Source: Micrasema longulum
Taxonomy: Eukaryota; Arthropoda; Insecta; Trichoptera; Brachycentridae
Assembly (NCBI GenBank): GCA_022494885.1
Contig: JAGVSM010005005.1
Span: 62,001-126,000, forward strand
DNA: 64,000 bases
Direction: 5' to 3'
Part shown: piece by piece, positions 1-64,000 of the stretch
Layout: each line of letters begins with the position of its first letter
Numbering within the stretch: the stretch's first letter is position 1
Notes under the pieces: model-generated
Told to the model about the DNA's origin: nothing
The model's input: only the letters and a program-made list of their open reading frames with translations
Databases searched by the model: none
Position numbers and translations under genes: made by a program

Positions 1-175
1 TAAAATATGGTTTTTTATTCATTCCCTGTTTTTCCATCTTTTGAAAGGTTTGTCCGAGTCATTTGTTTAGTTTTGTCGGGCAGTTTATTGTATAAGTTCA
101 GTCCCTGGTTTATTAGTCTCGATTGTCCTTGTCTCGTCACAATTGTACTCTAGATAACGTCTATATTGTCTTTTA
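1..175 (-). mobile_element. Jockey-type LINE 3' end fragment
   Basis: Read on the minus strand this encodes the last residues typical of a Jockey-like reverse transcriptase (LINQGLNLYNKLPDKTK). The same ending is seen at 35.70-35.96 kb on the plus strand, so two copies of one LINE family are present. The fragment runs off the left edge. No intact ORF. Confidence 0.6.
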
Positions 176-184
176 CCGATACCA

Positions 185-387
185 TATTTAGTGGTCTGGA
201 GAAAAATAAACAATTTGATGTGATTTATACCGATTTTTACAAAGCTTACGGTCGATCACCAAATACCATTGACCAAACTGTCTTCGTTTGGTATTTGTAA
301 TCCAATTTCATCGTTCTTTAAGTCATATATCAGTGAAAGGAAACAGTTTGTAAGGGTAAATAATTCCATCTCAAACAGCATTAATAT
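185..387 (+). pseudogene. Jockey-type LINE reverse transcriptase, segment 1
   Basis: Plus-strand translation gives a degraded RT palm domain (FDVIYTDFYKAYGR, compared with the usual DVIYTDFSKAFD) and, after frameshifts, a remnant of the ISERKQFVRV block. The reading is cut at 387 by a foldback insertion and resumes at 1366. Together with the segments at 1366-1422, 2142-2361 and 3030-3700 it forms one LINE copy. Frameshifts and stops make it a pseudogene. Confidence 0.65.
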
Positions 388-482
388 TTAAGTTTGTAAG
401 TGAAAATTCATGATGGAAGTTCATTGTAATTTATTATATAAATAAAACACGAGTGATACTTTAATCCACAAATTTGGAATAT

Positions 483-525
483 CCAGTGACCGGTTTCATC
501 GCTTTCGCAACATCTTTGAGACTGG
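483..525 (-). ncRNA. Degenerate hammerhead-like motif, foldback left arm
   Basis: On the minus strand CCAGT and ACTGG form a 5-bp stem I around CTCAAAGA, a variable stem region and GAAACCGGTC. The order matches a hammerhead (stem I, box CUGANGA, stem II, GAAA, short self-complementary stem III ACCGGU, cleavage C). The first box deviates (CTCAAAGA), so activity is doubtful. Motif-level evidence only. Confidence 0.35.
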
Positions 526-1256
526 TATCTTTATTAAAGAGTTAAATGTATTTATACAAAACAGAGGTAAGGATAGTTAATTTAAAGCTATATGTAAGTA
601 TTTACTTAAATTTTTAATAAAGTTATTTTTATCTTAAGGATGATTACAAAAATTTTTTTTTGGGTTAACTAATGAGTTGATATAATGCTATTTTAATGAG
701 TTTAAGTATTTTATTTTATTTTTAGTGTCCCATCCTTCGTGAGTGTGGTTTTGTAAATAATGATTTCTGAAAAACAAAGGGTAAAAAGTCGTTAGTAAAA
801 TTATATTACAATGGAGAATGCACGTGTGTTATCTGTTCATTAAGTAATTCTACGTCATTAAGTATGTTCATTAAGTAAGTCTACATATATTAATTGATTA
901 AAAAATAAACCCGACGTAGAATTGCTTAATGAACAGATAACACAAGTGCCGTGCCGTGCATTCTCCATTACTTTACCCATTGTAATATAATTTTACTAAC
1001 GACTTTTTACCCTTTATTTTTCAGAAATCATTATTTACTAAACCACACTCACGAAGGATGGGACACTAAAAATAAAATAAAATACTTAAACTCATTAAAA
1101 TAGCATTATATCAACTCATTAGTTAACCCTAAGAAAATTTGTTGATAATGATCCTTAAGATAAAAATAACTTTATTATATTTACTTACATATAACTTTGA
1201 ATTATCTATCCTTACCTCTGTTTTGTATAAATACATTTAACTCTTTAATAAAGATA

Positions 1257-1299
1257 CCAGTCTCGAAGATGTCGTGAAAGCGATGAAACCGGTCACTGG
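1257..1299 (+). ncRNA. Degenerate hammerhead-like motif, foldback right arm
   Basis: Mirror copy of the left-arm motif: CCAGT, CTCGAAGA, a poorly paired stem II, GAAACCGGTC, ACTGG. Stem I is perfect; the CUGANGA box carries an extra C. Probably a decayed ribozyme or descendant of one. Confidence 0.35.
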
Positions 1300-1365
1300 A
1301 TATTCCAAATTTGTGGATTAAAGTATCACTCCTGTTTTATTTATTTAATAAAAAAGCATTAATAT

Positions 1366-1422
1366 ATCTTCAGGTGTACCACAGGGTGCTCACCTTGCTC
1401 CTTTGCTGTTTAATCTATTCAT
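1366..1422 (+). pseudogene. Jockey-type LINE reverse transcriptase, segment 2
   Basis: Encodes ISSGVPQGAHLAPLLFNLF, the conserved RT block before the catalytic YADD/FADD motif. It continues the reading of segment 1 and is broken at 1422 by a minus-strand LINE insertion. Confidence 0.7.
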
Positions 1423-2141
1423 TTATTTATTTTAAAGAAACAAACAGTTGACAATGATATTATATTTTTTCGTTTTCAAAATACAGTTTAAAGACAGACC
1501 AGCAAAGTTTCTAAATAAAAATCATATATATTATTAAATTGTGTTACAACAAAAGGATGTGTTTATGTGTATTTGTATGAGAGTAAGTGTAGATACGTGT
1601 TTATGTGTATTAGTGTGGGAGTAAGTGTTCAGGCGTGTGCATCATTAAATAGTAAGTGGGATCGTATCGCAGCCAGAAATAATAAGTCTTAATTTATTTT
1701 TAAATAAATTAAGGGGCATGTAAAATATATCAATAGATAAAAAAAAACATTATAGTTAGAGCAAGAACGATAGAGGAAAGAGTGTTGTGCATAGTTAGTG
1801 CTACAGACTGGCAGATGGAATAAATACTTATTTCTTGTCACGTGCATGGGGACATTAAGATTAATTTTGGAGAGTAGGTTAAAAGAGTCTACTTTATTAT
1901 TTAATCATTTGTGTAAAGAGTATAATTCAGATACAGTGCGTCTAGTTTCAAGGGTAAAAAATCCATTTTGTTTGGCAGATTGGCTGTAAGTACTAAGCGT
2001 TTTATTGTTTTTATAATGTAGGTATTTTAAAAATTTACGTTGAACATTTTCAATCCTTTCTATGTTTGTTATGTACAGCGGGCTCCACACGACAGATGCA
2101 AACTCACATTCATCAATGATCCAAAAAATGTTTTTCTTCAT
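1418..2141 (-). mobile_element. Minus-strand Jockey-type LINE fragment nested in LINE
   Basis: The minus strand at about 1905-2144 encodes ASVVWSPLYITNIERIENV followed by QRKFLKYL, the C-terminal part of a Jockey-like RT. A 5-base repeat TTCAT flanks the insert at 1418-1422 and 2137-2141. The part at 1430-1900 shows no recognisable coding and is probably 3' untranslated sequence. Confidence 0.55.
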
Positions 2142-2361
2142 CAATTTGGCTGATTGCTGACGATACTAAGATTCTCAAACAGACTGAGAGCCCTTCTGAT
2201 TGTTCACTATTACAATCTGAGTTACTGTCTTTTGGCGCCTGGTGCTCATCCAATAATCTACATCTCAACTTAAGTAAGTGCGAGGTTATGAGATTTTTTT
2301 CATCTGGAAAATCCAATCATTCACTACTCACTGAACGATGAAATATTATCATCTGTGTCTA
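2142..2361 (+). pseudogene. Jockey-type LINE reverse transcriptase, segment 3
   Basis: Encodes LIADDTKILKQTE (catalytic ADD motif kept) and LSFGAWCSSNNLHLNLSKCE, the next conserved RT block. It is cut at 2361 by an RTE-type insertion and resumes at 3030. Confidence 0.7.
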
Positions 2362-3029
2362 CTACTACTACCATCACGCCATTTCTCCGTAGGGGTAGGC
2401 AGAGAGAATGGACCGCCACACACGTCTATCCTGGCATACATTCCTAGCTTCTTCCACATTCATACATCTTGTCATACATGCCCTTCGGTTCTGTCTGCTT
2501 TTGACATGACCAGACTTAAGATTTTGGTTTATCTGATCATGCCACGTCTTCCTTGGTCGTCCTCGTCTAACGTTGCCGCTCATTTTCGCCATATATACTT
2601 GTTTTACCATTCTTTCGTCGTCCATTCGTTCTACGTGACCAAACCATCTCGGAGACCCTTTCTTAATCTTATCAGTTATAATTTACTCAGATTTACACTC
2701 TCGCCTGATTTCATCATTCGTAACCCTGTCATACATTGATTCCCACACATTCGTCTAAAAGATTGCATTTCAACCGCGTTCACTCGGCTTTCATCCTTCC
2801 TCTGCCAGTTCCATGTTTCACTTCCATACATAAGTGTTGGGACTAAAACTCCGTTGTGCACTGCCAGTTTAGTTTCGATTGACATATTTTTATTAGAAAT
2901 TACTGTGCTTAGTGCTCCGTTCATTTTGTTGCCCGCATTCACTCTTCTTTCAACATCTTTTTCTACTCTTCCATCTCTTGAAAACATGCTTCCCAGATAC
3001 GCAAATTCTTCTACTATCATCTGTGTCTA
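2347..3029 (-). mobile_element. RTE-type LINE 3' fragment with 15-bp target-site duplication
   Basis: The minus strand encodes two parts of an RTE-clade C-terminus: FAYLGSMFSRDGRVEKDVER ... VLVPTLMYGSETW (about 2676-3020), then RRGRPRKTWHDQI ... VWRSILSAYPYGEMA (2374-2600). The direct repeat TATCATCTGTGTCTA at 2347-2361 and 3015-3029 marks the insertion; it interrupts the plus-strand LINE. 5'-truncated, as usual for non-LTR elements. Confidence 0.8.
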
Positions 3030-3700
3030 GTATAGAGATTTAGGTATTATACTTGACACCTAACTTTCTTTTACAATTCATATCGAACATGTTTTCGATA
3101 ATTCCTCAAAACTCCTTGGATTTATTAACAGAGGAACAACTGACTTAAAAAATATCAATATTAATATGTTATTGAGAAATTTTGATAAAAAGTTTATATT
3201 AGTTCTTAAGATGTTATGAACTAACTTAATAAAGCATAAATAAATAAATACCCATAAAACTTTCTTCTATTCCCTAGTTCGCCCGCACCTAGAGTGTTCC
3301 TCTGTTATCTGGTCTCCATATTATGATGTTCACATCAAAAATATTAAATCAGTTCAACATCGATTTTTAAGAAAGATAGGCTGGAGGTTGGGCTTATCCA
3401 GAAACTAATGTAAGAATAATGAGTTAGAAACTAGCTTGAATATATCTTCTCTTCGAGACCGCTAAAATAAATCTGACCTTATAGTCCTATTTAAAATTCT
3501 CAACTCACTTTTCGATGCGCCTGAACTACTGAGCTCGATAAAACTAAATCGCTGAATCAAATTTAATTATAAACACCTCTCTCCCGCTTCCACTCCCACC
3601 GAGTCTACTATATACCATTGTGTCTTTCTACTTTCCTTTGTAATAATTTTCTATGTATAATTATGTCCTTAAAAATGCCCATCGGGCGTATTTATAAATA
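3030..3700 (+). pseudogene. Jockey-type LINE reverse transcriptase, segment 4 and 3' end
   Basis: Resumes with DLGIILDT, SSKLLGFINRGTTDLKNIN, then SLVRPHLECSSVIWSPYYDV and SVQHRFLRKIG, the typical C-terminal part of this LINE type. About 80 bases of AT-rich sequence near 3170-3260 interrupt it. Ends in an A-rich tail near 3690. Confidence 0.65.
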
Positions 3701-4009
3701 AATATATAAAAAAATGAATAACAAAAAACGTGAAAACATGAAGACATAGGGGAAAGCTGCCACTGAACTAAAATAACGTCTGTGATGCACAGAAACCATA
3801 TCAGTTCTAGCACTTGTTCAATTCAACTTTACTTTTTAATATGACGCCTTAGCACTTGCCAAATGAAATTTTCAGGATTACTTCTCCATAAAGTAGTTTT
3901 AAGACGATGATCTTTTATCGATTGAAACACGCAACCTAAGTTCCCATGTAACAACCATCTAAAACACACGGTAAATTGATAATTCAACTACTCCTCCTTC
4001 GGACATTTG
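3701..4009. other. No recognisable feature
   Basis: AT-rich sequence inside the UBE2J2 gene, downstream of coding exon 2. I see no gene, repeat family member or RNA here. Confidence 0.4.
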
Positions 4010-4086
4010 GTGAGAACTCACCCGTGCGAGAACTTACCCGTGCGAGAACTCACCCGTGCGAGAACTCACCCGGGCGAGAGCTCACC
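4010..4086 (-). repeat. 16-bp minisatellite made of 5' splice-site-like units
   Basis: About 4.5 copies of a 16-base unit. Read on the gene strand each unit contains CGGGTGAGTTCTCGCA (one copy has GTAAGT), i.e. an excellent 5' splice-site consensus repeated every 16 bases. The array begins about 10 bases after the real donor of UBE2J2 exon 2, which is the weaker GTCAGT. Using a downstream unit would add GQYAGELSPG and then a stop. Confidence 0.8.
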
Positions 4087-4097
4087 GGCATACTGAC

Positions 4098-4261
4098 CTG
4101 ACATACTGAGACACAGCCTCGTCTTGGTCTTGAAGCGGCCGTTGGGGGTGAGCATGTAGATGGAGGGCGGCCTGAAGGGGAAGTCCCGCGGGAACACGAG
4201 CTTGCCGTGGTAGAAGCCGCCCTCGTACGGACTGTGTTCCGGACCCTTCACCACAAAGTGC
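4098..4261 (-). CDS. UBE2J2: UBE2J2 coding exon 2
   Basis: Acceptor CAG just after 4261 (minus reading ...TTCATCAG then GCACTTTG) and donor GTCAGT at 4092-4097. Encodes 54 full codons from HFVVKGPE to RLCLSMS with the E2 fold core, including the catalytic Cys region. Phase 2 in, phase 1 out. Codons are GC-rich against the AT-rich flanks, as expected for a conserved exon. Confidence 0.93.
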
Positions 4262-7200
4262 CTGATGAACAACAGTCACTCCCGGATTAAACGAGGAATT
4301 AAATCAACAACAGATTATCAAATCACAATAGAGATGGAGAATATTTGGAAGTCCGGGTGTTTACAGGGCTCGAGATCCGTCATCGATCGTCATCCAGTTT
4401 AAGTGGCCGCTTCACCATTTTCCTTATGTTTAAACACATCGCATCTAATAACTTTCATATCTCTGTAAATATAATATTCGAGGGTATTGGAAGCAAACTT
4501 AGTAATTTCCATTGAAGGAGTTACTGAAACATTTGCCGAAAACTTTGAAAAAATAATTTTGAGGTTTCTGATTATGCTTCACTAACTCTATGGAGAATGC
4601 TTGCGGTGTCAAGTATAATTGAAATCAGTTTTTGCAGGATTTAGAGACGATTTTGAATTACACAATTGTTTGAATAGGTATGTTAAGTTTATTTTGGCGT
4701 CAATAATTAATTTTCCGTTTTCAGTGGAGATTTCTAAGTTTGCTTCTGATACCCTCATATTCTGGGTCAAGATTTTTGATATTCCATCGTTACGTATCGA
4801 TTTACTATTAAACAATATATACTTATTAGGTACAGAAAAAGTATTTTATCCGAAATTGGAGATAAATCACCTATCAGTACTATACAGTCAAAAGCTTACC
4901 AAATATACAATTGTCTCAAACACTATTTACGTCTCACTCTCGATACGATAGACGCAGGCAAGCCTGTGGCACTGCCACAAAGCCCACAAAAGACTAGTCA
5001 CTCTCGGAGCTCCGCTGAGGGCAGTCCATTCGCTTGTACTGTGGGCGTTAGCAAATGGTTTTTTCATATTTTTAGTGAATATGTTTTAAATATTATAAAT
5101 TTTGACTTCAAATACAGTCGATTGTTTTATTTTCTAGATCTTAAATCCCTTAATTTTGCACATTAAGGGAAAAGTTAACGTAAGTTGTGTACATTTTTTA
5201 TGAAAGTAAAGCAAAATGATAAAGGTTTATATGTCATTTGAAAGAAAATTTTCTGGTCTACAAGATATTGTGTTTGCTTTTAAGTTACATATATTATTTT
5301 ATTTGATTACAAGCCTTCAATTGGGGAATAAAGCTGCCAAAGCTACTCGCAATATTTACACAGTGCTATGTGAGTAACATTGAGTAACTTGGTGTAAAAT
5401 AATTAAGGAGAATACATTATTGACTCATGTTCTCCGAGATTAGAACGACACTCTACCGCAACTGGATTCCCATTTTATCGTGGTGAGTTATTTTACGACT
5501 CATTGAAAATGGCCCTAAAATTAGGAATATGTGGGTTAATCATAAAAACTAAAATATTTATTAATATTTTTAGAAAATTTATTGTAAGCAGGAATAAAAT
5601 AAAAATACAACAAACACAAACAAACAAACCACCACGTCGTTTCCCCGTAAAGGTAGGCAGAGAGGATAAAATGCTAGATCACTAGATCTTTGCATACAGT
5701 TCTCGCTTCCTCTACATCAATACATCTTCTCATGCATGTGCGCAGATTATTCCGACTTTTGGACATGTCCATCTTCAAGTATTTGTTGGATTTGGTCATG
5801 CCATGTCTTTCTCGGTCTTCCTCTATTTCTGCATCCGTCAACATGGTAAATATTTTTAGCCGTTCTTTTGCTCTACATGTCCAAACCAACGCAGAGCATA
5901 ATGCAGAAAATAAAAATACACTTTTTAAAATAATGTATATTTAATATAAGATATCCTCGCTCTCTCTTTCACATTATGTACGCTGTCTCGCACCGTGCCC
6001 GACCGCGACACGGTACAAATCGTTTGATAAAACATGCGTGTTTTTTGTGAATAAAGCTGCGTTTAAATCAAGACTACACTTATACAGATCTTGGGATACT
6101 TTTTGACAACAAACTTAAATTCAACCATCACATGACCACATTTCAAAGAAAGTGTCCAAAATCTGTGGATTTATTTTGCAAATATCTAATACTCGTATGC
6201 AGAGACAAAACTTAAGGCGAGGAAAGTACATTCTAATCTCAAATGCGGAGAATAACCCGAAGGTGAAGACAATAGAATGTACTTTCCTCACCTTAAGTTT
6301 TGTCTCTGCATACGGGTATAAGCAATTCGAAAGCTCAAAAATTGCAATTACATTGTATAAATCATTTGTTCGTAGTTTGCTCGAATTTAATTCTATAATT
6401 ATGGTCTCCTAATAAATAATATTCATATAACGCGGATTGAATCGGTCCAACGTAAATTTATAAAATCGTGAATATTTAGAATCGGATCAAATACTTTCGT
6501 AATCAACTATTACGATTGTCTAGAGTACTTTCATATCTTTAGTTTAGAATTCAGAAGGATTTTAGCTGGTTCGATATTCTTGCACAAATTCGTATCTAAC
6601 TGTATAGATGCCCACGGTGTCCTCGCTCAGATAAACCTTGATGTACCTCGCCTTAACTTGCGCACCAATCCTGTCTTTGCTGTGGGAAATTATCAAACTA
6701 ACATCGGATTCTTTTCCCCTCCGCCGAGGATCCTCGGAACAGTGAACAATCTCTCACTAAACGGTACCGTCGATGTGTTCCTACAGCGAGGGCAGGTATT
6801 CAAGAAGCAAGCGGTTTTGTTGCGTCACACTTGCCATTTCCGCCTAGATTATGCCATATTTATACCTTTTGTTAATTATACATTTTGTAAATTTATGCAC
6901 GTGAGCGGGCGATAAATCCTCGTCATATTCTGCATCCGCATACTTCGGACTGAGTTACTGCTATCATCATCTACTCGATACCAGAAACAATCGGAAGAGC
7001 TTTAAAGTGAGTAAAGATTTCTATACAGTCCACTAATTCCCGCTGTTATCGATCTGTTAACAATGCCTAAAAGGACATGAATAAAATCAAAGATTGTTTA
7101 AATCTTTCCTAATAAATGAATAATAACCGTAATTTGTGGTAATTTCAGCCCTTTCATGTCGCTATAATCCGGTCTTGACTTATAGCTCTATTGTAGGAGT

Positions 7201-10200
7201 GATTTTTATAAAAGCTGTAATTTATCACAGATTTCCAGAATACCACTCTGGACGAGCGCTTTAGTCTCGATGGCTAGTCCGGATTAAAATCCCGTACAGC
7301 GATCGACGCATTAGTCTACCACGCTCGAGGTCGCGGGTTCGATTCCCGGGATGCTCGACGTAAAATATTGTTCACGTTCCTGGACTGGCACCCGAAGCGC
7401 GAGGCTCAGCGCCTCAGGAGGGTCAGTCGGTGAGGGTCCCGAGGAAGAGACGGGAACGTCTCGAAACCGGTAGACATAAAGAGTCGGTGAGCGGTTACAA
7501 GCTAATATTTACTGACATTAGTTAATATTTAATCAATAAAACAACTTCATCATCACTTAAATCAACATTAAAGTCTTTGTAACTGAGTTCACTGTCACAC
7601 TGTCGGGGGATTTGAGAAATCACTCTCTCCGGGTTAAACGGACTGACTCCGCAGCTTTCGAAGCCGCCCAGAAGCTTCCGTACGGCGTTCTCCGAGAGGA
7701 GGCAACTCCGGAACAGGCTCTCGATCAAACTCGGAAAGTCTTCTAGGCTCAGGAAATCTCGGTCAGAAGTGTTCCCGTCGAACAGACGTACCAGCGATGC
7801 GCGCCAAGCGCACGTCAAGGTTTTTTCAAAATCGTAAGCCAAAGGTTGGCAAAACTGGCGCAGATTGTGAGAAATGCTCAGAAAACAAACGTCGTTTTCA
7901 ACGGCCGTTGAAACTGTGAGGCGGTTCATATGTCTCGAGATGTTGTCGCTCAAAAGAACCACTTTTCCGCTCGCGTCGGCGGCGTTCGCGACGAAAATAT
8001 TCTTGAACCACTCAGCGAAAACTACGTTGTCCACCCATCCGGTTTTATTAACACTGTAAGAGACGTTTTGCCGATCTTCGACGGATATATAATCCGCGTC
8101 TTCCGATTTGAACACCGCGTGGATGGGGAGCCAGGAGCCGGAGGCGGACCCGCAGACGATAATGGAAACACTCTCGACGCTAGATTCCGGTATTCGACTC
8201 AAATATCTCAGGTTTCTTCTCGTAACAACTTTTTCGCAGTCCAAACTGCCGCTGAGATGGAACTCTTCGAAACTGAATATCCGGTCGTCGGGTACCCTCG
8301 AACCTTCGCCGTCTCGTAAGGAAGACTCGAGAAATTTTAAATAAGATATCGCATCGTCTTTGAGCGCAAAGCTTTTGGATATATTCGTGCTTCGCCGCTT
8401 GCGAAGGGTCAGGTTGTTCCGAGATAGGAACGATCGCGCCCACTCTGATCCCAGTGCGTTTTTTCGCCGCGTCGATATCGGCGTATTGATAGATGTTTGC
8501 ATGTAATCGCGCGCCATCGTCCGGACATCGTTAAGCGTGCACGTAAAACCCCAGCTATTGATCTTGCTAAAATAATCCACTAAATTGTCCTCTTCCGTTT
8601 TGCTCAGGGTGTGCGGTCGGCCGATTTTATTTTCGTGCCTTTTGTGGATCCGATTTAAGAGCGTTCCTTTTGAGATATCGAAGAGTTCGGACGCTCGTGA
8701 CAAGCTCGACTGTCCCGTTTCTATGGACTTCATAGCCCGGTCTAGTTTTTCTCTAGTTGTGCTGTTATAGCGACGTATTTTGGGTGGCACGTTTTTCTCG
8801 GTCGGCGCATTTTCAGAACTGAAATATAAACAACACTCACTTTAGTTTGTTCGCTAATTTCCCGGCACTTTTCGAGCAAGTCACTCGGTTCGATAGGCCT
8901 TCATCACTCGTCACACAGGGGCAATATTTTCGTCACTTAAACACAAAATCACCGCTGACTGAATGCGTTAATTTGCTATTGGAATCCATCTTTTTAAACG
9001 AAAGAGACGTCAGAATTCCCAACATCGGAACTAACGAGGGTAGGTTGGAAGATTCCCCAGAGGGAGTGAGGTCACTAGCACTATAATGAAAGCATCCACC
9101 CCTTTCCTGAAACTGTTCATAAAGACATATGTCTTTCTTCAGTTTCGCATATCACTATCAATTTTTTCAAAACTAATTAAGTGAAAATATAATATATCTT
9201 TACAGTCAAACCGCGAAAATAACAAAATAAAGAAACTTTAAAATCTTTCATTGTACCCCTCACCGCAGTATTGTCAATTTGTGATCAATCAAATACACAT
9301 GGTCAGAACTATCAGCTTTTTATAATTTCTCAGTATGACAGTGAAGGAATACAGTGTTAGTTTCAAATTGAGACCGCGGCCGCACGCTCCAGATCCCGCC
9401 TTCGAAAGGAAGATAAATGTAGTAATACAAACAAATCAAACAACGACACAAAACCCAAATACATATAGGAAACATTAGAATAATTGGCCCTATACAACAT
9501 GCGCTCGAGCAACAGAAGAAAAACAATACGTATCTATACCAAATCACAGAGGAATATCAAATTATCAAGACACTACCGGCAAAATCCTAACACAGATCCT
9601 AACATGATCCCTATCGAACTCAGGCGAAATTACTTCTCGTCATAACACTGAATCCCTCGCAAAAACCATTATCCTAATATTAACAGTAGAAACAATCCTA
9701 GGCAAAGACCCTAACCGTTCTAACAATCTCTCAGACCTTAGAGCAGACGAAACGGGTCTTAGAGCGTGGTCGGCGCGTGGTTCTCTCGAGTTAGTCTACT
9801 ATTTAGATTTGTAATTTACCACTTCCCTTCTATGGGACAAGAACAACACAGACGGACGAGAGTTCAGTTCAGACAACTGATGCTAGTACCCAAGTATGTA
9901 TCCTTTAATCTTAAACTGATTTAGTACTCATGGTAGGCCTTTACCCAGTTCATCCCATTTTTCCACCCATTCGCTCACAAAATGAAAAAATGCTTCAACG
10001 TTAGTTGGATTAGCCAATAAGCACTAGCACTAGTGTGTACACCGAGTATCGGCATAAACGAGTAAAAAAACTTCCAAGTAAGACCTGAATAGGTGAGGCG
10101 ATCTGTAAGAAATATCGAGCACGAATAAAATTGAGATTAGAGCTGTCATAAAATTTCTCACTAAACCGAATATATCACAGCACATTATTTGGAAAGATAT

Positions 10201-11139
10201 GTCAACAGTATACGGGGGAATCTTGGCCTGGGAAAATCATTACGTTCGGCTGTACTCTCGCTGTAAGTTCTCGCGAGTTCTAAGGTTTTTTCCTTCTTTT
10301 AAAGTTAATAAGTTAAGGTTCCTATGGCGTACATTGAAGAACTGTTATAGAACGGTAATGTACGCGTGTGCAACATAACAACGAACCAAAAAGCGGTACA
10401 AATAAACAAATTTACTCATTAAATTTATGTATTTTATTTAATTGTATAACTTTTTTAACACTTATTTTAATGAAGTCGTAAGGTTTGACAGTAAAAATGC
10501 CTAGTTTTTGGCGTTTTGAAGTAAACGGGGGCTAGATTACTTATTGTCCATGCGCTCTGTAGCTGCAAGACGTGCTGTAATCTAGCTCCTATCTGTTATA
10601 ATTCATATACATCATAATTGGAAAGGAGGAACTAGAATCGTCCATGCGCTCTGTAGCCGCAAGACGTGCTGGGATATTTATTTATTATACAGCGCCCTCG
10701 AGGTGATTTTCACAAAAAGGCGCTATATAAATTATCCAACTATAACTATAAGAATAAAAGATTATGCATCTTTTCTTAGTCTATCTCGCTTAAGCCACGG
10801 TTTCACCAGATTTGGTATTTTTTATACAAATTTAGGGGTAAAACGCAAAACATGTACGGTAAAGTGAAAACCATAATTAGTTGCATGGTTTTCAGTGTGT
10901 AAAAATTATTTTGGTCTCCGTATTCTCGTTCGGATATTTAATTTTAAAGAGCGATAGTAGGTATCTCCCCATCTCTGTTGAGATACTCGCGGACCGATTA
11001 GAGGTTTGGATATTTACCATTCGAGGATGTTGGAGGGCACGGGTTCCGCCACCACGTAGGGAATTGGGTCCCCCTTGATTCGCAGGTAATCTTGCTTTAA
11101 TCTGCTGTTTGTCGCTCCGGAATTTTTGTACGAAGACAT
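4098..11139 (-). CDS. UBE2J2: Ubiquitin-conjugating enzyme E2 J2-type gene, 5' part
   Basis: Two coding exons join in phase (exon 1, 122 nt, ends in TG; exon 2 starts with G, giving Trp) to encode the first 95 residues of a Ubc6/UBE2J2-type E2. Seen: RLKQDYLRIKGDPIPYVVAE, PSNILEW, GPEHSPYEGGFYHGKL, FPFRPPSIYMLTPNGRF, TRLCLSMS. The family anchors by a C-terminal tail in the ER membrane and ubiquitinates misfolded proteins (ERAD); the catalytic Cys is in the conserved TRLCLS block. The remaining exons (continuing with the expected D after SMS) lie left of position 1. The 6756-bp intron 1 (4262-11017) holds LINE fragments, a SINE and a pogo-type transposase ORF in the same orientation. Confidence 0.93.
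4355..4420. repeat. Fragment of TTTACAGGGCT-type MITE
   Basis: TTACAGGGCTCGAGATCCGT followed by a GTTTAAGTGGCC block resembles the arms of the complete element at 26506-26680 and related pieces near 47.2 and 48.05 kb. One decayed copy. Confidence 0.4.
5620..5895 (-). pseudogene. RTE-type LINE C-terminal fragment
   Basis: Minus-strand translation keeps EIEEDRERHGM (a shifted version of RRRPRKTWHDQI), DVEEARTVCKDL, and across a stop ILSAYLYGE, the same ending as the RTE copies at 2.4 kb and 17.0 kb. Multiple frameshifts. Confidence 0.65.
6085..6915 (+). pseudogene. Jockey-type LINE RT C-terminus
   Basis: Plus-strand reading: LGILFDNKLKFNHH, SKICGFILQISN, then (after a hairpin insertion) ITLYKSFVRSLLEFNSIIM, and later NCIDAHGVLAQINLDVPRLN and NLSLNGTVDVF. 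This order is typical for the C-terminal third of Jockey-like RTs. Several stops and shifts. Confidence 0.7.
6190..6318. repeat. Inverted repeat (45-bp arms, 39-bp loop) inserted in LINE
   Basis: Arms at 6190-6234 and 6274-6318 are almost perfectly complementary (TACTCGTATGCAGAGACAAA and its reverse complement with one or two mismatches). The hairpin interrupts the LINE reading between ISN and the SSKIAITLYK block, so it is a mobile snapback or MITE-like insertion. No coding content. Confidence 0.7.
7255..7430 (+). mobile_element. tRNA-derived SINE copy
   Basis: Contains a B-box-like GGTCGCGGGTTCGATTCCCG, followed by GACGTAAAATATTGTTCACG and CCTGGACTGGCACCCGAAGC, the order seen in other SINE copies here. 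The A box is weak. It runs directly into the hammerhead-like motif at 7434-7477. Confidence 0.6.
7434..7477 (+). ncRNA. Hammerhead-like motif (GAGACG/CGTCTC stem II)
   Basis: Order: GGGTC (stem I), CCGAGGA (CUGANGA box with U4 changed to C), stem II GAGACG-GGAA-CGTCTC (six pairs, GNRA-type loop), GAAA, ACCGGT (self-complementary stem III), A (cleavage H), GACAT (stem I return). A homologous copy occurs at 51131-51177 on the minus strand; together the copies suggest an ancestral 5-bp stem I GUGUC/GACAU. The U4 change makes present activity uncertain. Confidence 0.5.
7522..8790 (-). CDS. Pogo/Tigger-type transposase-derived ORF, candidate domesticated
   Basis: A 422-codon open frame without stop or frameshift. 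Residues about 8-52 form a psq/CENP-B N-terminal helix-turn-helix, about 60-135 a second CENPB-type DNA-binding region (GSEWARSFLSRNN), about 170-330 a DDE_1-type catalytic core, and the family motif GVSPFNP lies at 381-387. Catalytic acids are altered: position 175 is Glu in IFSFEEFHLS (family Asp), Asp282 is kept in LLSDNISRHMN, and the third site is Ala318 in QPLAYDF (family PLD). The first codon shown (8788-8790) is GTG; between an upstream in-frame stop near 8842 and this codon there is no ATG, and the first internal ATG is codon 20, inside the helix-turn-helix. It sits in intron 1 of UBE2J2, same strand. GC content is higher than its flanks. Either an expressed domesticated gene fed by splicing, or a young relic. 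Confidence 0.85.
   Translation of the reverse strand: MPPKIRRYNSTTREKLDRAMKSIETGQSSLSRASELFDISKGTLLNRIHKRHENKIGRPHTLSKTEEDNLVDYFSKINSWGFTCTLNDVRTMARDYMQTSINTPISTRRKNALGSEWARSFLSRNNLTLRKRRSTNISKSFALKDDAISYLKFLESSLRDGEGSRVPDDRIFSFEEFHLSGSLDCEKVVTRRNLRYLSRIPESSVESVSIIVCGSASGSWLPIHAVFKSEDADYISVEDRQNVSYSVNKTGWVDNVVFAEWFKNIFVANAADASGKVVLLSDNISRHMNRLTVSTAVENDVCFLSISHNLRQFCQPLAYDFEKTLTCAWRASLVRLFDGNTSDRDFLSLEDFPSLIESLFRSCLLSENAVRKLLGGFESCGVSPFNPERVISQIPRQCDSELSYKDFNVDLSDDEVVLLIKY
8819..8848 (-). promoter_or_regulatory. Candidate 3' splice site feeding the transposase ORF
   Basis: Minus strand reads CTAAA (possible branch site), then TTGTTTATATTTCAG and exon sequence from 8818. The first base T plus the TG left by UBE2J2 exon 1 would make TGT (Cys), followed by SENAPTEKN and the transposase frame without a stop. 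So UBE2J2 exon 1 spliced here gives an in-frame fusion. The match is visible in sequence; use of the site is inference. Confidence 0.45.
8850..10520. other. UBE2J2 intron 1, no recognised gene
   Basis: AT-rich except 8850-9110, which has mixed composition and may be leader sequence of the transposase element. A C- and A-rich stretch at 9420-9720 has no recognisable coding. I found no matching terminal repeats or TA duplication that would delimit the transposase element. Confidence 0.4.
10527..10671. repeat. Direct repeat of 32 bp inside a partial inverted repeat
   Basis: GTCCATGCGCTCTGTAGC followed by YGCAAGACGTGCTG occurs at 10546-10577 and 10640-10671. Around the first copy GGGGGCTAGATTAC and GTAATCTAGCTCCT are inverted. 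The block between (CTAGCTCCTATC ... GGAAAGGAGGAACTAGAATC) also recurs at about 28208-28270. Unclassified dispersed repeat. Confidence 0.6.
11018..11139 (-). CDS. UBE2J2: UBE2J2 coding exon 1 (start codon)
   Basis: ATG at 11137-11139, then SSYKNSGATNSRLKQDYLR ... PSNILE and the first two bases of Trp; donor GTAAAT at 11012-11017. Forty complete codons plus two bases, phase 2, matching exon 2. The N-terminus is as long as in known UBE2J2 proteins, so this is the likely start. Confidence 0.93.
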
Positions 11140-11960
11140 TCTGGAATTTTGAATTTTCCACTATGACCGATTCTCAAACGCGGTGCCTTGTTATTCTGAA
11201 ACATGCAAACACAATTTATCAGGGTACCGATAGAAAGCTCCTTTTCTGCTCGATACGTGGTATCGCCATTAACTTAGGTGTGATGAAGAGTATTTCCTAA
11301 CCGACCTGCCGATGGCGATGCCAGCGGGAATATCGACATCTTTTATGTTACTGAAAGTAAGTTCACAGAGGTATAGGATAGGATGGATAGCTTCTTTCCA
11401 CTCTTAACTATTGGAAATTTTTATGATACCATCTTTCCAAATTGTTAACAAATGAAGTATAAAATTACAAATGTTTGGTAAATACATAATTGACAATCTG
11501 TATCATATAGGACTTAAGATGTTTAATGAGTTGCCTGCAGAGATAAGGGATGCTGTTTCGTGAGATGGCGCTGACTTTTGTTAAAAACAAACATCCATAT
11601 GGGTAGAGTGTCATCGGAAAGCGTCTGGATTTATAACAATGTTTTGTTTTTTAAATTATTTATATAAATATACTGTCTATTAGTTAAGGTATAACAAGAC
11701 GTTCAAATTTTATTTGTACAACTATCTAAAGTAAATACAATACGATACAATAACGTTTCTACCTCTCTAATAGAGTGAAAACTCGCGATTTGAGAGGGAG
11801 TTAGTTAGAACAACATTATTATCATTAATTTCTTAAGTTGGCTTATATTCTTATTCTTAGTGGTGGGGGTCAGTGCTATGCGAGCTCCTGATGTCACTGC
11901 GACCTGTGCAGATCTATTGTGACGGGTTCCCGCGAATACTTCTCGCCCTACGAACCTGGG
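11140..11960. other. Upstream of UBE2J2; no gene recognised
   Basis: Should contain the 5' UTR and promoter of UBE2J2; no TATA element can be assigned with confidence. A tiny LINE remnant (KMFNELPAEIRDAV on the plus strand) lies near 11515-11560. Confidence 0.4.
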
Positions 11961-11961
11961 T

Positions 11962-12174
11962 CTATAAGAGCCTGGCTGCTGTGTGGAAGGCGAGTTTACA
12001 TTTTGCTAAATCTTCCCTTCCGAGCCCAGATCTGTAAAGCGTCGGGCTATTAGGTGGATGGTGGGTTTTTAACATCCCCAGGTTTAACCAGCGGTCCCCC
12101 GAGGATGAGGCTCCTTTTATGATACGAAGCATCACATTCGCATAGAATGTGTACAGGTGTTTCCTCACCTGCAC
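11962..12174 (-). other. Unidentified coding-like remnant
   Basis: A 70-codon minus-strand open frame (GDRWLNLGMLKTHHPPNSP, LYRSGLGREDLAKC). Its composition differs from the AT-rich flanks and it is probably part of a transposon-encoded protein, but I do not recognise the family. Confidence 0.25.
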
Positions 12175-12472
12175 TGCAGAACCTACATCTAGAAGTTTTG
12201 GTAAGGTTCATTCTGGTGTTTGTTCAATTTGTCTCTTATCGATATTCGGGCATTTGAAAGTTGAAATATAAAAATAGAGCGAAAGGGCATCTCTATAAGC
12301 GGGCAGTTTATAATTAATTTAAAGGCAATTTAGAACTGCGCTCAGAATGAAAAGAGTTTGAATGAATTGAAAAAGATATGTTTACTGAAAGATGATGTAA
12401 ATAGATTTGTAATTAAAGTGTCAATATTATCAATATGTTTCTTTTTTGGGTGATACCGTGTGTGTCGGATTT

Positions 12473-12513
12473 GTTCCGACGTTTCGGCTACCATTGCAGG
12501 AGCCATTTTTAGG
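12473..12513 (-). ncRNA. Decayed hammerhead-like motif of Penelope element
   Basis: Minus strand: CCTAAAAATGGCTCC, TGCAATGG, TAGCC, GAAACGTCGGAA. Stem II GGCT/AGCC and GAAACGTC are kept, while the CUGANGA box has become CTAAAAA. Compare the better box in the copy at 38051-38090. Such motifs are known from terminal regions of Penelope-like elements. Confidence 0.45.
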
Positions 12514-12600
12514 GTAAACAGTGTGTTTCGTAGAAAAAAGGTATGTGTTTAGGTACTAGTAATTTGTACCGTATGGCAGTCGGCAGTAGGCACATTTCTA

Positions 12601-12717
12601 TTACACTTATTTGTTTATAAATTTGTATAAACCACTTAATTTTTTTAATCGAAACCGGTCGAAGTGTAATTAAAAAAATTAAGTGGTTTATACAAATTTA
12701 TAAACAAATAAGTGTAA
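12601..12717. repeat. Perfect 48-bp inverted repeat with GAAACCGGTC loop
   Basis: Arms 12601-12648 and 12670-12717 are exact reverse complements; the 21-base loop contains TCGAAACCGGTCGAAG. The right half resembles the sequence following GAAACCGGTC in the copies near 49.92 kb and 62.13 kb. Lies inside the Penelope remnant. Perfect arms imply recent formation or gene conversion. Confidence 0.9.
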
Positions 12718-13158
12718 AATGTCATACCACAAAGTAAAAATGTTTTTGATAACAATAATACATTTCTATTAGTTTTGGTAGTATGTAATGCTGAGAACCA
12801 CGTTGAGTTTAATTTGAACCTGTCGACTTTGTTTATTTTATTTGGGTGTCTGTGTATTTCAATTGCCTCTTTTATTATTCGTGCACCGTAATTACTGGGT
12901 TTATGTCAAATTTTCGGTTTGAAGGCGAAAAAATGTCCGGTGTCTATAAAGGGTTCCGCTAAGTGTCCGTGTCCAAGTTTACACGCTTTCTTGTGTTTGC
13001 CAATCTTTGTCTTTTTTTTCTCGGCAACTTCTCTCGGTGTATAAACAGCTTCCGTTTCCGGGGGATTCCTATCTTTCGGGTTTAATAAATGGTGTTTGAT
13101 TTTTCCCACAGTGCCGAATGTTGTTCCAATATTATGTTTCTTCAGCACTCTGGCTATC

Positions 13159-13200
13159 CTGTCAGCTGTCAGCTGTCAGCTGTCAGCTGTCAGCTGCCAG
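13159..13200. repeat. (CAGCTGT)n microsatellite
   Basis: About five copies of a heptamer CAGCTGT in the Penelope remnant. Simple replication slippage product. Confidence 0.85.
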
Positions 13201-13699
13201 TAACATTCTGTACATATGGTAGGTATGCAGTTCCTCTGGTAATATCTTCTTCTTTGTAGCTTGCGATTTAATAATGTTGTCAATTTTCCGCTTCTCATAT
13301 CCATTACGCTCCGACGCATCTGTAATGTTGTTGACCTCTTCTCCCTTTTCGATACACACTAATTGTAATATAAGCTAACTTAAGAAATAAATCTTAAAAA
13401 ATAATAAAACACTCCCTCTGCAGGCGGCTATCATTGTTTGGTTTTGGAACGTTTTTGTCGCTTTGCTTGGCTTCGCTCATTAAAAAAACAGCTTTCCACT
13501 TGTGATTCTATGCATTATTGAATTAAATTTTAATCAAAATTTAAGTAAAACAATTTCTTTTGAGATTCTTATATTTTAGTACAATAAAATATTAAGAATA
13601 ACAAAAATATAAATCGAAACAACCCTACGAAAATTTTGATAAAATAACAAAAATAAAATTTATACAAAATACATCTTACAGGGGATTACATCAGTAGGG

Positions 13700-13980
13700 G
13701 TTGAAAAATTCTCGTTGTTTTGTCCTGAAAATTAATGCTTTATTTAAACAAAATTAGTAACAAACGTTTCATGGAAAGTATTGTCCATAGGTAGCGACTA
13801 CTTTCTCTCGTCTTTCTGCCAGCATACGAATACCATCTCGAAACAACGACTCCTCATCTTTTGAGGTTATCCACAAATCGACCCAATTTTTAGCATCTTC
13901 ATAAGAATGACCTTCGAGCGATGCCCGGAGAATACGGCGGGCGGGGTAGGACTTCACTTCCGTATGCACTTGTGATCGCG
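13700..13980 (-). pseudogene. Mariner transposase C-terminal fragment
   Basis: Minus strand encodes GHSYEDAKNWVDLWITSKDE and RDGIRMLAERREKVVATYGQ, the C-terminal region of a mariner transposase (after the last catalytic residue). The N-terminal and catalytic parts are absent. Confidence 0.65.
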
Positions 13981-14990
13981 ATCAAGTCACGATGCAAAGC
14001 GGCTGTTTAGTTCACTTCTGCCTAACTCGGATCTAGACAAATGCGGATCGGGATTTCGGCATCGACCCCATGAAGTATGCGTGTGTAATTTGATTTTTAG
14101 TTTTATAATTCAAAAGCTCACACAAAAACAATTTAAAATATGCCAAAATGATTCGACACGTTAAATTGAATTTGAATTAGTCAACGATGCTAAATGTTCG
14201 CGTTATTCGAGCCCAACGCCCAACAGGACATCTGTTTCGGCGGAATTCTAGAATTTTCGGAAGAGTGACCGCTGTCAACATGTCCGAACTGTTGCCGAGC
14301 GAAACTAGAGTAGTAATTTTGAATTTCGACGGTCGAAATTATGTCCAGAATGAATTGCGATTTTACTTTCATATTTGTCATTGCATTTTATTTGAGAAAT
14401 AGCGGGATTCGAACGTTTCGCAAACGGGTTCAATCAAAAACTGAAATGTAGAACTTTCTACCTCATTTTTATTTATTTGTAGGGTAATGAAAAATGCATA
14501 TTTTACTTACAGAAGTCACTCGTTAGGCGATTATCCTTCGCAATTCTTCGCTAATATCCTTGTAACTCGACAAGAAACTGGCAATATTCCTTATTTATGA
14601 CGCAAATTCAATGTAAATGTCAGAGTCGGAAATACGTGTTCCGGGACGAAACAGCACGAGGGTGTGAAGAGATGGGCGGGAGATTGCTTCTAAAGGGCCG
14701 TTTCGGTAAATAAACACAAAATAATCGAGAAATACAAGTAATAAATGCAAAACACACTGTGACAGCGGTGTAAATCGCAGCCGACCCAGAGATGTCAATT
14801 TACGTCATTAATTTCTTGTTTCATTCGTACCGCGTTCGACAAGTGGGACGATCCTTTTCCGGTCGAACAACGTCCGAAGTGATCATCATATGATCACTTT
14901 AGACTTTACCATGGCCATACTCTTCGGGCCTCATAAAACAATAAGAAACATAGGTAGTTATTAATTTATTTATTTCTATTTCACGTGTTA
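13981..14990. other. No recognisable feature
   Basis: Intergenic sequence without a supported gene. Short open frames on both strands have no family features. Confidence 0.4.
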
Positions 14991-15000
14991 CATAACAATT

Positions 15001-15570
15001 TTGTTTTTAAATGAGGCCCTCTGTATTAAAGATTATTATTACTGTAGTAGCATTTTATTTTTATCAAACAAAGAAAACATAGATAAACTAACTGTATTAC
15101 AAAATAAAGCCTTTAAAATCATTTTGAAAAAAAACAGATATACGAGGGTAAAGTCGATGGTAAATGAAATGAAATTATTAACATATAAACAAAGAATATT
15201 TTACAATACAATGATATTTGTTCATAAAATTATAAACTCTAATAAAAAAACAGAATTTTGGAAAAAAATTGATCGGAACCAGCATGAACACGATCACAAT
15301 ACTAGAGAAAAGAACAAAATTAGACTTCCATTTAGGAAAAAGGCAAAGTCACAAAATTCAATTTTATTTAAAGCAATTAAAAAGTATTACGAAATGGAAA
15401 AAAAAATTTATGAAGAAAAAAACATATCAAAATTTAAAATAATGGTCAAGACATATGTGATAAACAATTTATAAATTAAATATATTTTCAATGTTATTAT
15501 AAGAACACACATAACAATATGTATGATATGTGTGCCCTACTTTAAGATTTAAATAAAAAAAAATAAAAAA
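15001..15570 (+). pseudogene. LINE reverse transcriptase C-terminus
   Basis: A 157-codon open frame with SSILFLSNKENIDKLTVLQN, KAFKIILKKNRYTRVKSM and LLTYKQRIFYNTMIFVHKII, typical of the region after the RT domain of a Jockey-related LINE. Ends in an A-rich tail (15545-15570). The open frame suggests a fairly young 5'-truncated insertion. Confidence 0.7.
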
Positions 15571-15574
15571 GATG

Positions 15575-16640
15575 GCCAAACGATTCCAAATATATTTTTG
15601 AGAAAATTTCGAAAATCTGTAATAGCACTTTTTAATTTGAATATTTAAAAAAAAACATTTTTATTTGATAATATTTGGTACTTTGAACACTTCGAACAAT
15701 TAACCTAAAGGTTAAAATAACATAAAACGCTCTTTTTAAGTAGGGCCCCCGTAATAAGAAAACATATTTGTATTTTATTAAACAAGTATGTTTGCTTGTT
15801 ACAGGGGCCCCAACATTATATTGATATGACGGAAAAAAAACAAATGTTTTAGAGAGAGCACAACAAAGAAGACAGAGACGCTGTTCTGTAGCTCAATCAC
15901 AAATAACTATCGACGTGCTTAAAAACATGCTAAGCATTTGAGCGACCGCAATAAACAATAATGAACATGCTTAAGTTTTCGTAATCATAAGTCAACTAGT
16001 CAACGTGTGTGTTATCTCTTAGTCAACGCTCGTGTCGGTTTTTTTTTTGTTTTCCTCGTAAATAAATACAGTTTACTGGCGAAAAATCAGCGTTTACTTT
16101 TAAAAAAATAATACATTAATTGCATTTGCAAAATAGTAAGGAGTAACTAATACAAAAAAGTGAAAATTAAATTACAATTACTATGGCGATCGCTTGTCTT
16201 AACATTTGGCATGCCAACCGCCGCGCCGGCTAAATGTAATGAATAGCATAATAAAAAATAAATAAAAATAGTCGTTTTGGAATATTTTCCATATTTCTAC
16301 TGGAGAAATTCAAATATGATGCGATTGGGCCGCAGGATTATACGTCGCGAAACGTAAATATTTTGACATTTAATATTAGGTGTTCATGGATGTTGCATTG
16401 TGATCGCGAATACGATAAACAACCATGGTGAGATATTGTTATCACGTCGCTTAATAGCATGTCGATAGTTATTTGTGATTGAGCTAACAAAGGCTACAAA
16501 GCCGGTGTTGTGTGAAACAAATAAATCGGTTTTTGACGCTGATGAGGAACGCACGCGTAAACAAGTCTTAATTACGTGTAAATTTTTATAAATTATGGAA
16601 AAATAATTATTAAATTTTATGTCTTTATGCTTTTTTTTCC
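15575..16640. other. No recognisable feature
   Basis: AT-rich intergenic sequence. No gene, RNA or known repeat recognised. Confidence 0.35.
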
Positions 16641-16649
16641 TTCAAATGT

Positions 16650-17065
16650 CTGAACTTTAGGGAGCGAACTATGGAATTGGAAAAATTACGATAGTAGGTT
16701 AAATGCTGTCGAAATGCGATCCCTCAGGCGAATGTGTGGTAAAACGATTTATTATAAGTGCACAAATGTCGAGATCCGTGAACTGTGTAAGGCTGAGACA
16801 TGTATTATCGACAGAATCAAGAAAGGGGTGCTGCGTTGATTTGGACACGTAGAGCGAATGGACAGCGAAAGAACGGCTAAAAGGATCTACGATGCGAATG
16901 TTGATGGATGCAGAAAACGAAGAAGACCGAGAAAGACTTGGCACGATCAAATCCATCAAATACTTGAAGATGTATGAATGTAGAGGAAGCGAGTTATGTA
17001 TGCAAAGATAGAGTGATATGGCGTTCTATCCTCTCTGCCGACCCATACGAGGAAATGGCGTGATG
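16650..17065 (+). pseudogene. RTE-type LINE C-terminal fragment
   Basis: Plus strand: SRLNAVEMRSLRRMCGK, FGHVERMDSERTAKRIYDAN, RRRPRKTWHDQIHQILEDV, VIWRSILSADPYEEMA. Same RTE family as at 2.4 and 5.7 kb. Two stop codons (in GVLR*FGHV and EDV*M). Confidence 0.8.
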
Positions 17066-17261
17066 GTTTGTTTGTTATATTATCATGCCTCGTATTCCAT
17101 GTATATTCGTATTACACCATAGCCACATAAGACTTAATGAAAAGAAAACACATTCTCATGATTATTTATTTTATGTTTGTTTGTCTGTGTCCGGGTTGAT
17201 GAAGAATACAGTTTTGTGTGAAAATAACGAGGATTGATTAGGGGGTCGAGTGATTTGATTC

Positions 17262-17380
17262 AAAGCCCGTCTCGTAGAACAGTGGTTGGTGCATTCGCCT
17301 TCTATGTTTGAGGTTCTGAGTTCGATTCTTGGGAAGGTTAACATGAAATATTTATTTATAAATGGTTTTTCAATTGGCGC
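17262..17380 (+). mobile_element. tRNA-derived SINE head
   Basis: tRNA-like head with box A-like GTAGAACAGTGGTTGGTG and box B-like GAGGTTCTGAGTTCGATTCT, then GGTTAACATGAAATATTTAT, as in other SINE copies. The 3' half is missing. Confidence 0.65.
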
Positions 17381-17471
17381 GGGTAGATTTTGACAGCCCG
17401 TGGCGGCAATTTTGTTTTGATGACATCTGTCAATTTTTTTATTTATTATTTAGTCACTTATGCCAAATCAC

Positions 17472-17916
17472 CATGGCAAGTTACACAATTAAACAGCACG
17501 TTCAAACGATTTTTTTATTATTATTAATATGAGTGTTCGTTAGTGCAAACGTTACGCGCATTGCGCCCATTTTACGGTAGACGTGGTGGTCCTTCACAGT
17601 CAACTCTTCAACGTTTGTTGACCAAATTTAAGACGACCGGTTCGGTAATCAATCAGTCAACACCCGTACGTTCAAGGAACGCAAGATCGGCCGAGAACAT
17701 CGCCGCTGTCTGCGAAAGTGTACAGCAGAACCTGAGGCAGTCGATTTCTCGCCGTGCACAAGAACTCGTCCTTTCGCAGACTTCAACTTGGCGAATATTG
17801 CGTCGGGACTTAGGCCTACACCCGTACAAGATCCAACTGACCCAGGAGCTCAAAGTTCATGACCAAAGACAACGCCGTTTGTTCGCTGACTGGGCTTCAA
17901 ATCGTTTGGAAGACGA
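17472..17916 (+). pseudogene. Mariner-type transposase, 5' part, truncated
   Basis: Begins MASYTIKQHVQTIF, then after a frameshift QTLRALRPFYGRRGG, STLQRLLTKFKTTGSV, ENIAAVCESVQQNLRQSISR, LGLHPYKIQLTQELK, RRLFADWASNRLEDDP: the paired DNA-binding domain of a mariner transposase. The reading is cut before the first catalytic Asp, exactly where a tRNA-like sequence starts (17917). Confidence 0.85.
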
Positions 17917-17990
17917 CCCCTCACCGGGAATCGAACCCAGAACCTTCCGTGCGCGAGTCAAGCGTCTTGACCACTACACCACGGAGGCCG
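17917..17990 (-). mobile_element. tRNA-like sequence (SINE head or tRNA relic)
   Basis: Minus strand starts GGCCTCCGTGGTGTAGTGGT (box A TGGTGTAGTGG) and has box B GGTTCTGGGTTCGATTCCCG. The acceptor stem ends are GGCCTCCG and a poor partner, so a functional tRNA is unlikely. It is fused to the mariner fragment on one side and a MITE on the other. Confidence 0.6.
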
Positions 17991-18016
17991 CCATTGATTT
18001 GATATTGATTCATATA

Positions 18017-18363
18017 CAGAGTGTTCTTTAAACCCTGTCACATCCGAAACCACGATGATCAGTAAAAGCAAGAAGATATATTAGCACATTAAAAAAAATA
18101 TTTAGAACAAAGAAAATAAAAAAAAATAAAAAAAACAAATGCTTTCTTGAGAAGCGAGGGGGGCGCGACTGTGAGGTTGACGGTGTATCAGACTTCCCCG
18201 CCCTCATCCTCGTTTCTCCCCAGCAGAAGTAAGCAACCATTTGTTTTATTTTATTTTTTAAGATTTTAGTCGTTCTAAAAAAATATTTTAATTTGCCAAT
18301 ATGTCTTCTTGCTCATACTGATCACCGTGGTTTCGGATGTGACAGGGTGCAAAGAACATCCTG
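18017..18363. mobile_element. MITE A copy 1 (347 bp, TA duplication)
   Basis: About 85-bp terminal inverted repeats starting CAGAGTGTTCTTTAAACCCT and ending in its complement, flanked by TA on both sides (18015-18016, 18364-18365). No coding. TA target and termini suggest a Tc1/mariner-driven nonautonomous family. Second copy at 36914-37263. Confidence 0.88.
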
Positions 18364-18514
18364 TATAAAAGAGTGCCGACTTGAAACCGAATTTTCTAAC
18401 AAGTCGGGACATTAAAATTATAATTTTGCTTTTATTAAATTGTGCATTAAATAAAAAACTTCAACTTATGAATGTCTAATGTAAATTTAATGGCAAGAAA
18501 ACTTTTAAATTAAT

Positions 18515-20060
18515 ATGCTTCTACCACCACCTGTTGATTTTTTGGCGATGTTATTATTTTTATTTGTAATAGGCAGGCAGCCTTTGCTGATGCACCTATA
18601 TCTCGTGTGCTACTTTTGTCTAAGTTTTTCTTCCTTCAAAAAAGCATCCAAACGGTTTTTGAACTGGTTGACCGAAATGGAATGGGCAAGTAGACTTGGT
18701 AGTTTATTCCAGTCTGAAACTACCCTGCTGGGAAGAAAGTTTTACTTGGGATCGAGGTGGAATTGGGGTCGATAGAGCTTCCAGTTCTAACCCCGTAAAT
18801 TTGTGTTGGGATTTAATTGGGGGCAATAAAAGTAATTATTGAGTATCTTATAAGTTTCTATTGAGTCCCCTGTCTTGCTTCTTTCTTCCAATGATGTAAG
18901 TCCCAGTGCTTTTAATTTACCGTGGTAAGGCATCTTTTTGAGTAATTTGTGGATTTTCGTAGCACACCTTTGGACTTTTCCAATTGATCAATGTCTTGAG
19001 TGAAGTAGGGACTCATACGTGATATCCATACTCCAATAAAGGTCTCACATAGGCCTTGTATATTTTAAGAAATACATCTGAAGTAATATTTTGGAATGCC
19101 TTTTTAATCAAATAAATTATTGACTCAGCTTTCTTGGCAATAGACGTGATGTGAGCTTCCCATTTTAAATCCATCGATATGATTATGCCGAAATCTTTCT
19201 GATGCTTTACGGGTTTGAGTTGGACACCACCCGAAAGATAAGTATATACAGGGTTGTTGTTGCCTATGTAAAGGTAGGTATATTTTTCAGCGTTTGGCGA
19301 GATTTGCCAGTTTTTGGTCCATTCATTGATGTGGTCCAAATCCTGGAGTAGTTGTCCAGAGCATTGAAGGGGGTTTGCAAACAGTTCGGTGTCATCTGTA
19401 AAGATACTCGATTGAGATTTTACGACTGTTTTGGGATCATCAATGTGTAAGATGAAGAGGATCGGGCCGAGGACTGAACCTTGTGGAACGCCGCTGAGTA
19501 CGTTATGTTCTGTAGATAAGGTGTTGCCTATTTTCATTGGAAAGATACGATTGTTCGAGAAAGCTTCAATCCTCCTCAGTAGCTTACCACGGATACCCGA
19601 GTGCTCCAACTTCTTGACCAGTCTTTTAATTGGAACACGATAGAATGATTTTTTTTAATTCAAGGTACATCCTGTGGATTGTGATTGTCATATTCCTCAG
19701 TGCAGATATCTAAACATTGTAACAAATTGGTGACAGTAGATCTCTCGGGGACAAATCCGTGTTGATCTTGGATTATAATTTGCTTCTTCTGTAGAAACTC
19801 CCTTAAATCTTTGACAATAACTTTCTTCATGCACTTACAGATGATACGAGTGAGACTAATAGGTCTAGTTTACGGGTCCGGTTTGTCGCCTTTCTCGAAT
19901 ATGGGCGCAACAATTGCTCTCTTCCATTCTGATGGTAATTCTCCAGTCTCAAACGTATGTTGCACGAGTAATGATATAGAGAGACTCGGGGCAGTTGCCC
20001 ACTTCTTTAATAATATTGTAGTTACTCAGCAGAAAAATGTATTAGAATGGTCCATCGCTA
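18515..20060 (-). pseudogene. CR1/Jockey-type LINE reverse transcriptase
   Basis: Minus strand: QTFETGELPSEWKRAIVAPI-like block near 19.93 kb, KVIVKDLREFLQK, IQDQHGFVPERS, HSGIRGKLLRRIEAF, GVPQGSVLGPILFILHIDDP, SIFTDDTELFANP (catalytic ADD changed to TDD), KDFGIIISMDLKWEAHI, AYVRPLLEYGYHV, then a degraded tail with KMPYHGKLKALGL. A 198-codon central part is open. It begins within about 20 bases of the TMEM145-type stop codon, so it probably lies in that gene's 3' UTR. Confidence 0.85.
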
Positions 20061-20078
20061 CATTAGGTAGTGATCTGA

Positions 20079-20308
20079 CTATTTAGTCCGGTCAGCGTCG
20101 GAATACAGGGCTAGTAATGTGTCTATGGTGTCGGTGTTGCTCGGGATTCCTTGCTGCATGATGCGGAGACTTTCGTCCGGACTAGACGAAGAAGACGTGT
20201 CTGTGGAAGGACTGTCGCCCTGTTCGGCGACTGTCTCCGGTGGAATGTCTTCAGTGGGAGTTCTTGTTTTACCGGCACTGCGAGGTATCTGCGGCAATGG
20301 AAAGGATG
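20079..20308 (-). CDS. TMEM145: TMEM145-type exon 14 (C-terminus, stop)
   Basis: Acceptor TTTTTTCAG; 75 residues from SFPLPQIPRSAG to LLALYSDADRTK, stop TAG at 20079-20081. A CR1/Jockey reverse transcriptase remnant in the same orientation begins almost directly after it; the first AATAAA on this strand that I can see is near 18.7 kb, inside that remnant. Confidence 0.88.
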
Positions 20309-23300
20309 CTGAAAAAAGAATATTGTTATGTTTCAGTGTTTCCAAAGACAAAAATTCTAGGTATTTTTAAGACCCGTGACACCTTATTGTTTGCATGTGT
20401 AATGCTCGACTGGAAAATGTAGGCGTAAGCTGAAAAGCCAGTCTCACATCGGGAAGTCAATACAAATGGAAGCAGAACCATGATAGCCTTCTTTCAACTC
20501 TCGGAACCCCCGTCTCCCTTCCATGGAACCCCAGGATTCCGCCGGTTAAAGGTGAAAGAAAACTAGTTTGTTTAATAGACTTTTATTTCTATAGAAAGGA
20601 TAAATAATTCTTACCGATAACTCCTTGTAGATGATATTCCGTATCTCTCTTTCCTCCATTCTCAACCTTTTCTTCATTCGCTTTCTTACTCTTGGCGAGA
20701 GTCCAAACGGGAGGAGGAATATTGTACGCATCCTTTCTCACGATCGGCTCTAACAATCCCTTCCTGCTCGCCCTCACACTCGCCCCGATCAAGAAAGGAT
20801 TATTAATATCTTGTATGTAACTCGGGTCATCTTTATAACTGTAATCGCTCTGATGCCCGTCGGGTTTATCGATGTAAAAAATGGAACTGTTCTTTTGGAC
20901 GCCATTTTGTTCAACTTTATCGCCGCCATTTTGGTGTTGAGGTTCATTCATTTTCGGCGGGATGAACCGGTTCTCGAGGCTGTCGGAACGGTTTTCTTCG
21001 GTCAGGTTTTTCGTTGCGTCTATACTCTCGTTGCTGTGTTGCGTGGATATTGACAGCTTCGGCTTGTTGATGGTCAGAGAATCCGACAGGTTCCCGCTTA
21101 TGAAACTTATTCCCGTTTCATTGGAGTTTGGAGTGGCGGGACTCTGTAAAGGCGTGAGAGTGTGTAAAGGAGGGGCAGATGCCATGTAGTGGTTGACTCC
21201 GCCGATAAGTTGTTCAGTTCTCCTGGAAAAGTATGTATTGAATATTAATTTTTATATTACTCATTAAATTACTGACCGGTTTAAGTTGTGAACGACTCGA
21301 TAAGCTTAAACGACTTCGGAATACATGCATTAGGTATATTTTTGGTCTTAATAAATATGACCACATATCTGAAATGGCTCAAAATTAGACAGCGGAGAGA
21401 CTATCACTCCCTCTCAAGTTAACTGTACTTCACAGTCCTAACGCGCAACCTCCGTGAAGAATTTCAACGCCAAATAAGCTCACGGTTTACCTTTTCGTTC
21501 ATATTGTTAAAGCACTCTCTTAATACCCATCCTCTTCTTTCTTTTTTCCTCTTTCTTTTTTCCTCTTTCTTCTCTCACTCATAGTTCATGCGACTCCACT
21601 GTAGAATCATCTCACATCCACAGTCAAATACTTTTATATTTTTTATTTATTCATACAAATACACATACATTACAAAAAATAATAACGTATCCCTTACTCT
21701 ATGAGGCCAAGAGCTGTGTGTTGAGTTGGGATACAACATAATGGAAAGTGGTAGCATGCACATTATTAAACAATAGCAAAAATAAAAATTATAAATTATT
21801 ACATTAACATATATTTCAATCAATATCTGGACAGCACGCTCAATTAGGAAGTATATAAATCTACGCAATATCTCGCGGCAGTCTACAAATATTATTATAT
21901 TATATTATTTGATTTTTTGAATTTATTTTCTATTGAATATATTTTGAAACTTAAATGATATAAAAAAAACACCATTGGTCAGTTGGAAGAAATTGTCATT
22001 TGGCAATAAGCCTGCTGATGTACAAAAACTGAAAAAAACAAACGAAAACGCAATGCACATCTTTTGATCTGCCAAAATACAGGAACTCATGTTGAAGAAG
22101 ATCAAGATACGCCACGATCGGTGTACTATTTGTGCTAATGCACCATTAAGAATGAATAGAGGATGGGAGGCCCAGGTCCATTCAGGCAGCCACTGACTTC
22201 CAGGTTGTGAAAGCTGTGCCATCTATCCTCCTCTCTTGGAGACATTCTGGATATTATTATTATGGATAAATATAGTGATAAGGGATTATCAATTGAAATC
22301 ATGTCTTTTTTCACGGCTGATTGTGGCCAATCGCCATTACGGTTTCGCTCAGTTTCACTCGCAATTGCCGTTTGATTTTAAAGATTCAGATTCAGTTGAT
22401 TCAACCCAGTATTTTCGTAATTATAACACATTGAGAAACCCTTCGCAAAACATGAAATTTCACAAAAACTTGCCGGGCACCTGTGCCTTACTTACCTTGA
22501 TAAGTGCATGTATATGTGCATTAGGCCAGTTCGATCGGTTCATCAGTTGAGCTCTCAGTCCAAAAGGAACCTGTTTTTAAGAGAGGGGTTCATACGTAAT
22601 AATCATCGGTGATTTTTCAAATATTTAAGTTTTCTTTATTCGAATTAAATGTTTGTTCCTTTGACAGTGCCGTGTGTTCTTTTTTAATGATGTCTTATTT
22701 TGTATAATATTTGCCGTGCCCTGTTGTTTTAGTTTATCGATCGCCCCAACTCAACTGTGTGGGCAGTCGGGAACGAATAAATATAGAATAGAACTTCCTC
22801 ATCACCTGGAGAGCGGTATGATGACGGACTGCTGCGGGTTGTATATGTGGTGGGAGAATCTGTCCACCGTGGAGTTCCCGGCGACCATCCCCACGGCCTC
22901 CATCACCCCTATCTGCGTTGTCCTCACGTGGTACGGGAAGTTCTTGTTCGCGAATGTGGGAAGAGTCAGGAGCTGTAAAAAGTAAAAACATACATTATTT
23001 TATGTTTATTAAATACCATTCGCTCAGCGCTAGGTTTTACGACTTTTACTAGAATCGCCTTTACATTTTTGTGATTTTCACTTTACAGTTAAATATTTAT
23101 TTTACAAAGGTTATATTTAATTGTGAGTTTTGTTTCGCACACAGACCAGAAATGATATATGGCCAGCGAAGGCGATGAAGAGCAGGACAGCCGTGACGAC
23201 GCTCTCCCTCACCCACTTGTCGATGTAATTGTTGGCCGTGAGGATGAACAGGGGCCCCGCGTTGAACCAGAGGGAGCCGCACAGGCTGAACGGGCAGTAG

Positions 23301-26300
23301 AATACTCCCTGGGAACAATCCACGTGTTTGTATATTATATTATATTAAAGAAGAAAACTTCGTTTCTCTTAGTAAAGTTAATCAAGTAAAATGAATCGTT
23401 TGATACGAAAATTCATAAAATTCGGTGTTTTAAGTAAGTAATTGTAAATATGTAGCGGACCTTTTCGGGATACTTCTTGATGGTAAATACAATGGCGTAG
23501 ATGAACATGAGCCAGGCCAGGATCCTCAGGACAATTAGCCCGTAGCCCGCGGGACTTTCGTACAAGTAAAGAACTTCTCCTGGATCAAATTCCTAGAAGA
23601 TAAAATAATGTCAGGGTATAAGAACGAGAAAGTCAGGCTCTCAGTTTTTTTATCAAACTATAAAACATTGATTTCGGGGTTCTTGCTATTATAGGATAAC
23701 TTATTCCACAATCGTAGCCAGGGGGGAATATTTCATGCTTGCCCTAGCGGCCAGCCGGACTTGCGGTTTACCAATAAATTATTCTTTGTTTTAATCGGAG
23801 ATTAATGCGTTGACTGCATCACCGATCTTCATTTTCAACAGTGCATCAAGTAAATAAAAACAAAAAAAGATTAAAATATGGCTGTAACGCCATACAAAAT
23901 ACTAACAATCATCAGTTTTGTAATCATTTCTTCATAGTAAAATAACGGATTATTTTGCTGGAGATAAACCCTGTACCTCAATATAATTGGTTAAAACCAC
24001 TGATATAATATATTATCTATTCAGTGGTTAAAACTATAACAAAAGTAGTAATCTAATTATTAAACATTTTCATGCTGAAATTATGGCATAAAAAAAAGCT
24101 TTTTAGTTTATTTTAAAGCACTTTAATGAGTTACCATGTTGGTTACTATTATAATTACTATGTAGCCAGTACCGAGTGGCTGCTTCCCTAATCGAAAACC
24201 TCAGCGCACGCCCCTATTAGCAATATATCGCGCTGGCTGTACCTACTAGGTCACTAGGTGAGTAGATGCAAATATACGTACGAGTTATGCACCAATGTGC
24301 AGTTTTAAATTTGCGAGAAACGTAGAATCGTGACAATAACAATTTGTATTTTGAAACGTAATTTTCGTAATGGCGATTACTGTGACCAATTTCAGTTAAA
24401 AAGGAAACAAAGTGCCGAAAAGACATAACACAAAAAGAAATTAATAAATAAAGAAACGTGATTACGATATTTTGTGCAAATCCCGCTCGCGAGGGATGGG
24501 AATCGGCGATGACGTCTCGTTTTTACACATTACGGATCCAACAGTTTTTGCTATCGGTGTGAGGTGATCATCGAAGAAAATCCGTCTTTCGTCTCCGGGA
24601 ACTTACGACAGCGACTTCGTCGTCTTCTGCGGTGAGTCCTTTATTTGACTTTCTCTTCCCGGTGATGTGTAGCGTGTGGCCAGTACATATTTCATCTAAC
24701 AACTTTAATAGATATCTCCATAAATATAATAAATCTATAGCTCAGAGGCAGACGGATGCAAAGCCTAACGTCAAGTGTTCCAAAAAAGTCTAAAGAATCT
24801 ACATTCTCTTCATGGTGAAGCCGACCTTCAGCCTGGCTCGGGTGATGGTGTACCCTCGGCCGTCAGTACCGGCGGAAGTGAGTACATGATGTATGTTGCG
24901 GGATAGTCACCTGCGCTTGGTAGATGAAGAGAGCTACGTAGGTAATGAAATAGCTGCACATGAATATGGTCAGCTTCACGGTGAAGCCGACCTTCAGCCT
25001 GGCTCGGGTGATGGTGTATCCTTTGGCCATCAGTACCAGCAGAAGTAAATACGTCATCTCCGAGAATCCGCACAGCAACTGACCTGATAAAATTATTCAA
25101 ACGAGATGAAAACCTTCGGCAGGTCATGAGGAAATTCAGTGTTATGGGAAATTGGATATAAAATTAGGTCATTTAATGTGGTTAGGGTTTTACTATGTGC
25201 AGCTTGTTATTAAAGCATCTTCAAATATATATTTGTTATAATCAACGTTTAAATGTCAAAAACACTCACCAGCCTGAACTCGTGACGTCATGGGTGGTGT
25301 AATTTCGAGGTTTCAGTGGCGAATTTCAAAATTCAGAAACTTTATAAAAGCATAGCAATGATCTTACATATTTTTTTTCTTTCTAAATAAACCACTGAAC
25401 TTCCTCGTTGTAGACAAAACTATCATTATTATTTTTTCCGAAAAAGTCTTTTTCCCGGCCCTTGCAATGGAGATCGAAAGTATGGCAAAATGGGTTTACA
25501 AAAAAATACCAAACTGTGACTAAAATATTCCTTACTAAGATAATTTACCCTTCAGCCTTTCACTCAAATAGCGAATGCCAAATCAGAATCAACGATGTTG
25601 TCACAGATTGGTTTGAGGTCACCGCCGGAGTTTGTCAAGGTTGCGTCCTTGCACCTTTCCTTTTTATATCCTCGTGGACTTCATCTTAAGGAAGTCAATT
25701 CCACTAGATCGAGGAATATCCATCTCCTCTTCCCGAAAACTCTACTACAGGTAGTATGCCGATTATGCGTTTATAATTGACAATTCAGTCAGGGGTCTTC
25801 AGGCTACTGTAGATAGCCTAAATAAGTACTCCGCATGCATGAGTTTAAAAATCAATATTACAAAATCCCATGTACTGTGTAACACTTCATGCTTTGATGC
25901 CCCAAATCCCCTGACTCTGCCGAACCAAGGGACATGGAATAATGCACCAAATATTTTTATGTCACATTTTTACAAACTATATGAATTCTTTTATTGGTTA
26001 TTTTCAAAGTTTCGACGGCATATTGATGTAGGTGTTTGAACATTTAAGAGATCTACGGACAATCTATAAATACGAACCGAGAGTTCTCAAACTGAGCCCC
26101 CCATATCCGTTGACTGCGTACTTCACATAAGATAGACCTTGCATAAATACACCGATCTGTGAACAAAAACAGAAGCAATTATCAACTATTAAGGGGAGAT
26201 GGCCGGAAAAATGCTAAAATGTGATATTTTGATGGAATATTTAAAGCGTTTGTAGTAGTCCTAGTCAAATTTTAAAAATACTTTGTCAATGTTTAAACTT

Positions 26301-29300
26301 TCTAGGGCTAAATATGTTTTGTTATTTTATTTTTATCTTGCAAATTTGTGAAAAAAATTCATAAAGATCATGAAATCACTGAAAACAGTCATCGTTCGAA
26401 TAGGTATTTAACGTATTTGTATAAGTATATGGTACGACCTTATTTTTTATGTTTATCGTAATGCTCAAATCTTTTTCTAAGCCTCAATATCTCGTTTTTG
26501 TAGCCATTTACAGGGCTTATGACCTGTCATTGGCTGGTTTAAGTTATTTTACTTCACAAAAGTCAACAGATGGAAGAGTTTAGGAAATGTGGATGCTGAA
26601 ACATGGGCAGAATGGTGAATGTTACAGTGTGTAAAGTGGCCACTTAAACTAGCCAACGACAGGTCATAAGCCCTGTAAATGCCTAGACTTCCATATCCCC
26701 CTCTCAAAAATGTTTTCCCTCTCAGTTGAAATAAATTTAAATACGAATAACTCCCTAGGGAGGAAATCCAGCCAGTCTGCAAGTATTTGGACATACTCAA
26801 ACATTGTAGTATGACAATCAATTAGTATTGACACACCTGAGCTATTGTTTTACTGTCCTGTTTATTGGAAACGAAACAGAATAAAAAAAATTCAAGTTTC
26901 ACAGAACTTGAATGAATGGCTATGAGAGTGGTATTAAAGTGTGGTACATATTGTTCCAGGATTAAATTAAGGTTCATCATCATCATCATTTACCTTTCCG
27001 CACATAATGGTGCATAGGGCACTGCATTGGTACACCAATCGCAGTTTATATTGATCATTTTTGTTACATGAAGGTAAGGTGATCAGTCCCACGCTTCACT
27101 TTCCATTCTAGGGACTATGAAATATTCTAGGGTAAAAATACCCCTTTAAATAATATTTCGTATTTACCATGTCGGGAATTAAACCTGAGACCCCTTCCCC
27201 ATGCTTGGTGGCAAATGCGCTGACCATTACACCACAAGGCCGATTAAGGTTAGAGAAATGAAATATCCTAGATATTAAAAATATAATTCTGTTCTCTGAC
27301 TTTTATTTTCAAGTTGAAAAACCAATTATTCTCTGAGAACACGTAAAAAAACGTAAAAAAACAAGGATTTCTACAGGCGTGGAGTGACTGAACGAATGTT
27401 CAACGAGTTGCCAGAAAGTCTCGGGAAAGTTGAATTATTTACAAGGCAATGGAAACAGTAAAATACTCACTTGTTGAAGGCCGACAGACGTGAGGAACAG
27501 TTTGTAGGTGGTGTGGAGTAGCTGGCGAGACTTCAGCTCCACGGAGCACATCACCAAGGCTATGCTCGCGAGGAAGTAGGCGAAGCAGAAGGCTATCAGA
27601 ATGGGCAGGACGTCTGTTGGATGCAAAACTGATCACAACTCGAACCACAAAATGGATGTCAACATTGAAGTTTCAGAATAAAAGACGGTAATATCTGTAC
27701 GTACCGCTGTTATCTTATAGTGAAATTAGAATTGGAATCCTGAACGAAAGCTACCTATATATTGTAGGTGCGCGAGGCGCGAGGCACGAGGCACGAGGCA
27801 CGAGGTATATCCAGGAAGTGAGCTCGGTTGCGGGTGAGATTGCAGATGATCGCAGTTTCGCGCTCACGCGGTACTTTCCCTTACTTGATAGGTAGGAGAA
27901 GGAGTCGGTGCCATTATGAGTTAGCTGACTGTTGTGTTGCGTTGTAATCTAGATTCCGACTGTATTTTTTTATTTATTATTTAGTGCGGGCACACATTGA
28001 GCCACTGGTGGCGGCCACTAGACGCGACCATAAGCTGCAGACGAGTTTTTTTAATACATTTTGAATAGCATCGGCGCAAACCGAGCGTTCGAGTGGCTGC
28101 GGGAGTCGCCCGCGTCGCTTAGTAGCGTGCCCGCGTTTTGTCGTTCGCATCGCGCGCACACTCGGCAACAGTAGTCGGCTTCTCTAGACTAGACTGGGAG
28201 ACATGTTTTTATCTAGTTCCTATGATTTTTTAAATTTAAAATAATCTATTGGAAAGGGGGAACTAAAATCCCAACCGCCTGTGTTTCCACAAAAATTGCG
28301 CAATAAAAATTATCCGGAGAAAATAAATTAAGGAAATTGAGTAACACACTTACAAAATTCGTCAGCGGAGAAATGCTCGTGCCAGTAATCTCCCGGGGGA
28401 CCGTTGGTCATCAGGAAGCGGTACTTCACGTCCAAACCCTTACACAAAATTATTCGTCAATAATGTAGGTACTGTTAAATGAAAACTCGCGTAAGAACGT
28501 AAGTAAACATTGGATCTGGCGGTTTTACGGGTTCTTCGCAATTATCATAAATGTAGAAATTTATTGATCAGAATGTCGTGACGGATTCAAACCTTAAGGC
28601 CCTTTCAACACACATGCCACACAAATCCACCCGGCCCAGTAACTTTATCGCGTTCATCCTACGAACGCATACACAACGTGTCACCTTTTGTAGGGTTAAC
28701 CCGGTAAAATTACTGTGCCGGGTAGATTGGCGTGGCATATGTGAAAAGGCCCAACACAGGCGCAGCCTGAAACGCCAATATACGTTAAACAACGACAAAT
28801 TCAACACCAGAGCAGCTCAGAATTCTCTATTAGGAAGAGCAATTAGTCATTTTGCCAAATTTGAGAAGATGTGCAATCTTGATATATTTAACGACTCGGC
28901 TCTCCGCTACAAACGGAAGCTGAGTCTAATTTGCAATAATAATATTTAGCCTCTTTTAGCAATATTTAGCCTCGATTAATGACATTAGCTTCAATTAATA
29001 ATATTTAGCCTATTTTCGAAAAAAATATACAAAACAAACACCATATTTCACACAAGTAGAACAATGCGTTAAACATATTTTTTTGTTGTCCTGTCTGAAA
29101 TTGTGTTATATATTGTGTTGTGTACGTAATTGGTGCTGTGTTAGGTTAATGTTTTTTTTAATAACACTGTAATTATACTGATATAGCACTGTGTGCACAA
29201 CACTAAACTTAAATCAAATAAAATAAAATAATAAAAAATGACGCAATCATCGTTATCATTCCCCTTTCCGCACCTAATGGTGCACAGGGCACTGCATCGA

Positions 29301-32300
29301 CACACGGATCGCGCCGTATCTTGATATTTTTTGGTGACATGAAGGTAAAATAATAAGTCTTACAAAATTGAATTTTTTAAAAGAATAAGTCGTTTATCGA
29401 TATAAAACATTCCTTTTTAGTGTTTATTTATTTACATACATTAGTTTATTAAACATAAGTCCCGACTCCGTGGGACTCAAAGTCCTGCGTTGAGATAAGA
29501 CGAGCAATTAGTTGACACGGACACACGAGTATATCGCCACAAATATAGGATCAGAAACACAAAAAATAATTCAAAAAAACATATAAATGGCACATCAATA
29601 TGGTAAACAGTAAACTCAAACAATCGGAAAATCTTCGAGGAGTTTCCCACTCAAGTCCCTCCCACTGAGGAAAATCCAGTCTTTAACTCCTCTCTTGAAA
29701 ATGGTTTTTGTCCTTGAGAGCTTGACACGCTCTTCCAAAACAGTGAACATTCTCGGTGTGATAAAGCAGAGACGTCTCTAGCTAAAGTCATACGAGTTTT
29801 GGGTATGACATCATTTGCGCTCTGGGAAAACCTCGTACGGACATTTTGCTGAGACCTCTCCTTATTGTTCGACCAGAAGTGTGTAAGTGCTTCTTTCAGG
29901 TACGGTTGTCTCATATCCAGCACCTTCGTGTATTGGAACAGCTGTTATGTCGGAGGGCGCCTGAATATTATTCTCAATAATAATTTCTGTGAAATTATGA
30001 TAGGCTTTAGAATGTACGCCGCACAACCCCTCCAGCCGGCTATTCCACAGGTCGCGGCGGATCGGAGCGGAGCGAAGTACACACCTCCGAGAGTACCAAT
30101 ATCCGGAATGTCTCTAAGAGAGTAGAATAGATGGCGCAGCTTTCTCAACCTGGAGTGAATGAGCATGAGTGAAACCAATTGGAAAACCTACGGTCTTTAA
30201 AAGGGTTTTCTCGTACGCGGAGGGAATGATTTAAACAATATATTGCCAGGTACAGAGGAAAAATTCAGAAACAGGTTTAATAAAATACTGACTTTGAGTT
30301 CTCCACAGTTGCTTATGGCGATAAACCACCAGCGTTCCCTCACAGAACGAAATCTCCTAGCATTGTGGCACGTCACTACGAGGCGACCGGAGCTGCCGGG
30401 CGACACGGGGCCTTTAGGCCGGGGCGGAGAAGGGTCGAACTTACGCGGCTTGTTGCGGTCGTAATACCTTTCTTGTACTGGACTTCTCTTGATTATATCG
30501 CCCTTCTAAAAATAAAATAAAAAAATTGGGATAAGGTCGGTTGATAGATTAGCTGATAGGTCTTGACTAGGTCGTTGCTAGGTCCTGAATAGGGAGGTGC
30601 TAGGAATGGAGCCAATTTATGAACGATGATTATCGTTTTTTGGGCTTAATCGGTCTGAATTATTTGGCTGGTGGAGGGGTAGTAACGGTTCTGGTTCTCT
30701 CGATCGGACTTTTTTCTTCCGGTTTACTAACAAGCTAATGAACTAACATACCCCATCGCCGTCAGAATTGGGAAAATTAGTTTGAGGGTGACAGACGAAT
30801 TGACTATGTACATTTAGGTTGCTTTGACGGAGATAGAAGCATTGAAAGCAGTAAATGTCCATTAAAAAAAAAAAAAAAACGCGAATCTTTGGATGCAATG
30901 AATTTTTTTTAACAAAATTAATTTACTGTTCATTATAGCTAAAAAATGTTTTTGCAATGTCCGGATCTGAAAAGAAGCCACACCATAAGACCTTTTAAAC
31001 AAATCCGGGTAAGTAGGGGGGGGGGGATTTCAATGGGATAGGATCACATCAATACATTAATGAGAAAGTTCAGTGCTATGGGAAATTTGATATAACATAT
31101 GTTAGAGCATTTAATTGTGCAGGCAAGTCTTTCAAAAATGTATGAAAAAATTAACAAAAATAAACTGCTATGCAACATCGAGTGACCACGTGTTTGCAAT
31201 GAACGATAAATTATAGCGTTGTTATGGCTATCGTGATTGCAATCGGTTACAGATCATCGGCCCTTTTCACACATGCCACGCCAATCCACCTGGTCCGGTA
31301 ACTTTACTGCGTTTATCCTACAAACCCATAAAAAATGTGTCACCTTTTCACACGTGCTGTAAAAATCTAGACGACCCGGTTCGGTTTCCGGTTTAGCCAT
31401 GTTTTTCAACGTTAGGCGTATTTGGGGGGCAAATTATAATTGAGGGCCGTTTTGTCAAAACTCGACATTTGCTTGAAACGTAATTTTTCAGGAGAGGGTT
31501 TTTTGTGATTCACCTCAAATCGCGTGAACGACCTTTGCTTCAAAAAATTACACCTTACAACTAAGCCCGAAGGTAAACTAATTTTGATACAGTTTTTGAT
31601 TTGTTTATGTATTTTATTGACACTCAGAGTTTTGAAAAAACGATCCTTAATTGTACTGGGTTCAAATTTTAAATGTCAGAAACAAAAAAATCCGATCATG
31701 TTAAATAATGCCGTAGATGCCCGCAAGTCAGCGGTTCACATAATAAAGTCAGTTAAACCCATGTTTTCTTCGCTTTCTTGTCAGCTATGTTTCGTCAGTA
31801 TGTGGGGGTGTGATTTCAAAGTTTGGGTAGAGATTTTCAAAATTACAAAAGTTAAAAAAATTATAGTGATGATATACACAAAAGTAAAATAATTTTGTTT
31901 ATAGTTGAGTTTAATAGTCTATAAACAAAAGTACTGAACTTCATGTAGCACATCAAATTAAGAATAGTCCAGAAGGTGCGTAGAATCATATTTGATTACA
32001 TCGGATTGTGTCCGAAAAAAACCCCACTTTGCCCTACTTTCGCCGCGCGCATGCGTGAAGTCGCCGTGTAATGTTGCCAGATCGCAAAAAATATAATCAT
32101 AACACAAATGTAACATTAAAAAAAAAGTAATTTGTATTTTTTTCTTTGAAATTTTATTGTATACGCGGAAACGTTGATTTTTTTTTACAATTTTATTGTA
32201 CAGAGTAGATAAGTAAAGGGCCATTTAATAAGAGCAATTTAATTAATGAACTTTGAACTTAAAAAATTAAACAAATGTTATTTTACATTAAACAAATTTT

Positions 32301-35300
32301 ATTTTACGTAAAACGGATATTATTATGTCACGTTGAATAATATTTGATGTTTTAAAGATAATGTCGGTCAAATGTCCACCACAGCGTTGTTTAATCCAAG
32401 AGGTCCAATTTTCATAAATTTTCTCATTAGATGAGCAAAGTAGCGTAAAAAAATTACTACCAGGGTAGACTACCAGGGCAACACTAGCAAAATGTCAATT
32501 TTGTTTTCTTTGACAATCTGACAGATGGCAAAATAATTACATTTTTAAGTAATGCATTTGTTACTTATACATGAAATGTGATCCCATCTTGTTTCTTTAA
32601 GATCCCAGCATTTTTAATACACTTTAAAACGACACAACACGGAATAGTTGAATTCAAATCGGTAGTTGCGTACTGAGCGACGTCTACAAAGAAAGTAATA
32701 AGTCAAAACGTAAAACTACTTCTTTAAGAGTAGTTTAGTCGCTTTCTGTTTGATGCGCGTATGCGGTTTCTGGACTATTTTTTATTCTATGGTGTGGCAT
32801 TATGTTGATAACTAATTTCTTAAAAGATGGTTCAATGCCATTCAAAGGCAGTTAAACGAGAAGTATTGAAATTATTCTTACATTATTTGAAGAGTCAAAC
32901 ATCATTTCGACGTCCTCCAAATTCTCCGCAAAATTGCTGTCATTGACATTCCCTTCTTTGAAATTTGTAACCATGGAAACTTCAGAGAACCCATCGACGG
33001 TCTCCGCATCGCTCGAACTTGCATTCCCCATTTCCATTTCCATTTCCATTTCGTCATTCATGATCTCCAACTCCGATTCCGAAGTGCCTTCGGTCGACGT
33101 GTCGAAAGCGCTTTCGGTTGATTTAAGGAATTGGTCAAAGTAGCGCGGGTCTTGCGTTGTCGCGTTCGGGTCGATCGGCAATTTGGGTCGTATCGGTTTG
33201 ATTGTTTTGTTCTTCGGCTTTCGAGTCGTACTCGGAGGCGGACTGAAATATTAAGACACAAAATAAAAATAAAATAAGTAACGTATATTTGATTTATTTA
33301 TGGCGTTATGTTGACACTCATGTCTCTTACTTATGCCGACAAGTTCGGCCATTTCGAATGTTGAGTTAATTTTTTACAGCTGCTTTGCTTGCACGTGTTT
33401 TGGCTAGCCTTCGACTTTTGCCTATTCGAAAAAATGGATCAAAGAATCTGTATCCAATTAAGTGCGCGGACGCATTCCGAATGTTGACTGTGGCATATGG
33501 TGAAGCTACCTTGGACAGACGAAAACATTGACGAAGAGAAGAAAATAGTATTGGCCAATCGTCGAATTACCGTTAGAGAAGTTGATGAGGACCTTAACAT
33601 ATCGATTGGCTCGTGCCATTTGATTTTTACCAATGATTTGGGCATGAGACGGGTCGCCGCGAAATTCGTACCAAAATAACTCAGTTTTGACCAAAAACAG
33701 CATCGCAAAAACAATGCTCAGGAACTGTTGGACACCTCCTGTGGCACGAGAAAACAGTTTTTCTTGTGTATTTTGTGTGTAAATACACGAGATAATACGG
33801 CCACGAGAGCGTTTGGAATACCAGCCTGTAGGGTCATAACTGGTGGAGAATCATGGGTTTATGGTTGTGCGTGGAAACGAAAACTCAATCATCCCAATGG
33901 AAGCTGCCGCACGAGCCAAGACCGAAAAAAGCGCACCGAGTTCGGTCGAATGTGAAGGTTTTGCTTACAGTTTTCTTCGATTCCAGGGGCGTGGTATGTG
34001 TGGTGTGATGAGTTCTCGCCACAGGGTAGAACGGTCAATGAGAAAACTTAACCTACCCGCAAGTTATGCGTAATTTGCGCGAAGCAATCCGCCAGAAACG
34101 CCCGGATTTGTGGAAGAACAAGAATTGGCTCTTGCACCATGATAACGCTCCCGCTCACACATTGTTGCTTGTGGGCAAATTGTGCCGCAGCCACCGCATT
34201 CCTCAGATCTGAAATCTGATATCTGTTCCCGAAACTGAAGAGACCCGTGAAAGGACGACGCTACGCTACGATTGAGGAGATAAAGACGGCATCGAAGGAA
34301 GAGCTGAACAAGATCATAAAATATATTTTTTTAAAACACAAAATTCGCGACACTTTTTGAACAGACTACGTATAACGCCCGGATCTCGACATAATAAAGC
34401 GCGATAGAAAAGACCTCACCTCATATTATTATCCGCGTCTATATTCTTGAGGACGCACCCCGAGAAGTCGCTCTCCGGATACCAGTGGGAGAGGGGGATC
34501 ATTTGGTTCTGTCCCACCCTGTTAAGGATCGCTTCCCTCTCCACGCAGCTCTGTACAGAAAATAGGACTTCACAATTTAAACAAAAACGGTTAAAATAAA
34601 ATCATTATCCGTGAAATGTCTCTGTAAATTATAATTTATTGCGTCATTTTTTTTTTTACAATAAACATAAGAGGTAAAACAGAGTATTAAAAAAACAAAG
34701 CATAATTACATAGCAATGAAAGACATATTAATAGTAAAAATAATAAATAAAAAACCCCACAAAGGCATGGCCTGTTCGTGAGTATACAAGAAAATGTCAA
34801 TGAATTTTTGCTCCTATAATAAATAATGGACAGTTATAATATAATTAAAAGTGGATGTGGATTAAAATCCACAAATTTGGAATAACCGCAGTCACCGGAC
34901 GCAAAAGCGGTGAAACAGGTCATCATCATCCTCCTTTCCGCACTCGTTGGTACATAGGGCACTGCATCGGTTCACCGATTGGTTTACCAAATGCAGCGTA
35001 GATCGATCATCTGTCACACGAAGGTAAGGCGATCCATCGTAAGCTTCAGGGGCCAGTCCAGTATCGATACACTATTGCAGTATTCTAAATAATGCAACGG
35101 CGAAATAGTCAGAGCGTTTGTCTATCTACCATTCGAGAAGTCGAGGGTTTGATTCTCGAAATGGTTGATATGAAATATTGATTTAAAAGGGTGTTTTCGC
35201 ATTAGAATATTTCGTAGTTCCCGGATTGTAAGACTGAGCATCTTACCTTCATGTAGCAAAAGTGATCGAGATACGCTGCGATCGGTGTACCGATGCAGTG

Positions 35301-37846
35301 CCCTATGCACCATTAAGTGCGGAAAGGGAATTATGATAATGATGAGTATACTAAACAGCAATAACATCATAATTATTTATTTTAAATTTTGTTATCTGAA
35401 CGTATCTCTGAACGTTCCGAGTCGGCAATGAAGATCGCGCAGTAGATACGTTTTATGTTCCAGCTTTCAATAAGAATATGGCGCTTTTTAAAGCACCTCG
35501 TATGTTAAGATCTATGATTGTGTAGAAAGTAATGTGTATCAGATATTTAATTTTTTGTGGGAATTTTTCCCAATTACGCTTTTCAGACTGTATTTGTTGT
35601 AATGTATATTTTTTTGCTATAGTGTTGTTTTATTTTGTGGATGTTCTAAAATGTAATTTAGTGTTGATATCTTTAACGATACTTTCCATCATTATATTAC
35701 CGAATTCATGAAATGGAGTAGAACTTTATTTTAGAAACGAGAAAAGGACAACCGAGACTTATAAACCATGGACTGAAATTATACAATAAACTACCAGACA
35801 AAACTAAACAAAAGACTCGGACAACCTTTACAAAAGATGTTAAAAATATTATTATTAACAGTAGAATGTGAATTTTAAAAGTGAAAATATTTTGTTAAAT
35901 GTATGTAACCCGTAAGGGTTTATCAATAAAATTTAAATAAAATATATATTTTTTTTTTTTTAAATATAAAAAAATTACAGTAAAACCTCGTTTTTACGTT
36001 TCTCAATTTTACGTTTTCCAACTTTTTACGCCGAAATTTTTAAGTCCTATTTTTTCCCCCCAATTCATGTTTTCCAATTGGCGTTTTTCCCGTTTTTCAT
36101 AACCCCGATTTTACGTTGAATTTTTTTCAAAACTCATTCGATCTGTCAAAACACGCCGAACCGCACGCCGCCGCGTTTGCCCGAAATGGCGAATAAAATC
36201 CAGGTAAATAAAAAAATGTGTAAATTGTTGTCTCAAACTAAATTCAAAGTAGGTTTAGTGTAATTGACCATTTAATTTAACTGTCTAATTTTGTCATTTA
36301 CTAAATTGTAACATACGGTTGACACGTGTTTAGAAAGAATAAAGTCTTTACATCGATTAATTACGATGCAGAAAGTTTAAGAATTTTGCAATGGAAATAT
36401 TATTTGAAGTTATAAACATAATATGGAAAGAGGATAGTTTAAATCGTTATCATAAAAGTGTGAAACAGTTTTGCCACGATGTAAATGGCGGCTAAAATTC
36501 TGCGGTGCTATACTAAAAAAAGTGATACCATTTAAATAAAATTTCCAAACATTTAGGGAAAAACTCATTGTATGCATTTTATGAAAAAAAAATTTTTTTT
36601 CGTGTTTTTAAGGTTAAGAAGCTACATAAAATTATTTAATTATGTTTTTTTTTTTTAATTCAATAAAATAAAACACATTGTGGTATTGACTGAAAAAATA
36701 AAAAATATTTTTCATGAAGTCATAGCTATATATGAATAATCCCCAATTATGACAGTTTTTACAGTTTTTCTCCAGTTTTTCCTTTCCTTACTTTAGCGTT
36801 TTCCTCAGTTTTACACTTTTTTGTTGCTCCCTCGAAATACGTATGTAGGTAAAATTGTTATAACTTGTAGGCGTAATTATTGCTATAAGCAGATAACGCG
36901 TCATGTTCACATACAGGGTGTTCTTTAAACCCTGCCACATCCGAAACCACGATGATCAGTATGAGCAAGAAGACATATTGGCACATTAAAATATTTTTTT
37001 AGAACGAATAAAAAAAATTTATTTAAAAAAGCAAATGGTTTCTTACTTTTGCAAGGGTGAAACGAGAAGGGGGAAGGGGTCTGACACTGCGCCGCGCTCC
37101 CCTCACTTCTCCCCTGCAGAAGTAAGCAACTATTTGTTTTTTTAAATATTTTATTTTCAAAAATTTTCTTCTTTCTAAATATTTTTTTTAATATGCTAAT
37201 ATGTCTTCTTGCCCATACTGATCATCGTGGTTTCGGATGTGACAGGGTTTAAAGAACACCCTGTTTATAATTAATGTCTGTGAACGTTAACCGTAATAAA
37301 TAAATAAATTACCAAACAACAGCTGTTCATTTATACTTCTCCGTGTCACCTCACTCGTCAAATAACGTAATAAATGGTTCTGATTACTGCGAGCCCTTAA
37401 TGCGGTACCTTTCTGCTGTGATAAACGGCCGGCCACTGGCTCTCGTCGTCGTAGTACAGCAGGAGGTTCGGCAGTCCGATGTCCCTGTTGAACTCGATCT
37501 GGTACTCGAACTGCCCATCGTACGACAGGAAACAGAACCTCGCCAGGAATGCCCAGTTCTGGAAGGACAACCGTTTTCTTATTTTCCCCGGGAAATGCGA
37601 GCGTGCGCACCAATGTGCAGTGTGCGTGACATTAGTAAAGTTTCTTTTAAGTACCCACCCCAATGTATGTGAAATAAAATATTTAAATACGATATATATT
37701 TTAATACTATTTATATTTTTTGAAATCACTAGTCCGCTCACCTTAGATGTCTTGAGATGCCCCTCCACCCATTTCGGAGTTACCGTTGAAATTCCACACA
37801 GCAGAAACAATACCGAAATGGCGACATTGCTTGCGTTTAAGTTCAT
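20079..37846 (-). CDS. TMEM145: TMEM145/GPR180-type seven-pass membrane protein, 14 exons
   Basis: All 14 coding exons have AG/GT borders and phases that join into one 912-residue protein. N-terminal signal peptide, luminal domain with NWAFLARFCFLS, LLLYYDDESQWPAVY and RRFRSVRERWWFIAISNCG, then a seven-helix region (about residues 350-582) with SRQLLHTTYKLFL, KGYTITRARL, FDPGEVLYLYESPAGYGLI and FANKNFPYHVRTTQIG, matching TMEM145 and the GpcrRhopsn4 family. A 120-residue acidic exon (130-249) and a proline-rich stretch are inserted in the luminal part; the tail (about 635-912) is Ser/Pro-rich and little conserved. Function is poorly known: GPR180 relatives act in membrane signalling or trafficking. 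Introns carry many transposons. Confidence 0.93.
20615..21222 (-). CDS. TMEM145: TMEM145-type exon 13 (cytoplasmic tail)
   Basis: 202 codons of Ser/Asn/Pro-rich tail (e.g. PLHTLTPLQSPATPNSNETG; NPFLIGASVRASRKGLLEP). Acceptor ACTTTTCCAG, donor GTAAGA. Low complexity, probably disordered; kept open over 600 bases, which supports real coding. Confidence 0.88.
21290..21580 (+). pseudogene. LINE C-terminal remnant
   Basis: Plus strand: ERLDKLKRLRNTCIRYIFGL, NKYDHISEMAQ, RLSLPLKLTVLHS; the region after the RT domain of a Jockey/CR1-type LINE. Followed by pyrimidine-rich sequence (21527-21575). In TMEM145-type intron 12. Confidence 0.55.
22050..22170 (+). mobile_element. SINE 3' part, decayed
   Basis: AAGATCAAGATACGCCACGA, TCGGTGTAC and GTGCTAATGCACCATTAAGA match the 3' half of the SINE at 35.2 and 41.5 kb. 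Head missing. Confidence 0.5.
22806..22972 (-). CDS. TMEM145: TMEM145-type exon 12
   Basis: Finishes helix 7 (LLTLPTF) and encodes ANKNFPYHVRTTQIGVMEA, the conserved cytosolic block, then DRFSHHIYNPQQSVIIPLS. Phase 0 in, phase 2 out; donor GTGATG. Confidence 0.93.
23147..23308 (-). CDS. TMEM145: TMEM145-type exon 11 (helices 6 and 7)
   Basis: 54 codons, phase 0: GVFYCPFSLCGSLWFNAGPL, FILTANNYIDKWVRESVV, TAVLLFIAFAGHISFL. Acceptor TTGTTCCCAG, donor GTCTGT. Confidence 0.93.
23461..23592 (-). CDS. TMEM145: TMEM145-type exon 10 (helix 5)
   Basis: 44 codons, phase 0: EFDPGEVLYLYESPAGYG then LIVLRILAWLMFIYAIVF, a clear membrane helix. Acceptor ATCTTCTAG, donor GTCCGC. Confidence 0.93.
24812..24880 (-). 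pseudogene. Partial duplicate of TMEM145-type exon 9
   Basis: About 70 bases nearly identical to exon 9 (TACACCATCACCCGAGCCAG and flanks) lie just downstream in intron 9. One base is deleted before that block, and a stop follows soon after VGFTMKRM. It has no splice sites of its own that I can see, so it is a pseudo-exon. Confidence 0.85.
24911..25083 (-). CDS. TMEM145: TMEM145-type exon 9 (helices 3 and 4)
   Basis: Encodes QLLCGFSEMTYLLLLVLMAK, GYTITRARLKVGFTVKLTIF and CSYFITYVALFIYQAQ. Acceptor TTTTATCAG, donor GTGACT. A frameshifted partial duplicate of the middle of this exon lies at about 24812-24880. Confidence 0.93.
25125..25408. mobile_element. Element D copy 1 (GAGGAAGTTCAGTG ends)
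   Basis: Starts ATGAGGAAATTCAGTGTTAT and ends CACTGAACTTCCTC, an inverted terminal pair shared with 31.06-31.95, 44.85-45.47 and 57.07-57.44 kb. No coding. Intron of TMEM145-type gene. Confidence 0.65.
25450..25900 (+). pseudogene. LINE reverse transcriptase fragment
   Basis: Plus strand: NSECQIRINDVVTDWFEVTA, GVCQGCVLAPFLFI, then shifted EVNSTRSRNIHLL and SLNKYSACMSLKINITKSH. This is the RT fingers/palm of an RTE-related LINE; the ADD motif is lost through frameshift. Confidence 0.75.
26078..26156 (-). CDS. TMEM145: TMEM145-type exon 8 (helix 2 and loop)
   Basis: 26 codons plus one base: IGVFMQGLSYVKYAVNGYGG then LSLRTL. Acceptor GTTCACAG; donor GTTCGT is weak but is the only one that keeps the phase with exon 9. 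It aligns with the vertebrate LSLLFFCIYWGQYATDG region. Confidence 0.85.
26506..26680. mobile_element. MITE C (175 bp, 39-bp inverted ends)
   Basis: ATTTACAGGGCTTATGACCT starts the left arm (26506-26544) and its complement ends the right arm (26642-26680) with three mismatches. Related pieces near 4.36, 47.16 and 48.0 kb. Confidence 0.85.
26974..27243 (-). mobile_element. tRNA-derived SINE, near full length
   Basis: Minus orientation: tRNA-like head CGGCCTTGTGGTGTAATGGT with box B GGTCTCAGGTTTAATTCCC, body with ACTAGAATATTTCATAGTCC-like sequence, 3' hairpins ATTGGTGTACCAAT and GCACCATTATGTGC, then an (ATG)n tail. Good type copy of the family. Confidence 0.85.
27471..27613 (-). CDS. TMEM145: TMEM145-type exon 7 (helix 1)
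   Basis: Completes Tyr and encodes VLPILIAFCFAYFLASIAL (first membrane helix), then SRQLLHTTYKLFLTSVGLQQ. Acceptor CATCCAACAG, donor GTGAGT. Confidence 0.93.
27771..27806. repeat. (CGAGGCA)n microsatellite
   Basis: About five heptamer units CGAGGCR in an intron of the TMEM145-type gene. Confidence 0.8.
27980..28275. repeat. GC-rich patch and short inverted repeat
   Basis: 27980-28190 is GC-rich with no credible coding. 28208-28270 (TCTAGTTCCTATG ... GGAAAGGGGGAACTAAAATC) repeats the inverted block seen at 10578-10640. Unclassified. Confidence 0.4.
28354..28438 (-). CDS. TMEM145: TMEM145-type exon 6
   Basis: Encodes GLDVKYRFLMTNGPP and WHEHFSADEF, aligning with the LEYEMVLTNG ... HFSADEF block just before the first membrane helix. 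Phase 0 in, phase 1 out; donor GTAAGT. Confidence 0.92.
28598..28752. mobile_element. MITE B (155 bp, about 48-bp inverted ends)
   Basis: GGCCCTTTCAACACACATGC begins the left arm and GCATATGTGAAAAGGCCC ends the right arm; arms remain largely complementary over about 48 bases. A partial second copy lies at 31257-31400. Confidence 0.8.
28755..28950 (+). pseudogene. LINE C-terminal remnant
   Basis: FNTRAAQNSLLGRAISHFAK, MCNLDIFNDSALRYKRKLS: the final segment of a Jockey-type LINE protein, joined to MITE B upstream. Confidence 0.5.
29248..29360 (-). mobile_element. SINE 3' part
   Basis: Minus orientation: CTTCATGTCACCAAAAAATA, the hairpin GCACCATTAGGTGC, then AAAGGGGAATGATAACGATG. Head missing. 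Confidence 0.7.
29540..30140 (-). repeat. Unclassified dispersed repeat with LINE-like coding
   Basis: Minus strand codes LWNSRLEGLCGVHSKAYHN, then TIFKRGVKDWIFLSGRDLSG after shifts. Its 3' part recurs in opposite orientation at 63800-64000. Probably the C-terminus and 3' UTR of a LINE; family not recognised. Confidence 0.5.
30293..30505 (-). CDS. TMEM145: TMEM145-type exon 5
   Basis: Acceptor ATTTTTAG, donor GTCAGT, 71 codons. First half is proline-rich and unconserved (RKFDPSPPRPKGPVSPG); second half has the family hallmark CHNARRFRSVRERWWFIAIS. Confidence 0.92.
31059..31945. mobile_element. Element D copy 2 (about 0.89 kb)
   Basis: Begins ATGAGAAAGTTCAGTGCTAT and ends GTACTGAACTTCAT. Contains a partial MITE B (31257-31400). 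The longest copy of this element; a 122-codon open frame in it shows no family features. Confidence 0.55.
32882..33242 (-). CDS. TMEM145: TMEM145-type exon 4, acidic insert
   Basis: Acceptor ATATTTCAG, donor GTAAGA; completes Ser and adds 120 codons. Starts basic and proline-rich (PPPSTTRKPKNK), then becomes acidic with EMEMEMEM. Vertebrate TMEM145 has no counterpart at this site. Likely a disordered luminal loop. Phase fits both neighbours, so it is a real exon, though it could be alternatively included: its length without the split codon is a multiple of three only together with its neighbours' phases. Confidence 0.85.
33490..34375 (+). pseudogene. Mariner-type transposase, broken
   Basis: Plus strand: KKIVLANRRITVREVDEDLN, ISIGSCHLIFTNDLGMRRVA, then a 97-bp insertion (33737-33833), VITGGESWVYG (first catalytic Asp of GDE lost), NVKVLLTVFFDS, NLREAIRQKRPDLWKNKNW, LLHHDNAPAHT (second Asp kept), a deletion, and RYATIEEIKTASKEELNKII. 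Stops and shifts throughout. Lies in intron 3 of the TMEM145-type gene (between its exons 3 and 4). Confidence 0.88.
33737..33833. mobile_element. Small repeat F inserted in mariner
   Basis: GTATTTTGTGTGTAAATACA (short hairpin) and CGAGAGCGTTTGGAATA are shared with 61728-61840 in the same order. It splits the mariner reading between AQELLD and the GDE block. Tiny MITE-like insertion. Confidence 0.6.
34420..34550 (-). CDS. TMEM145: TMEM145-type exon 3
   Basis: Acceptor TGTACAG, donor GTGAGG. Encodes SCVEREAILNRVGQNQMIPL ... FSGCVLKNID; Cys residues correspond to conserved luminal Cys. Phase 0 in, phase 2 out. Confidence 0.9.
34866..35070 (-). mobile_element. Foldback-type fragment joined to SINE 3' part
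   Basis: 34866-34900 (ATCCACAAATTTGGAATAAC) matches the foldback arm at 468-490. From 34919 a minus-orientation SINE tail follows, with hairpin ATCGGTGAACCGAT and an (ATG)n tail at the junction. Confidence 0.55.
35085..35345 (+). mobile_element. tRNA-derived SINE, near full length
   Basis: Head with weak box A and box B GTCGAGGGTTTGATTCTCGA, then TTGATATGAAATATTGATTT, ACTTCATGTAGC-like body, hairpin ATCGGTGTACCGAT, GCACCATTAAGTGC and a (GAT)n-type tail. Confidence 0.8.
35700..35970 (+). mobile_element. Jockey-type LINE 3' end
   Basis: RKGQPRLINHGLKLYNKLPD then KTKQKTRTTFTKDVKNIII and a stop, followed by AATAAAATTTAAATAAAATA and an A/T-rich tail. Same family as position 1-175. Confidence 0.7.
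35978..36843 (+). mobile_element. Nonautonomous pogo/Tigger-type element, copy 1
   Basis: Starts at TA followed by CAGTAAAACCTCGTTTTTAC, a pogo/Tigger-like terminus. Near 36186 a short reading MANKIQ is followed by a donor-like GTAAAT, perhaps the first exon of the parental element. The right terminus is degraded. About 85 percent similar by eye to copy 2 at 38848-39740, same orientation. Confidence 0.8.
36914..37263. mobile_element. MITE A copy 2 (350 bp)
   Basis: Same terminal inverted repeats as 18017-18363 (CAGGGTGTTCTTTAAACCCT), TA on the left flank and TT on the right. In intron 2 (between exons 2 and 3) of the TMEM145-type gene, about 150 bp downstream of exon 2. Confidence 0.88.
37409..37558 (-). 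CDS. TMEM145: TMEM145-type exon 2
   Basis: Acceptor TCCTTCCAG, donor GTACCG, 50 codons, phase 0 both sides. Luminal domain block NWAFLARFCFLSYDG to SQWPAVYHSRK, strongly conserved in the family. Confidence 0.93.
37742..37846 (-). CDS. TMEM145: TMEM145-type exon 1 (signal peptide)
   Basis: ATG at 37844-37846, 35 codons, donor GTGAGC. Encodes a hydrophobic signal (ISVLFLLCGISTV) followed by KWVEGHLKTSK, which aligns with the KYVRGNLSS start of the mature vertebrate protein. An in-frame GTG two codons upstream is not a plausible start. Confidence 0.88.
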
Positions 37847-38029
37847 TGTCACCGATATAAATTATTTACTTTTTAAACCATCTATTCACTGTATACAAAC
37901 TGCTGTTACATAATATTCTTATTTTGACACTTTGATATAATATATTAACACAGGTAGTTTAGAAACTGCGATGTTCTAATTAATAATTAGTATCTAAAAA
38001 AAATAAGAAAGAGTATTTCAATAGTATCT

Positions 38030-38845
38030 TTTTTAGGTAAATTGGATTCGTTCTGATATTTCGGCTACCACTGCAGGAGCCATCTTCAGGGTAAACTGAG
38101 TGTTATGTAGGGAAAAAAAGTAGTCTGCATTACTTTACGGGCTGTTTAACCCATCGCGTAATGTAGACTGCAAACATGAGTTTAGCAGATAGCTGCTAAA
38201 CTGCCGATATGTACAGAAAAATAGATCCATATTATCCGCAAAAGCCGTATTCAGCAAGCAAATTGCCCTATTAATGTGTGAATTCTGACTTGTATTAGTG
38301 TGCGTGCTTCTGGGTGCGTAAAACAGTGCGTGAGATCTCGCTCCTGATTACAAACTGATTTCTTTCGGAATATTTGGATTAAATATAGTATTATATAGGT
38401 ACTTTTCCCAAGAAAATTCAGCAACGAGATTCGAAGGTGTTGTAAACCAGCATCCCTGCTCGGAATAACGATGGATACAAGAATGTGCGTTTATGTACTA
38501 GATACGAGAATACGTGTTGATGTACGAGTAATTTGTACCGTGTCGTAGTCGGCAGCGGGCAGAATTCCGTGGCATTTTCGTAGTGTGTAGCGCCGGGAAC
38601 TAATTAATTTCAGCCCGTCGTCTTTGTTTATGTTATTTTGGTGTTCGTGAATTTCAATTGCCTCTTTTATTATTCGTGCACTGTAATTTCTAGAGTTATG
38701 CAAAATATACAGTTCGAAGGCGAAAAGATGTCACGTGTCGAAAGTCTTCCGCTATTGCAGGTTTTTTAGTAGCCGTTTTAGCAGGTTTTCGGTAGCCAAA
38801 ACGTCGGAATGAATCCAATTTACACGAGATCACTTCAAAAAGATA
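38030..38845 (-). mobile_element. Penelope-like element remnant with inverted ends
   Basis: Minus strand encodes SARIIKEAIEIHEHQNNINK, the end of the GIY-YIG domain of Penelope-like elements. The two ends carry inverted copies of a segment with GGTAGCC and GAATCCAATTTAC (38035-38090 and 38755-38830). The element abuts the pogo-type copy at 38848. Confidence 0.78.
38051..38090 (-). ncRNA. Hammerhead-like motif of Penelope element
   Basis: Minus strand: CTGAAGA (exact CUGANGA box), stem II TGGCTCC...GGTAGCC, then GAAATATC (GAAACGTC in relatives). Best-kept box of the Penelope copies here, but stem III and the cleavage triplet have changed. An inverted, weaker copy lies at about 38755-38810. 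Confidence 0.5.
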
Positions 38846-38847
38846 TA

Positions 38848-39740
38848 CAGTAAAACCTCGTTTTTACATTCCTCAATTTTAAGTTTTCCCTCTTATTACG
38901 TCAAAATGTTTAGGTCCCATTTTTTTCCATACATTATCATTCAAATATCCCCCTAATTAACGTTTTTTACGTTTATCATAACCCCCGGTTTTACGTTAAA
39001 AAAAATCGAAACTCATTCGATCAGTCAAAAGACGCCTAGGCTCGCCTCGCGCCGCCGCGTATGCCCAAAATGGTGAATAAATCAAGTTAAATAAAAAATT
39101 GCGTAAAACCGAATTCAAATTAGGTTCGGTGTAATTGACCATTTCGTTTAAAGGTCTAATTTTGTCATTTTACTAAATTGTGACATGCGGTTGACGCATT
39201 AAGAATAAAGTCTTTACAACAATAAATTACGACGCGGAAAGTTTAAAAAATTGGTAATAGAAATATTATTTAAAGTTATAAATATAATTTGGAAAGAAGA
39301 TTGTTTAAACAGTTATAAAAGTTTGAAACAATTTTGTCGCGATGTAAATGACAGTTGAAATTCTGCGGTGCTATACTAATAAAAGTGATACCATATAAAT
39401 AAAATTTCTCAATAGGTATTCAGGGAAAAAAATCATTGTACCTATGCATTTTATGCAAATTCAAATTTTTATTTTCGTGTTATTAAGGTTAAGTAGGTAC
39501 CTACATAAAATTATTTAAATGTGTTTTTTAAAATTCAATGAGAAAAACACATTGTGGCATTGATTGAAAAAACACAAAATATTTTTTAAGGAATCATAGG
39601 TAATGAATAATCATGAATAATCCCCAATTATGAAAGTTTTCACCATTTTTCTGCAGTTTTTCATTTCCTAACTTTAGCGTTTTCCTCAGTTCAACACTTT
39701 TTTGTTGCTTCATTGAAAAACGTAAAACAGGGTTTTACTG
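38848..39740 (+). mobile_element. Nonautonomous pogo/Tigger-type element, copy 2 (893 bp)
   Basis: Complete: TA, CAGTAAAACCTCGTTTTTAC ... GTAAAACAGGGTTTTACTG, TA. Termini are inverted over about 20 bases. No long ORF; an ATG in the position of copy 1's MANKIQ reading is present but its donor is changed (GTTAAA). Confidence 0.88.
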
Positions 39741-39885
39741 TATATTAAAGAATATTTCTTTTAATTTTATTTTATAATAACTTCCAAACACTTATAAATA
39801 CGATACGATACTCGTACGTTTTAAGTTACTGCTCATTAATATGGAAGAGATAGTCCTAAAAACTGTTTTACGTAAGTTCTTACTA

Positions 39886-40180
39886 TCGTCATCATCATAA
39901 TTCCCTCTGCGCAACTAATGATGCATAGGGCACTGCATTGGTACACCAATCGCAGCGTAGACACGCGTAGATTAAGATTGATCATTTTCGTTACCTGAAG
40001 GTAAGATGATCAGTCTTACGCTTCATGTAACCAGTAGGTGCCAGTCCGGGGACTGTGAAATATTCTAGTGTAAAAACACCCTTTAAAATAAATATTTCAT
40101 ATCAACCATGTCGGGAATCGAGCCCGAGACCTTTCGCACGGTAGGCAAACGCGCCGACCATTACACCATGAGCCGAGAAT
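39886..40180 (-). mobile_element. tRNA-derived SINE, near full length
   Basis: Minus orientation: head TCGGCTCATGGTGTAATGGT, box B GGTCTCGGGCTCGATTCCCG, body, hairpin ATTGGTGTACCAAT, tail ending in ATGATGATGAC-like repeats. One of the best copies; its A and B boxes are both recognisable. Confidence 0.88.
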
Positions 40181-41040
40181 GCGGAAAATATTTATTTATT
40201 TTATTATTCTTCCATTCTTCCTTATGATCCAAATAAAGAAATGTTATAAGGAGGAAATCTGGGCTGGCCGGTCTGCGAGTATTTGGACAAACTCGAGGCA
40301 TCGCTGAATGAAGTAACTGGTAAAAAAGACGTATAAAAATTGGAAAATTGACTTCAGGCGTTGCTCTCACTTTAAGTTATATTTTCATCCCTTTCCAAAA
40401 CCATCACTTTAGATTTATCAACATTCATTAGCAGATTGCTTTTCTTGCGTCCATAGTAAACTTTTGTCACAGAAAACATTTTCTGTATCCAATTTTCCGA
40501 TGGGGCTGAAATTCCTCATTATCCAAAAAGCAATATTTTTTGTAACAAACCTATTTATTATAAAAATCTGAATTTGAACTTGGTATGCGGAAATTTAAAG
40601 CAGCTTACAAGATAAGATTCGAATGATGTGTCGTTAGCTTTTATATCTCTTATCAGTGTCGCCAAATTTATTTAATGAAAACAAAATATTGTTCAAATAT
40701 GCAGTCATTTTCGACGATTGTTGACGATAATAGTTTAAGGTGTCAGTAATAAACTTACCAATAAAATAATTCTGAGCTGGGAAGATTGAAAAACTTTTTC
40801 ATTACAATATTTTGATATAAAAATATAGATCTATGTATGAAAAATGATGAACTGATCAAATAAAGGTGGCTACGGGGCTAAAATTTGATGAGTCAGTTCG
40901 TCGGGCTGATGACAGACTGGAGTGGAACAGACTAATCAGAAGTGTTCATGGTGATCACGGTCCTCAGCATCGAGGGACCGACTTAGAAGAAGAAGAAGTG
41001 TGAAAAAGATTCATTTTCACTCGATAGCCACTCTCAGGCA

Positions 41041-41235
41041 AAAATCCTCGTGTGTCGGTTGGCGCGTTCGCCTGCCGTTCTCGGGATCCCGAGTTTGATT
41101 CCTGGCAGGGCGAACGTTCACAAAGGTAGTTCTGCACTGTAATATTTCAATGTTCCCGAACTACGGTAACTGATGTTAATGAGGCAGATGATCTTACCTC
41201 TTCATCGCACGCTCCGCCTAGGTGCTAATAGGGAA
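41041..41235 (+). mobile_element. SINE variant with tRNA-like head
   Basis: TGTGTCGGTTGGCGCGTTCG and GGGATCCCGAGTTTGATTCC (box B) followed by a different body (AAGGTAGTTCTGCACTGTAA). Possibly a second SINE family sharing the head type. Confidence 0.6.
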
Positions 41236-41299
41236 ATAACGATGCCGAGTTTGATATCTCTCGTCCGAAGAATAAAATAAAACAGCACCCTTGGAACAG

Positions 41300-41555
41300 A
41301 CTACCTGCGACGACCTTGCGGTGCGCGGTCAGCGTGTTCACCTTCCATGCGGGAGGTTGCGGTTGACACGAAATATTTATTTAATAAGATGTTTTTACAC
41401 TAGAATATTTCATAGTCCCCGGACTGGCACCTGAACCGTAAGACTGATCACTTTTACGTAACAAAAAATTGATCAAGATGTGCTGCGATCGGTGTACCGA
41501 TGCAGTGCTCTATGCACCATCAGGTGCGGAAAGGGAATGATGATGATGATTATTA
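41300..41555 (+). mobile_element. tRNA-derived SINE
   Basis: GTGCGCGGTCAGCGTGTTCA (head), GTTGACACGAAATATTTATT, TTTACACTAGAATATTTCAT, AGTCCCCGGACTGGCACCTG, hairpins ATCGGTGTACCGAT and GCACCATCAGGTGC, tail GATGATGATGAT. Confidence 0.85.
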
Positions 41556-41559
41556 CGAT

Positions 41560-44430
41560 GATAATTTTAGTGACATCGACATAATGTCACTCTGGAAATA
41601 CATAACTTTTACCAGGTCTATAGAAGATGTCCTAAATAATGTATCTTCTTCTTAGTTTTTGCATAAAAATTAGATTAGATTTTGATTTTTTCATCTATGA
41701 CAAAATACGAGGTTTTTAAACTTTACATATTACATTACATATTTTATTTGTACGAAATATTCCCAAACAGCAAAAGTGCTGGTATGAGGGGTTTGGAAAC
41801 ACAATAGTTTAAATAAAAAGTCGATAAAATAACATCACATATCACTCGTCACACGGGCTGAAAGAACTGTTTTATTTGAGTGTTCTTTAAGTACGTATAT
41901 GTTTTGTATATTTTTTAGGGCATAAGAAAGTGAATTGTAAATATTTATTTCTGTATACACAAAACTGTTTTTTTTCTGTTAGTCCTAGGTTGTTCGCAAG
42001 TTAAATTATTTGATGGTCTTGTATTTATATATACATGTATAAATGAATTATTTGTAATGAAATTGTAGTTTTAAATACAAATCCTTTAAAGAGCCATAAT
42101 TTTCTTTATAAATCGGCATTATATGACATCTTCCCGATTTCATATCTTAAGTGTTATTTATTTTTGTTTTTTCCTTCTCCTTCACGATATATTCCCGTAA
42201 TGAACGCACATGTGAAACAGATTTTATTAGAGATAATTCGGTCTTTTTTTTCCATAAATTGTTACCTTAAATTCGTCCAAGACTGTATGACTTCAATAAT
42301 AATAAATAAATAAATGAAATATCGAAATATCCATATCAGGATTCTTAACTCTCTTGACCTTTCGTTACCTATGTGTTTTCCAGAATTTCAAATATCTGTC
42401 AACATTATGATAAATCAATAACTTTTCCAATTGTATTCACTTTGTTTAAATCTCCGAGGCCTCGATCGAGTTACATTTTTATATTATAAATGGAAAACTT
42501 ATGCACACTACGAAATAATCTCAAAGTCAATTTCACTGTCACTCGCGACTGGTTATTTTTAGCTCATACTTCGAAGTAAGAAGTATTCAAATAATGTTTA
42601 ACACCATTTTGTGTGTTTTAAGTTGTTCAAAATGAGGAGATTTTATTAAATCCGTCTAAGTGTTTTCTAAAGAATTATCGCTTCAGTTATAAAACAAGGG
42701 TGATTTGTATACTAAGGGATGGTTATACTGTGGTCGCCATGGGAACGCTAAATCAAAACAACTCTATTGGCATTGAAAATCGTCCAACCGATACATACAG
42801 ACCTATTATTAGTCATTATGTATTTACAAGTCAGTGTTGAAGATTTGCATTACTTTATGAAGATGCGCAATCCAAAGACAGTGCTTTTCGAAGGGTACAC
42901 GGCGAGAACGGGCTAATTGACTAATTAACTAATTTTATAGCAGAGCAAAAAAAATAAGAAAAATCTTATTTGTGGGATATGGGGTCATGTACCTAATAAA
43001 ATAGGATTTCTTTTATCTAATTTATATTACTACACACAGTTATAGTATAGTTATAGATAGTATCGTTTAATCGAATCCCATTTAACCGAATTTCCCGACC
43101 GGGATCGATTCTTCAGAATATTCTGTTTTTTACTTACGTCATCTGAAAAAAAAACTATGTCTATGTATGCTGTTAAATAGCCGATCCAGTCAGTCTTGGT
43201 CAGGAATGGTCATCGCTGTACTGATTTAAAATGGCCAAGAATTGTATGCAAGCAGAGCAAATTATGGAGTTTTTAAAAAAACAGGATTTTTAAAAAGAAT
43301 GCTTAGAAGTTGTGCTTTTTTAAGCAGCTGACTGCATAAAGACCTAAGTAAGTCATCGTTAAGAGAAGAGAGAGAGGAGAGTGGAGAGAGGAGAGAAAGG
43401 GAAGAGAGAGGAGTAAAAATAAAAACACGTTAAAGATTACAAAATAATTATTCAAGATCATTAAGTACAAAAGTTACAAATGTTTTGACATTTACAAACT
43501 TAATGGGCTACGAGAGTCTTAACAATTTGAGCATTAGAATAATATATATTATGTACAACTCATTCTATTGTTACTATCATTTTCTATATTGAACTCCAAT
43601 CAATAAGTAAACATTACAGAGAAACCGCAGAAGTCCGCTTCGTGGCCTAACGGTCAGCGCATTTTTTTTAATGTAAAAGATATTTTTTAGAAAGAGACCA
43701 ATACAGATGTAGATAGGGGGTGGAAAAATGTTTAAAAATGATTTTAAAAAAATCGATATGGTTAAACTGGGAATATTTTGTAATGTTGCCTAGGGTTGTT
43801 GACCGTTGTAAATAGTCTTCTCTTGGCCCTGTCAGAAATCGTATATGCAAAATACCTGTATCTTATTTAAGGTTGATTTTAAATTGTATTTTATTCATAA
43901 TTAAAAATGCAAACGTGTCCAAACTTCAGTTTAAGTACGTTTGATATTCAGCTCATTTAGACAGATTGATGAATTTATTTAACAGAAGAAAGCATTTAAA
44001 TCAATTATATAACATTATGTACATTTTATGTCAGTTGTGTGTTCATCGGTTGGATTCAATAAGAAAATCACTCAAATTTAGCGATCAGAAAAATCTTTTC
44101 AAAAATAATTTATTTGAATAACAGTTCTAACAATCGGTTATAGTGTTTATAAATTCTTCAAAAATAAATACTTAAAATGGACGGCAGAAATTGAAATCAT
44201 TTGAAATTCACTAAATATTATTGTAAAGGCACCCGCCCTATTAGCACTTTGCTTAACACATACTTACCCTACATAGGCCATGGCCAACCGGGTGGATATT
44301 TAACTACAAAACACTTTGTAAAATTAAAATAAAAACACTTAAACAGTACTGAAGTTAAAGCGGACGGAGAAATACAGTCGAGCTCAGTTGGATAAAATGG
44401 CGCTTAATTTTGATGATGTAAAATAAATAG
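41560..44430. other. Intergenic, nothing recognised
   Basis: AT-rich. A GA-rich simple stretch lies at 43365-43415 and a SINE-head scrap (GTGGCCTAACGGTCAGCGCA) at 43641-43662. No supported gene. Confidence 0.4.
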
Positions 44431-44434
44431 ACAC

Positions 44435-44530
44435 AGTCAGAACGGAACGAGTACTGAGAACTTCCGAGATGAAGACGCTGAGGATGATAGGAGGCGAAAC
44501 TCTAAGGAGCACCGGCATAAGAGAGATCGG
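44435..44530 (+). pseudogene. RTE-type LINE scrap
   Basis: RTERVLRTSEMKTLRMIGGE and LRSTGIREIG resemble the EMRFLRRI...RDRIRNEEIR block of RTE C-termini. Very short. Confidence 0.45.
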
Positions 44531-44846
44531 TAAGGGTCATGAGACCTCCTAAATGATGGAAGGATAGCTGGGGATCCACCTCGCGGGAGAAGCGACCCTC
44601 CGGGGAACAGACCGCACGGGTCTGCAAGGAGGAAGAAGATGGATTGTATTTACGAATGAAACGACTTGTCCGGTTTGTTTTTCGCAGTTGCGGTGCAATT
44701 GAAGAAATTTCTGCATAGCTCACGTCTGATCACGATGAAAGTCTGTCTAAAGACTGAAGGCTGGAAGGTAAATTACCCGTGATTTGAAGGGTCATTCTTC
44801 ACGCTCGCAATGTGTCTGTTCAATAATACATCATCGCTATTATCAG

Positions 44847-45467
44847 AATGAGGAAGTTCGGTGTTTTTTTAGTATTTTTTATTTGCAGTAAGAACTCTTG
44901 GAAATTCGAGACTATCAAACTAAGCCAAAAATCAATAATTTAATTTTTATGTATCATATAGGTGTGATTTTTTATTCTTCTTAGAAGAAGTTCTAGTGCC
45001 TTGCCGGGTCCCCCCGACGTTGGCGATCACTACAGCGAAAGCATATGTATCTGTCAGGACAGAGCGCTACTTTTATATTTCGCAGCCAGGACGATTGCTT
45101 ATTGATTTACTCGCCATAGTGAATCCTGGGAAAAGATGACCAGTGTGGTTTCCCGTGTCGGGGTTACTTCCCCTTAGCTGGTTGGTTTTGGTTTTGAGGC
45201 GCCAAATGTGATTTTTTAAAGTTTTGTAATTTTGAAATTACTCGCTGGCCATGAAACGAGTTCAATCTGGTCAGTTCTTCTGACATTTAATTGGAGAACC
45301 CCGTACCTGTCACCGAATCTGTGACGTTTTAAAGTAATTAATTTTGATGAATTTTTTCTTACATTTGCAAGAAACTTCACTGAACAATAGATGCTCTAAA
45401 TTTTACCACGCGGAAGAAAACATATTTATATTATATCCGATTTCCTGTAGCACCGAACTTTGTCATT
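44847..45467. mobile_element. Element D copy 3
   Basis: Starts AATGAGGAAGTTCGGTG and ends CACCGAACTTTGTCATT; the terminal A-to-G change is mirrored at both ends. Shares AAAGTTTTGTAATTTTGAAA with copy 4. Confidence 0.65.
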
Positions 45468-45469
45468 CC

Positions 45470-46255
45470 CCATATCGGCTAAAATACAAAAGTAATTTTT
45501 TGAAAAACATGTCTTTTAAAATTTCCACAAGAAACATTTGCTGGAAAAATAAATAAAAAAATGTGTTTGAAATAAATTCGGTTACTTAAAGTAGTACACA
45601 TATCTTAAAACTAATTAATAACAATTGCACCCTAAATTAGACAATTTTTTCACTTAAAATTTTCCTAAAATAGAATTCGAAATTCACGCTGTTGTTCCAT
45701 ATACAAAATTCATTGTGCGTGGATAAATATAACATTTTCATAAATCACCAATAAACTCCAAAGCCAACAGGGAATCGAATAATACAACCGATAGCCGAGC
45801 ACTAAAAATTAACCATAGGTTAATATGTACTGTAGACAAACATTTATATTTTTATGGTTCTGAACAGAATGATCGTCGTTCGTCAATTTTTAAACAAAAA
45901 AAAACAAATAAAATTACAAATAATTATGTCTAATAATTCAACACACCATTCCACGGGTAACATAGTAATTATATATTATTTTTAAACAATTAACTAATTA
46001 CTACATGACTTTAAAACACACATTCCGCTAACATTTCACAAAGCATTCTGTACCACGCATGACGTGAGATTCATTTTAAAAGGAAAACAGGAATTTTAGA
46101 TAAAAATAGTCAAAATTTATAAAAAATAAATTACACATCAATTCATCACTGTAAATAATGAAATGATAATAATAAATCTGTGTCCAGGCGGATGAAGAAT
46201 ACAGTTCTGTGTGCTTATGCACCAATAACCAGAACTTGGAATGATTGTCTTGGAC
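45470..46255. other. Intergenic, nothing recognised
   Basis: AT-rich sequence without supported features. Confidence 0.35.
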
Positions 46256-46259
46256 TCTA

Positions 46260-46445
46260 AAAGAAAATTGAGCCCCTTCGGCCCAATCAGCACTTCCGCC
46301 TACCGCGCTTGAGGCCCTGTGTTCGATTCCTAGGAAGGTTGACGTGAAATATTGATTAAAAAAGTGATTCTAAAATGCAATATTTTATGTTCCCGGACTG
46401 GCACTTGAAGCGTAAAGCTGATAACCTTACCTTTGTGCAGTGTGT
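46260..46445 (+). mobile_element. tRNA-derived SINE, 3' truncated
   Basis: Box B-like GGCCCTGTGTTCGATTCCTA, then GGTTGACGTGAAATATTGAT and GTTCCCGGACTGGCACTTGA. The 3' hairpins are missing. Confidence 0.7.
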
Positions 46446-47039
46446 GCTTAATATGCATTTTTCGCACATTTGAAGATAAGTAGTTGAGTTTTACATCGCC
46501 TTTGTCAATGAGTCGCTACTTCCGATGCGAACAATTTTTCGCAAGTGGACGGATAAAATTGAAGCCATAAACATTATAACTATTAAACATAAACCTAATA
46601 ACACACGCACACTTCTTAGATATGTATTTCGCAACAATATAATTACCATGTCATATTCCAATGTCTTATTGTAACAATCGATATATATTTTACCAAATTA
46701 ATCTACCTTAAAACCTTTACAATACAATATTAATATAAAAATTAATATATATCGGGAATGTATTTACATAATTAATTTACAACAATTTCCTTTAAATATA
46801 CGTATTTGAAACCAGTACAATAATAGCAATAATGGTGACGAGATTATTTCAGTTGGAGGAGTATTCACGGTCATTAATCTGAGTCTGTTTAGTCAGTTTA
46901 GTCGAGAGGATTGTGCGGAAATGTTTTCCTTTCCGACAAAAAGATTGAGGAAAAGTGCACATTTTACGATTTTAACACTTTTTTATATGTATGAGGGAAA
47001 AGACTTTTTATAATCGACCGAGATAGAATTCGGATCAGC

Positions 47040-47090
47040 GGTGGCCTACCGGTCGATTGTGGTCTACCGGTCGATTGTAACTATTAGAGC
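47040..47090. repeat. Short tandem duplication
   Basis: GTGGYCTACCGGTCGATTGT occurs twice in tandem (about 47041-47060 and 47061-47080). Confidence 0.75.
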
Positions 47091-47349
47091 CGTCGATCGC
47101 GACAAGCCACAGGAAAGAAGACTTTCGAGATTTTTTTTTCGAGGAATGAAGGTTATTGGGAATGAAGGCATTCACAGGGTTTAAGATCTGTCATTTATTA
47201 TTTATTTATCTAAAACATTACGCATACATTAGTCGATTACATAGACATCGTTTATAATGACACAACCGGGAACGACCCCCGCCCTGACTCTGGTAAATCC
47301 GCGTCGAGTCGGGGCACTTGCAATTTAAATTGGCCAGTTTAAGTGGGCA

Positions 47350-47730
47350 CTTTACACAATGTGTTACATTCAGAGAGGTAATAATCTCTTATGGACGCTG
47401 CGGACTCCTTTGACAACTGTCGTCAAGCAGAGGCGATACGGTTGGCTAGGCCGTTTATACGCAGTATTGCGGATTCCTCCTCAGGGCCTTAACCGAGCTT
47501 ACCTACTTTACGAGGCATCGGGTTCTCGACGTCCTGGACGTCCACTGCTGACAGTTCCTCGGCAGTTTATGTCAGAACTTCGGGACGAAAACCTGATGTA
47601 TGGAGGCTCTCTGTGGCTACCGTATGCTTCAACTAGGGAGCGGACATGTGATGATGATGATGAACATTCACCATTCTGCCTCCTGCTCGTCGGTTGTGAA
47701 GGAAAAGTCAACAGATGGAGGAGTTAAGGA
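47350..47730 (+). pseudogene. LINE C-terminal fragment
   Basis: A 122-codon open frame: VVKQRRYGWLGRLYAVLRIP, ASGSRRPGRPLLTVPRQFM. This resembles the end of RTE/R1-type LINE proteins (RRWRWLGHVLRM...RRPGRP). Flanked by MITE C-like pieces at 47163-47350 and 48000-48085. Confidence 0.65.
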
Positions 47731-48488
47731 AGTATGGAATGTAATTCAATTTTTTTAAATTAAGTTGGTAAAAAAAATGTTACGAAATGAGAAAGATCAA
47801 TTATGATAAAAATCAAAATCTGAATTCAAACTTAATGTTAAGGGACACGTGTTAAACAATTTGTAAATTATATCATCACCATCAACGGGCCATCCTTCTG
47901 TCCATCGCCGGTCCTGCGCCATCGATGCCATATATATGTAATGCTAATATAACAGCACACGTAATAATACATATATTTGTCCACTATTTCAAGAATAAAA
48001 TAATAAAAAAAACATAGGCAGAACGGTGAACGTCACATGATGTAACCAGCCAATGACAAGTCACGAGCCCTGTAAATACCTTTGTTTTCCCTATATGTTG
48101 CGATGAATTCCAACATTAATAACTTTCTCAAGAGTAAAATCCAGCCTTGTCTACAAACAAAATATTGCTGATATTGAATCATGTCAAAGTCCACAAATGG
48201 TAAAAAGTTATATTTTGGCGTTTTCTGTTCGGATTTCATATCTATGCGTGTAAACCTCGTAAAAACTGCTTTCGCTCTCCCCCGAACAAAAGTATGCTCG
48301 GGACAACAAAAGTATTTTAAAAGTTAGGTCTACGATATATTTTAATATAAAAGTGAAGTAGATTAAATGACAGGTGCGAATACTGCCCACAGGTACAATG
48401 TAATCGGTTGATACAATGCAAAGTACTGTCGACAAACGAAGAATGTCTCTTTAGCCGCTGGCGCCGGACCGGGGTTGGGAGCACATCC

Positions 48489-48636
48489 CTAGCGGTGGTT
48501 GGGGGCGGCGCCCATCTCGTAGCCGTTGTTGACTTGGCCCTTCTTGCCGTTGGCGGGCTTGCCGTTGTCCTGACTCTTGGTGTTGGCGAGGTAGTTGGAC
48601 CCTTCCAGGTGCAGAGTGCTCTGGCGGTGAGATGAT
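48489..48636 (-). CDS. emp: CD36-family last exon (cytosolic tail)
   Basis: Completes Arg, then SSHRQSTLHLEGSNYLANTK, a Lys/Gly/Asn-rich end, YEMGAAPNHR and stop TAG. Acceptor CTGTCCAG. Short cytosolic tail as usual for the family. Confidence 0.92.
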
Positions 48637-51600
48637 CTGGACAGAGAAAGAGAGAGACTCGTGAACCGAAGGTACGTGTGTATATTTCATGCGGGACAAA
48701 TATGTTCTTTACGAGTAAATAAAAGGATGAATAATAAACATATTTTAAAATCTGTTGTTTCAAACCGTTTCTTATCGTTCATTTTTCTATTTTTTTAAAC
48801 ACAATTTATAGTATTTCATTATGAGATTGGATCATTCTATTACTGTCCCTGCAACTTAATGATAAAAACATTAAAAGAGTTGATGAATGTAAATACCTCG
48901 TCAGTATGATTACCGAGTCGCTAGACCCAGATACGCAGATGAAATGCACAATTGAATCAGCACGAATCAGCAGCTGTCTTCAACGAGACGAGCTCACTCT
49001 TTTGTGACTTCACCACTGTACTTCCTAATTGTGTTAAATACATTTTTTCCTCTCTTTACCGATCGCAGTAACTTTGCCAGTCAAAGTACAGTGAAATATT
49101 AATGTGAAAAAATCATATTTATCTAGATCCTCTCCTTTGCATCGGTTTCCGAGGAATAGCAGTAACAAAAGTATCACCTGATGAGACACGTCACGGAGAT
49201 GAGGAGCAGCAATACTCCCAGCGCTATGAGGGTGTAGCTGAGGACGGCCTTGGCTATAGGGGGCACCTTGGTGGCCAATCGCATGAGGCTCGTTACCTCC
49301 TCCGGTAGTCCGTCGATACCCTGCAACGATACAGCAAACTTCAGCAAATAAACTAACAAACCATCGCGAGGATAGAACGCGCTTGGACCGACACTGTATT
49401 CCACTACAGTCATACTTCATATTTCCTACTAGAAAAATATGGTAGTACTGACCGTGTGTAGATTAAAAGGTTACTTTACTGCACTGAAGGGTAAAACGTA
49501 AATGTTTCTTCAAATTTTGGGTTCAATTAAAACAAATATGTAGAAAATACGGGAAAAAAGATGGAATAAAACAGTTTATGTAGATTTAAATGAAACTGCG
49601 CTGCGATTATGAGCGCTATTTTCCCCGGTACATATCGAGACAGTATAAATTAACGTTCATATGTATGTCCGAAAATGTTATATTTGTATATAAATTCAAT
49701 GTATCTTTATCGGTAACCTGTAATTGAAAATGTTTAGAAAAAAAAAAATTGTAAACATATTATATTTTCCATACAGAAAACTCAATTTTACTTTGTAGAT
49801 AAAATTGTAGATAAATTGAAACTTCCCATTAGAGCAGGTTAAGTTGATTCTAGTTACTGTCCAAATAATATTAATTGTTTTATAAATTTGCATAAACCGC
49901 TCTAATTTTCATTTAAACGTTGACCGATTTCGAGGTTACTTCCTCACCATCGAGAGTTATACTAACATTAACACGTTCGCATTAAATCATGCCAGCAGTC
50001 AGCAGTCAGTCTAAAAGATATCGGTAGTGAGAAGATGGAAGGAGGAGATATTGTGTTTCAGTGTGTTTTCATTTTGTTTATTCGTACCAGTTCGATTAGG
50101 CGTTTGAAAATTTGCTCCTAAAGGAATAAAAAACACCTAATGAGGGTATACAATATATGCATGCATGCGCTATTCCTTCGCTGTATGTGTGCGTCTGTGT
50201 GTATGCACTTCGTAAACGATGCGAGGTTTGTTTATGTTCGTAAAATAAGAAATATTGAAAAAAATTTAAAGTTATGTGCAAATCCTACGAGAGTGGGCTC
50301 TTTTAAGGGTTTTTGGATGGTTTTAGCTCCCGCAAAATAAAAATTAAACCAAAAATAAAACAATGACGGTGGATCTATAGTTTGTAAAAATATCAACGCT
50401 CTAGTGCCACAGTTCAGGGAGAAAGTACGCCAATAAAAGTCAGACCTCCTAATATCTCGAAAAGCAAAGAAATGAATTGAGCCCGTTTTAGCCGTGTGCT
50501 CTTCATTTCTTCTGTAACAATTAAAGGATAGATTCGTTCACCTCCTGGAACCATATGATGGGGAACACGATGTCCGGGAAGTTGGCCACCTGCTTGATGT
50601 CGATGACTTGCGACACGGCCAAGTTGATCTGCACTCTCGCTCTCGCCGACAGCGCTGTTCCCATTTCCTGAAATGCAAAAGTCGTATGGCAACGGTTAGT
50701 TATGAAATGAGCACACAGATGTAGCTTGCGAATGTCTCGGACAGATTCAAAGTTTGATGGAGTTGAACATAGTTTATAAAATTCAAATATAAAAATTTAA
50801 ATAAATCATTTTAATTTTCAGTTATTCATCGATCGGTTTTGAGGTTACTTCATCGAGACTTAGAATCCCTCGCGTCAGTATTTGTATTATAAAATATTTA
50901 AATAGAAATATAAACCTACGGGAGAGAAAAAAAAAGAATCAAAAAGGGAATATTCTCGGGAGAGGACTAAGGTTAAATTATGGGTTGTTCTCGCTTAATT
51001 ATGGGCTGTGGACCGTGAGGACCGAGACTACTTAGTTCTCATCTCAAATAATCCTTCTTTAATGAATGAAAACTAAATGCTTAAATTGATGCTTGTAAAT
51101 TATAGTATATAGCCACTTACGGACTTTTTATGTATACCGGTTTCGAGACGTACCCGTCTCTTTGTCGGGACACTCACTACGCTAACATGCCAATACTAAA
51201 ATACAATTTCACCTTTACCATCACCGTAGTATACGTAGTATTTACGAAAAAATACACAATTGACACGCAAAGTTAAAGGAAATGCAAACACCACCATGTC
51301 CGAATGTGCGCTAAAATTAGGTTAATAATATTTAGTTCTAGATATGTTGCGGAATGTGTGGGGGTGGAGGGTTAGAGAGGGGAGGGGCTAAGAGGTTTAA
51401 TGTTACACGATTGATTAATTTCTAAATCAGAAAGTGGGCTGTATTGAAAAGATTATTTATTTTATGTTAGTTGAAAACTAAATGTTTGTGAAAATACAAA
51501 GAAGACTTCTTTGCAGAATTTCAGAACAGTTTTCACCTCCAACGGTCGGAAGAGAGAAAATGAATAAGTAATAAGTGAGTCACTTACGGGCTGCACGTCA

Positions 51601-54600
51601 ATATAGAACTTGTGCTTTTCCGGGTCAGGGGGAGAAATTCCCTCGACGGCTGTCCGCAAGCTGTCGTCGGCGAGATAGAAGTGGGGGAAGCTGATCATGA
51701 CGGGCGAATCTGGAACACGAAGCGGCAGGTCAAATTATGAAATTTTAGATTTAGTGCTGTAGATAATGTTTTGGACAGTTCCGAAATCTAATTTCAAATT
51801 GAGGCAGCGTGGAATTGTCTTGATTTACACACTTCAGACTACAATTAGTACTCACCTTTTCCGTGGCTCCGTATGTTAGTGAACAAACTTGGAAAAAATA
51901 TAGTTTACAGTTAGTTATTTATGTATATTAAATGGTTTTTCATCATCGTTTCCTTTCCGCACCTAATGGTGCATAGAGCACTGCATCGGTACACCGATAG
52001 CAGCGTATCGTGATCATTTTTGTTACATGAAGGTAAGATGATCAGTCTTACGCTCCAGGTACCAGTCCAGTGACTCGATTATGAACGCTATCTTTATCTA
52101 TGTATATCGAGGCGGTATACTTAACTTCTTTACTATCTGTATCAGAAGAGACAGATCTTACATATGATAGAAGCTAGCCAATGGAATGACCGCAAACAAT
52201 TAGTTCGCGTTCCTTACGTCATTAACATTTAGAATAGTTCTCATTTATACTTTAAATAGGCTTCTGTAATAAAAAGTCCTCACTTCAAAGCGATTATAAA
52301 CTCCAATAAATCCCAATTCAAGCAAAAAATGCTCATTTGAACATGAATTTTGTATGACTTTTGGAAATCGCCTAGACGGTACGCTTAACGATCGTCTGTA
52401 TGTATCTACCGATCGACTACAAAGCCGGCTCCTTTAACGTCTCGATACATACATTCGGAAAGATAGTAAAACAGATGGAAAAAATAAAAAAACTATTTTT
52501 TTTTTAGAATGGTAACTTTCTAACGCCTAGATACTATTATTTGTTAATAGAACAGAACCTACCGATATTATTTTCCCATCCAGGCGTTCGTTTTTATTAA
52601 AGTGACAGTTATGTCGGAATTTAATTCGACTTCAACATTTACTTATTTCTCTCTCATATTTTTAATAGGCTTTAATAAAAAAAGTGCCAACCTCAAAACG
52701 ATTAAAATTTTTAATAAATAATAATTAAAGGAAAAATTGCTCGGTGGAACAAAAATTTTGACACTTTTAATGCGTAGATAAATGTATCGAGGGGTTCTAG
52801 ACCCGTCGGTATAAACCGATGTACTTACATCAAAACTTAATGGTGGGGGTATCGGTAGTGTACCTTTGGTCGGGAGACTTTTATCTTCAACTATGACGTC
52901 ATTGATTGTATTATGTATATATCATTTTTAGTTAATTTCCTTACTCTTTTATTTCTAGTGTATTATAATTTCTATTCTGCTTTTGTAAATAATGTTATAG
53001 TTTAAAATATAAATCCGTCTGTAAATAAATGTTGTTATCTGCATGTCCCTAAATGAGTTTTTTACAAAAACTCCTTGGGAATATCACATGACATTATGTA
53101 TATGTTTTCAATTTAAATAACTAAAGAAAAAAAATACTGTAAAAACGGCCTTTTAAATAAATATTTCACATTAACCATGACGGGAAACGAACCCGAGGCC
53201 TCTCACACGGTAGGGAAACGCGCCGACCATTATACCACGAGACTGACTGATAGATTTGAGTATTCTAAATAATGATCTTTCAATATTAGTACAGAACTAC
53301 CTATGATTTCAAACACGAAAAATCTCCATCGTAAAACCTGAGATCAGCCATGTTAGACGGAGACTAACCTGACCGAAGGGCACTCCACATTCGCGTTCAA
53401 ATGCTCCAAGTGTTATATGTATATTATGCATATTCCATAAATATGTAAGTAAATGAGTATTCGTAAGTTACCGTATTGGCAGAGCGAGACGTTGTTGAGG
53501 CCGCTGGGAGCGCAGGGCGGGCCGTGCGGACAGAAGCACTGGTTGTCCGGGTTGGTCGCCGGGTCTGCGAACACGTCCTCGGGAGGCGTGAAGCGATATC
53601 CCAGGATGTCTCCTTCCACCGTCACTTCCTTCTCGAACCTGGGGAGAGTCATACGAGGATGTTACGAACGACGGCAACCGGGTCGGTGGATTAAACGACA
53701 AACTCGTCAAACAAATAGACGTCTGTAAGTTACTTGAGCACTCCAAACAGCCAGAGTTGATTATAGAATCATTTATTAGATTGATAAATTCATTTATGAC
53801 AACGATACTACGGTGAGAGGATTGACTAGGACACTAAAACGGATAAAATAGAAATCGAGAAAGGTGTCCGACAAAGGGACGCAATATCGCTAAAGGTCTT
53901 TTTTACACTGGCCTTCGAGGATGTATTTAAAACCCTTAATTGGGAGAATAAGGGTGTAAAGAACGATGGCATATACGCGAGTCACTTCAGATTCACAGAT
54001 GACATAGCGGTCATAAGTAAAGACGCGGATGAACTGGGCGAAATGATTATGGAACTACATGAGGGTTCAAAAAGGATCGGTTTGGAAATAAATATTCATA
54101 AAACAAAGATTATGAGTCCAACAGGGAGAGACATTTTCGTTAACAATAATAAAATCGAACTGGTTGATGAATACATATATCTAGGACACAATGTCAAACT
54201 CGGTGAATATAACCAGATGGCGGAGTTGCCAAAAAGAATAGAGCTAAGTTGAGCCGCTTTCGGCAAACGAAAATAAACTTTTGAAAATAGACAAGTCCCA
54301 GTGAAGCTTAAAAAGACAAGTCTATGAATCGTGTGTATTGCTAGTGACGACGTACGGACTAGAAACCATGTCCGTAACACAGACAAGTAGCCAGAAACTA
54401 AAATGCACGCAACGATTCGATGAAAAATAGATGCTCGGTATGTCTAGTAGACAGAATACGAAATGAAGAAATAAAGCGCCGAACCAGAGAAAAATGATGG
54501 CGGGCGGACACTCGGAATGATAAAGAGGAGACCGTGGGCAAACGAAAGAAGCATCGGAAGGCCACGGAAAAGATGGGTGGATGACATTGCCTCGATAGCC

Positions 54601-57600
54601 AGTAAAACATGGATGATGAATTTACGGAGATTGTACTGACGCACACGTGCAAATATAACGATTGAGCAATAACCAGTACGAGTACACCGTGAAGTCTACT
54701 AATTGGGTAGAGTAGGCGCTGCATAAATTTTAAATAAATACAAAAGAACCTAATAAATGTTAATCGGACGTTCATTCCGAAAGTGACAATATTTCTCATA
54801 CCTGAGCGGCAGCAGCCGGCACAGATCCTTGTCGAAGATGCGAATGGTGGTGTTCTTGGTGATGTGCGGCGGGAAGATGGAGCCGTCGGAGCCGTCGATT
54901 CTGGAGCAAGCGTCGCCGGAGTACTGCAGCAGCTTCTTGTGGCCGTTGAAGGTGTCCACCAGCCCGAACTTGGTGATGTCACTGGCTCCCGTGAACACGC
55001 TGATCCGGTCATTCGATGTGCCGTTTTTCTGAAAACACATTATGGAAACTTATTACTTAAGCGGATCGTGAGGTGAAATTTGCAGGTAGCGCTTTCACCT
55101 CAGTACCGAACGTGCGTCGGACGAAGTGACAGCGCGCGCTCGATCGTCGTCCTGCGGCGACCGTTCCGCGCTAATTTTAATATTGCCCTTCGAGCTCGCG
55201 TTGCTGGCCGACGATCGATCGTCGTGTGGAGTCGAACGGCCGACGATATCGACCCGATACACCGAGGCCTGAGGCAGTCTTTTTTTCGATCTAGTAAGCG
55301 AAATCTCGACGAAATGCACGCCGGGAATGTGAGGTTTCAGCTAGACGTAGTCGCGGAACACTCGGCGCGAACTGCAATGGGGCTTTCGTGGGGGTAACAC
55401 TTCCTTGGGCGCCTGATTTAGCCATTTGCGACTTTTTTTATAGAGGTATCTCAAATCCATCGTATTCACCGATCAAGAAGTAGCCTCGCTCGACTGAAGG
55501 ACATTGAAAGCGCCACATATCCGAATCCGTTTTAAAGACTGAATGTCTTTCTTCGGATTTACTCAAACAAGCGAGCATTTTTTTTTCCATTACCAATTAA
55601 TTATATTTTATTTCTTCCTCTACTAACCAAGTTTAGTAAGAAAAAGCGCGAACAAATATTTACATTCACAATTTTTAATGTCTCTTTCACCCTCGCTCTA
55701 AACTTTAAACTCCCCCTCATCGTCGACACGGTAGGGACAAGGAAAAGTATAAATAAATAAATCCATCACCCAGATCAAACCCCTTTATGTCGACAGTGAT
55801 AGGAAACGTCAGCATTTACTCTCTGGAGCACCCCCAGGTGACCCTCGAGGCCGGTCACCGGCGGTGCACCCGAAAGCAGCAGACTTACCACAAGACTACT
55901 GCCACCACTCATACATACTCAAACTGTGATTATTAAAGGACAATATTCGCCGAGTGATAACCGGCGTATCCATAGCCAATATAGCCACGCTGGAAAGAGT
56001 CGCTGTCGACTCTTCAGAAGTGTCTGTACTGGCCACTTGCGGGGCGCTACTTGCCGGATATATTTTTTAACACGGTTGAATCTTAAATTGGGATGTTGGC
56101 GTAATAATGAATTTAAAAAAAAAGATAACTTTAATTTCTTATTGACCCTTGAAATGAGAAAACTAAGCAGTCCCACCCTACAATGGTACCCCATCGCGCA
56201 TTCAGAGGCCACACTGTAAATGTATTAAAATATGATTAATGAGAGTATCGAGAGTAGGTATTTACCCCGTATAGGAGTCCGAACTCTTCGTAGGGCAGCT
56301 TCTGTTCCTTGGGCACGACGTCCTTGGCGAGCTTCAGCAGAGGGTCCTCGTAGCCCCACAGCAGCTGACCCACCGACACCTCCACGAAGGGCTTTATCTT
56401 CAGGATGTCCATGATTGACGCCATGGCCAGCCGCAGGAAGCGCGCCGCGTGCTTCGACTGCGACGTCGCGCTCTGCAACATGACACGACACGCGCGTTAA
56501 GAGAGACATCCGCTGAACTTCGATATCTGGTACGTTAGTCTGAGAATTTATTTTTACTCAGTTTTCATCCTTTCTTCTGCAGTTTCACAGTTGGGTAGCT
56601 GGTAGGGAAACTGCGCTCTGCGCTGTCAGTCAAATACGACATGAGAAGAATGTCATCGGTTGATTTAAGTCACAGGTCCCAAAAGTGGGCGTATCCCCTG
56701 AAGTAGGGGGGCATTTGAAGAAAAAAGATTAAATAATAATATTTAAACAGAGCCTGATACAGAAAAAAAATATATCGCAAAACACCAGGCTCTCTTCCCT
56801 AGCATTAAACATTAATTCTATTTTACTGATTCTCAGACATTATTCGCTCATGATTGGTTAGCAAACTACACTATTATTTATATTCCGTTACATTAATTGA
56901 AACTTAATTTCCACATTTTTCAAATTCTAAAATACATTTTTAGAATAAAAAAGTATCCAATTACTACTTTTGTATTTTGGCGAAATTTTATTGCAAAACA
57001 TCCATAAATTGATGGCATATCCAGATTCATCTGTCTGTCTCACTATTATAATTTGATAAATACTTTAACAATGGCAAAGTTCAGTGTTAAAAAAAATGCT
57101 TTTATGAATCGTAGAATTAGCGCTATGATTTTGTAAAGTTTTGTAATTTTGAAATTACTCCGCGTGGGATGTCACAAACTCTCTTCGGTGAGTTCTTTTG
57201 ATTGGTTAGTTGATTTTCCATAAACCGGAAATCTATCAGAACACTCTATAATTGGATGATTCCGAAGAACCAGTGACGTCGTTTAAAGTAGTTCCTTTTT
57301 TATTAAAAAGGTTTTTTTTTATTTTTTTCATACATTTTCAAGAAACTTCGACGTACAATTGAATGCTTCAATTTTTACAGCGCGTAAGAAAATATTTTTT
57401 ATATCCAATTTTCGGTAACACTGAACTTCCTCATTTAAATACTAGTTATCTGATTACAACATACCGCAGATCTGCATATAAAAATAATCATCCATTTTCT
57501 ATTATACATATTACATATACGTGTATATTTAACAAAGTACATTAAGGGGCATGAAGTAATGTTTGTTCTGAAAAGGGGGCAGTGGGTCAAATAAGTTCGG

Positions 57601-57879
57601 GAACTTGTGTTTAAGTGATCCTTTACATACTGCGTAACATTAACCATTCCGCCTATCCGCATTTCTTTCATTTATTGATCGTGTGACAGATCATCGGGCC
57701 TATCAGTACGGGGTACGGGGGCAGGGGGCGCACTCACCAGCATGGGGATATTGGGAACGACCACGACGTCGTCCTCCGAGCCCGCGGAGTTCACGTCGTC
57801 GTAGACGTACGTCTTCTTCTGGTGGTACGAGAGGGTCCCGTTGTCGTGCCACGTCAGGTTCACCTTCTCCCAAGTCTCT
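48489..57879 (-). CDS. emp: CD36/SCARB-family scavenger receptor, 3' eight exons
   Basis: Eight exons join in phase to give 426 residues plus the stop, most of the ectodomain, the second membrane helix and the cytosolic tail. Seen: TWEKVNLTWHDNGTLSY, VGQLLWGYEDPLLKLAKDV, FPPHITKNTTIRIFDKDLCR, GYRFTPPEDVFADP, DNQCFCPHGPPC, SFPHFYLADDSLR, EGISPPDPEKHKFYIDVQP, and a C-terminal helix. These are hallmarks of CD36 proteins, which bind lipids or lipoproteins at the cell surface; the sequence is closest in my memory to insect emp. About 100 N-terminal codons (first helix to the ...PYVYQ region) are missing; I could not find them between 58 and 64 kb. CFCP..C..SLC cysteines suggest conserved disulfides; several NxT/S sites fit an extracellular domain. 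Confidence 0.92.
48865..48985 (+). pseudogene. LINE RT scrap
   Basis: IKRVDECKYLVSMITESLDP, TQMKCTIESARI matches the FKYLGS...EIRIRIEQAR block of RTE-type LINEs. Intron of the CD36-family gene. Confidence 0.6.
49178..49320 (-). CDS. emp: CD36-family exon (C-terminal membrane helix)
   Basis: GIDGLPEEVTSLMRLATKVP, then YTLIALGVLLLLISVTCLI, the second membrane helix. Acceptor ATCGTTGCAG, donor GTGATA, phase 2 out. Confidence 0.93.
49895..49960 (-). ncRNA. Hammerhead-like fragment (GAGG/CCTC stem)
   Basis: Minus strand: CGATGGTGAGGAAGTAACCT then CGAAATCGGTC. A short stem GAGG/CCTC precedes GAAA(T)CGGTC. The sequence after it resembles the right arm of the 12.6-kb inverted repeat. First box is not intact. 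Confidence 0.35.
50542..50667 (-). CDS. emp: CD36-family exon
   Basis: 42 codons, phase 0: EMGTALSARARVQINLAVSQ, DIKQVANFPDIVFPIIWFQE. Acceptor GCATTTCAG, donor GTGAAC. Confidence 0.94.
50800..50865 (-). ncRNA. Hammerhead-like fragment, second copy
   Basis: Minus strand: AGTCTCGATGAAGTAACCTC then AAAACCGATCG; homologous to 49895-49960 with a 4-base deletion and an altered GAAA. Probably dead. Confidence 0.3.
51131..51180 (-). ncRNA. Hammerhead-like motif, copy of 7434-7477
   Basis: Minus strand: GTGTC, CCGACAA, GAGACG-GGTA-CGTCTC, GAAA, ACCGGT, A, TACAT. Stem II has six perfect pairs. Similarity to 7.43 kb extends about 40 bases further downstream, so both derive from one repeat family. Confidence 0.5.
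51588..51709 (-). CDS. emp: CD36-family exon
   Basis: Completes Asp, then 40 codons SPVMISFPHFYLADDSLRTA ... FYIDVQP. Acceptor TGTTCCAG, donor GTAAGT. Confidence 0.94.
51937..52080 (-). mobile_element. SINE 3' half
   Basis: Minus orientation tail with hairpins ATCGGTGTACCGAT and GCACCATTAGGTGC and an (ATG)n-like end. Head missing; a SINE head lies separately at 53145-53252. Confidence 0.75.
52240..52830. repeat. Diverged tandem duplication, unit about 410 bp
   Basis: TTAAATAGGCTTCTGTAATA and later blocks at 52250-52440 reappear diverged at 52660-52800 (TTAATAGGCTTTAATAAAAA, AAATTGCTC, GACACTTTTAATGCGTAGAT-like). Unclassified noncoding repeat in a CD36-family intron. Confidence 0.4.
53145..53252 (-). 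mobile_element. SINE head
   Basis: Minus orientation: TCTCGTGGTATAATGGTCGG (box A) and GGCCTCGGGTTCGTTTCCCG (box B), then ATGGTTAATGTGAAATATTT. The tRNA-like part is well kept. Confidence 0.75.
53472..53638 (-). CDS. emp: CD36-family exon (Cys-rich)
   Basis: Encodes FEKEVTVEGDILGYRFTPP, DPATNPDNQCFCPHGPPC, PSGLNNVSLCQY with the conserved cysteines. Acceptor CTCCCCAG, donor GTAACT. Phase 2 in, phase 1 out. Confidence 0.94.
53810..54660 (+). pseudogene. RTE-type LINE reverse transcriptase and C-terminus
   Basis: Plus strand: KIEIEKGVRQRDAISLKVFF, TLAFEDVFKTLNWENKGVKN, SHFRFTDDIAVISKDADELG (ADD changed to TDD), KRIGLEINIHKTKIMSPTGR, DEYIYLGHNVKLGEYNQM, then a shifted C-terminus. Best preserved RTE RT in the window. 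Lies between two exons of the CD36-family gene, opposite strand. Confidence 0.88.
54802..55028 (-). CDS. emp: CD36-family exon
   Basis: 75 codons plus two bases: KNGTSNDRISVFTGASDITK, FGLVDTFNGHKKL, SIFPPHITKNT, DKDLCRLLPL. Acceptor GTTTTCAG, donor GTATGA. Confidence 0.94.
55085..55400. other. GC- and CpG-rich patch in CD36-family intron
   Basis: About 300 bases rich in CG dinucleotides (GACGATCGATCGTCGTGTGG and similar) against an AT-rich background. No credible reading frame. May be a transposon promoter or a regulatory island. Confidence 0.4.
56266..56472 (-). CDS. emp: CD36-family exon
   Basis: 69 codons, phase 0: SATSQSKHAARFLRLAMAS, VEVSVGQLLWGYEDPLLK, PYEEFGLLYG. Acceptor ATGTTGCAG, donor GTAAAT. 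The helical region that forms the lipid-binding apex in CD36-type structures. Confidence 0.94.
57071..57436. mobile_element. Element D copy 4
   Basis: Starts ATGGCAAAGTTCAGTGTTAA and ends CACTGAACTTCCTCATT; shares internal AAAGTTTTGTAATTTTGAAA with copy 3. Noncoding. Confidence 0.65.
57738..57879 (-). CDS. emp: CD36-family exon (first found)
   Basis: Acceptor TTGTCACAG, donor GTGAGT. One base completes a preceding Gln, then 47 codons ETWEKVNLTWHDNG ... VVVVPNIPML. Equivalent to about residues 95-145 of CD36 proteins, so at least one or two exons precede it to the right. Confidence 0.92.
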
Positions 57880-58139
57880 CTGTGACAAGAAAATATTTTG
57901 ATTAAAAAAAATAATAATTAAAAAAAGCTTCGAATCACATTTCTTTACGAACGCTGGAACCACGTCCTACACGAAGTATGCGTTCCACGAAGTAAAGTAA
58001 AGTGATAAACAAGATTATTATGTTTTAGGAAATACATCAAAACGGTTAAAAGTTAATAAATTGAAATTAAATATCGCAAAAATAAAATTTATGAATATTG
58101 GGAGAAAAAATATACTCCTGGGATACAATATACGAGGAA

Positions 58140-58770
58140 ACAAGGAGAAGAAGAAGAAGAAGAACCCTCATCTCGAACGTCCGAACAAGGCCTTCGCAAG
58201 TTCTGCAAATTCGGAGCTCACTTTCTGCGAGCTTGTGCTCGTCCTGCATATTGTGTCCCCTTTCCGGCGGGATATTTTATCTGCCGATTCGTACTTATTT
58301 AAGCGTAAATATTTTCGTTAACAATGGAAGATAGAAACGTTAAAACTCATTAGATCGTTCGTCAATCGTTTTGCGAGGGAAACACAATATTACATACTGC
58401 GCTGTACTTGTATTCTGTTCGCGGATACTCGGCATCGTATTATTTGTTTTGACTCCGACAAACACACATTCGGCGCGGCGTCGCCTCGGTCGATCGAAGT
58501 CGGCCGAAATACTTAACATATTGAAATGTGTCAAAGTCAGCGGTGAATCTTCTCCGGCTCCAGCTGGCGGGTGACCTTCTTCCGAGCGGCTCGGCCTTCC
58601 TCGCCCTCCCGATACGGCGCCGCGTACAGTGGCCATATTGACCGTCCGCTTGCGGAGCGTGCCTATCCGCGAAGACACACTACACCGCATAGTGCAGGCA
58701 TCGGGAATACCGCCGAACAGACGCGACCTCATACCCGAGTTATAAGACGTGAAATCTGTGCCCACTTGTG
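58140..58770. other. (AAG)n tract and GC-rich patch, no gene recognised
   Basis: 58145-58163 is an AAG microsatellite. 58440-58770 is GC- and CpG-rich (GGCGCGGCGTCGCCTCGG). A 5' exon or promoter of the CD36-family gene could be here, but I could not find the expected N-terminal helix or PYVY coding. Confidence 0.35.
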
Positions 58771-59529
58771 AGTCTAGAGGTAAGTATAATATGTATGTTG
58801 GGTATACAGCCGATTTCAAATTCAAGGTTGTGTACATACTCCTGTCGAAATCCATCGTAACTATTAGTAAGTACGTATTACTCTCAATTGAAATATTGAC
58901 GCTGTTAACAAAACAGTGACGTGTAAGTAAAACAAATAACTTACATAAATATAAAGGTCTTCTTGCGTGAAATTTTAAGAGCATGCGCGGTATGACCTTT
59001 CTTCGTACGAACGCACTAATGTGTTTTCTCCCTGGATTATGGAACTAGAACCATGATTTTTTTACACGCTATATATATTTACCATCGGCATGTCCTCTAT
59101 AGTTTGTTTTATTTTTCGATTACAAAAGTAGGAGCAAGGACCACCCGAAACCCTAAAAACGCCCAGTTTTATCTTCAGACGTACGGTATACAAATATGGT
59201 AAATATTTTGAAAAAAAAAACAAATTCATACGCAGAAAATTTCTTTCTGATACTGTGTTTCTTAAACAAAATCTAAATCGGTTCGCCCGGCAACGCGTAA
59301 TCCGATGCAACGTCAGCTCGGACAAGAATTTAAACGTCGTGCATCGAACGAACATTCACATTTCATCTTGGCATTTCGTGTCGGCCGTCCACCAGCTCCT
59401 CGCCAAGTGTTCGCTATTGTAAAATCCTTTTGTACTATATAATAGGATGTAACTCGTGTGTAACTGTTTAATAAATAACTTCAATTGTAATCCATCTTTC
59501 TCATTTAACCTCAAATCAACTCACGCGCA

Positions 59530-59880
59530 CCCGTCCTATAGTATCATCATTGAAAATGTAGACTCCGACACTGAGATAAAACGTATAACAGAAGCGCTCC
59601 GGACAGCATTTAACAAAATGAAAAATCTTCTTTGTGACGATAACATAAACCTTAAGCTGAGACAACGAATGGTCAAATGTTATACATGGTAAGTCTTACT
59701 GTGCGGTATCTCTGTCACGCCTCTGCGCGGACTCTTAAAGTCAATATTATAATGCGCCTTCGAGCGTTTGAAATGTGGATCCACCGTAGAATGTTAAACA
59801 TATCTTGGACCGATACCGTACCTTCGGCGAGACAAGGGCACAATATACTATTTTGTAATTTTTTAACGAGAGACTTTTAA
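59530..59880 (+). pseudogene. LINE RT C-terminal fragment
   Basis: ITEALRTAFNKMKNLLCDDN, INLKLRQRMVKCYTW, then after a shift LRAFEMWIHRRMLNISWTDT, typical of the post-RT region of RTE-related LINEs. Confidence 0.75.
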
Positions 59881-60504
59881 AGCGTTTTGAAGAATCATAT
59901 CATGTTAATTAATACTTAATTAGTACTTACTACCTGCATTTAATTAATTATTGTTGGTTGTGAATTTTTGATCAAAGAAATATAAATGTTCATGGAAGCA
60001 GAGAGAGAAGGAGGAGAGTAGAGTTGGAGCTATACAATGTCTTCTCCCTTTTATGTGCTTTTCATTTAATATTTACATTTTTACTTTTTTTAGAATTTAA
60101 TAATTTTTTTCCCTCTCCTTCTGCATTCATAATAAATTAGTGTGAAATCTGTAATTGGTCTTACTTTTTTTAATTGTTCTTTTGTACCTTGTATGATTTC
60201 CTTAAAAAATAAATAAATAAATGTTATTCTGCCAATGTGACAAAGGCAGTATAGCACTCTAGCGAAATGAGATTAAACTTAATGGGTGAATTTGGTTCTC
60301 CAAATAAAAGGATGTTTTTAAGGCACACTTTCATACTTCTCTCATTTAAAGAATTTTTAACAATTGTGCCCCTGTTTTATGATAACCCTAGTACGATATG
60401 ATAACCAACAATGAAGTATTACGTAGAGCCGATACGGATAGAGAACTATTCACCACCGACAAGCTCCGTGGAACGATCGTTATTTAAGTGAACCTACCGG
60501 AAGT

Positions 60505-60880
60505 ATAACTAAAATGTTTTTCCCTACCATTTTCCATGCCTATGATTTCAGGATAATGCAAAATGCTGACTACGAGCTCACCCAGATGCTTACGGGTCAT
60601 GGTGGGTTCATGAGCTACCTGCATCGCTTTGAGCTCTCCGAGATCGACAGCTACCCATGCGACGGTGAAACTCCTCGAGATGTCCCTCACCTGTTGATGC
60701 ATTGTCCCCTTTTCAGCTTTTAAAGACAACAGCTGGAGGCGCGATGCAGAAGCTTGGGTGAAGACCTACTAGGTAATAAAGAACTCGCACGAGAGTTAAT
60801 ATCATACATGGTCAATATAGTGCAGGCAATTGGTAAAATAAACCAAAGTAGGGAACGAAATGCCGAACACTCCTCTAGTG
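60505..60880 (+). pseudogene. R1-type LINE RNase H/C-terminal fragment
   Basis: ELTQMLTGHGGFMSYLHRFE, CDGETPRDVPHLLMHCPLF, then across a stop RQQLEARCRSLGEDLLGNKE and YMVNIVQAIGKI. This is the ending of R1-clade LINE ORF2 proteins. Confidence 0.75.
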
Positions 60881-61149
60881 GAACGGAAGGCCTGTTGACT
60901 GCTGCTAACAGGCCGGCTTCTCCTGAAGAGTTTTAAGTGGTTTCCTCTCCACATGAGCAAATACTGAGAAGTTCCTGATTGGCCCACATTAGTATATCCC
61001 TCCTGATCCCAACAGTTTAGATATATTTAAAGAAATTTTATTGCAGAAAAATCCTCTTTTGAAATATAAACCTTGTATATTATAGGCAAGGTAAATAATA
61101 AAGCAACTCGTATAAAAAAAAGCTCCGTGAGATATCATATTTAAAATAT

Positions 61150-61390
61150 GCGTTGTAGGTGATAAATATGCTGTACTTCAGCTTGTCACGAAGGGGAAGA
61201 TCGAGGGACGTAGAGGGGTCGGAAGAAAACAGCTTTCCTGGCTTCGAAACATCCGAGCATGGACCAGGATTAGAACTGCGGAGGAGCTGTTTCGCCCTGC
61301 TCAGGATAGGGAAGCTTTCTCCCGAGTGATCGTCAACGTCGAGGAGACTCGGCATGACACGCGAAGAAGATCTCTCCTTCTGTCGGTGCG
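61150..61390 (+). pseudogene. LINE C-terminal fragment
   Basis: GKIEGRRGVGRKQLSWLRNI, RAWTRIRTAEELFRPAQDRE and AFSRVIVNVE follow the usual order at the end of a group of RTE-like LINE proteins. Confidence 0.7.
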
Positions 61391-61610
61391 GGAGTCTTTA
61401 CTTCACTAAAGACATAAGACTAAAGACTGATACAGTGTACATACATTGTCCACGTGCGATACAGCTGGAGCTACACGATCGAAAGTGCGCACAATACATT
61501 GTGATTCATTATGACATTATATAACATACGAGTGAGCCAGTTTGGCGGCGACCTACTTTAGTCGTGTGTCGTGTACGACGTGTACTCGCACGGGCATGGC
61601 CAGTTTGCTT

Positions 61611-61640
61611 CTCGCCCGCGCCCGCGCCCGCGCCCGCTCC
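61611..61640. repeat. (CCCGCG)n hexanucleotide repeat
   Basis: About four and a half GC-only units in AT-rich surroundings. Confidence 0.85.
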
Positions 61641-61727
61641 GACGGATCGATTGTTATTATGAGTACCTACCTCTTTAATTAGGTTCCCTAGACTCGTACG
61701 AGAGTCGACCAACCTGCGGCGCTATTC

Positions 61728-61840
61728 TGAACCGCTCTCGCGTTTGTAGAAAACACATTAATCTAGCGTATTTTGCATGTAAATACGCGAGACAAAAGCT
61801 TTTTCTATGGCCGCGAGAGCGTTTGGAATATCACCAGCGG
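61728..61840. repeat. Small repeat F, second copy
   Basis: GCGTATTTTGCATGTAAATA (hairpin) and GGCCGCGAGAGCGTTTGGAA match the insertion in the mariner copy at 33737-33833. Outer ends CTCTCGCG and CGCGAGAG are inverted. Confidence 0.6.
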
Positions 61841-62099
61841 GCTGCTGATGCGCCAGCGCCGTCTCGGTTTATCCGCCACACTCATGCGGGGTAGTTATTT
61901 GAGATTCATTTCGAGATAACTAAAGCTAACGCTGATTACAACCAGAGATTCGCAAATACCTTCAATAACTTACGCACAATTAATTAATATCAACATTTAT
62001 CTTTCTTAATGTATTGTTTTTTTGGACTTTTAAGGTGAATTTAGTTTTGTCATCATAAGTATTTATAAAATTAAGAAATTAAGCAAACAAGCTTCTTTG

Positions 62100-62170
62100 T
62101 CAAGGTTTACGTAACGTAAGTGCTTTGAAACCGGTCGGTGAAAAGTAAAAATTAGTGGTTAAAAACAAAG
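62100..62170 (+). repeat. GAAACCGGTC-bearing repeat fragment
   Basis: CTTTGAAACCGGTCGGTGAA then AAAATTAGTGGTTAAAAACA resembles the sequence next to GAAACCGGTC at 12.65 and 49.9 kb. No CUGANGA box upstream. Confidence 0.45.
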
Positions 62171-62439
62171 TTGTTTTATTTATTTTACTAAATTAAATAT
62201 TATTTATTTATTTTATTTGACACTTTATATACATATACACATAATATACATATAAGGACGGGCATATTGCCTTAAGGCAATTTCTTCCTACCTACCCAAA
62301 CCGTTCAGTTTGAGAAAATTATAAACTCATGGACATATTGAATCTTACAATTTTTTTACAAAAATTAAAAGCAAAGATTAACAAAAATAAATATATATAT
62401 TTAAAAAAAAACAACACTATACTATAAAGAGAGGAGAGG

Positions 62440-62830
62440 GGATAGGAAGGAAAGAAGAAGGATAAAGGAACAATTTAAATATTTAGATAGTGACATTTCA
62501 ATCTTGACTTAAATGTAAATAAAGAAGGCGTCTCTAACATTAGTGGTAGATTATTCCACAATCGAGCGGCTACTACTGTGAAAGAGGAGGCAAGAAAATT
62601 AGAGCGATGACAGGGTATTAAAAGGGTTCTCTCGTTACTAGAACGAAGAGATAGTCCGCGTTGTGAAAGAGGTTGGAAGAGCTCTCTCAGATAAACAGGC
62701 GAAGTGAGATATTGTGAAGAAGTGATAGAATGTGAATGTTTCTTCCATGCTTGATACTGAGCCAGTGTAGTTGCGTGCGATACTCGGTTATGTGGTCAAA
62801 TTTGCGAAGATTAAATATATAACGATATTA
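62440..62830 (-). pseudogene. LINE C-terminal fragment
   Basis: Minus strand: TSPVYLRELFQPLSQRGLSL, RSNFLASSFTVVAARLWNNL, PLMLETPSLFTFKSRLKCHY, the standard ending of CR1/Jockey-type LINE proteins. Confidence 0.7.
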
Positions 62831-63479
62831 ATCAACCGATGATAAGAGAGTTGCGGAAGATTTCCGGTTTATGTACCGTCAACCGGCCAAGAAGAAGCGG
62901 AAGAGAGCTTATGACATCACATGCGGATAAACTTCAGATACGATACATTAAAAAAAATTAATAACATATTTGGCTCAGTTTAATAGTAACAAAATCTGGT
63001 AACAATATATTAAAAAACATCCAACTTTGAACTTCCTCATTAGAACTAGTTGGCGAAACAGTTAATTTTTATCTAAGGAAAGTTTGTTTTACGACCGAAT
63101 CGACAGTATCTGTTTAGACATTCACACATCACTGGTTTATTGAAGTATTTAGCTCTTATACGGACTCGTGCGTGCTTCTAAGGGGAAACAAGGGACCGGA
63201 AGTAAGGAGAGATCTCAGCAAAATGTTCGCACGAGGTTTTCCCGGAGCCCGAACCCGTCCGACGTTTCTCCTTTTTATTTATTTATATACGGCATTTCTG
63301 CCATTTACACATATGTGGTATAAAGAGTGCTTAAAAAAAAAAAAATTAAAAAATCGAGTATGAAATATTAATATACTCGTACTATACACATTATAAATTA
63401 CTTGAAATATATATATATATTAAAGAAATTATATAATAATAAAATACATTAATCAATTAAATTATAACCATTCCAACCC

Positions 63480-63770
63480 AATTTCCTTCAGTTAATTTGC
63501 TCTTTTTGATAAAAATATGTTGGTCACTTTATTTTTTAAGTTAGGCAGAGATAAACTAAATATATCAAAATATGATGCATATTCATTCCCAGTATTCTGT
63601 AATCTAACAATATATTGAGCTACCGTTCGAGAATTTCGACCATAAAATATTGTAGATGTTCTGCTTAACCTAAGTGGTACATAGAATGAAATCAACTTAA
63701 GTAGATCAGGGGTATCGAACATTGGTTTTATTATTTTATATAAAGTCGTAAGATCGGTCGATGTTCTTCG
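63480..63770 (-). pseudogene. LINE C-terminal fragment
   Basis: Minus strand: DTPDLLKLISFYVPLRLSRT, RNSRTVAQYIVRLQNTGNEY, FDIFSLSLPNLKNKVTNIF. Typical C-terminal end of a Jockey-type LINE protein; open over 76 codons. Confidence 0.6.
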
Positions 63771-63799
63771 TTCTTTATCGCACCGAGAGTGTTCAATAT

Positions 63800-64000
63800 T
63801 TCGGAAAACCGTATTGAGCTCTCAAGGACAAACACTATTTTTTTGAGAGGAGTTAAGGACTGGATTTTCCTCAATGGGAGGGATTTGAGTAGGAAACTCC
63901 TTGATGATTTCCCGAATGTTTGAGTTTACTGTTTACCATATCGATGTGCCGTATATTTGTTTTATTGTCGTTATTATTATTGTTATGTTTCTGATCCTAT
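63800..64000 (+). repeat. Copy of the 29.5-kb dispersed repeat
   Basis: GTTAAGGACTGGATTTTCCT, CTCCTTGATGATTTCC and GTTTACTGTTTACCATATCG match 29540-29720 in reverse orientation. Runs off the window. Confidence 0.65.

Follow-up and report, generated by a model that had tools for sequence, protein, structure and literature searches.

A pogo-type transposase reading frame in UBE2J2 intron 1 is predicted to be spliced in phase to the first host exon

A pogo-type reading frame that has remained open lies in sense orientation on the minus strand within intron 1 of UBE2J2, and we predict that it is joined by splicing to UBE2J2 exon 1, giving a UBE2J2-led fusion of the CSB-PGBD3 kind. We consider this the best single explanation of the locus, at a probability of roughly 55%. 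The analysis covers a window of 64,000 nucleotides, meaning the whole stretch of DNA presented here. Across the predicted junction 11018/8818 the product would consist of 40 UBE2J2 residues, a Cys, the nine linker residues SENAPTEKN and the transposase, in total 472 amino acids with a single terminal stop; the predicted junction peptide lies around NILECSENAPTEK.

The reading frame and its host gene

Counted from a GTG, the ORF (7522–8790, minus strand) comprises 422 codons without an internal stop; counted from the first complete codon that follows the acceptor, the frame is open over 431 codons (8817–7525) and closes with the stop at 7524–7522. The next in-frame stop upstream is found at 8844–8842. 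A chance ORF was ruled out, as 21.9 stops are expected from base composition and the two other sense frames indeed contain 21 and 23, versus none in the ORF. The combination of an HTH of the psq/CENP-B type with a DDE_1 domain points to a pogo transposase as ancestor, and the ORF is 33% identical over 389 columns to a pogo family consensus. A structure model built on a 35-row alignment (mean pLDDT 77.3, pTM 0.72) has chains of the Mos1 and SETMAR transposases as its top structural matches, 15 of which reach an E value of 0.001 or lower, with TM-scores of 0.36–0.66 by target length. Searches with the ORF brought up no scoring relative among database proteins, and none among the PDB sequences, viral contigs or genome contigs covered. 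Neither Rfam matches nor tRNA genes were found in the window.

The C-terminus of the ORF is about 70–90 residues shorter than in most of 29 relatives. A SINE-like repeat directly follows the stop (7303–7512), parts of which recur at 40091–40157, 46300–46354 and 51095–51177 with 73–82% identity; this repeat may be the cause of the shortened end. Motifs of the polyadenylation type, as motif matches only, are present near the end of the ORF at 7533 (ATTAAA) and 7513 (AGTAAA).

The host gene is complete, since UBE2J2 exons 3 and 4 are present on the same contig just beyond the window edge; no frame breaks were seen in its exons there. Splice sites were scored with a general consensus matrix, not trained on the host species, which gave 5.83 for the exon-1 donor (GTAAAT) and 7.1 for the exon-2 acceptor (exon start 4261). 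UBE2J2 has a GC3 of 0.723; in its joined form it shares no more than 66% identity with any of the 25 top-scoring proteins among 120 listed. Among these 120, out of 950 proteins matching UBE2J2 exons 1–2, no fusion protein was recognized by name or Pfam domain. None of the listed UBE2J2 proteins exceeds 81% identity, so the UBE2J2 of the species itself is not among them; as the ORF also has no scoring protein relative, the missing fusion protein says little.

Within intron 1 a 35-nt direct repeat, 94% identical, is located at 10543–10577 and 10637–10671 with a spacing of 94. Elsewhere in the window, translations read by eye suggest an N-terminal fragment resembling Tc1/mariner (17543–18031, plus strand) and a fragment resembling reverse transcriptase (19013–19609, minus strand). 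A TACCGTA motif at 17579 (minus strand) resembles the start of pogo TIRs.

UBE2J2 exon 1 is coding, lies on the same strand directly upstream of the ORF and ends in the phase required, so that host and transposase exons would be in phase across splice sites that look usable (donor 5.83, acceptor 6.05). Seven other exons in the intron with an ATG, an end in phase 2 and a donor score of at least 2 were detected, the best donors scoring 5.22, 4.57 and 4.48; they encode short peptides. By this comparison UBE2J2 exon 1 fits best as the upstream exon of the ORF. The first-pass annotation had described the uninterrupted ORF on the gene strand in intron 1 and its open join to an exon ending in phase 2, and both descriptions were confirmed. 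It had also put the chance of phase agreement alone at one in three. We uphold this judgement and regard the agreement by itself as suggestive.

Table 1. Positions of the features discussed, in window coordinates.
Feature	Position	Strand	Basis
Coding portion of UBE2J2 exon 1 (122 nt; final TG, phase 2)	11018..11139	-	tblastn with UBE2J2 proteins; translation
Putative donor for a 5' noncoding exon belonging to the element (GCG/GTGAGG)	9262..9263	-	score 9.9, best within 900 nt
3' splice acceptor before the ORF	8819..8833	-	score 6.05; same placement in same-genome pogo clusters
Proposed terminal exon: 431-codon pogo-type ORF and stop	7522..8818	-	open frame; Pfam domains; single copy
ATG at the start position of relatives, out of the ORF frame	8808..8810	-	alignment, translation
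HTH_psq DNA-binding domain	8632..8757	-	Pfam PF05225, E 1.7e-7
First catalytic position: Glu184 (GAA), Asp in relatives	8266..8268	-	120/120 listed relatives, 9/9 same-genome loci
DDE_1 catalytic-domain match	7789..8172	-	Pfam PF03184, E 2.3e-11; Mos1/SETMAR-like fold in model
Second catalytic position: Asp291, retained	7945..7947	-	alignment to relatives and same-genome loci
Third catalytic position: Ala327 (GCT), Asp in relatives	7837..7839	-	120/120 listed relatives, 9/9 same-genome loci
ATTAAA hexamer, possible polyadenylation signal at the ORF end	7528..7533	-	motif scan
UBE2J2 exon 2, normal partner of exon 1	4098..4261	-	tblastn, splice scoring

Splice acceptor and start codon

The acceptor at 8833–8819, called good in the first-pass annotation, ranks 13th of the 377 AGs in intron 1. 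Twelve other intron AGs thus score at least as high, which counts against the fusion. We considered a chance site, given that 13/377 AGs reach this score with the acceptor itself included, and find it unlikely in view of the layout of pogo elements in the same genome. Of 59 other matches in the assembly, 49 were taken as loci (10 omitted); 8 of the 49 had no tblastn match and the remaining 41 formed 12 clusters, with up to three copies examined per cluster. An acceptor scoring at least 5 was located 0–20 nt before the first ATG in 8/12 clusters, or 8/11 of those with a readable ATG, compared with a background of 160 among 2184 ATGs in the window. The corresponding binomial values of 3e-7 and 1e-7 are nominal, as the clusters are related elements. 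Four clusters have no acceptor this close: L023, L046, L003, whose best site is 37 nt away, and L027, in which no ATG was read. One member of the set, L002, is a full-length pogo element (positions 931–3411 of that locus) with TA-flanked TIRs agreeing at 19/20 bases, a D-D-D triad and a stop-to-stop frame of 541 residues.

This placement suggests an exon-trap lifestyle for the pogo clusters of the genome (L002–L010, L013–L052), and the acceptor at 8818 is probably inherited and transposon-borne. As far as the sequences can tell, the locus thereby presents the arrangement of a PGBD3-type exon trap, in which the transposon brings its acceptor just ahead of the transposase start.

The start Met of the relatives aligns with Ala4, residue 4 of the 431-codon frame. 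The GTG that the first-pass annotation took for the natural start was therefore ruled out, while its remark that the ORF has no ATG between the upstream in-frame stop and the GTG proved correct. At the position of the relatives' start there is an ATG (8810–8808), 8 nt behind the acceptor at 8818, which overlaps the Ala4 codon out of frame and whose own frame closes after 22 codons with the stop 8744–8742. The first in-frame Met of the ORF is residue 29, within the first HTH helix of the model. As assembled, the full ORF consequently has no start of its own, and since ATG 8810 is off-frame its full-length translation requires an upstream coding exon ending in phase 2.

A donor-like AAA/GTGAGT occurs at 8840, 22 nt before the acceptor, and the frames on either side (8818–8840) would join in phase. 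An intron of 22 nt from this GTGAGT to the acceptor was dropped as too short, with a better donor available at 9263.

That donor bears on another reading of the locus, namely an intronic, domesticated pogo gene that is independent of UBE2J2 and has a promoter and a 5' exon to itself, for instance an exon with its end at 9264 that is joined to 8818. Its score of 9.9 is higher than that of the UBE2J2 donor (5.83), so that it could serve an independent transcript, which again speaks against the fusion. It lies 445 nt upstream of the ORF exon, and strong donors are found 201–468 nt before the acceptors of the relatives L002, L005 and L019 as well, although the stretch scanned for them was 900 nt, long enough for a good match to arise by chance. 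However, the exon ending at 9264 is absent from the ATG-bearing phase-2 exons and cannot supply an in-phase ATG. A nested gene would have to start at ATG 8810, which supposes that the frame shift stems from an assembly error, or at some other unrecognized start; as assembled, ATG 8810 is off-frame and yields 22 residues, and the first in-frame Met is only residue 29. The shift is confined to about 36 nt in which five A stand in a row, and young copies in the same assembly do differ from one another by single bases in A-runs. An assembly error near the start is possible; if there is one, the fusion would lose its frame and the nested gene would be the preferred reading. A coding-potential scan for a first exon gave a best value of 9.3, inside the null of 42 pieces (8.6–87.8), but the scan is weak, as UBE2J2 exon 1 itself reaches only 10.9. 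In all, we regard the nested gene as rather unlikely.

The predicted splicing of UBE2J2 exon 1 to the ORF, in turn, gains support from an acceptor placed as in the pogo relatives and from a native start that is off-frame. The fusion proposed in the first-pass annotation therefore stands as regards the phase, which is real; what changes is the view of the acceptor, which is probably carried by the transposon and not a site arisen by chance.

Transposon copy or host gene

The triad of the ORF reads E184-D291-A327. All 120 listed relatives, the best 120 of 2451 found with the family consensus, carry D-D-D, as do the 9/9 same-genome loci first returned; among the 12 clusters nine show D-D-D and in three the match stops short of the whole triad. 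By alignment, then, the ORF lacks the intact triad of an active pogo element. Likewise, no TA-flanked TIR around the ORF rose above Markov nulls, of which 57, 24 and 38 of 60 reached the best match at lengths of 16, 20 and 25, respectively, so the ends of an active element with their TA duplication also seem to be missing. A possible TIR remnant at 10861 (TACCGTA) was rejected, as the motif occurs four times on the same strand of the window and is indistinguishable from chance.

In the assembly (584 Mb, 5184 contigs) the ORF is single-copy: a protein search that scored only the best candidates (97 of 102) returned 60 matches, one of them the ORF at 100%, while the other 59 share no more than 29% identity with it. 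Young copies should have close sisters, as in the cluster of L005, which is 98.5–99.8% identical to six other copies in the same genome; in this respect the ORF is unlike a young mobile copy. Its GC3 of 0.564 is gene-like and far from the transposon copies (0.386 for L002, 0.293 for L005 and 0.29–0.43 for the listed same-genome frames of at least 95 codons) and from the surrounding intron with 37–38% GC.

We also asked how the ORF compares with its relatives at conserved positions. The ORF is changed at 39 of the 78 columns that at least 95% of the relatives conserve, and single relatives differ at 1.4 on average and at 5 at most, although the columns were chosen on those same relatives, which are near the family consensus. 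Identity between ORF and relatives is 26% in HTH_psq, versus 35% among the relatives, and 28.5% in the DDE core, versus 61%. Measured against the relatives' own level, identity is thus best kept in HTH_psq and worst in the DDE core.

These data can be set against the possibility that the ORF is a dying or dead copy, either an old or divergent remnant or a former domesticated gene, startless and open by chance. The off-frame start, the short C-terminus, the absence of a TIR above chance and the lack of a scoring relative in the protein database would all agree with such a copy. Simulated neutral decay to 39/78 changed columns, on the premise that the losses arose after mobility had ended, took about 450 substitutions and left a mean of 9–11 stops, with at least two stops in all 400 runs, and such a history is hard to reconcile with the frame observed. 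After 20 neutral substitutions, half of the simulated copies were still stop-free (7% when indels were included at an assumed 0.1 per substitution), so the recent death of an already divergent copy remains compatible with the simulation. The GC3 of the ORF argues against a dead copy as well, and altogether we hold this reading to be improbable.

In summary, domestication is well supported, because triad loss coincides with an open frame, a single copy, no TIR above chance and gene-like GC3. Single copy, open frame and lost mobility signals are what a domesticated gene would be expected to present. The ORF is likely a domesticated transposase retained by the host, a statement that covers the fusion and the nested gene together; the evidence from triad, copy number and GC3 is shared by the two. 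Taken together with stops, TIR and domain identity, the same features fit a domesticated DNA-binding protein.

Proposed origin and comparison with known systems

We propose that a pogo element landed in UBE2J2 intron 1 together with its own 3' splice site, acting as an exon trap. The native start would then have been put off-frame by an indel located after the ATG and before the first helix, leaving the ORF in frame with exon 1, while catalysis would have been lost and the DNA-binding half retained. The ORF is predicted to function as an alternative 3' terminal exon that receives UBE2J2 exon 1 by splicing. Exon 1 would be the source of the promoter, the start codon and a leader of 40 residues. 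It would not supply E2 activity, since the fusion would contain neither exon 2, which carries the E2 active-site segment, nor the C-terminal membrane anchor of UBE2J2. More tentatively, and with somewhat less confidence than we place in the fusion itself, pogo elements of this genome may be natural 3'-terminal exon traps, one of which is now an obligatory UBE2J2 fusion and a new DNA-binding regulator without its own start, catalysis or ends.

A search of open-licence papers turned up nothing on UBE2J2 together with a transposase and no account of this locus or of an insect pogo fusion of such kind. If true, the prediction would bring host-transposase fusions to a lineage where that search yielded no such case, and its form would explain its own origin, from a transposon with its own splice acceptor to the loss of the native start. 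The locus further suggests that the exon-trap layout known from piggyBac can extend to pogo elements; how an intronic insertion turns into a fusion gene thereby becomes a question that can be tested across the genome.

The closest parallel is CSB-PGBD3, where, according to the reports that describe it (PMC2268245, PMC3902484), a transposase frame likewise lies in sense in a host intron as a single terminal exon in phase with a host exon. In PMC2268245 the 3' splice site of PGBD3 is placed 7 nt before the first Met and is termed an exon trap; in the UBE2J2 intron the distance to the ATG is 8 nt. In contrast to PGBD3, which belongs to piggyBac, the present ORF is pogo, two of its catalytic Asp are replaced and its native ATG is off-frame, so that a product of full length would require the host exon. 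For CSB-PGBD3 a fusion transcript has been proven, whereas the UBE2J2-led fusion is predicted from sequence. Host-transposase fusions by transposase capture, as cited in PMC8700633, have a host exon spliced to the captured transposase, as is predicted for UBE2J2; the UBE2J2 leader, however, is a fragment of the UBC fold and not a whole domain, and this fusion is a prediction only. Finally, the domesticated pogo genes of vertebrates, named in PMC7386202 as CENP-B, JRK/JRKL, TIGD2-7, POGK and POGZ, resemble the ORF in being pogo-derived with HTH and DDE_1, and several have lost catalytic residues: according to PMC7325037, TIGD2 is mostly DD34S, TIGD6 mostly DD30N and TIGD3 DA30P in mammals. With no scoring relative from the protein search, the ORF would be of independent origin, and unlike these genes it would start in the exon of a host E2 enzyme.
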